DNA of 45,496 nucleotides from Thermomonas sp. (lineage in GTDB: Bacteria; Pseudomonadota; Gammaproteobacteria; Xanthomonadales; Xanthomonadaceae): positions 1 to 45,496 of the forward strand of contig NZ_JAMQHN010000093.1 of assembly GCF_025993755.1 (NCBI RefSeq). The letters run 5' to 3'. Below the pieces are notes generated by a model. That model saw only the letters and a program-made list of their open reading frames with translations, ran no database searches and had not been told where the DNA came from. Below, one piece after another: positions 1 to 45,496 of this stretch. The position numbers were made by a program, and so were the translations under genes. Each line of letters opens with the position of its first letter. The first letter of the stretch is position 1.

Positions 1-71
1 CGCGACCAGCACGCATTCGGATCGACTGGAATACGGATTGTTCGGTCTTTCCCAGATTCGATCCGGGCTGG

Positions 72-1256
72 GTGGCCATGCCAGAGTACGATGACCCGTT
101 TTCCAGTCAGCAGAGTCGGAAGTACTTGACGCTGTCCCGATGGAGTCGTCGCGCGGGACTGCGACTATCGATGCTGCTGCTGGCGTTCGCGACGTCCGGC
201 GTCCTTGCGCTGCCGCTGCAGGAAACGCCGCGGGATGCCACGAGAAGCCTGCATGGGGGCACGGCAAACCAGGCCGTGCGAACCGCAGTCCAGCCGCAGG
301 CGGACCAGGATGAGGCATCTGCAAGACAGGAGGCGCCGGCGCAACCGCAGCAAGGGCTTACCCGCGGCGTGCGGTCCCGCGTCGCCAACCAGGGCACGGC
401 GGATGTCCTGCATCCGGAAGCGGAATCCGATCGGGGCGTGCTGTTCCGGATTACCGCGCCGAAGCAGGACGGCTCGGCGCCACGAATCGGCTATCTGTTC
501 GGCACGATCCATTTCGGAACGCCCGAAGAACAGGATGTCGATTACGCCACGCTGGGGCGGCTGCTGGATGGAGTTGCGGTCTTCGTCAACGAGGCCGATG
601 TCGATACGCAATGGGACACCCGGCTGGACGGCTATCGGTGGCTGCCCGCGCGGACCTCGCTGGATCGCCTGGTGGGGGCCGATGCCATGGCCAAGGCGCG
701 GGAACTGCTGCCGGACGTGCAGGTGCGCGATCTGCAGCGGATGCGTCCGTGGATGGTCCTGGCCTTGCTGGAAGCGCGCGGCGAGCAGGGCGGTGATGAC
801 AACGTCGATATCCGCTTGCAGCGAATCGCCGGCGGCATGGGCAAACGGCTGGTGCATCTGGAATCCCTGGAAGACCAGCTGCGGGCGCTCGACTGCGTGC
901 CGACAGGACAACAGGCGCAGGTCCTGGCAGAACGCCTGCAGAAACCGATGTTCCTGAAGCTCGACTCGGCCGAAGCCATGGCCGCCTACAGGGCGCGGGA
1001 TCTCGATGCGTGGCTGACCGACGTGGACCGCATGGACGGGCTCAGCGATGCCGCGAAGCAAATCGAACGGCGTTCCCGACTGTGCCTGCTGGAAGATCGC
1101 AATGCGCGTTGGATCGACGCGATCGAGGACCTGTACCGACGGCAGAGCGCCCTGGTGGCCGTGGGCGCCTTGCACCTGGCTGGACCGGATGGCCTGATCG
1201 CACGCCTGCGTCGCGATGGATTCAAGGTCGAGGTGATACCGCTGCAGGCGCCTTGA
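72..1256 (+). CDS. TraB/GumN family protein
   Basis: This protein of about 392-394 aa is recognisable as a TraB/GumN family member. It has the GYLFGTIHFG block (residues ~136-145), then a conserved acidic NEADVD stretch, and ends with the typical VGALHLAGPDGLIARLRRDGF segment. An N-terminal hydrophobic stretch (about residues 30-47, LSMLLLAFATSGVLALP) behind several arginines looks like a signal peptide or anchor, so the protein is probably periplasmic. A low-complexity Gln/Ala/Arg-rich region (about 50-110) separates it from the conserved domain. The start could be GTG at 72 or ATG at 78; neither has a strong ribosome-binding site. TraB/GumN proteins are thought to be metal-dependent proteases related to TIKI, but the substrate here is unknown. 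No gum exopolysaccharide genes are nearby, so a role in gum synthesis is not implied. Confidence 0.8.
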   Translation: MAMPEYDDPFSSQQSRKYLTLSRWSRRAGLRLSMLLLAFATSGVLALPLQETPRDATRSLHGGTANQAVRTAVQPQADQDEASARQEAPAQPQQGLTRGVRSRVANQGTADVLHPEAESDRGVLFRITAPKQDGSAPRIGYLFGTIHFGTPEEQDVDYATLGRLLDGVAVFVNEADVDTQWDTRLDGYRWLPARTSLDRLVGADAMAKARELLPDVQVRDLQRMRPWMVLALLEARGEQGGDDNVDIRLQRIAGGMGKRLVHLESLEDQLRALDCVPTGQQAQVLAERLQKPMFLKLDSAEAMAAYRARDLDAWLTDVDRMDGLSDAAKQIERRSRLCLLEDRNARWIDAIEDLYRRQSALVAVGALHLAGPDGLIARLRRDGFKVEVIPLQAP

Positions 1257-1262
1257 AACGAA

Positions 1263-1285
1263 AAAACCGGCGCTGGGCCGGTTTT
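1263..1285. terminator. bidirectional intrinsic terminator
   Basis: An 8-bp perfect stem (AAAACCGG at 1263-1270, CCGGTTTT at 1278-1285) with a 7-nt loop lies between the TraB/GumN stop codon and the 3' end of the minus-strand tRNA-Pro. Read on the minus strand, the arm is followed by a run of six T. It is therefore a good Rho-independent terminator for the tRNA and can also end the plus-strand gene. Confidence 0.75.
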
Positions 1286-1297
1286 CGCCGAAGCCAT

Positions 1298-1374
1298 TGG
1301 TCGGGGAGACAGGATTTGAACCTGCGACTTCTACGTCCCGAACGTAGCGCTCTACCAGGCTGAGCTACACCCCG
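1298..1374 (-). tRNA. tRNA-Pro (anticodon CGG)
   Basis: The reverse complement of 1298-1374 folds as a 77-nt tRNA. It has a CGGGGTG acceptor strand, a D-arm with AGCCTGGTAGAGC, an anticodon stem CTACG/CGTAG around the loop TTCGGGA (anticodon CGG at 1338-1340, reading codon CCG), and a T-arm GCAGGTTCAAATCCTGT. CCA is encoded at the 3' end. The 3' acceptor strand is CTCCCCG, so the acceptor stem has one T-T mismatch at pair 6:67. A strong promoter lies just upstream and a terminator just downstream, so it is a single-gene transcription unit. Confidence 0.95.
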
Positions 1375-1388
1375 ATGGCAGAGCGGCA

Positions 1389-1417
1389 ATTTTATGGGTA
1401 TGCCGGTGCAACGGCAA
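1389..1417 (-). promoter_or_regulatory. sigma-70 promoter of tRNA-Pro
   Basis: On the minus strand, TTGCCG (complement of 1412-1417) and TAAAAT (complement of 1389-1394) are separated by exactly 17 nt. They match the sigma-70 consensus at 4/6 and 5/6 positions. Transcription would start about 7 nt before the tRNA 5' end at 1374. This is the best-formed promoter in the window. Confidence 0.7.
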
Positions 1418-1502
1418 GGGGTCGGGAACGATCGGGCGGGATTTCGCCACGCCTCGACCCCGATGTCAGCACGATCCTGCTGCGCTGAAAATGCCCGGGC
1501 CC

Positions 1503-1508
1503 TAGAAT
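1503..1508 (+). promoter_or_regulatory. candidate -10 box of hisS
   Basis: TAGAAT followed by GC lies 27 nt upstream of the hisS start codon. No convincing -35 is seen at the right spacing. The same TAnAAT-G form recurs before other genes in this window. Confidence 0.4.
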
Positions 1509-1535
1509 GCGGGTTTCGCTGAGCGGAGTCTTGCG

Positions 1536-2906
1536 TTGATCAAGCCACGCACCCCCACCGGGGTCATGGAGCTGCTGCCGCGCGACCAGATCGCGTTCCA
1601 GCGCATGCTCGACACCATCCGCCAGACCTTCGAGCGCTTCGGCTTCCTGCCGGTGGAAACGCCGGTGATGGAGCTGTCCGAGGTGCTGCTGACCAAGTCC
1701 GGCGGCGAAACCGAGCGGCAGGTGTACTTCGTGCAGTCCACCGGCGCGCTGGAGAAGCAGAACGACGGCCTGCCCGAGCTGGCGCTGCGCTTCGACCTGA
1801 CCGTGCCGCTGGCGCGCTACGTCGCCGAGCACGAGCACGAGCTGGCGTTCCCGTTCCGCCGCTACCAGATGCAGCGCGTCTATCGCGGTGAGCGCGCCCA
1901 GCGCGGGCGCTTCCGCGAGTTCTACCAGTGCGACATCGACGTGATCGGCAAGGACAGCCTGTCGCCGCGCTTCGATGCGGAAATCCCGGCGGTGATCGCG
2001 GCGGTGTTCGAGCGGCTGGCGATCGGCGAATTCACCATCCAGTTCAACCACCGCAAGCTGCTGCGCGGTTATTTCGAAGGCCTGGGCATCATCGGTGCGG
2101 CGCAGCTGCTGGTGCTGCGCGAGCTGGACAAGCTCGACAAGCGCGGCCCCGACGCGGTGCGCGACACGCTGGCGGGCGAGGGCTTCGGGCTTGGCGCGGA
2201 GGTCATCGACAAGCTGATGGCGTTCTCGCAGGTGCGCTCGCATGGCCACGCGGATGCGCTGGCCAAGCTTGATGCGCTGGGCGCGGGCACGCCGCTGTTC
2301 GACGAAGGCCGCGACGAGCTACGCGCCATTCTCGAGCAGCTCAAGGCGCTGGGCGTGGCGGAGCGCCGCTACGCGCTGAACCTGTCGATCGCGCGCGGGC
2401 TCGATTACTACACCGGCATCGTGTACGAGACCACGCTGGATGCCTATCCGCAGATCGGCTCGATCTGTTCGGGCGGCCGCTATGAAAACCTGGCCGGCCA
2501 CTACACCAAGTCGAAGCTGCCGGGCGTGGGCATTTCCATCGGCCTGACCCGGCTGTTCTACCAGCTGCAGGAGGCCGGGCTGGTCAGCACCGCCGACAGT
2601 TCGGTGGACGTGCTGGTGGCGCTGCTGGACGAGGCGGGATTGGCGCATGCGCTGGCGCTGTCGCAGCGGCTGCGGGCGGCGGGCCTGAACGTGGAAACCC
2701 AGCTGGAGCCGCGCAAGCTGGCCAAGCAGTTCCAGTACGCCGACAAGGCCGGGATCCGCTTCGTGGTGATGCGCGGCGAGGACGAGGCCGCGCGTGGGGT
2801 GGTGACGGTGAAGGACCTGCGCCGCGGCGAGCAATTCGAAGTGGCCGAAGCCGAGCTGGCATCGGTCCTGCGGGTTGAACGAGAGCAGCCCGTCCGACTT
2901 GGCTGA
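1536..2906 (+). CDS. hisS: Histidine--tRNA ligase
   Basis: This 456-aa class II aminoacyl-tRNA synthetase charges tRNA-His. It shows the [12 protein letters not shown] block, motif 2 ([10 protein letters not shown], then [12 protein letters not shown]), the HisRS-specific signature [13 protein letters not shown], motif 3 ([11 protein letters not shown]), and a C-terminal anticodon-binding domain (from about residue 355). Length is normal for the family (about 420-470). The start is TTG at 1536 and gives the expected N-terminus [14 protein letters not shown]. It is preceded by GGAG at 1525-1528 with 7-nt spacing. hutH starts 33 nt downstream and may be co-transcribed, which would put a histidine-using and a histidine-degrading enzyme in one transcript. 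Confidence 0.95.
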
Positions 2907-2939
2907 GGCAAACCATTTTCCTTGAGGTTGATTCCCACG

Positions 2940-4832
2940 ATGAGGCGCATTCTGCTCGACGGTACTTCGCTCACCCGCACCCAGCTGGTTGCCGTGGCCT
3001 ACGGCGCGATGGTCGAACTGGCCCCGGCCACGCTGGAACGGGTCGGCAGGGCCGCGGATTTCCTCGCCGAGCAGGTGTCCAGGCAGGAGCCCATCTACGG
3101 CGTGTCCACCGGCTTCGGCAGCAATGCCGACAAGCTGCTGGGCGCGCATCGTCTGCGCGACGATCTGCCGGGCGCGCAGGCGTCGGAGAGGGCGCCGGGA
3201 ATCGAGTTGCAGCACAACCTGATCGTCACCCACGCGGTGTGCGTGGGCGAGCCGTTCGCGCCCGAGGTGGTGCGGGCGATGCTGTGCATCCGCATCAACA
3301 CCCTGCTGCGCGGGCATTCGGGCATCCGCGTGCAGACCCTGCAGGCGCTGGCCGACCTGCTCAATGCCGGCATCGTGCCGGTGGTTCCGCAGCTGGGTTC
3401 GGTGGGCGCTTCGGGCGATCTTGCGCCGCTCTCGCACCTGGCCATCGTGCTGATCGGCGGGGGCGAGGCCTTCGTGGACGGCGTGCGGATGCCGGGCGGC
3501 GAGGCGCTGGCCCGGCGCGGGCTCAAGCCGGTCGATCTGTCCTACAAGGAAGGACTGGCGCTGAACAACGGCACCGCGCAGATGCTGGCGACCGGCGTGC
3601 TGGCGATCCAGCAGCTCGAAGATTTGCTGGATACCGCCGACCTGGCCGCGGCGATGACCATCGACGCCTTCGCCGGTCGCCTCGGCGCGTTCGCGCCGGA
3701 GGTGCACGCGCTGCGCCCGCATCCCGGTCAGGTCAAGACCGCCGCCCATCTGCTGCAACTGCTGGACGGTTCCACGCTGGCCAACATTCCCTACCATCTG
3801 GTGCCGAAATTCCGCCCCTGGCAGCCGGATAGCTGGGACACGCCGGATTCGCAGGCGCTGGGCTTCGACATCGTCTGGGATTGGGTGGCGTTCTCGCAGC
3901 GCCATGGTCGCGAGAAGTTCTACCAGCGCTTCCTGCCGTTCCGCGGCGGCAAGAAGCACCAGCCGCAGGACAGCTATTCGCTGCGCTGCATCCCGCAGGT
4001 CCACGGCGCGGTGCGCGATGCGCTGGAACAGGCCAAGAGCGTGTTCGACGTCGAACTCAATGCCGTGACGGACAACCCGCTGGTGTTCCCGGACAAGACC
4101 GATGCCGCCCACGTCGAGGAGCAGGTGATCTCGGCCGGCCACTTCCACGGCATGCCGCTGGCGCTGGCAATGAGTTATCTGAAGGCGGCCATACCCGTGC
4201 TGGCTTCGATCAGCGAGCGCCGCCTGAACAAGCTGGTCGACCCTGCGACCAACGATGGACTGCCGGCGTTCCTGATCGGCAACGAGGACGGCACCGAGTC
4301 CGGGTTCATGATCGTGCAATACACCGCGGCGGCGATCGTCAACGACCTGGCTACGCGTGCGATGCCGGCGTCGGTGTATTCGATCCCGACCTCGGCCAAC
4401 GCCGAGGACCACGTCTCGATGGGCGCCAATGAGGCGCGCCACGTGCTGGCGATGGTCGGCGACCTGGGCAAGGTGCTGGGGCTGGAATTGCTGGTGGCCG
4501 CGCAGGCGCTGGACCTGCGTCGCGACATGATCAATGCCGCGCGTGAACTGGCGCGGCAAAGCGATGCCGAAGGCTTTGCCGCCAAGGTGCTGGGCGGCCC
4601 GCCTGGCGAAGCGGCCGGACGTGCGGACTTCCTCGCCGAAGTCGATGCGCTTCGCGTGCAGCTGGCCAACGCCGACGAATTCCAGCCGGGCAGGGCGGTC
4701 GCCGCCGCGCATGCGGCGCTGCGTAGCCGCATCCCGCATCTGGATCGCGATCGGGCCTTGAATGCGGAAGTGGCCGCCGCCGTGGCGATGGTGGCCGACG
4801 GCAGCGTGCTCGCCGCGGCGCGCGCGGCCTGA
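2940..4832 (+). CDS. hutH: Histidine ammonia-lyase (enlarged form)
   Basis: This enzyme would remove ammonia from L-histidine to give urocanate. Numbering from ATG 2940, it shows YGVSTGFG (Tyr53), the Ala157-Ser158-Gly159 tripeptide that forms the MIO cofactor, QDSYSLR, SERR, GFMIVQYTAAA and the active-site block NAEDHVSM. The substrate-selectivity pair is Thr97-His98, close to the Ser-His of HAL and unlike the His-Leu of tyrosine lyases or Phe-Leu of phenylalanine lyases. At 630 aa it is about 120 residues longer than classical HutH (about 510). There is a short insertion near residues 68-85 and a long one near 285-340 (Trp/Arg/Lys-rich, LVPKFRPWQ to RGGKKHQ). A TTG at 2922 is in frame, but GAGG at 2924-2927 fits ATG 2940 better. 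No hutU, hutI or hutG is adjacent, so a role outside histidine catabolism is possible. Confidence 0.85.
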   Translation: MRRILLDGTSLTRTQLVAVAYGAMVELAPATLERVGRAADFLAEQVSRQEPIYGVSTGFGSNADKLLGAHRLRDDLPGAQASERAPGIELQHNLIVTHAVCVGEPFAPEVVRAMLCIRINTLLRGHSGIRVQTLQALADLLNAGIVPVVPQLGSVGASGDLAPLSHLAIVLIGGGEAFVDGVRMPGGEALARRGLKPVDLSYKEGLALNNGTAQMLATGVLAIQQLEDLLDTADLAAAMTIDAFAGRLGAFAPEVHALRPHPGQVKTAAHLLQLLDGSTLANIPYHLVPKFRPWQPDSWDTPDSQALGFDIVWDWVAFSQRHGREKFYQRFLPFRGGKKHQPQDSYSLRCIPQVHGAVRDALEQAKSVFDVELNAVTDNPLVFPDKTDAAHVEEQVISAGHFHGMPLALAMSYLKAAIPVLASISERRLNKLVDPATNDGLPAFLIGNEDGTESGFMIVQYTAAAIVNDLATRAMPASVYSIPTSANAEDHVSMGANEARHVLAMVGDLGKVLGLELLVAAQALDLRRDMINAARELARQSDAEGFAAKVLGGPPGEAAGRADFLAEVDALRVQLANADEFQPGRAVAAAHAALRSRIPHLDRDRALNAEVAAAVAMVADGSVLAAARAA

Positions 4833-4844
4833 ATCCGGGGTGAC

Positions 4845-5759
4845 TCAGGCTTCGCGGGCGCCGCGCGCCCGGGGCAGTTTTCCGAAACGCCCGCTGTTGA
4901 AGTCCTCGATGGCTTGCGTGATTTCCTGCCGGGTGTTCATCACGAACGGCCCGTAGCCGACCACTGGCTCGTCGATCGGTTCGCCGGACAGCAGCAGGAT
5001 CTTGGCATCGCCGCTGGCGACGAGGGTAAGCGCTTCGCCTTCGGCGGAAAGCGTCGCCATTTCGGCGGCGTCGAGCGCAGTGGCGTCGTTGATCGTCACC
5101 CGACCGGCCAGCACCACCAGCAGCGTGTTCCAGCCGTCCGGCTGCGGCAGATCCAGCGCGTGGCCGTCCTTGAGCCGCACGTCCAGCACGTTCATCGGCG
5201 TGAAGGTGTTGGCCGGTCCCGCGCTGTCGCCGAAGCGTCCCGCGATGACCCGTACCTTGCCGGCGTCGTCCGGCAAGCCGACCGCGGGAATCCGGTCGTC
5301 GGTGATGCCCTGGTAGTGCGGCGCCGACAGCTTGTCCCTGGCGGGCAGGTTGACCCACAGCTGCACCACCTCGAACGGACCGCCGCGCGCGGCGTAGTCG
5401 GCCGAGTGGAACTCCTCGTGGATGATTCCGCCGGCCGCGGTCATCCACTGCACGTCGCCCTTGCGGATCACGCCGCCGGCGCCGGTGGAGTCGCGATGTT
5501 CGACTTCGCCGTCATAGACGATCGTGACGGTCTCGAACCCACGGTGCGGATGGCTGCCGACCCCGCGCCGTTCGCGGGTGGCCGAAAATTCCATGGGCGC
5601 GGCGTAGTCGAGCAGCAGGAACGGGCTGCGGTCGGGCACGCCCGGGCTGTTGTAGTCGAACATCCCGTGCACGGGGAATCCGTTGCCCACCCAGTGCCGA
5701 CCCGGCGCCTTGCGGGTGGAAAGCACGGTCTTGCGGGCGATGGCGAGGGTGGTGTTCAT
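4845..5759 (-). CDS. Pirin family protein
   Basis: This 304-aa bicupin has the pirin N-terminal signature: FLLLDYAAP, then GVGSHPHRGFETVTIV with the metal-binding histidines, GDVQWMTAAGGIIHEE, and QLWVNLPARDK. The C-terminal pirin domain follows (about residues 165-290, including VVLAGRVTIN). Pirins bind Fe(II) or similar metals; some are quercetin dioxygenases, others bind partner proteins. The start at 5759 is chosen because AAGGGAG lies just upstream and the homology begins there; the open frame extends upstream to 5909 without family similarity. The gene converges on hutH with a 12-nt gap. Upstream (5760-5933) no other gene or clear signal is seen. Confidence 0.88.
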   Translation of the reverse strand: MNTTLAIARKTVLSTRKAPGRHWVGNGFPVHGMFDYNSPGVPDRSPFLLLDYAAPMEFSATRERRGVGSHPHRGFETVTIVYDGEVEHRDSTGAGGVIRKGDVQWMTAAGGIIHEEFHSADYAARGGPFEVVQLWVNLPARDKLSAPHYQGITDDRIPAVGLPDDAGKVRVIAGRFGDSAGPANTFTPMNVLDVRLKDGHALDLPQPDGWNTLLVVLAGRVTINDATALDAAEMATLSAEGEALTLVASGDAKILLLSGEPIDEPVVGYGPFVMNTRQEITQAIEDFNSGRFGKLPRARGAREA

Positions 5760-5933
5760 GGCGGTGCTCCCTTGGGCGCGAACGCGGGTTGCGCGGCGAT
5801 GGTCACGATATTGCACCTGGTTTTCTGAAACAAATACCCGGTTTATCGCCTGAGTGTTTCGAATCTGGAACGATGGACCGTGTGCAGACTTGCCTCCGGA
5901 GCGCCGCAAGCATTCGGCTTCAGCAAACGAGGT

Positions 5934-6584
5934 TCAGCCGCGCACGCCGCCCGGCTTGCAGTCCGGATACAGGCTGGCGGCGGCGCTGGGGCGGGCGGCG
6001 ACGCGCTCGAACCACGGTCCGAGGTGGGGCAGGCGGCGGTCGAAGGGCTGGCCCACCGAATCGGCGAAGTCCAGCCAGACGTAGAGCCAGATGTCTGCGA
6101 AGGTGAAGCGGGCGCCGGCCAGATAGTCGTGCCCGTCGAGCATCGCATCGAGCCAGGCGATGCGGTCTTGCGCAACGCGCTTGAGCCCGGCCGCCGCTTC
6201 GGGCGCGACCGGGATGCGGTGTTCGAAACGCGCCAGGCCTTCCGCGTAGTGGTAGGCGTTGTGGATGTTTTCGGTGATGTTGAGCTCGGCGCGGCGCTGC
6301 CACATCCGCGCCTGGGCGCGCTCCTGCGGCGTAGTGCCGATCAGCGGCGGCGTGGGATGCAGTTCTTCGAGGTATTCCATGATCGCCACCGCTTCGGACA
6401 GGCAGGTGCCGTCGTCCAGAAGCAGCGCCGGGGTCTGTCCGGCGGGGTTGGCGTCGAGGAACGGGCGGCGGCGGTTCTCGCCGTCGAACACGTCGATCTG
6501 GCGGCTCGGCAGCTCCAGCCCCTTTTCGTGCAGGAACATCCGCAGCGTGCGCGGGGCGGGGCTCAGGGCGTCGAGCAGCAGCAT
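5934..6584 (-). CDS. Glutathione S-transferase family protein
   Basis: This 216-aa protein has a thioredoxin-fold GST N-terminal domain (LSPAPRTLRMFLHEKGLEL; cis-Pro region NPAGQTPALLLDDG; glutathione-gamma-Glu contact LSEAVAIMEYLEE) and an all-helical C-terminal domain (about 90-205) with the FTFADIW motif of the N-capping box. The catalytic residue is most likely a Ser/Thr near residues 8-13 (SPAPRT), as in beta- and zeta-like bacterial GSTs; the exact class is not determined. It starts 8 nt after the stop codon of the cysteine-synthase-like gene, so the two are almost certainly translated from one mRNA. The pairing suggests a shared thiol or detoxification role, but this is inference. Confidence 0.85.
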   Translation of the reverse strand: MLLLDALSPAPRTLRMFLHEKGLELPSRQIDVFDGENRRRPFLDANPAGQTPALLLDDGTCLSEAVAIMEYLEELHPTPPLIGTTPQERAQARMWQRRAELNITENIHNAYHYAEGLARFEHRIPVAPEAAAGLKRVAQDRIAWLDAMLDGHDYLAGARFTFADIWLYVWLDFADSVGQPFDRRLPHLGPWFERVAARPSAAASLYPDCKPGGVRG

Positions 6585-6592
6585 GGCGCGAC

Positions 6593-7537
6593 TCAGTGGA
6601 ACGGCAGCGGCTGCTTGGACGACTGCGGCATGTAGAAGTCGTGCAGGTATTTCTCGCCTTCGTCGTCGAAGATCGTCACCACGGTTTTGATGTCCGGGTG
6701 CTGCGCGCGGATCCGCTGCGCCGCCAGCAGGTGGGCTCCGGAGCTGGGGCCGCACAGCAGGCCGCGGGTGCGCGCCAGCTTGCGCATTTCGGCCACCGCG
6801 TCCTCGCTGGACACGCTGATGGTGTTGTCGCCGACCAGTTCGCGGTGGCGGGCGAAGATGCCGGGAATGAAGCCGTCGGAGATGCCCTCGATCTGATGCA
6901 GCGCGACTTCGCCGCACAGGATGGTGCGCGATTCCGAAGGCTCCATCGCGAACAGCCGCACGTTCGGGTTAACGGCGCGCAGCGCCTGGCCGACCCCGAT
7001 CAGGGTGCCGCCGGTGCCCACGCCGTGCACGAAAGCGTCGGGGATGCGGCCGCCGAGCTGGGACAGGATTTCCTGACCGAGCCAGCTGCGGTTTTCCTCG
7101 ACGTTCCATTCGTTCTCGAACTGGCCGGGGAAGAAGAAGCCGGGCTGCTGGCCGAGCTGGCGCGCGCGCTCCAGCGCGTCGTTGACGTGGAAGGTGCCGC
7201 AGAACAGCACCTCGGCGCCGAACGCGCGCGAGATCGCCACGCGCTCGGTGGACAGCCCCTCGGGCATGACCACGAGCATGCGGTAGCCCTTGACCGCGGC
7301 GACCATCGAGAAGGCGTTGCCGGTGTTGCCGCTGGTGGCCTCGACGATGGTGTCGCCGGGCTTGAGCAGGCCCTCGCGTTCGGCGCGTTCGACGATGTAC
7401 TTGGCGATCCGGGCCTTGATCGAGCCGGACGGATTGAGGAACTCGCACTTGGCGAAGACGGCGTCGATGTCCAGCAGCGGGGTGTCGCCGATGGCGTCGA
7501 GGATGTTGGTCGAAACCGTGGGATAGCGGGTGGGCAT
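6593..7537 (-). CDS. PLP-dependent cysteine synthase family protein
   Basis: This 314-aa fold-type II PLP enzyme resembles O-acetylserine sulfhydrylase (CysK/CysM). It has GDTPLL near residue 17, the PLP lysine in NPSGSIKAR (Lys41), the substrate loop TSGNTGN (69-74), the phosphate-binding GTGGT, and GPSSGA near the C-terminus. The lysine motif is SIKAR rather than the usual SVKDR. The protein is also compact before the lysine (Lys41), so it may be a divergent subfamily and not the main CysK. The start at 7537 (MPTRYPT) fits the family; the open frame extends 20 codons upstream without similarity. It is followed after 8 nt by the GST gene. Confidence 0.8.
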   Translation of the reverse strand: MPTRYPTVSTNILDAIGDTPLLDIDAVFAKCEFLNPSGSIKARIAKYIVERAEREGLLKPGDTIVEATSGNTGNAFSMVAAVKGYRMLVVMPEGLSTERVAISRAFGAEVLFCGTFHVNDALERARQLGQQPGFFFPGQFENEWNVEENRSWLGQEILSQLGGRIPDAFVHGVGTGGTLIGVGQALRAVNPNVRLFAMEPSESRTILCGEVALHQIEGISDGFIPGIFARHRELVGDNTISVSSEDAVAEMRKLARTRGLLCGPSSGAHLLAAQRIRAQHPDIKTVVTIFDDEGEKYLHDFYMPQSSKQPLPFH

Positions 7538-7628
7538 GGTCGTCACACGAGTGGGCGCAGGGAGCACAGTGTTGCCGTGCGCCCCCCATGCTCGCACTGA
7601 CCGACGTCAACGCCGCGCGAAAACGCGA

Positions 7629-7650
7629 AACGCCCCTTGCGGGGCGTTTG
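7629..7650 (-). terminator. intrinsic terminator of infA
   Basis: A perfect 9-bp stem (AAACGCCCC at 7629-7637, GGGGCGTTT at 7642-7650) with a 4-nt loop lies 22 nt downstream of the infA stop on the minus strand. The T-rich 3' side makes it a plausible Rho-independent terminator. Confidence 0.7.
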
Positions 7651-7672
7651 TCTTGGATCGATCCCGGGAGCC

Positions 7673-7891
7673 TCAGCGGTGCCGGTAGGTGATGCGGCCC
7701 TTGGTCAGGTCGTAGGGCGTCATCTCCACCTTGACCTTGTCGCCGGTCAGGATGCGGATGTAGTTCTTGCGCATGCGCCCGGAGATGTGGGCGATGATTT
7801 CATGGCCGTTTTCGAGCGTCACCCGGAACATGGTGTTCGGGAGGGTTTCGGAAATGGTGCCTTCGAATTCGATGACGTCGTCTTTCGCCAT
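7673..7891 (-). CDS. infA: Translation initiation factor IF-1
   Basis: This 72-aa S1/OB-fold protein has the standard IF-1 length and sequence: [11 protein letters not shown], then [39 protein letters not shown] and a basic [10 protein letters not shown] end. IF-1 binds the ribosomal A site during initiation. The start is at 7891; the in-frame upstream extension of 13 codons has no similarity. It lies downstream of aat on the same strand, an arrangement common in gammaproteobacteria, but 333 nt separate the two genes. A separate infA promoter is therefore likely. Confidence 0.97.
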
Positions 7892-7935
7892 GGGCGGAAT
7901 GCATACCGGGCGCCGCGAATGCGGTCCCAAAGTCC

Positions 7936-7967
7936 ACTATTTTCGCACGTTGCCGGGTTGTTCGCAA
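7936..7967 (-). promoter_or_regulatory. candidate infA promoter
   Basis: On the minus strand, TTGCGA (complement of 7962-7967) is followed by AATAGT (complement of 7936-7941). The spacing is about 20 nt, longer than ideal; a -10 at AAAATA would give 18 nt. The position, about 45 nt upstream of the infA start, is plausible. Confidence 0.3.
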
Positions 7968-8084
7968 AACGCGCACCTGCGGTACCGGGTGCGGGCATCC
8001 CCGAACCCGGCGGCGGCCTTCGGCCTTGACCGGTCTGTGTGCGTGGTTCGCGACGGGTTCCGGCAGGGGGCAGGACAAGCATTT

Positions 8085-8156
8085 TTGACGCGGATTGGCG
8101 CGGATAAAATCTGATTGAAGGTTTGATCCGCGTTCATCCGCGATTATCCGCGTCAA
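8085..8156. repeat. palindromic element with 10-nt phased CGCGGAT/ATCCGCG units
   Basis: An 11-bp perfect inverted repeat (TTGACGCGGAT at 8085-8095, ATCCGCGTCAA at 8146-8156) encloses further copies. CGCGGAT occurs at 8089-8095 and 8099-8105. Its complement ATCCGCG occurs at 8126-8132, 8136-8142 and 8146-8152. Neighbouring copies on each side are exactly 10 nt apart, i.e. about one helical turn. It resembles dispersed intergenic palindromic repeats, but no other copy is in this window. No transposase is nearby. Confidence 0.6.
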
Positions 8157-8224
8157 CAAACAGCACTGTCCGTGCCCAGAGATCGTCGACTCCCGATGCA
8201 GTGACGCATTGCGATGGACGTTGG

Positions 8225-8977
8225 CTACGTAGCGTGTGGTGGTGTGGCGGTCAGGATTTGAGCAGCCGACCAGGAACCGAAGCGTTCCGTCCACTGTCCC
8301 GGAGTGCCCGGCAGGTCGCGTTGTCGCGACAGCGCGGCGAGGTAGCGCTCGCGCGGCCAGACCTCGACGCCCAGACGCTCGGTGTGGGCGTTTGGCACCT
8401 GGGCGTCGATCAGCGGCCAGCCCCAGTCGTGCAGGCGGCTGGCGAGCGCCGCCAGCGCCAGCGAGGAGCCGCCGGATTGCGCCGAGAACATGCTGTCGCC
8501 ACAGAACATCTGTCCGAACGCCAGTCCGATCAGACCGCCGACCAGGGTCTCGCCCGCGTACACCTCGACACTGTGTGCGTGGCCGAGGCGATGCAGCTCG
8601 CGGTAGGCGGCGAACATGCCGGTGGTGATCCAGGTGCCGCGCTGGCCGTGCCGCGGCGCCATGCAGCCGCGAACGACGCCGACGAAATCGGTATCCGCGC
8701 GCACCGTCCAGCCGCTGTGGCGCAGCTGGCGCCGGAGTCTGCGCGGCAGATGGACGCCATCGCTGCGCAGCACCGCGCGCCGCGCCGGACTCCACCACAG
8801 GATCGGTTCGCCTTCCGAATACCAGGGAAAGATGCCGCTGCGGTAGGCGTTGAGGAATCGCGCGGGCGACAGGTCGCCGCCGAAGGCGAGCAGGCCGTCG
8901 GGATCGGCCAGCGCGCGCTCGACCGGAGGGAAGGGCGATGCCGGGTCGGAACCGAGTCGCGGCAGGTGAAGCTCCAT
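8225..8977 (-). CDS. aat: Leucyl/phenylalanyl-tRNA--protein transferase
   Basis: This 250-aa enzyme attaches Leu or Phe from aminoacyl-tRNA to N-terminal Arg/Lys of proteins and so marks them for ClpS/ClpAP degradation (N-end rule). It shows the family core: LLAFGGDLSPARFLNAYRSG, IFPWYSEGEPILWWSP with basic residues after it, TWITTGMFAAYRELH, and GQMFCGDSMFS. Length is typical (about 230-250). The start at 8977 (MELHLPRLG) matches the family; eight upstream in-frame codons are unlikely to be translated. clpA and clpS are not in the window. trxB ends 54 nt upstream on the same strand. Confidence 0.95.
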   Translation of the reverse strand: MELHLPRLGSDPASPFPPVERALADPDGLLAFGGDLSPARFLNAYRSGIFPWYSEGEPILWWSPARRAVLRSDGVHLPRRLRRQLRHSGWTVRADTDFVGVVRGCMAPRHGQRGTWITTGMFAAYRELHRLGHAHSVEVYAGETLVGGLIGLAFGQMFCGDSMFSAQSGGSSLALAALASRLHDWGWPLIDAQVPNAHTERLGVEVWPRERYLAALSRQRDLPGTPGQWTERFGSWSAAQILTATPPHAT

Positions 8978-9031
8978 CGCCCCATTGTAGGAGCGACCCA
9001 TGGGCGCGATCCGGTATTGGTTCGGTACGGA

Positions 9032-11202
<2,171 letters not shown>

Positions 11203-11247
11203 CGTACTATCAAGCAGGTGCGGAAGATTCCTGAGGTTTGATCGCAG

Positions 11248-13614
11248 GTGGGGAAAGCGGTAGCTGACGTTCGCAAGACCGGCCGGAAACCGGCGTCGCG
11301 TGACCGCGGCAGCCGTTCGCAATCCTTGCCCAAGCTGTGGCGCGACATCGCGTTGATCGCGATCGCGCCATTGCTGCTGTACCTGCTGGCTTGCCTGTTT
11401 TCCTATTCGCCGTCGGATCCGGGCTGGGATCATGGCGGCAGCCTGCTGGCGCCGGTCCACAACCTCGGCGGGATTGCCGGGGCCTGGACCGCGAGCTTCC
11501 TGCTGTTCCTGACCGGCTATGTCGCCTTCCTGCTGCCCTTCGTGCTGGGCGCGATCGCCTGGATCGCGCTGTTCGGGATGGACAGCGATGGCGATGGCAG
11601 GGCCGACCTCGGTCCGGCGCTGCGCCTGGTCGGCATCGTCGGTTTTCTGGTGGCCAGCTGCGGCCTGCTGTTCCTGCGCGGCGTGCCGGCCAACGATTTT
11701 TCCGCGGGCAGCGGCGGCATCCTGGGCACCCTGGCCGGGCGCTCGCTGCTGCACGGCTTCGGCCCGGTCGGCGCCAACCTGTTCCTTGTCACCTTGTTCC
11801 TGATCTCCGTCACCCTGGCCACCGGGTTGTCGTGGCTGGCGGTCATGGACCGGATCGGCGCCTGGGTGCTGGCGCTGCCGGGCCTGCTCGACCGCGGCGC
11901 ACGGCAGGGCGCGAAGACCGCGAGCGAGTGGGGCGAAGCGCGGGCGCTGCGCGAGGAGCGCGAAGAAGCGCGGCGCGCCGACAGCCAGCAACGCGCCAGG
12001 CGCGAGCCGGTGCGGATCGAGCCGCCGACCGCGCCAGTGGTCGAAAAGAGCGAGCGCGCCAAGCGCGAGCAGCAGATCCCGTTGTTCCACGGCGGCGATG
12101 TTTTGGGTGTTCCCCCACTGGCCTTGCTCGACGAACCCAAGCCGCAGCCCCTGAGCTACGACGAGGACACGCTGGAGACCTTGTCGCGGCAGATCGAGTT
12201 CAAGCTCAAGGATTTCCGCATCGATGCCGCGGTGGTGGGCGCCTATCCGGGCCCGGTGATCACCCGTTTCGAGGTGCAGCCCGCGCCGGGGGTGAAGGTC
12301 AGCCAGATTTCCTCGCTCGACAAGGACATCGCCCGCGGGCTGTCGGTGAAGTCGGTGCGCGTGGTCGACGTGATCCCCGGCAAATCGGTGATCGGGATGG
12401 AAATCCCGAACGTGCGCCGGGAAATGATCTACCTGAGCGAGCTGCTGCGCTCGAAGGAATACGACAAATCCGGCAGTCCGCTGACGCTGGCGCTGGGCAA
12501 GGACATCGCCGGCAAGCCGATCGTTGCCGACCTCGGGCGGATGCCGCACCTGCTGGTGGCCGGCACCACCGGTTCCGGCAAGTCGGTGGCGGTCAACGCG
12601 ATGGTGCTCTCGCTGCTCTACAAGGCCTCCGCGCAGGACGTGCGGATGCTGATGATCGACCCGAAGATGCTGGAACTGTCGGTCTATCAGGGCATTCCGC
12701 ACCTGCTGGCGCCGGTGGTGACGGACATGAAGGAGGCCGCGAATGGTCTTCGCTGGTGCGTGGCGGAGATGGAGCGCCGCTACAAGCTGATGAGCGCGGT
12801 GGGCGTGCGCAACCTGGCCGGCTTCAACAAGAAGGTGAAGGACGCCATCGACGCCGGCCAGCCGCTGCTCGACCCGCTGTTCAAGGCCGGGCCGGAATCG
12901 GGCGAGGTCGCGCCGACGCTGGAGCCGTTGCCGTTCATCGTCGTGTTCATCGACGAATTCGCCGACATGATGATGATCGTCGGCAAGAAGGTCGAGGAAC
13001 TGATCGCGCGCCTCGCGCAGAAGGCCCGCGCCTCCGGCATCCACCTGATCCTGGCCACCCAGCGGCCGTCGGTGGACGTCATCACCGGCCTGATCAAGGC
13101 CAACATTCCCACCCGCATCGCCTTCCAGGTCTCCAGCAAGATCGATTCCCGCACCATCCTCGACCAGAGCGGCGCGGAAACCCTGCTCGGCAACGGCGAC
13201 ATGCTCTATCTGCCGCCGGGAACCGCCATGCCCGAGCGCATCCATGGCGCGTTCGTGTCGGACGAGGAAGTGCATCGCGTGGTCGAGCACCTCAAGCAGG
13301 ACGGCGGCGGCCCGGATTACATCGAGGGTGTGCTGGAAGAAACCCAGACCATGTACGACGGCAGCAGCGTCGGCGCCGGCGGCTTGCCGGAAGCGCCGGT
13401 CAGCATCGATCCGGAGGCGGATCCGCTGTACGACCAGGCCGTGCAGATCGTCACCGAAACCCGCCGCGCCTCTATTTCCGGCGTCCAGCGGCGATTGAAG
13501 ATCGGCTACAACCGCGCCGCGCGACTGGTCGAAGCGATGGAAGCGGCAGGCGTGGTCAGCGCCCCTGAGCACAACGGCGATCGCGCCGTGCTGGCACCGC
13601 CGCCGCCGCGCTGA
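11248..13614 (+). CDS. ftsK: DNA translocase FtsK
   Basis: This 788-aa septum-anchored motor pumps chromosome ends apart and activates XerCD recombination at dif. Four N-terminal membrane segments lie between about residues 33 and 200 (for example [16 protein letters not shown] and [19 protein letters not shown]). A short charged linker follows (about 215-285; E/R-rich, no long Pro/Gln region as in E. coli). The motor domain has Walker A GTTGSGKS (about 439-446) and Walker [12 protein letters not shown] (about 564-574), and the C-terminal winged-helix gamma domain (about 725-780) reads KOPS sites. It starts with GTG at 11248, preceded by GAGG at 11233-11236. Length is typical of the short-linker Xanthomonadaceae form. 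lolA follows, as in many gammaproteobacteria. Confidence 0.96.
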
Positions 13615-13717
13615 GGGCAGGGTGGCCCGAGGAAGCGCGCCCTGCGCGCGGGTGCCGGAGAATGCTGCATTCAGCATGGTGGCGACACACTGTTCGCAAC
13701 GCCGCAGGAGGTGCTGC

Positions 13718-14338
13718 ATGAAATCCATCGTTTCCGCCACGCTGGCCGTGGTGCTGTTGTCCGCCAGCGGCATCGCCGACGCAGGGGCGCGTCAGGACCT
13801 CGCGGCATTCGCCTCGGGCCTGCGTGGTCTGGACGGCCAGTTCAATCAGGAGGTGTACGACCCGCAGGGACGGCGCAAGGAATCCAGCTCCGGTCGCGTG
13901 GCGCTGTCGGCGCCGCATTTGTTCCGCTGGGAATACCGGCAGCCCTACGCGCAATTGGTCCTGGCCGATGGCAAGACCGTGTGGGTGTTCGATCCAGACC
14001 TGAAGCAGGCAAGCCGCCGCCCGCAGGGCGCCGAAGAAGCCAGCAGCCCGCTGGCCGTCCTGCTCGACCCGGCACGGCTTGATCGCGATTTCATCGTCAA
14101 GGAAGCCGGCGATGCCGACGGCCTGAACTGGCTGTCGATCCAGCCTCGCAGCGCCGAGGCCGGGTTCCGCAGCGCGCGCCTGGGATTCTTGCGCAACCAG
14201 TTGCTGCGCATGGAATACGAGGACGCGCTCGGCCAGCGCACCGAGATCCGTTTCAGCAACTGGAAGCGCAACCCGGCGTTTGCCGCGGGAACGTTCGTCT
14301 TCACACCGCCCACCGGCGTGGATGTGATCGGCGGGTAA
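13718..14338 (+). CDS. lolA: Outer-membrane lipoprotein carrier protein LolA
   Basis: This 206-aa periplasmic chaperone carries lipoproteins from LolCDE to LolB. A signal peptide (MKSIVSATLAVVLLSASGIADA, cut near residue 22) is followed by the family landmarks LDGQFNQEVYDPQG, SSGRVALSAPHLFRWEYRQPY, LVLADGKTVWVFDPDL and a C-terminal VFTPPTGVDVI. The strong AGGAGG at 13706-13711, 6 nt before ATG 13718, fixes the start; the open frame extends upstream to 13622 without similarity. It lies 103 nt downstream of ftsK. The usual neighbour rarA is absent and the nuo operon comes next. Confidence 0.93.
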   Translation: MKSIVSATLAVVLLSASGIADAGARQDLAAFASGLRGLDGQFNQEVYDPQGRRKESSSGRVALSAPHLFRWEYRQPYAQLVLADGKTVWVFDPDLKQASRRPQGAEEASSPLAVLLDPARLDRDFIVKEAGDADGLNWLSIQPRSAEAGFRSARLGFLRNQLLRMEYEDALGQRTEIRFSNWKRNPAFAAGTFVFTPPTGVDVIGG

Positions 14339-14470
14339 GAGCGGTTCGCCGCCGCCGCAGTTCGCGCGTGTTGCGAACCATTCGCGATTGGGTGCATCGC
14401 AAGCGGGAACGAGGGCCGCTGTTCGCGTGAAAACGCGATGCAGGTATGGCCGTGGCCGCATCGCGGCGGG

Positions 14471-14476
14471 TAGAAT
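14471..14476 (+). promoter_or_regulatory. candidate -10 box of the nuo operon
   Basis: TAGAAT followed by GC lies 60 nt before nuoA, in the 198-nt gap after lolA. No clear -35 is present at 17 nt. No operator-like palindrome stands out in this gap. Confidence 0.4.
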
Positions 14477-14536
14477 GCGCGGCTACCGGTCGACGGCTTC
14501 GTGTCGTCGAACTCTTCCACAACGCATGAGGCAAGC

Positions 14537-14893
14537 GTGCTGGCCGAGTATCTTCCCCCCCTGCTGTTCCTGATCGTCGCTGCCGGCATCGGCATTGTCC
14601 TGATCATCGTCGGCAACGTGCTCGGCCCCAAGCGGCCGTCCCCGGAGAAACTGTCTCCGTACGAATGCGGCTTCGATGCGTTCGAGAACGCGCGCATGCC
14701 GTTCGACGTGCGCTACTACCTGGTCGCGATCCTGTTCATCGTGTTCGACCTTGAAATCGCCTTCGTCTTCCCGTGGGCGGCGGTGTTCCGCGATCTGGGG
14801 GCGTTCGGCCTGATCGAGATGGGCACCTTCCTTGTGCTGCTGGTGATCGGTTTCGCGTACGTGTGGAAGCGCGGCGCGCTGGAGTGGGAATGA
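14537..14893 (+). CDS. nuoA: NADH-quinone oxidoreductase subunit A
   Basis: This 118-aa membrane subunit of complex I has three hydrophobic segments ([54 protein letters not shown]) and the conserved loop [20 protein letters not shown]. The start is GTG at 14537 (giving MLAEYLPP), set by GAGG at 14528-14531. An in-frame GTG at 14501 would add 12 residues unlike the family. It is the first gene of the nuo operon, and its stop overlaps the nuoB start. Confidence 0.95.
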
Positions 14894-15480
14894 GCAACCT
14901 CGTCCAAAGCGTTCTCGATGCGGCCAACAATCCGCTGCCCGAAGGCAGGCTGGACGACATCCTGCGGGCCGGCGACGGCAACCCGCTGCAGCAGAACGGG
15001 TTCGTCACCACCAGCATGGACGCGTTGTGGAACTGGGCGCGCACCGGCTCGATGTGGCCGGTGACGTTCGGCCTGGCCTGCTGCGCGGTGGAGATGATGC
15101 ACGCGGGCGCCGCGCGGCTCGACCTCGACCGCTACGGCGTGGTGTTCCGCCCGTCGCCGCGCCAGTCCGACGTGATGATCGTGGCCGGCACCCTGGTCAA
15201 CAAGATGGCGCCGGCGCTGCGCAAGGTCTACGACCAGATGCCCGATCCGAAGTGGGTGATCTCGATGGGCAGTTGCGCCAACGGCGGCGGCTACTACCAC
15301 TATTCCTATTCGGTGGTGCGCGGCTGCGACCGGGTGATTCCGGTCGACGTCTACGTGCCGGGCTGCCCGCCGACCGCCGAGGCGCTGGTGTACGGCATCC
15401 TGCAATTGCAGAAGAAGATTCGCCGCCTGGAGCAGAACCCGTTCTCCAAGGCGGACAAGCCCGAAGGTGCGCGCGCATGA
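14890..15480 (+). CDS. nuoB: NADH-quinone oxidoreductase subunit B
   Basis: This 196-aa peripheral-arm subunit carries the terminal iron-sulfur cluster N2, which reduces quinone. The four expected ligands are present: adjacent Cys64-Cys65 ([10 protein letters not shown]), Cys129 ([11 protein letters not shown]) and Cys159 ([11 protein letters not shown]). ATG 14890 overlaps the nuoA stop by 4 nt (ATGA), and the gene overlaps nuoC the same way, which indicates translational coupling. Confidence 0.97.
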
Positions 15481-16238
15481 GCACGACGCTGGTCGATGCG
15501 CTTGCCGCACGTTTCGGCGCCGAGGCGCTCAAGGTCGCGCAGCCGCGCGGTGAAATCACGCTGGAACTGACCCCGGAAATCTGGCTGTCGGCCGCCACCG
15601 CGCTGCGTGACGAGTTCGGATTCGATACCTTCATCGACCTGTGCGGGGTCGATTACCTCGGCTATGGCAACGACGAGTGGGACGGCGTCGAGGCGAACTG
15701 GCACGGCTTCGGCCGTGGCGCCGAAGGCTACGGCCCGGGCCGGTTCAACTGGGGCGAAGAGCCCAGCCACCAGGTCTCGACCCCGGCCGGCATCGCCCCG
15801 GATCGCCGCGAAACCAGGCGCTTCGCGGTGGTCATGCAGCTGCTTTCGATCCGCGACAACAAGCGCGTCGCCGCGCGCTGCTTCGCCCCCGACGACGGCC
15901 TGCCGATGGTGCCTTCCGTCACCGGCGTCTGGCGCGGCGCGGACTGGTACGAGCGCGAGGCTTTCGACTTGTACGGGGTGATCTTCGACGGCCATCCCGA
16001 CCTGCGCCGCATCCTGACCGACTATGGCTTCATCGGCCATCCGTTCCGCAAGGATTTCCCGCTGATCGGCAATGTCGAGGTGCACTACGACGCCGAGCGC
16101 AAGCGCGTGGTCTATGCGCCGGTCACCAGCGTGGTGCCGCGCGTGGGCGTGGCGCGGGTGATTCGCGACGACAGCCGCTTCGACACCGCCGAGGAAGAGA
16201 TCGAACACCGCATCCTCGACCGGGAGACCCGCCGATGA
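15477..16238 (+). CDS. nuoC: NADH-quinone oxidoreductase subunit C
   Basis: This 253-aa subunit of the complex I peripheral arm has the 30-kDa-subunit signature [20 protein letters not shown] (about 157-176), then RRIL and [15 protein letters not shown]. It is longer than the roughly 200-aa form of alphaproteobacteria. Residues about 63-112 form a Gly/Trp/Glu-rich insertion ([15 protein letters not shown] through EEPSHQVS), which I recall as a feature of xanthomonad NuoC. It overlaps nuoB and nuoD by ATGA junctions. NuoC and NuoD are separate here, not fused as in E. coli. Confidence 0.96.
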
Positions 16239-17545
16239 ACGCGCACGTCATGCCCAGCTCCGAGCCGTTCGCCAGCAATCCGGAAGAGGCCCGGCAGGAA
16301 ATCCGCAACTACACGATGAACTTCGGGCCGCAGCATCCGGCGGCCCATGGCGTGCTGCGCCTGATCCTGGAGATGGATGGCGAAGTGGTGCGCCGCGCCG
16401 ATCCGCACGTCGGCCTGCTCCATCGCGGCACCGAGAAACTGGCCGAATCCAAGCCATTCAACCAGTCGATCCCGTACATGGACCGGCTGGATTACGTGTC
16501 GATGATGTGCAACGAGCACGCTTACGTGCGCGCCATCGAAACCCTGATGGGGATCGAGGCGCCGGAGCGTGCGCAGTGGATCCGCACGTTGTTCGACGAG
16601 GTCACCCGCATCCTCAACCACCTGATGTGGCTGGGCAGCAATGCGCTCGACCTCGGCGCGATGGCGGTGTTCCTCTACAGCTTCCGCGAGCGTGAGGAGC
16701 TGATGGACACCTACGAGGCGGTGTCCGGCGCGCGCATGCACGCGGCCTACTATCGTCCGGGCGGCGTCTATCGCGACCTGCCGGACCGCATGCCCAAGTA
16801 CAAGGAGTCGCCTTGGCACAAGGGCGGCAAGCTCAAGCGCTTCAACGAGGCCCGCGAAGGTTCGCTGCTCGACTACCTCGAGCACTTCACCCGGACCTTT
16901 CCGGATCGCGTCGACGAATACGAAACCCTGCTGACCGAAAACCGGATCTGGAAGCAGCGCACGGTCGGGATCGGCGTCGTCGCGCCCGAGCAGGCCAAGG
17001 CCCTGGGAATGAGCGGCGTCATGCTGCGCGGCTCGGGGATCGAGTGGGATCTGCGCAAGAAGCAGCCCTATGCGAAGTACGCCGAGGTCGATTTCGACAT
17101 TCCGATCGGCGTCAACGGCGACTGCTACGACCGCTACCTCGTGCGCATTGCCGAGATGCGCGAGTCCAACCGCATCATCGCCCAGTGCGTGGAGTGGCTG
17201 AAGGCCAACCCCGGCCCGGTCATGGTCAACAACTACAAGGTTGCGCCGCCGTCCCGTGCCGAGATGAAGCACAGCATGGAAGCGCTGATCCACCACTTCA
17301 AGCTGTTCTCCGAAGGCTACTGCGTGCCGGCCGGCGAGACTTATGCCGCGGTGGAGGCGCCCAAGGGCGAGTTTGGCTGCTACCTGGTCAGCGATGGCGC
17401 CAACAAGCCGTTCCGCGTCCATCTGCGCGCCCCCGGCTTCGCCCACCTGGCCTCGATGGACGAGATCGTCAAGGGCCACATGCTCTCCGACGTGGTGGCG
17501 ATGATCGGCACCTACGACCTGGTGTTCGGCGAGGTGGATCGATGA
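16235..17545 (+). CDS. nuoD: NADH-quinone oxidoreductase subunit D
   Basis: This 436-aa, 49-kDa-type subunit is related to the large subunit of NiFe hydrogenases and forms the quinone pocket with NuoB. Landmarks are [57 protein letters not shown] and the C-terminal [12 protein letters not shown]. The pocket residues His and Tyr are present in GPQHPAAHG and in [12 protein letters not shown] 16235 overlaps the nuoC stop. A 55-nt gap separates it from nuoE, the first non-overlapping junction in the operon. Confidence 0.97.
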
Positions 17546-17600
17546 GTGCCCGTACCCCGTTCGCCGGTTGCCCCGCCGCAGCCCGCGGAGGTTCCAACCC

Positions 17601-18128
17601 ATGAAAGCAACCGGCAATTTCGAAGCCTGCCGCAACATCGATCCGATGGCCGCGCTGTCGGACGTCACCCGTGGCCACATCGATCACTGGCTGGCCAAGT
17701 TCCCCGCGCTGCGGCGGCGATCGGCCGTGCTGCAGGGCCTGCACGCGGCGCAGGAACAGAATGGCGGGTGGCTGACCGATGAGCTGATCGCGGCGGTCGC
17801 GAAGTATCTCGGCATTCCGCCGGTGTGGGCCTACGAGGTCGCCACCTTCTATTCGATGTTCGAACTGGAGCCGGTGGGCCGCAACAGCGTGTCGTTCTGC
17901 ACCAACATCAGCTGCTGGCTCAACGGCGCCGAGGATCTGGTCGCGCATGCCGAAAGGAAGCTGGGCGTGAAGCTGGGCGAATCGACCCCGGACGGGCGCG
18001 TCTATCTGCGCTGCGAGGAAGAATGCGTGGCCGGCTGCTGCGGCGCTCCGGTGGCCGTGGTCAACGGCCACTACCACGAGAAGCTCACGCCGCAGAAGGT
18101 CGATGAGTTGCTGGATGGGCTGAAGTAA
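17601..18128 (+). CDS. nuoE: NADH-quinone oxidoreductase subunit E
   Basis: This 175-aa, thioredoxin-fold 24-kDa subunit holds the 2Fe-2S cluster N1a. The ligands are Cys100 and Cys105 ([10 protein letters not shown]-x4-C) and Cys142 and Cys146 (ECVAGCCG, C-x3-C). An N-terminal helical region with [12 protein letters not shown] precedes them. GGAGG at 17587-17591 selects ATG 17601; an upstream in-frame ATG at 17568 has no such site. Its stop codon shares a base with the nuoF start. Confidence 0.96.
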
Positions 18129-19495
18129 TGATCGGACACACCTACTACTCGGAAGGCAAGGGTCCGGTCGGCCCGGCGCCGGAGGCGCATCAGGCGGTCT
18201 ATACGACGCTGCATTTCGACAGGCCGTGGTCGTACGAGAACTATCTCAAGACCGGCGGCTATCAGGCGCTGCGCAAGATTCTGACCGAGAAGATCCCGCC
18301 GGCGGACGTGATCGAGATCGTCAAGGCCTCGGGCCTGCGCGGCCGCGGCGGCGCGGGCTTCCCGACCGGTCTGAAGTGGAGCTTCATGCCCAAGGGCGAC
18401 GGCGAGAAGTACATCCTGTGCAACTCGGACGAGTCCGAGCCGGGCACCTGCAAGGACCGCGACATCCTGCGCTACAACCCGCACGCGGTGATCGAGGGGC
18501 TGGCGATCGCCTGCTATGCCACCAACACGAAGGTTGCCTACAACTACCTGCGCGGCGAGTTCCACCTGGAGCCGTTCGAACACGTCGAGGAAGCGCTGGC
18601 CGAAGCCTACAAGCACGGCTGGCTGGGCAAGGACATCCTCGGCAGCGGCATCGACATCGACATTTACAACGCGCTCGGCGCCGGCGCCTACATCTGCGGC
18701 GAGGAAACCGCGCTGATGGAGTCGCTGGAAGGCAAGAAGGGCCAGCCGCGCTACAAGCCGCCGTTCCCGGCCAACTTCGGCCTGTACGGCAAGCCGACCA
18801 CCATCAACAACACCGAAACCTACGCCTCGGTGCCGGCGATCATCCGCAACGGCCCCGAATGGTTCATGGCTCAGGGCATCCCCAACAGCGGCGGCTGCAA
18901 GATCTTCTCGGTCTCCGGCCACGTCAACCGCCCGGGCAATCACGAGGTCAAGCTCGGCATTCCGTTCGCCGAACTGCTCGAGATGTGCGGCGGCGTGCGA
19001 AACGGCCACCGCATCAAGGCGGTGATCCCGGGCGGCTCGTCGATGCCGGTGCTGCCGGGCGAGGTGATGATGAAGCTGACGATGGACTACGACAGCATCA
19101 AGAACGCCGGGTCGGGCCTTGGCTCGGGCGCGGTGATCGTGATGGACGAGACCACCTGCATGGTGCGTGCCTGCCAGCGCATCAGCCGCTTCTACAAGAA
19201 CGAAAGCTGCGGCCAGTGCACGCCCTGCCGCGAGGGCACCGGCTGGATGAACCGCATGCTCAACCGCATCGCCAGCTTCCAGGCCAATCTCGACGACCTG
19301 AAGATGCTGCGCGCGGCCGCCGGACAGATCGAGGGCCACACCATCTGCGCCTTCGGCGAGGCCGCGGCCTGGCCGGTGCAGGGCTTCCTGCGCCATTACT
19401 GGCATGAATTCGAATACGCCATCGTGAACAAGCGGTTCTATGTGGACGACGAACGGGCCGGCACCCTCGCTGCGGCCGTGCAGGGAGGGGTGTGA
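18128..19495 (+). CDS. nuoF: NADH-quinone oxidoreductase subunit F
   Basis: This 455-aa NADH-oxidising subunit binds FMN and one 4Fe-4S cluster (N3). It shows the FMN/NADH-binding glycine loop [16 protein letters not shown] (69-84), [19 protein letters not shown] (185-202), and the cluster ligands Cys361, Cys364, Cys367 (ESCGQCTPC) with Cys407 (TICAFG). The first base of its ATG is the last base of the nuoE TAA. Length is normal. Confidence 0.97.
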
Positions 19496-21711
19496 TGGCC
19501 GAGCCCGTCAACCCGAACCTGCCGCCGGACCAGGTGACCGTCTTCATCGACGGGGTCGAACTGGCCGCGCCCAAGGGGGCGATGATCATCCAGGTGGCGG
19601 ACAAGGCGGGGATCCAGATCCCGCGTTTCTGCTACCACCCCAAGCTGCCGATCGCGGCCAACTGCCGCATGTGCATGGTCGATACCGAAGTCGGCGGACG
19701 CCCCGCGCCCAAGCCGTCGCCGGCCTGCGCGACGCCGGTGATGGACGGCATGAAGATCTTCACGCGCAACGCCAAGGCCATGCAGGCCCAGCGCAACGTG
19801 ATGGAATTCCTGCTGATCAACCACCCGCTGGATTGCCCGGTCTGCGACCAAGGCGGCGAGTGCGAACTGCAGGATCTGGCGCTGGGCTACGGGCGCTCGG
19901 TCAACCGCTTCGTCGAACGCAAGCGTTCGGTGGCCGACGAGAACCTCGGCCCGCTGGTGTCCAGCGACATGACGCGCTGCATCCACTGCACGCGCTGCAT
20001 CCGCGTGACGGCTGAAATCGCCGGCACCTACGAGCTGGGCGGCATGTACCGCGGCGAGAACCTGCAGATCGGCACCTACGACGGCAAGCCGCTGACCACC
20101 GAGCTGTCCGGCAACGTCATCGATGTCTGCCCGGTCGGCGCGCTGACCGACAAGGTGTTCCGCTTCAAGGCACGGCCGTGGGAGATGATCGCGCGTCCGT
20201 CGCTGGGTTATCACGATCCGCTGGGCAGCAATCTGTTCCTGCACACCCGGCGCGGCGAGATCCTGCGCTGCGTGCCGCGCAACAACGAGGCGGTCAACGA
20301 GTGCTGGCTCTCCGACCGCGACCGCTACGCGCGCGCCGGCCTGTACAGCGAAGACCGCGCCGTCGCGCCGATGGTGCGCGACAACGGCACGCTCCGCGAG
20401 GCCACCTGGGACGAAGCGCTGGCGCGCGCCGCGCAGATCCTCAAGGACAATGCCGGCGACGCGCTCGGCGTGCTGGCGCATCCGGCGACGACCAACGAGG
20501 AAGGCGCGCTGCTGGCGCGTCTGGCCGAGGGTCTGGGAAGCGGCAACATCGACCACCGCATCACCCAGATCGACCTGTCCGACGGCGCGAGCGCCGAGTC
20601 CTTCGGCATGCCCGTCGAGCAGATCGAGAAAGCCGATGCCATCGTCATCGTCGGCAGCAACCTGCGCCACGAGGTGCCGCTGCTGCACCAGCGCGTCCGC
20701 AAGGCGTGGAAGGCCGGCGCGCGGGTGTTCGTGGTCAATCCGGTCGATTTCGAGTTCACGTTCGACAGCGCCGGCAAGCACATCGTGGCGCCCTCGAAGC
20801 TGGCCTCGGCGCTGGCCGGACTGGATCTTGGCGACGCCGGCCGTGCCGCGGTCATCGTCGGCGAGATCGCGGAAAACGGCCCGCACGCGGCCGCGATCCG
20901 CGCCGCGGCGGCGGCGTTCGCCGCCCGCACCGGCGCCAGCCTGTGCCGCATCCCGCAGGGCGCCAACGCGGTCGGCCTGACCCGTCTGGGCGTGCTTCCG
21001 AGCGGACGCGATGCCCGCGCCATGCTCAAGGACCGTCGCGGCGCCTACATCGTCCACGGCATCGAGCCGGCGCTGGATTGCGTCGATCCGATCGCGGCGA
21101 TGGAAGCGCTGGGCGCGGCCCAGGTCGTGGCGCTCAACGCGTATGCCAGCGAATCGCTCAAGGCGGTGGCCGACGTGCTGCTGCCGATCGGCGCCTTCCC
21201 CGAGATCGAAGCCAGCCTGACCAACCTCGACGGCATCGAACAGCAGGCGCTGCCGGCCGGCAAGCTGCAGGGCGCGGCCCATTCCGGCTGGCGCGTGCTG
21301 CGCGCATTGGGTGGCGATCTGGCGCTTCCCGGCTTCGGGTTCACCACGCTGGACGAACTGCGCGCCGGCATGACGCGCAAGGAAGTGAACGTGGCTCGCG
21401 GCGTGGCGCCGCAGACGGGTGGAGGACTGGAAGTCGCCGTCACGCGTGCGATCTACCGCGTCGATGCGGTGGTCCGCCGCTGCGAGGCGCTGCAATCGCA
21501 TCCGCTGAACAAGAGCCCGCGCGCCAGCGTGCACCCGGAAGACGCCTCCGCCGTCGGTGTGGTCCATGACGCAATGGGCAAGCTGGGAGCGGCAATGCTG
21601 CCGGTCATGCACGATAGGCGGGTCGCCCGCGGCTGCGTGTGGATCGAATCCGGTTATGACGCCACCGCGCCGCTCGCGGCCGCGGCCACAGTGAGCCTTG
21701 CCCGCCCATGA
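19495..21711 (+). CDS. nuoG: NADH-quinone oxidoreductase subunit G
   Basis: This 738-aa, 75-kDa subunit has several clusters. 2Fe-2S ligands are Cys46, Cys57, Cys60 and Cys78. Next come the His110/Cys114/Cys117/Cys123 set ([10 protein letters not shown]) and Cys162/165/168 with Cys212 ([15 protein letters not shown]). A molybdopterin-oxidoreductase-like domain without cofactor follows from about residue 225. The extra N7 cluster of E. coli-type NuoG is not obvious. ATG 19495 follows GGGAGGGG at 19483-19490; a GTG directly before it (19492) is also in frame. It overlaps nuoF by 1 nt and nuoH by 4 nt. Confidence 0.95.
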
Positions 21712-22811
21712 TGACAGCGACCTTCAATCCGGTGATGACCTACGCGATCGATCCGCTGCGCGATGCGCTGCTGGGGATTGGCACGCTCGGGATGCTGGCG
21801 TGGATCGTGCTCAAGATCCTCGTGATTGCGGTGCCGGTGATCATCGCGGTGGCCTTCTACGTGGTCTGGGAGCGCAAGCTGATCGGCTGGATGCACGTCC
21901 GCCACGGGCCGATGTACGTCGGCTGGGGCGTGTTCCAGGCCTTCGCCGACGTGTTCAAGCTGCTGTTCAAGGAAGTCGTGCAGCCGACCGTGGCGCATCC
22001 GGTGCTGTTCCGCCTGGCGCCGCTGCTGATGCTGGTGCCGGCGTTCGCGGCCTGGGCGGTGGTTCCGTTCGACGCCCGGGTGGTGCTGTCCAACGCCAAT
22101 GCCGGCGTGCTCTATCTGCTGGTGATGACCTCGCTGGGCATCTACGGCGTCATCATCGCCGGCTGGGCGTCCAACTCGAAATACGCCTTCCTCGGCGCGA
22201 TGCGCGCCTCGGCGCAGATGATCAGCTACGAAATCGCCGCGGGCTTCGCCCTGGTCGGCGTGCTGGTGGCCGCCGGCACGCTGAACCTGTCCGAGATCGT
22301 GATGGCGCAGTCGGGCAACGGTGGCTTCACCGAATGGTTCTTCATTCCGCTGGCGCCGCTGTTCGTCATCTACTTCGTGTCCGGCGTGGCCGAAACCAAC
22401 CGCCTGCCGTTCGACGTGGTGGAAGGCGAGTCGGAAATCGTCGCCGGCCACATGGTGGAATATTCCGGTTCGCAGTTCGCGCTGTTCTTCCTGGCCGAAT
22501 ACGCCAACATGATCCTGGTCAGCATCCTGACCCCGATCTTCTTCCTCGGCGGCTGGCTCTCGCCGATACCGGCGGCCTGGATCCCGGACGTTCCGGTGCT
22601 CGGCACGCTGCTCGGCGACGGCTGGTGGTGGCTGATGGCCAAGATGTTCTTCTTCGCCAGCAGCTTCATCTGGTTCCGCGCCGCGTTCCCGCGCTACCGC
22701 TACGACCAGATCATGCGGCTGGGCTGGAAGGTGTTCATTCCGATCACCATTGCGTGGATCTTCGTGACCGCGTTGCTGGTGTATTTCGGCATCCTCGAGG
22801 CGGGGAGGTAA
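21708..22811 (+). CDS. nuoH: NADH-quinone oxidoreductase subunit H
   Basis: This 367-aa, eight-helix membrane subunit joins the quinone site to the membrane arm. Diagnostic segments are [38 protein letters not shown], and the acidic loop [17 protein letters not shown] with AGHMVEYSG, whose Glu residues are needed for proton coupling. Two adjacent ATGs (21708, 21711) are possible; the first overlaps the nuoG stop. Length (about 325-370) is normal. Confidence 0.96.
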
Positions 22812-22814
22812 GGC

Positions 22815-23306
22815 GTGGGCAAGATCGTTTCCTACTTCAGGAGCCTGCTGCTGATCGAACTGGTCGGCGGCCTGTGGCTGACCCTGAAGTACCTGTTCCG
22901 TCCCAAGTACACGCTGATGTACCCGATGGAAAAGACCCCGATGTCGCCGCGCTTCCGCGGCATCCACGCGCTGCGCCGCTATGCCAACGGCGAGGAGCGC
23001 TGCATCGCCTGCAAGCTGTGCGAGGCGGTATGCCCGGCGCTGGCGATCACCATCGAGGCCGGCCCGCGCCAGGACGACGGCACCCGCCGCACCACCCGCT
23101 ACGAGATCGACCTGTTCAAGTGCATCTTCTGCGGGTTCTGCGAGGAGTCGTGCCCGACCGACTCGATCGTGGAAACCCACATCCACGAGTACCACTTCGA
23201 ACACCGCGGCGAAAACATCCTGACCAAGCCCAAGCTGCTGGCGATCGGCGATCGGCTTGAAGCCGAGATCGCCGATCGCCGCGGCGCCGATGCCCCGTAC
23301 CGCTGA
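22815..23306 (+). CDS. nuoI: NADH-quinone oxidoreductase subunit I
   Basis: This 163-aa ferredoxin-like subunit carries clusters N6a and N6b. Two canonical 4Fe-4S motifs are visible: Cys63-x2-Cys66-x2-Cys69-x3-Cys73 ([13 protein letters not shown]) and Cys103-x2-Cys106-x2-Cys109-x3-Cys113 ([13 protein letters not shown]). Residues 1-25 form an amphipathic membrane-associated helix. It starts with GTG at 22815, 3 nt after the nuoH stop, and the ribosome-binding site (GGGGAGG) lies inside the end of nuoH. Confidence 0.97.
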
Positions 23307-23317
23307 AGCAGGCACGC

Positions 23318-23965
23318 ATGGACTTCGATTACCCAACCCTTTCCTTCCTGTGCTCGGCGGCGGTGGCGACCATCGCCGCGCTGGCCGCGATCAGCGCGCG
23401 CAATACGGTGCATGCCGTGCTGTGGCTGGTGCTGACCTTCTTCTCGGTGGCCTGCACCTGGATCGTCGGCAACGCCGAGTTCCTCGGGCTGATGCTGGTG
23501 CTGGTCTATGTCGGTGCGGTGATGGTGCTGTTCCTGTTCGTGGTGATGATGCTGGACATGGAGCGGGTGCCGCTGCGCGAGGGCTTCGTGCGCTACCTGC
23601 CGATCGGTCTGGTCGTCGCCGCGGCGATGCTGGCGCAGATGCTGGTGCTGATCGGGGTGCGCGGCGCCACCCAGACGCCGCTGCCGGCCGATCCGGCCGC
23701 CGCCGCCGGCTTGTCCAACACCCAGTGGCTGGCACACGCCTTGTTCACCCAGTTCCTGCTGCCGTTCGAAGTGGCCGCCGTGATCCTGACGGTTGCGGTG
23801 GTGGCCGCGGTGATGCTGACCCTGCGCCGTCGCGAAGGCACCCGCCACCAGAACCCGTCCGAGCAGGTTCGCGTGCGTCCCGCCGATCGCCTGCGCATGG
23901 TGAAGATGCAGGCCGTTCGCCCGGAAACGCCGGCGAACGCGACCGCCGAGGAGGCCAAGCCATGA
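23318..23965 (+). CDS. nuoJ: NADH-quinone oxidoreductase subunit J
   Basis: This 215-aa, five-helix membrane subunit has the signature [40 protein letters not shown] (with the pi-bulge-type helix in this region) and a fifth helix, [20 protein letters not shown] hydrophilic tail of about 45 residues (R/E/P-rich) follows. Its stop overlaps the nuoK start by ATGA. Confidence 0.95.
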
Positions 23966-24285
23966 ACGCGCTGCTGACCGGCCTGTCGCTGGGCCATTAC
24001 CTCGCGCTGGGCGCGGTGCTGTTCTGCATCAGCGTCGCCGGGCTGTTCCTGAACCGCAAGAACGTGATCATGCTGCTGATTTCGCTGGAGCTGATCCTGC
24101 TCTCTGTGAACGTCAACTTCGTGGCCTTCTCGCGTTCCCTCGGCGATGCCTCGGGGCAGGTGTTCGTGTTCTTCATCCTGACCGTGGCGGCCGCCGAGGC
24201 GGCGATCGGCCTGGCGATCCTCGTCACCCTGTTCCGCAACCGTCGCAGCATCGATGTCGCGGACATCGACACCTTGAAGGGGTGA
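23962..24285 (+). CDS. nuoK: NADH-quinone oxidoreductase subunit K
   Basis: This 107-aa, three-helix subunit is equivalent to ND4L. The two membrane glutamates needed for proton pumping are present: Glu43 ([13 protein letters not shown]) and Glu79 ([12 protein letters not shown]). ATG 23962 overlaps the nuoJ stop. A 60-nt gap follows before nuoL. Confidence 0.96.
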
Positions 24286-24345
24286 GGCGATCGCCCCTCC
24301 GCGCTTCCACGCAACGCAAGACCGAGTTCCAGACAAGACGACCAC

Positions 24346-26406
24346 ATGGCCATTTCCCAAACCCACCTCGTCCTGATCGTCCTGCTGCCGCTGCTGGGCT
24401 CGCTGATCGCGGGTCTGTTCGGCCGCTTCGTCGGGCGCGCGGGCGCACACACGGTGACGATCCTCGGGGTCGCCGCCAGCTGCGCGTTGTCGTCCTACGT
24501 GCTCTGGCAGCTGATGCAGGGCGCGCCGGTGTTCAACGAGAACGTGTACGGCTGGCTGCAGGCCGGCGACATCTCGGTCAACGTCGGCTTCCTGGTCGAC
24601 AAGCTCAGCGCGATGATGATGGTGGTCGTCACCTTCGTTTCGCTGCTGGTGCACGTCTACACCATCGGTTACATGGCCGACGACGACGGCTACACCCGCT
24701 TCTTCAGCTACATCTCGCTGTTCACCTTCAGCATGCTGATGCTGTGCATGAGCAACAACTTCATGCAGCTGTTCTTCGGCTGGGAAGCGGTCGGCCTGGT
24801 GTCCTACCTGCTGATCGGGTTCTGGTACAAGAAGCCGAGCGCGGTGTTCGCCAACCTCAAGGCCTTCCTGGTCAACCGCGTCGGCGATTTCGGCTTCATC
24901 CTCGGCATCGCCGGCGTGCTGTACTGGATCGGCACGCTGGACTACGCCACCGCCTTCGCGAACGCACCGTCGATCGCCGACCGGACGTTCGAGATTCTCC
25001 CCGGCCACCTGTGGTCGGTGCCCACCATCATCTGCATCCTGCTGTTCGTCGGCGCCATGGGCAAGTCGGCGCAGGTGCCGCTGCACGTGTGGCTGCCGGA
25101 TTCGATGGAAGGCCCAACACCAATTTCGGCGCTGATCCACGCGGCGACCATGGTGACCGCCGGCATCTTCATGGTGGCGCGGATGTCGCCGCTGTTCGAG
25201 CTGTCGCCGACGGCGCTGGAATTCGTGCTGTTCATCGGCGCCACCACCGCGTTCTGGACCGGCCTGATCGGCATGGTGCAAAGCGACATCAAGCGCGTGG
25301 TGGCGTATTCCACGCTGTCGCAGCTGGGCTACATGACGGTGGCGCTGGGCGTGTCGGCCTATTCGGCGGCTGTCTACCACCTGATGACCCACGCCTTCTT
25401 CAAGGCCCTGCTGTTCCTCACCGCCGGCAGCGTGATCATCGGCATGCACCACGAGCAGAACATGTTCAAGATGGGCGGCCTGCGCAAGTACATGCCGATC
25501 ACCTTCTGGACCACGCTGATCGGCACGCTGGCGCTGGTGGCGATGCCGTTCTTCAGCGGCTACTACTCCAAGGACACCATCATCACCGCGACCGAGCTGC
25601 ACGCCGCCGCGCGTCCAGGCGACATGATCGCGCAGTACGCGAAGTGGGCGGTGATCCTCGGCACCTTCGTCACCAGCTTCTACAGCTTCCGCCTGCTGTA
25701 CCTGACCTTCTTCGGCGAAGAGCGCTTCCGCAAGGTCGAGGCCGGGCACGGGCACGACGACGCTCATGCGCACGACGACCATGGCCACCACGGCGTCCAC
25801 GAGCCGAAGGAATCGCCGTGGGTCGTCACGCTGCCGCTGGTGCTGCTGGCGATCGCTTCGATCGGCGTGGGATTCTTCACCGCCGGGCCGATGCTGTTCG
25901 GAACCGACATGATGGGTCACGCCGAGCAGACCCCGTTCTTTGCCGGTGCGATCCACGTGCTGCAACAGAACGACATGGTCGCCAAGGTGGCCGAGGAGTT
26001 CCACGGCCCGATCGCGTTTGCCCTGCACGGCTTCACTACGCTGCCGTTCTGGCTGGCCTGCCTCGGTTTCGCCGCCGCGACCCTGCTGTACGTCGTCAAG
26101 CCGGAACTTCGTGAAGGCCTGTCGCGCGCGCTGGCGGCGCCGATCCGCGTGCTGCAGCGCAAGTTCTACATGGACGATCTGTGGATCGGCGGGCTGGCCG
26201 GCGGCAGCGTGCAGCTGGGCAAGGCGTCGAACCTGGTGGACAGCCGCGTCGTCGACGGCCTGTTCGTCAACGGCAGCGCCAACCTGATCGGCGTGGTCGC
26301 GGCGATTTCCCGCAGGCTGCAATCCGGCTACATGTACCACTACGCCTTCGCGATGATCGTCGGACTGGTCGCGCTGTTGGCCATGATTCACCACTTCTGG
26401 GCGTAA
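24346..26406 (+). CDS. nuoL: NADH-quinone oxidoreductase subunit L
   Basis: This 686-aa distal antiporter-like subunit has the key Glu in FFGWEAVGLVSYLLIGFWY, LPDSMEGPTPISALIHAATM, the Lys-containing SDIKRVVAYSTLSQLGYM, and the long C-terminal lateral helix that runs along the membrane arm. A striking His/Asp-rich segment occurs at about residues 466-487 (AGHGHDDAHAHDDHGHH), in a loop between membrane helices; its role is unknown. Length is slightly above the E. coli protein (about 613), partly because of this loop. Confidence 0.96.
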   Translation: MAISQTHLVLIVLLPLLGSLIAGLFGRFVGRAGAHTVTILGVAASCALSSYVLWQLMQGAPVFNENVYGWLQAGDISVNVGFLVDKLSAMMMVVVTFVSLLVHVYTIGYMADDDGYTRFFSYISLFTFSMLMLCMSNNFMQLFFGWEAVGLVSYLLIGFWYKKPSAVFANLKAFLVNRVGDFGFILGIAGVLYWIGTLDYATAFANAPSIADRTFEILPGHLWSVPTIICILLFVGAMGKSAQVPLHVWLPDSMEGPTPISALIHAATMVTAGIFMVARMSPLFELSPTALEFVLFIGATTAFWTGLIGMVQSDIKRVVAYSTLSQLGYMTVALGVSAYSAAVYHLMTHAFFKALLFLTAGSVIIGMHHEQNMFKMGGLRKYMPITFWTTLIGTLALVAMPFFSGYYSKDTIITATELHAAARPGDMIAQYAKWAVILGTFVTSFYSFRLLYLTFFGEERFRKVEAGHGHDDAHAHDDHGHHGVHEPKESPWVVTLPLVLLAIASIGVGFFTAGPMLFGTDMMGHAEQTPFFAGAIHVLQQNDMVAKVAEEFHGPIAFALHGFTTLPFWLACLGFAAATLLYVVKPELREGLSRALAAPIRVLQRKFYMDDLWIGGLAGGSVQLGKASNLVDSRVVDGLFVNGSANLIGVVAAISRRLQSGYMYHYAFAMIVGLVALLAMIHHFWA

Positions 26407-26439
26407 GCCGGCAATCGATATCTGAAGGAAACCGCAAGA

Positions 26440-27954
26440 GTGACCCACTGGCCCCTGCTCAGTCTCCTCATCTGGCTGCCGATCCTCGGCGGCGTGCTCT
26501 CGCTCGTCGTCGGCGATCGCCGGCCGGACGCCGCGCGCTGGACTTCGCTTGTCTTCGCGCTGGTGACCCTGGCACTGACGGTGCCGCTGTTCACCGGGTT
26601 CGACCAGACCACGGCGGAAATGCAGTTCGTCGAGTTGCACGCGTGGATTCCGGCCTACGACATCCAGTACCACCTTGGCGTGGATGGCCTGTCGGTGCCG
26701 CTGATCGGCCTGACCACGCTGGTTGGCGTGCTGGTGCTGATCGGCGCCTGGGGTTCGGTGCAAAAGCGCGTCGCCCAGTATTTCGCCTGCCTGATGATGC
26801 TCGAAGGCGTGATGATCGGCGTGTTCTGCGCGCTCGATTCGATGCTGTTCTACGTGTTCTTCGAAGCGATGCTGATCCCGATGTTCCTGGTGATCGGCGT
26901 CTGGGGCGGTCCGCGCCGGATCTACGCGGCGATGAAGTTCTTCCTGTACACCTTCCTCGGCTCGGTGTTCATGCTGGTCGGGCTGATCTACCTGTACATG
27001 AAGGGCGGCAGCTGGCAGATCGCCGATCTGGCCGCGATGCCGCTGAGCATGACCGAGCAGACCTGGCTGTTCTTCGCCTTCTTCGGCGCCTTCGCGATCA
27101 AGGTCCCGATGTTCCCGGTCCATACCTGGCTGCCGGACGCTCACGTCGAGGCGCCGACCGGTGGTTCGGTGGTGCTGGCGGCGATCATGCTGAAGATCGG
27201 CGGCTACGGTTTCCTGCGCTTCACCCTGCCGGTCGTCCCCGACGCGGGGCAGGAATGGGCGTGGTTGATGATCGCCTTCAGCCTGATCGCGATCGTCTAT
27301 GTGGGCATGGTGGCGCTGGTGCAGGCCGACATGAAGAAGCTGGTCGCCTATTCCTCGGTCGCCCACATGGGTTTCGTCATCCTCGGCACCTTCATCGCCT
27401 TCCAGCTGGTGCGCGTGGCGGGCGCCAACGACACCGCCGAGTTCGGCCTGCAAGGCGCGATGGTGCAGATGGTCAGCCACGGCTTCATCTCGGGCGCGAT
27501 GTTCTCCTGCGTCGGCGTGCTCTACGACCGGCTGCACACCCGCCAGATCAAGGATTACGGCGGCGTGGCGCGGGTGATGCCGTGGTTCGCGATGTTCTGG
27601 GTGCTGTTCGCGATGGCCAACTCCGGCCTGCCGGGCACCAGCGGTTTCGTCGGCGAGTTCGTGGTGATCCTCGCCAGCTTCCAGGCGCACCCGCTGATCG
27701 GCCTGAGCGCCGCGTTGACCCTGATCATCGGCGCCGGCTATTCGCTGTGGCTGACCAAGCGGATCATCTGGGGCGATGTCGTCAACGCGCCGGTGCTGAC
27801 GATGAAGGACATCAACATGCGCGAGTGGATCGTGCTGGGCGTGTTCGCGCTGGGCACCCTGATCCTCGGCGTGTGGCCGCAGCCGCTGACCGACCTGATG
27901 GCCCCGACCATTTCCCAGCTGGCCGACCAGCTGGCGGCGAGCAAACTGCTGTGA
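26440..27954 (+). CDS. nuoM: NADH-quinone oxidoreductase subunit M
   Basis: This 504-aa antiporter-like subunit has the conserved Glu in FFEAMLIPMFLVIGVWGG, the PMFPVHTWLPDAHVEAPTGG block, and QADMKKLVAYSSVAHMGFV with the proton-path lysine. It starts with GTG at 26440 after GAAGGA at about 26424-26429. Length is typical. The gene continues the nuo operon with a 33-nt gap after nuoL. Confidence 0.96.
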   Translation: MTHWPLLSLLIWLPILGGVLSLVVGDRRPDAARWTSLVFALVTLALTVPLFTGFDQTTAEMQFVELHAWIPAYDIQYHLGVDGLSVPLIGLTTLVGVLVLIGAWGSVQKRVAQYFACLMMLEGVMIGVFCALDSMLFYVFFEAMLIPMFLVIGVWGGPRRIYAAMKFFLYTFLGSVFMLVGLIYLYMKGGSWQIADLAAMPLSMTEQTWLFFAFFGAFAIKVPMFPVHTWLPDAHVEAPTGGSVVLAAIMLKIGGYGFLRFTLPVVPDAGQEWAWLMIAFSLIAIVYVGMVALVQADMKKLVAYSSVAHMGFVILGTFIAFQLVRVAGANDTAEFGLQGAMVQMVSHGFISGAMFSCVGVLYDRLHTRQIKDYGGVARVMPWFAMFWVLFAMANSGLPGTSGFVGEFVVILASFQAHPLIGLSAALTLIIGAGYSLWLTKRIIWGDVVNAPVLTMKDINMREWIVLGVFALGTLILGVWPQPLTDLMAPTISQLADQLAASKLL

Positions 27955-28003
27955 GCCCGCCCGTGGACATCCTTCGCCGCGATTTCGGAACGATTTTCAG
28001 GAC

Positions 28004-29473
28004 ATGACGACGATGCAGGCCACCCTTGCCATGCCGGTTGCCAGCGAACTGGTGCCGCTGATCCCGGAGCTGACGCTGGCCGGACTCGGCTTCCTGTTGC
28101 TGCTGATCGACCTGTTCGTGAGCGACGCCCGTCGCGGCATCACCCACGTCCTGTCGGTGCTGGCGCTGCTGCTGGTCGGGGCCATGATCGTGCTGGGCGT
28201 GGGCTCCGGCGACGAGGCCTCGGTGCTGTCGGGCATGTTCGTGCGCGACACCATGGCCGACGTGCTCAAGGTCTGCACCTGCGTGGTGTCGGCGGTCGCG
28301 TTGCTGTTCTTCTGGCCCGACCTGCGCGAACGCGGGATCTACAAGGGCGAGGTGTCGGTGCTGGTGCTGTTCGCCGTGCTCGGCATGATGCTGCTGATCT
28401 CGGCCGGATCGCTGGTCATGGTCTATCTCGGTCTGGAACTGCTGGCGCTGAGTTCCTACGCGCTGGTGGCGATCGACCGCGACAGCCCGCTGGCCTCGGA
28501 AGCGGCGATCAAGTATTTCGTGCTCGGTGCGCTGGCCTCGGGTCTGCTGCTGTACGGCATGTCGCTGGTCTACGGCGCCACCGGCAGCCTCGACCTGCCC
28601 ACCATCCGCAATGTCGCGGCGGGCGTCGATCATCCGATGCTGCTGCTGGCCGGCGTGGTGTTCATGACCGCCGGCGTGTCCTTCAAGTTCGGCGCCGCGC
28701 CGTTCCACATGTGGCTGCCCGACGTCTATCACGGCGCGCCCACCCCGATCACCCTGTTCATCAGCTCGGCGCCCAAGCTCGCCGCGTTCGCGATGGTGGT
28801 GCGCCTGTTCGGCTTCGGGACCGCGCCACTGGCCGAGCAGTGGCAGCCGCTGATGGCGGTGCTGGCCACGCTCTCGCTGGTGGTCGGCAACGTGATCGCG
28901 CTGGTGCAGGCCAATCTCAAGCGCATGCTGGCGTATTCGACGATCTCCCACGTCGGCTTCGTCTTCCTCGGCTTCGCCGGCGGCGGTGCGGTCGGATATG
29001 CGTCGGCGATGTTCTATGCGATCTCCTACGCACTGATGGCGACCGCCGCCTTCGGCGCGATCGTGCTGATGGCGCGGCGCGGCTTCGAGGCCGACCGGAT
29101 CGCCGACTACAAGGGCCTGAACGCCCGCGATCCGTGGAGCGCGGCGATGGTGCTGTGCGTGATGGCCTCGCTGGCCGGCGTCCCGCCGTTCCTAGGCTTC
29201 TGGGCCAAGCTGGCGGTGCTGCGCGCGGCGATCGACGGCGGCATGCTGTGGCTGGCGATCGTCGGTATCGTGTTCGCGGTGATCGGCGCGTACTACTACC
29301 TGCACGTGATGAAGGTGATGTATTTCGACGCGCCGGAAGAGGGCCATGCGCCGATGGAGGCGCGCGAGAACGGCGTGATGCGCTTCACCTTCGCCGTCAA
29401 CGCGCTGGCACTGCTGGTGCTGGGCGTGTTCTGGAATCCGATCATGGCCTGGTGCCAGGCGGCGTTCGTCTGA
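28004..29473 (+). CDS. nuoN: NADH-quinone oxidoreductase subunit N
   Basis: This antiporter-like subunit of 486-489 aa is the last of the operon. Landmarks are VYLGLELLALSSYALVA (conserved Glu), FKFGAAPFHMWLPDVYHGAP, NLKRMLAYSTISHVGF (Lys) and LAGVPPFLGFWAKLAVL. The start is uncertain: ATG 28004 has CAGGA only 1 nt upstream, while ATG 28013 has the same site 10 nt upstream and may be the real one. The operon is complete, A to N. Confidence 0.95.
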   Translation: MTTMQATLAMPVASELVPLIPELTLAGLGFLLLLIDLFVSDARRGITHVLSVLALLLVGAMIVLGVGSGDEASVLSGMFVRDTMADVLKVCTCVVSAVALLFFWPDLRERGIYKGEVSVLVLFAVLGMMLLISAGSLVMVYLGLELLALSSYALVAIDRDSPLASEAAIKYFVLGALASGLLLYGMSLVYGATGSLDLPTIRNVAAGVDHPMLLLAGVVFMTAGVSFKFGAAPFHMWLPDVYHGAPTPITLFISSAPKLAAFAMVVRLFGFGTAPLAEQWQPLMAVLATLSLVVGNVIALVQANLKRMLAYSTISHVGFVFLGFAGGGAVGYASAMFYAISYALMATAAFGAIVLMARRGFEADRIADYKGLNARDPWSAAMVLCVMASLAGVPPFLGFWAKLAVLRAAIDGGMLWLAIVGIVFAVIGAYYYLHVMKVMYFDAPEEGHAPMEARENGVMRFTFAVNALALLVLGVFWNPIMAWCQAAFV

Positions 29474-29481
29474 TCCGTTCG

Positions 29482-29523
29482 AATGCGATCCGCGGCGGTC
29501 CTTCCGACTGCGCGGATCGCATT
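29482..29523 (+). terminator. stem-loop at the end of the nuo operon
   Basis: A perfect 13-bp inverted repeat (AATGCGATCCGCG at 29482-29494, complement at 29511-29523) with a 16-nt loop starts 8 nt after the nuoN stop. Only a short T stretch (ATTT) follows, so it may be a weak terminator or a 3'-end stabilising hairpin of the nuo mRNA. Confidence 0.5.
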
Positions 29524-29552
29524 TCCGGCGGGATTCGGTCAGACTCCGGGGC

Positions 29553-30254
29553 ATGAGCACGCCGCGCCTGCTCGTCATCACACTCGTTCTCTGGGCGACC
29601 GCGGCTCCTGCCCGTGCGCAGGAAGAGGCCGAGCCCCCGGTAAGCTGGGAAATCGGCGCGGTTTCCGACTACCTGTTCCGCGGCGTCTCGCAGACGGACG
29701 GCAAACCGGCCCTGCAGGGCGGCGTCACCGTGGAATCGGAAGCGGGCTGGTATCTGGGAGGCTGGGCTTCTGGTGTGGATTTCGGCGCGGGCGGCCCGCG
29801 GGTCGAAATCGACTGGACGGTGGGCTATGCGCGCGACCTGGGCGAATCCGTCGAACTGGACGTGTCGCTCAATCGCTACAGCTATTCCGGCGCGGACGCG
29901 CTGGACTACAACGAATGGATCGCCAGCCTGACCGTGGTCGACGATTACAGGCTGTCGTTCGGCTACAGCAACGACGTCTGGAACACCGGCACGACCGGGC
30001 TGTACTACGCGGCCGAGGCGCAGTGGGCGCTGCCGAATGCGCTGCGCCTGTCGGCCGGCGTCGGCCGCAACGTGTTTCGCGACAGCGCTGCAACCGGGGT
30101 GCGTGATTACACCGACTGGAACCTACGGATCGCCCGTCGGTTCGGGGCGGCGGACATCGCGCTCGGCTATCACGGCACCAACGCCACGGCGCGCGCGGAT
30201 TTCGGCAGGACGGCCGACAGCCGGCTGGTGCTGATGGTGAAGATCGCGCGCTGA
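29553..30254 (+). CDS. TorF family putative porin
   Basis: This 233-aa outer-membrane protein has a cleavable signal peptide (about residues 1-22, ending ATAAPARAQ) and the hallmark opening of the TorF family, VSDYLFRGVSQTDGKPALQGG. Alternating hydrophobic/polar strands (for example WYLGGWASGVDFG, VEIDWTVGYARDL) suggest a small beta-barrel, and the protein ends in an amphipathic strand, RLVLMVKIAR. The transported substrate is unknown. It is separated from nuoN by 79 nt containing a stem-loop and converges on tdh with an 18-nt gap. Confidence 0.85.
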   Translation: MSTPRLLVITLVLWATAAPARAQEEAEPPVSWEIGAVSDYLFRGVSQTDGKPALQGGVTVESEAGWYLGGWASGVDFGAGGPRVEIDWTVGYARDLGESVELDVSLNRYSYSGADALDYNEWIASLTVVDDYRLSFGYSNDVWNTGTTGLYYAAEAQWALPNALRLSAGVGRNVFRDSAATGVRDYTDWNLRIARRFGAADIALGYHGTNATARADFGRTADSRLVLMVKIAR

Positions 30255-30272
30255 AGCGGTTGCCGCTCGCGG

Positions 30273-31295
30273 TCAGTTCCAGCTGAGAACAACCTTGCCG
30301 GCCTTGCCCGATTCCATCAGATCGAAACCTTTCTGGAAGTCATCGACCGGAAGCTGGTGCGTCAGCACCTTGCCAAGGGGGAAGCCGCCGAGCACCAACT
30401 GCGTCATCTTGTACCAGGTCTCGTACATCTTGCGGCCGTAGATGCCCTGCACGGTCAGGCCCTTGAAGATGATCTTGTCCCAGTCGCAGCCGGCGCCCTT
30501 GGGCATGATGCCGAGCATCGCGATCTTGCCGCCGTGGTACATGCAGTCGAGCATGTCGTTGAAGGCGCGCGGGTTGCCGCTCATTTCCAGGCCAACATCG
30601 AAACCTTCCATGTGCAGGTCGGACATCACGTCCTTCAGCGACTGGTTGGCGACGTTGACCACGCGCGTGGCGCCCATGTCGGCGGCGAGCTTCAGGCGGA
30701 AATCGTTGACGTCCGTGACGACGACGTTGCGGGCGCCGATGTGCTTGCAGATGCCGGCGGCGATCACGCCGATCGGGCCGGCGCCGGTGATCAGCACGTC
30801 CTCGCCGATCACGTCGAACTCCAGCGCACAGTGGGCGGCGTTGCCGTAGGGGTCGAAGAAGGCGGCGAGTTCCGAGGGAATCTGGTCCGGGATCGGCCAC
30901 AGGTTGGAGACGGGCATCACGATGTATTCGGCGAACGCGCCATTGCGGTTGACGCCGATGCCGATGGTGTTCGGGCACAGGTGCGGGCGGCCGCCGCGGC
31001 AGTTGCGGCAGTGGCCGCAGACGATGTGGCCTTCGGCCGAAACGCGCTGGCCGACCTCGTAGCCTCCGACCGCGGCGCCGATCTGGACGATGCGACCGAC
31101 GAACTCGTGGCCGATGACCAGACCGGGCTTGATGGTGCGCTGGCTCCACTCGTCCCAGAGGTAGATGTGCAGGTCGGTGCCGCAGATCGCGGTCTTTTCC
31201 AGCTTGATCAGCACCTCGTTCGGCCCCGGCGCCGGAATCGGCACCTGCTCCATCCAGATGCCTTTGCCCGCTTCGCGCTTGACCAGCGCTTTCAT
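30273..31295 (-). CDS. tdh: L-threonine 3-dehydrogenase
   Basis: This 340-aa zinc-dependent medium-chain dehydrogenase oxidises L-threonine with NAD to 2-amino-3-ketobutyrate. Counting from ATG 31295 (MKALVKRE), the catalytic zinc ligands fall at the E. coli positions Cys38 ([11 protein letters not shown]), His63 and Glu64 (IGHEF). A structural-zinc Cys cluster (CGHCRNC, then HLC) and the Rossmann motif [11 protein letters not shown] follow. An in-frame ATG at 31310 would add five residues; numbering and length favour 31295. The usual partner kbl, which cleaves the product to glycine, is not adjacent, so it must lie elsewhere or another route is used. Confidence 0.95.
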
Positions 31296-31420
31296 GGTCG
31301 TTTCCGGCATGGCCGTGTTCTCTCGATGGACCAGCGGCATTTTAAGGCCACGCAGGTCAAACCGGCGTTGCCTCTCGCCGCGCGTGACCTTCGCCACGCC
31401 TTGGTCGCGCGACGAACGGC

Positions 31421-31426
31421 TAGAAT
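31421..31426 (+). promoter_or_regulatory. candidate -10 box of the S46 peptidase operon
   Basis: TAGAAT followed by GA lies 63 nt before the first S46 gene, in the divergent region with tdh. TTGGTC at 31401-31406 is too close (14 nt) for a good -35. Confidence 0.35.
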
Positions 31427-31489
31427 GACTGGCTCCATTCCCTTGCCGCGACCGCCGATCGCGCCAGCGGCCCCAGCCGGAGCTTCGCC

Positions 31490-33640
31490 ATGTCACGACG
31501 CCCCCTTGCCGTTGCCCTCGCCATGTCCCTGGCCGCAGGCGCGGCCCATGCCGACGAAGGCATGTGGCTGCCGTCCCAGCTTCCGGGCCTGTCTGCACAG
31601 CTTGCGGCCGCCGGCTTTCGCGGCGATGCCGCCGCGCTGGCCGACCTGGATCGCGCGCCCCTGGCGGCCGTGGTGTCGCTGGGCGGTTGCACCGCGAGCT
31701 TCGTGTCCGAGCAGGGGCTGATCGTCACCAACCACCACTGCGCCATGGGCGCGATCCAGTACAACTCCACGCCCGAACGCAACCTGATCCGCGACGGCTT
31801 CAACGCCGCCACGCTGGAGGACGAGGTGTCCGCCGGTCCGGCGGCGCGGGTCTACGTCACCGTCGCCTTCGACAGGATCACCGACCGCATCCTCGAGGGC
31901 GCGCGTGGCAAGACCGGGCGCGCCTATTTCGATGCGGTGGAAGCCGCAGAAAAGGCGGCGGTCGCCGAATGCGAGCAGGACGCCGGCCATCGCTGCAGCG
32001 TCGCCGACATGTATTACGGCAGCGACTTCTACCTGATCAAGCAGCTGGAACTGAAGGACATCCGGCTGGTCAACGCGCCCCCGGTGGCGATCGGCAACTA
32101 CGGCGACGAGATCGACAATTTCGTCTGGCCGCGCCACGTCGGCGATTACAGTTTCTATCGTGCCTACGTCGGCCGGGACGGCAAACCGGCGGCGTTTTCG
32201 AAGGACAACGTGCCCTATCGGCCGCCGGCCTGGCTGACGGTTTCGACGGAGCCGGTCCGCGAGGGCGATTTCGCGATGCTGGCGGGCTATCCGGGCATCA
32301 CCTTCCGGCACCGCACCGCCTCCGAATTCGCCAACCAGATCGACTGGCTGCTGCCCAACCGCGTCTCGATGTACGACGGCCTGATCCAAGTCGTCGAACG
32401 GGCGACTGCGGGAAATCCTGGCAAGGAGGTGCTGTATGCCTCCACCGTGGCCGGCTACAAGAACACCCTCAAGCGGGCGCAGGGCGAACTGGAGGGGCTG
32501 CGCCGAAGCGATGCGATCCGCGTGCGGCGCGGCGACGAAACGGGGATGCTGGCCTGGCTGGCGAAGCAGCCGGATGCCCGGTCGCGCCAGGCGGAGATCG
32601 CCGCGCTGCAGGCCCAGCTCGACGCCGGTGAGGCAACGCGCGAGCGCGATTTCCTGCTGCCGTTCCTGCGCCCGGGCCTGCTCGGCGCGGCGGTGCGGTT
32701 GCAGCGTCGCGCGCTGGAACATGCCAAGCCCGACGCCGAGCGCGAGTCCGGCTATCAGCAGCGCGACGAGGCGATGATCGAGGCCGGGCTGCGGCAGCTG
32801 CAGCGGCGCTACGACCCGGAGGTGGAAAAGGCGACGTTGCGCTATGCGCTGGACCGCTATTTCGCGCTGCCGGCGGCGCAGCGCGTGCCCGAATTCGACG
32901 CCGTGTTCGGCCACGATGCCACCGAGGCCGGAGCGCGCGTCGATGCGCTGTATGCCGGCACCCGCCTGGGCGACGAGGCCACGCGCATGGCGGCGCTGCA
33001 ACTGGATGCCGCGCAACTCGCGGCATCCGACGACAGCCTGCTGCGCGCCGCCGCCGCCTTGCAGCCGGCGCTGCTGCGCCTGGACGAGGAAGCCAAGCAG
33101 AGGGCCGGCGAGCTGCTGCGGCTGCGTCCGGCCTACATGCAGACGCTGATTGCCTATCGCCGGTCGCAGGGAAGGGCGGTCTATCCGGACGCCAACTCCA
33201 CCTTGCGCGTGAGCTTTGGCCGCGTCAGTACGCTCAGTGCGCGCGATGGCGTGGATTACCGCGCGCTGACCACCGTGGCCGGCATCGTCGAAAAGAACAC
33301 CGGCAAGGTGCCGTTCGACGCTCCGAAGCCGCTGCTGGAGGCGATCGAACGCGGCGATTTCGGTTCCACCGCCGATTCGGAACTGAAGACCCAGACCGTC
33401 GATTTCCTGACCAACCTCGACACCACCGGCGGCAACTCTGGTTCGCCGGTGCTGGACGCGCAGGGCCGGCTGATTGGATTGAACTTCGATTCCAACTGGG
33501 AAGCGGTCAGCGCCAGCTGGATGTACGACCCGCGCTACAAGCGCGCGATCCACGTCGACATGCGTTACCTGCGCTGGCTGCTGGCCAAGGTGTATCCGGC
33601 GCCGCGGCTGCTGCGCGAGCTGCGGCTGCCTGCCGAATGA
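31490..33640 (+). CDS. S46 family dipeptidyl-peptidase, DPP11-like specificity predicted
   Basis: This 716-aa secreted serine exopeptidase releases dipeptides from peptide N-termini. The signal peptide (1-21) ends before ADEGMW, the usual mature start. The catalytic His is in TNHHCAMG (His83), the conserved [16 protein letters not shown] block follows, and the nucleophile is Ser650 in GGNSGSPV. The position 18 residues after the nucleophile, equivalent to residue 673 in Porphyromonas enzymes, is Ser668 (FDSNWE). From established S46 work, Gly here marks DPP7 (hydrophobic P1) and Arg or Ser marks DPP11 (Asp/Glu P1), so an acidic-P1 preference is inferred. It is followed after 42 nt by a paralogue with Gly at the same site. 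Confidence 0.92.
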
Positions 33641-33682
33641 AAATTTCCACCCCGTATTTGATTCCCCGATGAGGACGAGACG

Positions 33683-35854
33683 ATGAACAAGACCCTGTTG
33701 GCCGCCGGCCTGGCCGCGGCGATCCTTGCGACCAGCACGCTGGCGCGTGCCGACGAAGGCATGTGGGTACCGCAGCAGCTTCCCGAGATTTCCGCGCGAC
33801 TCAAGCAAGCCGGGCTGCGGTTGGATCCGCGACAGCTGGCCGATTTGACCGGCGATCCGATGGGCGCGGTGGTGTCGCTGGGCGGCTGCACCGCCAGCTT
33901 CGTTTCACCGCAGGGCCTGGTGGCGACCAACCACCATTGCGCCTATGGCGCGATCCAGCTCAACTCCACCGCCGAACGCAACCTGATTCGCGACGGCTTC
34001 AGCACGCCCACTCGCAGCGGCGAACTGTCGGCGGGCCCGAACGCGCGCATCTACGTGCTCGAATCGATCACCGACGTCACGGCGCAGGCGAAGGCGGCAA
34101 TCGCATCCGCCGGCAACGATCCGCTCAAGCGCGTCGATGCGCTGGAAGCGTTCGAGAAGTCGATCACCAGCCAGTGCGAGGCCGACCCCGGCTACCGCTG
34201 CCGCGTCTACAGCTTCATGGGCGGCAACACGTATCGGCTGTTCAAGAATCTCGAAATCAAGGATGTGCGCCTCGTCTATGCGCCGCCGTCGGGGATCGGC
34301 AAGTTCGGCGGCGACATCGACAACTGGATGTGGCCGCGCCATACCGGCGACTTCTCGTTCTACCGCGCCTATGTCGGCAAGGACGGCAAGCCGGCGGCGT
34401 ATTCGCCCGACAACGTCCCCTACCAGCCCAGGCACTGGCTGAAGCTCGCCGAGCGCCCGCTGGGCGCCGGCGACTTCGTGATGGTGGCCGGCTACCCGGG
34501 CCGCACCGACCGCTACGCCACCGTCGCCCAGTTCGAGAACACCCAGAACTGGCTGTATCCGACCGTTGTCCAGGCCTTCCGCGACCAGATCGCGCTGGTG
34601 GAAGCCGCCGGCAAGGCCAATCCAGAGATCGCGGTGAAGTACGCCGCGAACATGGCCGGCTGGAACAACACGATGAAGAATTTCGACGGCCAGCTGGAAG
34701 GCTTCCGCCGCAACGACGTGCTTGGCATCAAGCGTCGCGAGGAGGCTGCGATCCTGGGCTGGCTGGCCGGACAGGGCGAGCGCGGCAAGGCCGCATTGGC
34801 GGCGCACGCGCGGATGGTCGAGCTGACCCGGGAAGCCAGTCGCGTCCAGGAACGCAATTACACCGTCGGCGGTTTCAATGGAACCGGCCTGATCGGCACC
34901 GCGGTGCGGCTGTATCGGCTGGCGATCGAACGCCAGAAGCCCGACGCCGATCGTGACAGCGGCTATCAGGATCGCGATCTGCCGATGGTCGAGGGCATGC
35001 TGCGGCAGATGGACCGCCGCTACGACCCGTCGATGGATCGCCAGCTCCAGGCCTACTGGCTGAATCGCTACGTGGCGTTGCCGGCCGGCCAGCACGTGGC
35101 GGCGGTCGATGCCTGGCTGGGCGGCGGCGACCGCGCCGCGGTCGAACGTGCGTTGGGTCAGCTCGACGCCAGCAAGCTCGGCGCGCTCGACGAGCGCCTG
35201 AAGTGGTTGCATGCCGATCGCGCCGCGTTCGAAGCCAGCACCGATCCGGCGATCCGCTACGCGGTGGCGGTGATGCCGACCCTGCTGGAGATGGAGCGGC
35301 AGTCGAAGATCCGCTCCGGCGAGGCGATGCTTGCCACGCCGATCTATCTCCAGGCAGTGGCCGACTATCGCCGCAGCAAGGGCGAGGCGATCTATCCGGA
35401 CGCCAACTCCTCGCTGCGGATCACCTTCGGCCACGTGCGCGGCTACACCAAGCTCGATGGCAGCGTGCAGGCGCCGTTCACCCTGCTCGAACAGGTGGCG
35501 GCCAAGAGTACGGGCGCCGAACCCTTCGACAGTCCGCAGACGCTGCTGGATGCGATCGCGGCCAAGCGCTATGGCGGCCTGGCCGACGACCTCCTCGGCA
35601 CCGTCCCGGTGAACTTCCTGTCCGACCTCGACATCACCGGCGGCAATTCCGGCTCGCCGGTGCTGGACGCCGACGGCCGGCTGGTGGGCCTGGCTTTCGA
35701 CGGCACGCTCGAATCGGTGGCCAGCAACTGGGTGTTCGATCCGGTGCTGACGCGGATGATTTCGGTGGACGCGCGCTACATGCGCTGGGTGATGCAGGAA
35801 GTCATGCCGGCGCCGCAATTGCTGGAGGAACTGGGCGTCGCGCCGAAGCCCTGA
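33683..35854 (+). CDS. S46 family dipeptidyl-peptidase, DPP7-like specificity predicted
   Basis: This 723-aa paralogue of the preceding gene has the same architecture: signal peptide to about residue 23 (STLARADEGMW), TNHHCAYG with the catalytic His, the DNWMWPRHTGDFSFYRAY block and the nucleophile Ser656 in GGNSGSPV. The specificity position, 18 residues on, is Gly674 (AFDGTLE), the DPP7 type, so hydrophobic P1 residues are likely preferred. Related periplasmic enzymes are known from Pseudoxanthomonas. The start has a GAGG site 10-14 nt upstream. The gene is probably co-transcribed with its partner; together they would cover acidic and hydrophobic peptides. Confidence 0.93.
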   Translation: MNKTLLAAGLAAAILATSTLARADEGMWVPQQLPEISARLKQAGLRLDPRQLADLTGDPMGAVVSLGGCTASFVSPQGLVATNHHCAYGAIQLNSTAERNLIRDGFSTPTRSGELSAGPNARIYVLESITDVTAQAKAAIASAGNDPLKRVDALEAFEKSITSQCEADPGYRCRVYSFMGGNTYRLFKNLEIKDVRLVYAPPSGIGKFGGDIDNWMWPRHTGDFSFYRAYVGKDGKPAAYSPDNVPYQPRHWLKLAERPLGAGDFVMVAGYPGRTDRYATVAQFENTQNWLYPTVVQAFRDQIALVEAAGKANPEIAVKYAANMAGWNNTMKNFDGQLEGFRRNDVLGIKRREEAAILGWLAGQGERGKAALAAHARMVELTREASRVQERNYTVGGFNGTGLIGTAVRLYRLAIERQKPDADRDSGYQDRDLPMVEGMLRQMDRRYDPSMDRQLQAYWLNRYVALPAGQHVAAVDAWLGGGDRAAVERALGQLDASKLGALDERLKWLHADRAAFEASTDPAIRYAVAVMPTLLEMERQSKIRSGEAMLATPIYLQAVADYRRSKGEAIYPDANSSLRITFGHVRGYTKLDGSVQAPFTLLEQVAAKSTGAEPFDSPQTLLDAIAAKRYGGLADDLLGTVPVNFLSDLDITGGNSGSPVLDADGRLVGLAFDGTLESVASNWVFDPVLTRMISVDARYMRWVMQEVMPAPQLLEELGVAPKP

Positions 35855-35887
35855 CGGGAGCCGACCGTCCGGCGGTCTCTGGTAATC

Positions 35888-35902
35888 TTGTGCATTGCAC
35901 AA
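35888..35902. promoter_or_regulatory. 15-bp palindrome, candidate operator
   Basis: TTGTGCATTGCACAA is a perfect 7+1+7 palindrome, 20 nt before the histidine phosphatase start and 33 nt after the S46 stop. Its size and symmetry fit binding by a dimeric repressor, but no matching second site or adjacent regulator gene is seen. Confidence 0.35.
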
Positions 35903-35921
35903 AACCCGGAGATCGCCGCGC

Positions 35922-36572
35922 ATGCGCATCCTGCTCGCCCGCCACGGCGAAACCCCGTGGAACGCCGAAGGCCGCTATCAGGGCCAGGTGGACATTCCGC
36001 TGTCCGAGGTCGGGATCGCCCAAGCGCAGGCGTTGGGTGCGCGCCTAGGCGACGTGCGCATTGACCGGGCGGTCGCCTCGCCGCTGGCGCGGACTGCCCA
36101 GACCGCGCGCCTGGCGCTGGGTGCGGCGCGCGAGCCGCTGCTGACCTTCGATTCGGGGCTGCTGGAAATCGGCCACGGTGACTGGGAGGGACTGCTTGCC
36201 AGCGAGATCGCGCAGCGTGATCCCGAGCGCCTGCAAGCCTGGCGCAGCGCGCCGGACACCGTGCAGATGCCGGGGCAGGGCGGCGAATCGCTGCAGCAGG
36301 TGTTCGAACGATCCTGGCTCGCGCTAGAGCGCGCCTGCGACGGGCTTGGAAGCGACGAGACCCTGCTGGTGGTGGCGCACGACGCGGTCAATCGTGTGTT
36401 GATCGGCCATATTCTCGGATTGCCGATGTCGAAACTGTGGAGCTACCGGCAGGCGCCGGCAACGCTCAATCTGCTGGAAGGCCCTTCGGTGGAGGCGCTG
36501 GAAGTCGTGCGGCTGAACGACTGCGCGCACCACACGCCGTTCTTCGGCGAGGCGAAGCATCGCGCGCTGTAG
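35922..36572 (+). CDS. Histidine phosphatase family protein
   Basis: This 216-aa protein of the branch-1 histidine phosphatase superfamily has the phosphohistidine motif LLARHGETPWN (His8 in RHGE) and the second catalytic block LLVVAHDAVNRVLI. GRYQGQVDIPLSEVG and SPLARTAQTARL are typical of GpmB/CobC-like phosphatases. The substrate is not determined by sequence. GGAG at 35908-35911 selects ATG 35922; a preceding in-frame ATG would start within the palindrome at 35888-35902. folC starts 23 nt after its stop, so it may be first in a folC-SPOR-purF transcript. Confidence 0.88.
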   Translation: MRILLARHGETPWNAEGRYQGQVDIPLSEVGIAQAQALGARLGDVRIDRAVASPLARTAQTARLALGAAREPLLTFDSGLLEIGHGDWEGLLASEIAQRDPERLQAWRSAPDTVQMPGQGGESLQQVFERSWLALERACDGLGSDETLLVVAHDAVNRVLIGHILGLPMSKLWSYRQAPATLNLLEGPSVEALEVVRLNDCAHHTPFFGEAKHRAL

Positions 36573-36595
36573 CGCGGGATCGGGAAGGACGACGC

Positions 36596-37864
36596 ATGAA
36601 GCGCACGCTCGCGGGCTGGCTGGAATTCATCGAGCGTCAACATCCCGGCGCCATCGCGCTGGGCTTGGAGCGCGTGCGTGAAGTGGCGCAGCGCATGGGG
36701 CTTGGGCGGCCGGCGCGGCACGTCATCACCGTGGGCGGCACCAACGGCAAGGGCTCAACCGTGGCCTTCGTCGAGGCGATCGCGCGCGCGCAGGGGCTGC
36801 GCGTCGGCGCCTACACCTCGCCGCACCTGCTGCGCTACAACGAGCGCGTGCGCATCGACGGCGTGGATGCGGACGATGCCGCGCTGGTGGCCGGCTTCGA
36901 GGCGGTCGAGGCCGCGCGCGAAGCGGTGACGCTGACCTATTTCGAGTACGGCACGCTGTGCGCGCTGTGGCTGCTGCAGCGTGCGGAACTGGACCTGGCG
37001 GTGCTGGAAGTGGGCATGGGCGGGCGGCTGGACGCGGTGAATCTCGTGGATGCCGACGCCGCGATCATCACCACGGTCGCGCTCGACCATCAGGCGTGGC
37101 TGGGCGATGACATCGAGTCGATCGGTTTCGAAAAGGCCGGCATCGCGCGGCCGTTCAAGCCGCTGGTGCTGGGCGACGACGATCCGCCCTCCAGCGTGCT
37201 GCGTCATGCCTATGCGATCGGGGCGCCGGCGTGGCGGATCGGCAGCGATTTCTTCGCTGAACCGCTGGATGCGGGTCGGTGGCGCTGGCGCGAAGTCGGT
37301 TGCTCGATCGACCTGCCGATGCCGATGGGCGGGCAGGGGACGCCAGCGCAGCTGCGCAATGCCGCCTGCGCGATCGCCGCGCTGCGTGCATTGGGATTGC
37401 GGTTGGAGCAAGGGGCGCTGGAACAGGGCGTGGCGCAGGCGCGCGTGTCTGGGCGCTTGCAGTGCATCGAGCGCGACGGCGTCGAAGTCTGGATCGACGT
37501 GGCCCACAATCCGCAGGCCGCCAAGGCCCTGGCCGACTGGCTGCGCAATCGGCCAGGCAAGCGAACTATTGCCGTTTTCTCCGCGCTGGCCGACAAGGAC
37601 GCGGCGGGCGTCGTCGAAAGGCTCGCGGGCGAGGTGGACGGCTGGTTTCTGGCCGGCCTGCGCGATGCCGGAGCCCGAGGCACGGGCGTGGACGCGCTGG
37701 CGGAGCGGCTGGAAGGAACCGCCGCCGGCGGCGGTTCGCGGCATCCGGACGTGGCTGCGGCGCTGGCAGCGGCGCTGGCGGACGCACACCCGGGCGATCG
37801 CGTGCTCGCCTTCGGCTCGTTCCACGTGGCCGCCGATGCGCTGCGCTGTCTGGGGCAAGGCTGA
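36596..37864 (+). CDS. folC: Bifunctional folylpolyglutamate synthase/dihydrofolate synthase
   Basis: This 422-aa Mur-ligase-fold enzyme adds glutamate to dihydropteroate and folates. It shows the ATP loop VGGTNGKGSTVAFVE (about 42-56), AYTSPHLLRYNERVRIDG, the metal/ATP region EVGMGGRLDAVN, and the C-terminal domain motif DVAHNPQAAKALA. AAGGA just upstream (36585-36589) selects ATG 36596; the open frame begins further upstream inside the previous gene. accD, often next to folC, is absent here. A SPOR-domain gene follows, as in many gammaproteobacteria. Confidence 0.95.
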   Translation: MKRTLAGWLEFIERQHPGAIALGLERVREVAQRMGLGRPARHVITVGGTNGKGSTVAFVEAIARAQGLRVGAYTSPHLLRYNERVRIDGVDADDAALVAGFEAVEAAREAVTLTYFEYGTLCALWLLQRAELDLAVLEVGMGGRLDAVNLVDADAAIITTVALDHQAWLGDDIESIGFEKAGIARPFKPLVLGDDDPPSSVLRHAYAIGAPAWRIGSDFFAEPLDAGRWRWREVGCSIDLPMPMGGQGTPAQLRNAACAIAALRALGLRLEQGALEQGVAQARVSGRLQCIERDGVEVWIDVAHNPQAAKALADWLRNRPGKRTIAVFSALADKDAAGVVERLAGEVDGWFLAGLRDAGARGTGVDALAERLEGTAAGGGSRHPDVAAALAAALADAHPGDRVLAFGSFHVAADALRCLGQG

Positions 37865-37883
37865 ACCGTCTGGCTTGATTCCA

Positions 37884-37912
37884 TTCGGACGGACGCCTGC
37901 GACCGGTATAAT
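37884..37912 (+). promoter_or_regulatory. candidate promoter of the SPOR-domain gene
   Basis: A perfect TATAAT at 37907-37912 is preceded, 17 nt upstream, by TTCGGA (37884-37889), a weak -35. The start codon is 32 nt downstream. It could give extra transcription of the SPOR gene and purF, independent of folC. Confidence 0.5.
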
Positions 37913-37944
37913 CCCCTTTCCCCCGCGGCCCCGGTGCGCAGCCC

Positions 37945-38937
37945 ATGGCGTTGGATGTCTCGATGAAACAGCGCTTGATCGGCGCGGTGGTGCTGATCGC
38001 GCTGGCGGTGATCTTCCTTCCGCTGCTGGTCAAGGGACCGGCGCCGGACAGCGGCGTTTCCGGCGTCTCGCTGCGCATGCCCGCCGCCCCCCAAGCCGGC
38101 GGCGACACCATCACCGAGGATTTGCCGCTGGACGCGCCCGGCGCGGCGCCCGCCGGCGGTGCGACCGGGATGCCGGCCCCTGTGGCCGGGCAGCCGGCGG
38201 CAGTGGAACCGGATACGGACGCCGCGGCTGCGCCACTCGCGGCGGTGGCGGCCGGCAACTTCGTGGTGAGCTTCGGCAACTACAAGTCCGTCGCCGACGC
38301 CGACAAGGTGATCTCGGCCCTGCGCGCGGCCGGTTTGCCCGGCTATCGTGAAAAAATCACGCTGGGCGGCAACGATGCCCAGCGCGTGCGGATCGGTCCG
38401 TTCGAAGATCGCGCCACTGCCGAGTCAGCCCGCGTTCGCGCCGGACAGGTGAGCAGCAGCGTGGAAGCCAAGGTGGTGGCGCTGGACGCCGCGCCTGCCG
38501 CGCCGGCGGGGGCAACGCCCGCAGAAACCACGCCGCCGCCGAAACCGGCCGAACCGCCCAAGCCGGTGGAAGCGCCGAAGCCGACCGAACCGCCGAAACC
38601 GGCGGAAACACCCAAACCCGCGCAGCCCACGAACCCGCCAGCCGCAAAGCCCGCGTCGGCTCAGCCGGAACCGGCACCGACGCCGCCGGCCAATCCGGTG
38701 GGCACCGGCTTCGTGGTCCAGATCGGCGCGTTCGCTTCGGCGCCGGATGCCACCAAGCTGCGCGATGAAATGCGTCGCGCTGGCTTCAACGCCTTCACCG
38801 ACAGCGTGCGCGGCGAACATGGCGCGCTGACCCGGGTGCGGGTCGGGCCGGTGATGACCCGCGCCGAAGCCGATGCGCTCAAGACGCAGGTGAAAGCCAA
38901 GACCGGGAAGGACGGCATGGTCCGCCCCCATCCCTGA
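37945..38937 (+). CDS. SPOR domain-containing protein (DedD-like, two SPOR domains)
   Basis: This 330-aa inner-membrane protein is in the dedD position between folC and purF. One membrane helix (about residues 11-28, [18 protein letters not shown]) is followed by a low-complexity linker. A first SPOR domain spans about 108-185 ([34 protein letters not shown]). A proline/lysine-rich stretch (about 188-245, repeats of the form PPKPxE) leads to a second SPOR domain, about 255-328 ([34 protein letters not shown]). SPOR domains bind denuded septal peptidoglycan, so a cell-division role is likely. E. coli DedD has only one SPOR domain. ATG 37963 is a possible alternative start. Confidence 0.88.
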
Positions 38938-38966
38938 TCACTGCGAACTCCACGGAAACCAATGCC

Positions 38967-40436
38967 ATGTGCGGGATCGTCGGTATCGTCGGCCAGAATG
39001 CAGTCGCCGGCCTGTTGTACGACGCGCTGACTGCGCTCCAGCACCGCGGCCAGGACGCCGCCGGCATCGGCACGGTACACGGCACCCACCTGCGCGTGCA
39101 CAAGGGCAACGGGCTGGTGCGCGACGTGTTCGACGCCGGCGCGATGGCGCTGCTGCAGGGCAAGGTCGGGATCGCCCATTGCCGTTATCCGACCGCAGGC
39201 AGCGAGGGCAGCGACGAGGCACAGCCGTTCTACGTCAATTCACCCTACGGCATCGCGCTGGCCCACAACGGCAATCTGGTCAATACCGAGGCGCTGCGGC
39301 GCGAGGTGTTCGAGCAGGATCGCCGCAACGTCAACACCGGCTCGGATTCGGAAGTGTTGCTCAATGTGTTCGCGCACGAGCTCGACCGCCATCCGGCGCT
39401 GACCCCGGACGCCGTTTTCACCGCGCTGGAAGGTGTGAACCGGCGCGTGCGCGGCGGCTATGCGGTGGTCTGCACGGTGCTGGGGCTGGGCGTGGTCGCC
39501 TTCCGCGATCCCAACGGCATCCGCCCGCTGGTGCTGGGCAAGCGAAGCGTCGAAGGCGGCGACGAGTACATGGTCGCCTCCGAGTCGGCGGCGCTGGACA
39601 TCCTCGGTTTCGAGCGGCTGCGCGACGTCGAGCCGGGCGAGGGGATCGTGATCACCGCGCGCGGCGAATTGCACGCGCGCCAGTGCGCGGCGCCGGGCAG
39701 GCACACGCCCTGCATCTTCGAATACGTCTATTTCGCGCGCCCGGATTCGATGATCGAGAACATCTCGGTCCACAAGGCGCGGATGCGCATGGGCGTCACC
39801 CTGGGCGAGAAGATCCTGCGCCTGCGCCCGGATCACGACATCGACGTGGTGATCCCGATTCCCGACACCAGCCGCGATTCCGCGCTGGAGATCGCCAACG
39901 TGCTGGGCGTGAAGTACCGCGAGGGCTTCATCAAGAACCGCTACGTCGGACGCACCTTCATCATGCCTGGCCAAAGCGAGCGCGCGAAGTCGGTCCGCCG
40001 CAAGCTCAATCCGATCCCGCTGGAATTCCGCAACCGCGTGGTGCTGCTGGTGGACGATTCGATCGTGCGCGGCACCACGTCGAAGCAGATCGTGCAGATG
40101 GCGCGCGATGCGGGGGCAAAGAAAGTCTACCTTGCTTCGGCGGCGCCGCCGGTGCGTCATCCCAACGTCTACGGCATCGACATGCCGTCCAGCGAGGAGC
40201 TCGTGGCGCACGGGCGCAGCGAGCAGGAAATCGAGTCGCTGCTGGGCTGCGACTGGCTGGTCTATCAGGATCTGGCGGATCTGGAAGCCGCGGTGGCCGG
40301 CCCGAAATTCCCCGGCCGCACGTTCGACAGTTCCTGTTTCAACGGCGAGTACGTCACGGGGATCGAGGCCGGCTATTTCGAGCGCCTCAGGCAGCTGCGT
40401 TCGGACGAGGCGAAGAAGAAGCGGCGGGCTGGCTGA
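38967..40436 (+). CDS. purF: Amidophosphoribosyltransferase
   Basis: This 489-aa enzyme starts de novo purine synthesis from PRPP and glutamine. The N-terminal glutaminase domain begins with the catalytic Cys2 (MCGIVGIVG), with HRGQDAAGI and [13 protein letters not shown]. The phosphoribosyltransferase domain has [17 protein letters not shown] and the PRPP loop [17 protein letters not shown]. Length is normal. In E. coli and many relatives cvpA precedes purF; here the SPOR gene ends only 29 nt upstream, so cvpA is missing. A large twin-hairpin structure begins 21 nt after the stop. Confidence 0.97.
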
Positions 40437-40456
40437 CTGACGTGGCCCTGCGGGTG

Positions 40457-40614
40457 GGCGATGGCGGGCATGCCCCGCAAGTCGCTCCCCGGTACTCGCT
40501 TGGTTGCGGGGCATGCCCGCCATCGCCTTCGGGAATGTCTGGTGGGGAGTGCTCAGGTGTGTTTCAACCAAGCGAGTATCGGGGAGCGACTTGAAACACA
40601 CCTGAGCACTCCCC
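40457..40614. repeat. twin hairpins with different stems and mutually complementary loops
   Basis: Hairpin 1 has a perfect 24-bp inverted repeat (40457-40480 with 40504-40527) and a 23-nt loop at 40481-40503. A 16-nt spacer follows. Hairpin 2 has another perfect 24-bp inverted repeat (40544-40567 with 40591-40614) and a 23-nt loop at 40568-40590. The two stems are unrelated in sequence. The loops are reverse complements at 22 of 23 positions; the exception, G40492 opposite T40579, becomes a G-U pair in plus-strand RNA. Both loops are bounded by CAA and TTG, giving a shared 29-nt core in opposite orientations. No T-run follows either hairpin, so neither is a standard terminator. Confidence 0.9.
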
Positions 40615-40636
40615 CTGCGTCAGGCAACGTTCCCAC

Positions 40637-41440
40637 ATGACCGGTCTGTTCGAAGCCGCCCGCACCTGCCTGGATGCCGCCACGGTGGACGACAAGCCTG
40701 CGTTGACGCTGGCGATGGCCGCCGCCTTCGCGCGCGGCGAATTTACGGTTCTCGACGGCGCGCCGCCGCCGGAGCCGATCCGCATGCCGGGCCGGCCGCC
40801 GCGTCCGCGGCTGGTGCACCCGCGCGACCTGCCGCGCCGCGGCTTCGGCACCGACGAAGGCCGCGCCGCTTTCATCCACGCGGTCGCGCACATCGAATTC
40901 AACGCGATGGACCTGGCCTGGGATGCGGTTTATCGCTTCCGCGGCATGCCTGCGGCGTTTTACGCCGATTGGGTGTCGGTGGCAAACGACGAGGCGCGGC
41001 ATTTCAACCTCCTGCGCGGGCGCCTACGCGAACTGAGACATGACTATGGCGATTTCGATGCCCACAACGGCCTGTGGGAGATGGCGGAAAAGACCGCGCA
41101 CGACGGCCTGGCGCGCATGGCGCTGGTGCCGCGCGTGCTGGAGGCGCGCGGGCTGGACGTCACGCCGGGGATGATCGTGAAGCTGCGCGGGTTGGGCGAT
41201 GACGCCACCGCCGACATTCTCGAAGTGATCCTGCGCGAGGAAATCGCCCACGTCGCCGCGGGATCGCGCTGGTACCGCTGGCACTGCGAGCGCGCCGGCG
41301 TCGAGCCGCGCGTGCGCTTCCGCGAACTGCTGCGCGAATACGCCAGCGGCGTGCTGCACAAGCCGTTCAATACCGAGGCGCGGCTGGAAGCCGGGTTCGA
41401 TCTGGAAGAACTGGAAAGCTTGCTGGCGGCTGCGGAGTGA
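40637..41440 (+). CDS. DUF455 family ferritin-like protein
   Basis: This 267-aa protein is recognisable as DUF455. The ferritin-like motifs are HIEFNAMDLAWDAVYRF (ExxxxD-type helix with His), SVANDEARHFNLLR (ExxH) and EVILREEIAHVAAGSRW (ExxxH), consistent with a helical bundle that could hold a di-metal centre. A proline-rich stretch (about 42-65) links a short N-terminal helical region to the bundle. The function of DUF455 is not established. It is probably monocistronic: purF lies upstream beyond the twin hairpin, and a second palindromic structure lies between it and the convergent lpxH. The ATG at 40637 has no strong ribosome-binding site (CAACG only), which is unusual beside its neighbours. 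Confidence 0.85.
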   Translation: MTGLFEAARTCLDAATVDDKPALTLAMAAAFARGEFTVLDGAPPPEPIRMPGRPPRPRLVHPRDLPRRGFGTDEGRAAFIHAVAHIEFNAMDLAWDAVYRFRGMPAAFYADWVSVANDEARHFNLLRGRLRELRHDYGDFDAHNGLWEMAEKTAHDGLARMALVPRVLEARGLDVTPGMIVKLRGLGDDATADILEVILREEIAHVAAGSRWYRWHCERAGVEPRVRFRELLREYASGVLHKPFNTEARLEAGFDLEELESLLAAAE

Positions 41441-41466
41441 TCCTTGCAGGTGCGGATCATCGGGTC

Positions 41467-41566
41467 GCACCCATCAGGCCAAGTCCTTCCGCGAATGTCC
41501 CCCGGCAGCGGCCTGTGACCGCTGCCTCCTCCTTGATTTCGCTCCAGAACTTGGCCTGATGGGTGC
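41467..41566. repeat. nested palindromic structure between convergent genes
   Basis: An 18-bp perfect inverted repeat (GCACCCATCAGGCCAAGT at 41467-41484, complement at 41549-41566) encloses 64 nt that contain a second perfect 8-bp stem (GGCAGCGG 41504-41511, CCGCTGCC 41519-41526; 7-nt loop). It lies between the stops of DUF455 and lpxH. It might end transcription from both sides, but it has no T-run. Confidence 0.75.
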
Positions 41567-41596
41567 TAGACGTGATCAATGGAAGCCCTGGGTGCG

Positions 41597-42319
41597 CTAC
41601 AGCGCCGCCAGCGTAAACCCGCCCACATCCACCCTCAGCACCGATCCCTGTGTGTACCAGTCGCCGAGCACGATGCGGGTGCAGGCGTTGCCTGCGTCAT
41701 GGATGGCGGGGCGGTGGGTGTGGCCGTGGATCATGCGCCGAACGCCGAAGCGTTGGAACCAGTCGCGCACGGTCGCGGGTGTCACGTCGGTGATCGTTTC
41801 CTGCTGCCCCTGCGCCACCAGTTCGCCGTAGCGCGCCTTGCTGGCCGCGCGCGCCTGGGCGGCGAATGCCAGCCGCGCCGCCAGCGGCTGCGCCAGGAAC
41901 TGCGCCTGCCACTGCGGGTCGCGGGTCTGCGCGCGGAATTGCTGGTAGGCGGTGTCGTCCGTGCACAGCAAGTCGCCGTGCAGGATCAGCGTCGGTACGC
42001 CGTACAGGTCGATGACGGTGGGATCGTCCAGCAGGGTCATGCCGCAGCGCGCGGCGTAGCCGTTGCCCAGCAGGAAGTCGCGATTGCCGCGGATGAAGTA
42101 CACCGGCACGCCGGAATCGACCAGTGCGCGCAGGCGCTCGGCGACGAAGGCGCCGGCCGTGGACGGATCGTCGTCGCCCACCCAGGCTTCGAACAGGTCG
42201 CCGAGGATGTACAGGGCATCGGCCGTACGCGCATCAAAGTCGAGAAAGCGCCCGAACAGCGCGGTGCTTTCCGGGCGTTCCGGGTCGAGGTGGAGGTCGG
42301 CGACGAACAGCGTGGTCAT
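41597..42319 (-). CDS. lpxH: UDP-2,3-diacylglucosamine diphosphatase
   Basis: This 240-aa calcineurin-like metallophosphoesterase hydrolyses UDP-2,3-diacylglucosamine to lipid X in lipid A synthesis at the inner membrane. The metal-binding motifs are in order: FVADLHLD (DxH), [13 protein letters not shown] (GD), [10 protein letters not shown] (GNRD), LILHGD, and the C-terminal MIHGHTHRP. Length matches LpxH (about 240). The start at 42319 ([10 protein letters not shown]) is standard; the longer open frame upstream overlaps the gltX promoter region and is not supported. It is divergent from gltX. Confidence 0.95.
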
Positions 42320-42385
42320 GGCGGAATTGTAGGGCGGCGCGCGGTGGAGTCGGGCTGTCAACCGGGCGGAAATCGTCTGCAACGC

Positions 42386-42391
42386 TAAAAT
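42386..42391 (+). promoter_or_regulatory. candidate -10 box of gltX
   Basis: TAAAAT followed by GG lies 28 nt before the proposed gltX start. If it is used, transcription begins near 42398, which rules out the in-frame ATG at 42390 as a start codon. No clear -35 is seen. Confidence 0.4.
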
Positions 42392-42419
42392 GGACGTTTC
42401 CCTGCCGATGTCGCGCCCC

Positions 42420-43817
42420 ATGACCGTCCGCACCCGTTTCGCTCCGTCCCCCACCGGCTACCTGCACATCGGCGGCGCGCGCACCGCGCTGTATTCGTGG
42501 CTGGCGGCGCGGGCCAGGGGTGGGCAGTTCGTGCTGCGCATCGAGGACACCGATCGCGAGCGCAGCACGCAGGCGGCCATCGACGCCATCCTGCAGGCGA
42601 TGGACTGGCTGGGGTTGGACTACGACGAAGGCCCGATCTACCAGACCCAGCGCCTCGATCGCTACCAGGCGGTTGCCGAACAGCTGGTCGCGGCCGGTCA
42701 CGCCTATTACGCCTATGAGACGAAGGAAGAGCTCGAAGCGATGCGCGAAGCGGCGATGGCCGCGGGCGAGAAGCCGCGCTACAACGGCGCGTACCGAGAC
42801 GCCAACGCCGGCTGGCGCGACGACCCCAACCGCGTCATCCGCTTCAGGAACCCCACCGATGGCGTGGTGGCCTGGGACGACAAGGTCAAGGGACGGATCG
42901 AGATCGCCAACAGCGAACTCGACGACCTGGTGATCTTCCGCAGCGACGGTTATGCCACCTACAACTTCGCAGTGGTGGTGGACGATGTCGACATGGGCAT
43001 CACCGACGTGGTGCGCGGCGACGACCACGTCAACAATACCCCGCGCCAGATCAACATCTACCGGGCGCTGGGCGCACCGGTGCCGAACTTCGCCCACCTG
43101 CCGATGATCCTCGACGAGCACGGCGCGAAGCTGAGCAAGCGCACCGGCGCGGCCGACGTGATGCAGTACCGCGACGCCGGCTACCTTCCCCACGCGCTGC
43201 TCAACTATCTGGCGCGGCTGGGCTGGTCGCACGGCGACCAGGAGATTTTCAGCATCGCCGAGATGCAGGCGCTGTTCGATCTGGCCAACGTGAACGCCAA
43301 GGCGGCGCGGCTGGATAGGGCCAAGCTGGGCTGGCTGAACCAGCAGTACCTGAAGACGGACGATCCCGAGGCCGTTGCGAAGCATCTGGTCTGGCATCTG
43401 CAGCAGTTCGGCTATGCCCTCGACCGGGGGCCGAAGCCGGCCGATCTGGTGGTCGCGCTGCGCGAGCGCACGCAGACGCTAAAGGAGATGGCGGAGAAGT
43501 CCGCGGTGTGGTTCGGCCCGCTGACGCAATACGACGAGACGGCCGTCGCCAAGCACCTCAAGGAGCAGGCGCGCGAGCCGCTGGCGCAGGCGCGGTCGCG
43601 CTTTGCGGCGCTGCCGGAGTGGACGCCCGAGGACATCCACGACGTCGTCAAGGACGTGGCGGAAGCGCTCGGCATCGGCATGGGCAAGATCGCGCAGCCG
43701 CTGCGGGTGGCGATTACCGGCAGTCAGGTCAGCCCGGACATCGGCTGGACGGTCTATCTGTGCGGACGCGACGAGGCGCTGGCGCGGATCGATGCGGCGA
43801 TCGCGCGGATTGGTTGA
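42420..43817 (+). CDS. gltX: Glutamate--tRNA ligase
   Basis: This 465-aa class I synthetase charges tRNA-Glu. The class I HIGH-type motif is [19 protein letters not shown] near the N-terminus, followed by [10 protein letters not shown], and the KMSKS-type motif is AKLSKRTGA (about residue 237-245). The C-terminal helical anticodon-binding domain covers about 320-465. In-frame ATGs at 42390 and 42408 precede it. The start [13 protein letters not shown] at 42420 matches the family N-terminus, although its ribosome-binding site is poor, so 42408 remains possible. Confidence 0.95.
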
Positions 43818-43890
43818 TGTTTCGCCTTCCCTTTGAAGGGGCATAGTCCTGCGGCTTGAGTCGCGGCGGTTCCGCCCGCATCATGCCGGT

Positions 43891-44379
43891 ATGCCAAGGT
43901 CACGTGCCTGCATCGACCCGCACCATCACGTCCACGATGCCGCCGGTTTCGTGCGCGCGGTCGAGCGCGCCTGCAGCGAGCGCGGGCTGCGCTTGACGGC
44001 GGTGCGCGCCCGAGTGCTGACGCTGGTGGCAGAGGCAGGCAAACCGATCAAGGCCTACGACCTGCTGGAGCGCGTGCGCGACGGCGACGGCGCGGGTGCG
44101 GCGGCGCCACCAACGGTCTATCGCGCGCTGGACTTCCTGCTGGCCAACGGCTTCATTCACAAGCTGGAGTCGATCAACGCCTTCGTCGCCTGCCACCATC
44201 CCAACAGCGCGCAGCATTCGGTGCCGTTCCTGATCTGCAACCGCTGCCATTCGGCCACGGAACTGGAGGATGCCGGCATCGTCGTCTCGCTGGATGCCGC
44301 CGCACGCGCGTTGGGTTTCGCGCCGCAGGCGCAGACGCTGGAAGTGCACGGCCTGTGCGCGAAGTGCGCTACGGCGTGA
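43891..44379 (+). CDS. zur: Fur family zinc-uptake regulator Zur
   Basis: This 162-aa Fur-superfamily repressor closely resembles E. coli Zur around the recognition helix (PPTVYRALDFLLANGFIHK, then LESINAFVACHH). The structural zinc site is formed by two C-x2-C pairs, Cys116/Cys119 (CNRC) and Cys156/Cys159 (CAKC, after EVHGL). An N-terminal cluster DPHHHVHD (residues 9-16) is not part of the E. coli protein as I recall it and might add a metal ligand. With zinc, Zur would repress zinc-uptake genes. The gene faces the 3' end of a TonB-dependent receptor gene that looks ZnuD-like. The ribosome-binding site is weak (GCCGG). Confidence 0.88.
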   Translation: MPRSRACIDPHHHVHDAAGFVRAVERACSERGLRLTAVRARVLTLVAEAGKPIKAYDLLERVRDGDGAGAAAPPTVYRALDFLLANGFIHKLESINAFVACHHPNSAQHSVPFLICNRCHSATELEDAGIVVSLDAAARALGFAPQAQTLEVHGLCAKCATA

Positions 44380-44382
44380 ATT

Positions 44383-44407
44383 CGCCTTCCCCGTTTGCGG
44401 GAAGGCG
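44383..44407. terminator. hairpin between zur and the TonB receptor gene
   Basis: A perfect 9-bp stem (CGCCTTCCC 44383-44391, GGGAAGGCG 44399-44407) with a 7-nt loop fills the 36-nt gap between the two convergent genes. There is no T-run on either strand. It probably ends transcription from both sides, but this is inferred from position. Confidence 0.45.
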
Positions 44408-44415
44408 GTCAGAAG

Positions 44416-45496
44416 TCAGAAGAACATTCTGACGCCGAAGGCTACGCTGCGGCCGGGCAGGGCCACCACGTCCTTGAGGAACGAGGTGTGAACGCGTGCG
44501 ACCTGGTTCGTCAGGTTGCTGACGTCGGCGAACAGTTCCCAGCTCAAGTTGCCTGTGTCGAAGTGGCGGGCTGCGTGGGCGTCGACGAGGGTGTAGCCGG
44601 CGGTGGGCGTTTCGTTGTTCGCGACCTTGTCCTGACGATTGGTGCGGGTGGCCCCCAGTGCGGCGCGCCAACCTGCGTTTTCCCAGCGCAACTGCGCGCC
44701 GAAGCGCGAGGGCGCGATGCGCGGCAGGTTGCCGCCGGCCGCGAGCGTCGCGCGCACGCTGTCGCCGAACACGCGCAGATCCCAGTCGCCGCTGTCGTTG
44801 GCGGCCAGATGGAAGGTGGCTTCGCCTTCGATGCCGTGGAACGTCGCGTCGCCCTGCGTCCACTGGCGGATCGGCAGGTACTCGTCCTCTTCGTCCCAGT
44901 ACCAGTCGTTGCCGGTGTCGGCGAGGTAGATGAAATTGTCGAAGCGGTTGCGGTAGGCCGAGAGCTTCGCACTGACCCGCTCCGAGTGGTACTGCACGCC
45001 CAGTTCGAGCTGGTTGGCCGCCTCCCGGCGCAGGCCGACGTCGCCGATTTCGTAGGCCAGCGTGGCGATGTGCGGTCCGTCTGCGAACAATTCCTCTTCG
45101 GCCGGCGCGCGTTCGGCATGATCGAAATTGACGGTCAGCTTCCAGCGCTCGTCGAGTTTCCATGCGCCCGCCAGCGCCAGGCTGTATGGGTGGAAGCTGC
45201 GGCCGGCAGCGCCCTCCGGGCTGAATGTGACCCTGTCGACGCGAGCGCCGAGGTCGAACTGGAAGCGCGCGCTGCTGCGCCGGGCCACCGCGAACACGCC
45301 TTGGGCACGGGTACTGGTTTCAGGCACGAAGGCCTCTTCGCCGAAGGCGGCAAACGTGCTGGAGGACACCTGGACGCCCACTGCGCCCTGCCAGCCGGTG
45401 GTGCTTCCGAAGCTGGCTTCGACGCGGCCTTCGTTGGCATTCGTGCGGAAGACCGTGCCGGGCACGTCGCCTTCGCACTCGGTGGGGTCGTAGCCG
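44416..45496 (-). CDS. TonB-dependent receptor, C-terminal part (ZnuD-like), partial
   Basis: The open frame runs from the stop at 44416 to the right edge (45496) and continues beyond it; about 359 codons of the beta-barrel are visible, and the plug domain and signal peptide are outside. Barrel features include repeated amphipathic strands (for example WKLTVNFDHAERAP, NQLELGVQYHSERV, LSAYRNRFDNFIYL) and the terminal strand SVAFGVRMFF. The end region DVSNLTNQVARVHTSFLKD, followed by VVALPGRSV, resembles the C-terminus of zinc receptors of the ZnuD type as I remember them. Together with the adjacent zur gene, zinc import across the outer membrane is the likely role. Its promoter, where a Zur box would be expected, is not in the window. 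Confidence 0.8.
   Translation of the reverse strand, partial: GYDPTECEGDVPGTVFRTNANEGRVEASFGSTTGWQGAVGVQVSSSTFAAFGEEAFVPETSTRAQGVFAVARRSSARFQFDLGARVDRVTFSPEGAAGRSFHPYSLALAGAWKLDERWKLTVNFDHAERAPAEEELFADGPHIATLAYEIGDVGLRREAANQLELGVQYHSERVSAKLSAYRNRFDNFIYLADTGNDWYWDEEDEYLPIRQWTQGDATFHGIEGEATFHLAANDSGDWDLRVFGDSVRATLAAGGNLPRIAPSRFGAQLRWENAGWRAALGATRTNRQDKVANNETPTAGYTLVDAHAARHFDTGNLSWELFADVSNLTNQVARVHTSFLKDVVALPGRSVAFGVRMFF

Follow-up and report, generated by a model that had tools for sequence, protein, structure and literature searches.

The twin hairpins between purF and a DUF455 gene in Thermomonas sp. look like two copies of an apparently undescribed family of dispersed DNA hairpin repeats

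We analyzed a stretch of 45,496 nucleotides of Thermomonas sp. DNA (the window) and found that its twin hairpins at positions 40457 to 40614 look like two copies of an apparently undescribed family of dispersed DNA hairpin repeats, copies of which are located between the housekeeping genes of some Gammaproteobacteria. The conserved loop of the family is 25 nt long and reads 5'-ACMRAGCGARTATCGNGGAGCGAMT-3' on one strand, which is called strand F here. In the titles and abstract openings of the literature retrieved, no description of such a hairpin family was recognized, and a literature search with the loop string gave one match, a paper that was unrelated as far as its retrieved part goes.

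Structure of the twin hairpins

The hairpin pair lies between purF on the left (38967 to 40436, + strand; NCBIfam TIGR01134, 526.9 bits, above the cut-off) and the gene of a DUF455 protein on the right (40637 to 41440, + strand; Pfam PF04305, E 4.2e-98; no NCBIfam match), and the two genes run in the same direction. The DUF455 protein is presumably ferritin-like and MiaE-like. The covariance model matched hairpin 1 at 40456 to 40528 on the - strand (88.4 bits, E 9.7e-16), with arms at 40457-40480 and 40504-40527 and the conserved 25-nt loop ACCAAGCGAGTACCGGGGAGCGACT on the - strand at 40480-40504. Hairpin 2 was matched at 40543 to 40615 on the + strand (84.7 bits, E 6.5e-15), with arms at 40544-40567 and 40591-40614 and the conserved loop ACCAAGCGAGTATCGGGGAGCGACT on the + strand at 40567-40591; for both scores, the hairpin's own sequence was included in the model alignment. 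The pair at 40457-40614 is inverted, with the conserved-loop strands opposite, in the order that is commonest among neighbouring copies. Both hairpins had 24-nt arms that were 100% complementary and 23-nt loops, and they were spaced 16 nt apart, exactly the geometry given by an earlier, sequence-only reading of the window. The same reading had described the single loop difference as a G-U wobble confined to + strand RNA, and this was borne out, the opposite strand having an A-C there. It had also taken a 29-nt core as the unit; the two cores (40478-40506 and 40565-40593) were indeed 97% (28/29) reverse-complementary, including the CAA/TTG edges, but the conserved unit proved to be 25 nt, the outer CA/TG of the 29-mer belonging to the changeable stem. 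The twin-hairpin pair is far from chance: the 29-nt core was observed twice in the window and gave 0 matches in 100 window shuffles, and the region 40430-40640 had a folding energy of -128.1 kcal/mol versus -88.1 +/- 4.6 in 200 shuffles (z -8.8, 0/200 as good).

We viewed 23 of 24 loci of the purF gap across Thermomonas, two of which end at contig ends, and found two, one or zero hairpins; long-loop forms, a decayed remnant and other repeats were further states in the same 23 loci. One gap (L182, genome G163) held an inverted pair with the same rare loop variant CCACGTGATTC in both loops and full complementarity kept, which suggests an exchange between neighbours. The second hairpin of another (L187, G158) had one arm like that of the window and the other like that of G051, with its best pairing near an inverted loop, and is possibly a recombinant or template-switch intermediate. 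Other repeat-like sequences, of a CCCTCATCCG..CTTCTCCCG type and a ATTCCCGCGAAGGCGGGAATCCAG type, replaced the hairpins in the purF-DUF455 gaps L176, L184 and L194 (G160, G159 and G152), as if this gap gathered repeats.

Distribution of the family

A search of the window's own genome with the core, followed by inspection of the flanks as the sequence-only reading had proposed, found six copies (up to 3 mismatches) and none for the reversed control pattern. Each copy stood on its own stem; the window pair and L006 were perfect over 22 pairs, and the stems of L003, L004 and L005 had mismatches. A covariance-model search of this genome gave eight matches, namely the six known copies, a weaker new one (C128), and C162, which had previously been visible by its half-core. 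The 25-nt loop core was present in 20 of 25 Thermomonas genomes, and the covariance model added a twenty-first (G154). The copies in the own genome and in relatives exclude a core that is confined to the purF gap and has decayed stems in relatives.

The distribution across taxa was patchy. In the window's family (Lysobacteraceae), 13 of 149 sampled genomes bore the core, from 7 of 54 genera with the own genome counted, and a class-wide sample of 369 genomes, searched with up to 2 mismatches, showed it in the own genome only. In the sample of the Pseudohaliea rubra family, 10 of 120 genomes were bearers, P. rubra included, and the three richest had 62 (P. rubra), 105 and 48 matches. Bearers among the matches listed were Luteimonas, Lysobacter, Thermomonas, a Halioglobus MAG, Pseudohaliea and Burkholderiaceae MAGs. 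A phage, plasmid or viral origin was rejected, as the viral, phage and plasmid searches gave nothing convincing: an exact search of viral contigs with one degenerate core pattern, outside which the CCAC loop variants fall, gave 0 matches, and phage and plasmid records matched the 201-bp region only over short lengths at best, with E about 0.6.

Sites and arrangement of the copies

Copies with identical flanking keys were removed before counting, and the 98 Thermomonas copies were grouped into 22 sites by single-linkage clustering of their flanks, with two different hairpins possible per site. Family models identified the flanking pairs hslV-hslU, lpxA-lpxB, infC-rpmI, chorismate-binding/aminotransferase IV, adenylate kinase/Mur ligase and RadC/ArgS, and hemE and aspS on one side of two further sites; the remaining flanking genes in Thermomonas were named by eye. 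No other core was present within 300 nt for 79 of the 98 copies, and 19 had one. Among 66 neighbouring pairs, with the neighbours in tandem arrays counted too, 58 were inverted, 45 in the order of the window and 13 in the opposite inverted order, and 8 were direct; the compared 23-nt loop strings were unlike in 37 of the 66.

Outside Thermomonas, the genome of Luteimonas salinisoli (62 match pieces in total) contained a recurrent composite whose two hairpins differ and lie about 165 nt from each other; whole copies of it were 80-100% identical, and some were tandem. The composite had a sharp right end at the foot of the second stem, and on the left the similarity extended past the first hairpin. 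A search for empty Luteimonas sites, using the flanking genes in G123, G144, G070 and G029, resolved no clean empty site or target duplication. In other genera, L013, L031 and Lysobacter concretionis (L085) have copies in the purF-DUF455 gap, while L008/L077, L025/L156 and L153 have them in the xerC-hslV gap; the genes of both gaps were assigned by motif. The Luteimonas composites and these gaps shared across genera indicate a family that spread in some lineages and stayed in place in others. We also looked for a recurrent neighbour gene in 133 loci with 517 predicted ORFs, a few of the loci being from Thermomonas; 18 families were reported and none was a transposase. The recurrent neighbours outside Thermomonas, judged by eye, were housekeeping and other genes (e.g., hslU, hslV, purF, DUF455 and fusA). 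The tyrosine recombinase XerC recurred at 9 loci, presumably as the housekeeping xerC that belongs to the xerC-hslV gap.

The loop is conserved and the stem is free but paired

Same-site comparisons between species (n = 235) gave a p of 0.061 for the loop and 0.369 for the stem, the latter being raised because some comparisons set two different hairpins of a pair against each other; the fourfold sites of purF in ten genomes had a mean p of 0.26 (0.07 to 0.40). When 5170 stem positions were compared on strand F, 3025 were the same, 1631 were double-changed and paired, 282 were changed on one side and paired, and 232 were broken. In an ungapped alignment of 72 Thermomonas hairpins, 97.4% of the cells were paired versus 53.6% after shuffling, with 714 double-change cells versus 211.5, and the covariation score was 1.044, about five times that of the shuffles (0.204; at most 0.157 when slid). 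Nine hairpins were left out of this alignment (the second hairpin of L187, L308, L294, L301, L041, L049, L268, L042 and L051), some of them more poorly paired, so the 97.4% is slightly favourable; over 24 positions of all 81 Thermomonas hairpins, 1872 of 1944 cells (96.3%) were paired. Because the alignment rows are related by ancestry, the raw counts exceed the number of independent events. The stem length was fairly fixed: in 80 hairpins, with G.T allowed, pairing was at least 93% up to position 23, 76-81% at positions 24-26 and 53% or less beyond. The covariation and the same-site comparisons back the earlier proposal that conserved loops on freely changing but paired stems imply selection or active correction of pairing.

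Within 210 loops, positions 6-9 (GCGA) and 18-23 (GAGCGA) were almost invariant, and positions 3, 10 and 16 were the most variable. Positions 4 and 24 co-varied (A/C 195, G/A 14, other 1), as did positions 10 and 16 (G/G 146, A/T 55, other 9); lineage alone may be the cause of both. RNAalifold added the loop pairs G6-C21 and C7-G20, the former with one double change in 72 rows, and given these pairs, G8.A19 and A9.G18 would be tandem G.A pairs. Long loops occurred in nine copies (43-45 nt in five, 87-98 nt in the other four), and the extra part of these loops contained inner hairpins. At L402 and L404 (G632), a small hairpin was inserted in the middle of the loop (TCCCGG..CCGGACCAACG), adjoining normal copies.

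Strand F tolerates G.T and is selected independently of gene direction

The stem of a selected single strand should tolerate G.T and not A.C. On strand F, the strand with the loop ACCAAGCGAG..., the mismatches in all genera comprised 184 G.T, 33 A.C and 133 others in 216 of 249 hairpins; this count required 14 or more Watson-Crick pairs out of 20, which omitted 33 of the 249, a clustered count omitted 39, and near-decayed hairpins are under-represented in both. Counted once per stem cluster and position, the G.T:A.C numbers were 143:29, 126:26, 112:24 and 47:17 from tight to loose cuts, and the clusters leaning to G.T versus A.C were 80:11, 59:7, 41:5 and 13:0. The A.C-leaning clusters (11, 7, 5 and 0 by cut) are real exceptions to this bias. 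The routes to G.T on F were C>T in 28 cases and A>G in 16, with 13 ambiguous, and the mirror routes to A.C were 6 and 3, with 1 ambiguous; strand-specific deamination was rejected as the sole cause of the bias, as both G.T routes exceeded their mirrors. No replication-strand bias was clear by eye when each single contig was assumed to begin at the origin.

Between genes of the same direction, F was antisense in 38 and sense in 28 of 66 Thermomonas copies; 12 further copies lay between convergent genes and 4 between divergent genes, and 16 had no assignment. The G.T:A.C count in Thermomonas was 28:5 with F antisense to both flanking genes and 16:1 with F sense, and the bias was weaker at the other (convergent, divergent and unassigned) sites, at 24:8. 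In 8 of the 10 site clusters between same-direction genes, both loop orientations occurred at the same site. The same bias for F sense and antisense indicates that it is intrinsic to the element and not to a message running through it. The excess of G.T over A.C on F thus points to selection of the folded single strand, and purF read-through RNA is not the reason.

Proposed explanation and its main rival

We put at about even the chance that the family is a REP/BIME-like repeat in which a putative factor reads the loop as folded ssDNA and template switching helps to keep the stems perfect. Strand F, folded on itself as a single-stranded nucleic acid, would be the functional form, and the putative trans-acting factor would require of the stem only that it form a straight helix of roughly 24 bp. 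DNA is the likelier identity of the selected single strand, because the bias is equal at copies where both flanking genes run antisense to F. Folded ssDNA would be the substrate of the process by which the family spreads or once spread, and replicative template switching would copy one arm from the other, such that stems stay perfect and the loop is occasionally inverted. Parts of PMC8604942 describe arm homogenization and spacer inversion by template switching at inverted repeats, and parts of PMC8794818 also document its effects on inverted repeats; both loop orientations at one site are as expected from the process in the former. The copies themselves are dispersed and have a conserved loop, covarying stems, an intrinsic strand bias, mostly inverted neighbours and sites shared between species, and there are the composites of L. 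salinisoli and the three genomes sampled from the Pseudohaliea family that have 48 to 105 matches each. Several points stand against the ssDNA-repeat reading. The recurrent-neighbour and PF01797 tests found no recognizer, the empty-site search resolved no fresh insertion, the loops are conserved at shared sites of diverged species, as those of a dead mobile repeat would not be, and the tandem G.A pairs that the loop may contain would be a typical RNA motif. The weaker strand bias at convergent, divergent and unassigned sites, the A.C-leaning clusters and the shared ancestry behind the raw counts also weigh against it.

An RNA function of strand F is the main rival, and we regard it as rather unlikely but serious. 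In this case F would act as a folded transcript whose structured loop, which may contain tandem sheared G.A pairs, is recognized by a partner RNA or an RNA-binding protein. The tolerance of G.T on one strand is consistent with this, as are the nearly invariant purine-rich loop strand, the in-loop double change from G-C to A-U retained in 1 of 72 rows, the sites within likely operons (e.g., hslV-hslU, lpxA-lpxB and infC-rpmI) and the loop variants bearing extra inner hairpins. However, F was antisense in 38 of the 66 copies between same-direction genes, where the bias was equally clear (28:5), and the variable stems and flanks make a common promoter inside the element unlikely. Rfam also gave nothing at the gathering score for the window site and 12 further loci: the window site had 11 matches, all below it (ten microRNA families and one mcr7 elsewhere in the stretch), and the 12 loci had 2, both below it.

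It is improbable that the hairpins are functionless old palindromes whose perfection comes solely from arm homogenization by template switching. That process and the accompanying spacer inversion are known, at least from the parts of PMC8604942 and PMC8794818 cited above, and double changes prevailed even among similar copies within one genome (56 comparisons: 162 double changes versus 52 changes to or from G.T and 21 others). Such palindromes, however, leave unexplained the conservation of the loop relative to the stem (p 0.061 versus 0.369) and across genera, as well as the one-strand excess of G.T.

Comparison with known systems

In the guanidine-II (mini-ykkC) riboswitch, as in the present pair, two hairpins carry similar loops on stems that vary, but the riboswitch has tiny loops and is located in 5' leaders, and its family was absent among the Rfam matches listed. 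CRESS-virus and rolling-circle origins carry a nonanucleotide in a hairpin loop; they share a conserved loop on a stem of variable sequence with the conserved-loop family, which in contrast consists of chromosomal multicopy repeats. The attC sites of integrons conserve boxes at the stem ends, whereas the conserved-loop family keeps the loop and not the arms. The likeness to attC, going by partial sources, is that the hairpins act as one folded strand and that their sequence may vary.

The family resembles REP, BIME and REPIN elements in being short intergenic palindromes that are dispersed, mostly in inverted pairs and with some tandem arrays of pairs; as in BIMEs and REPINs, inverted pairs and dispersed copies were found, although most Thermomonas copies are single. 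It differs from them in keeping the loop and freeing the stem. The retrieved part of PMC3733652 gives REP stems of 5-13 bp and loops of 2-20, compared with stems of about 24-26 bp and a loop of 25 nt in the conserved-loop family. In the 10 nt that adjoin the stem foot on the outside, the GTAG/CGTC tag was not in excess among the 81 Thermomonas hairpins (observed/shuffled flanks: GTAG 2/3.1, CTAC 1/4.6, CGTC 5/5.1 and GACG 8/7.2). A classic REP/REPIN mobilized by a RAYT (TnpA-REP) transposase is therefore very improbable on these tests, in spite of the intergenic, dispersed sites, the inverted pairs and tandem pair arrays, and the recognition of one single strand by TnpA-REP that PMC8266576 describes in its retrieved part. 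A PF01797 (RAYT) protein was present in 16 of 27 bearer genomes examined, but it was missing in 11, including P. rubra, and present in 5 of 6 non-bearers, and the core (up to 6 mismatches) occurred in 0 of 34 PF01797 loci. The earlier opinion that REPs explain the hairpins poorly holds in the strict sense, by tag, stem length and RAYT, but the dispersal, intergenic sites and inverted pairs are REP/BIME-like. A palindrome starting with GTAG, GTAGAGCCGAGCTTGCTCGGCTGC, adjoins one copy in L. salinisoli (L323 flank), where classic REPs seem to coexist with the conserved-loop family.

Kissing hairpins in purF read-through RNA, which the sequence-only reading had offered as a possible reason for the pair, have next to no probability in that role. 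The two window loops complement each other, with a single G-U when they are read as + strand RNA, and the G163 pair in the same gap carries an identical rare variant in both loops; nevertheless, the 79 solitary copies of 98, the unlike loop strings in 37 of 66 pairs and a strand bias that ignores gene direction largely refute kissing loops as the family's reason, and such loops might form locally. Transcription terminators or processing hairpins, which would suit the location between genes, are hardly credible, as had been held before: there is no T run 3' of 40527 or 40614, so neither hairpin is an ordinary terminator, both orientations occur at most sites, and the 25-nt loop is conserved. 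A terminator scan found none, but with loops limited to 3-8 nt it says little about hairpins with 23-nt loops.

A second element of similar design and its implications

We found a second, different element of like design at 41467-41566, which has a free outer stem and the conserved inner strands CCTTCCGCGAATGTCCCCC and TCCTCCTTGATTTCGCTGCAG flanking an inner hairpin. Its core of 63-64 nt recurs in L048, L178 and L191 of the Thermomonas purF neighbourhood on unrelated outer stems, in which 18-19 of 22 positions were paired; scoring tried 21 offsets per stem and kept the best, which was one and the same in all four. The other strand of this element, AGCGAAATCAAGGAGG, resembles AGCGAATATCGTGGAG of the twin-hairpin family by eye. 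At 8082-8159, ATCCGCG-type units also form an inverted repeat in the window (34 nt, 76% complementary), which may belong to a further family of short repeats. Tentatively, and with somewhat less confidence than in the ssDNA-repeat reading, we propose a class of chromosomal elements that would be recognized by a conserved, structured loop on one strand, with the stem serving as a handle of fixed length and free sequence. The class would comprise at least two loop families (the twin-hairpin family and that of 41467-41566), whose folded single strand would be read by a putative non-RAYT factor, and it would be kept at shared operon sites across genera.

The conserved-loop family reverses the usual pattern of bacterial hairpin repeats, in which the stem is conserved and the loop less so. 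Its strand bias reveals the selected strand from the sequence alone, irrespective of the direction of the flanking genes, and knowing this strand makes the search for a recognizer directly testable. The many double changes are natural replicates for the question of how perfect stems persist, whether by selection, template switching or both.
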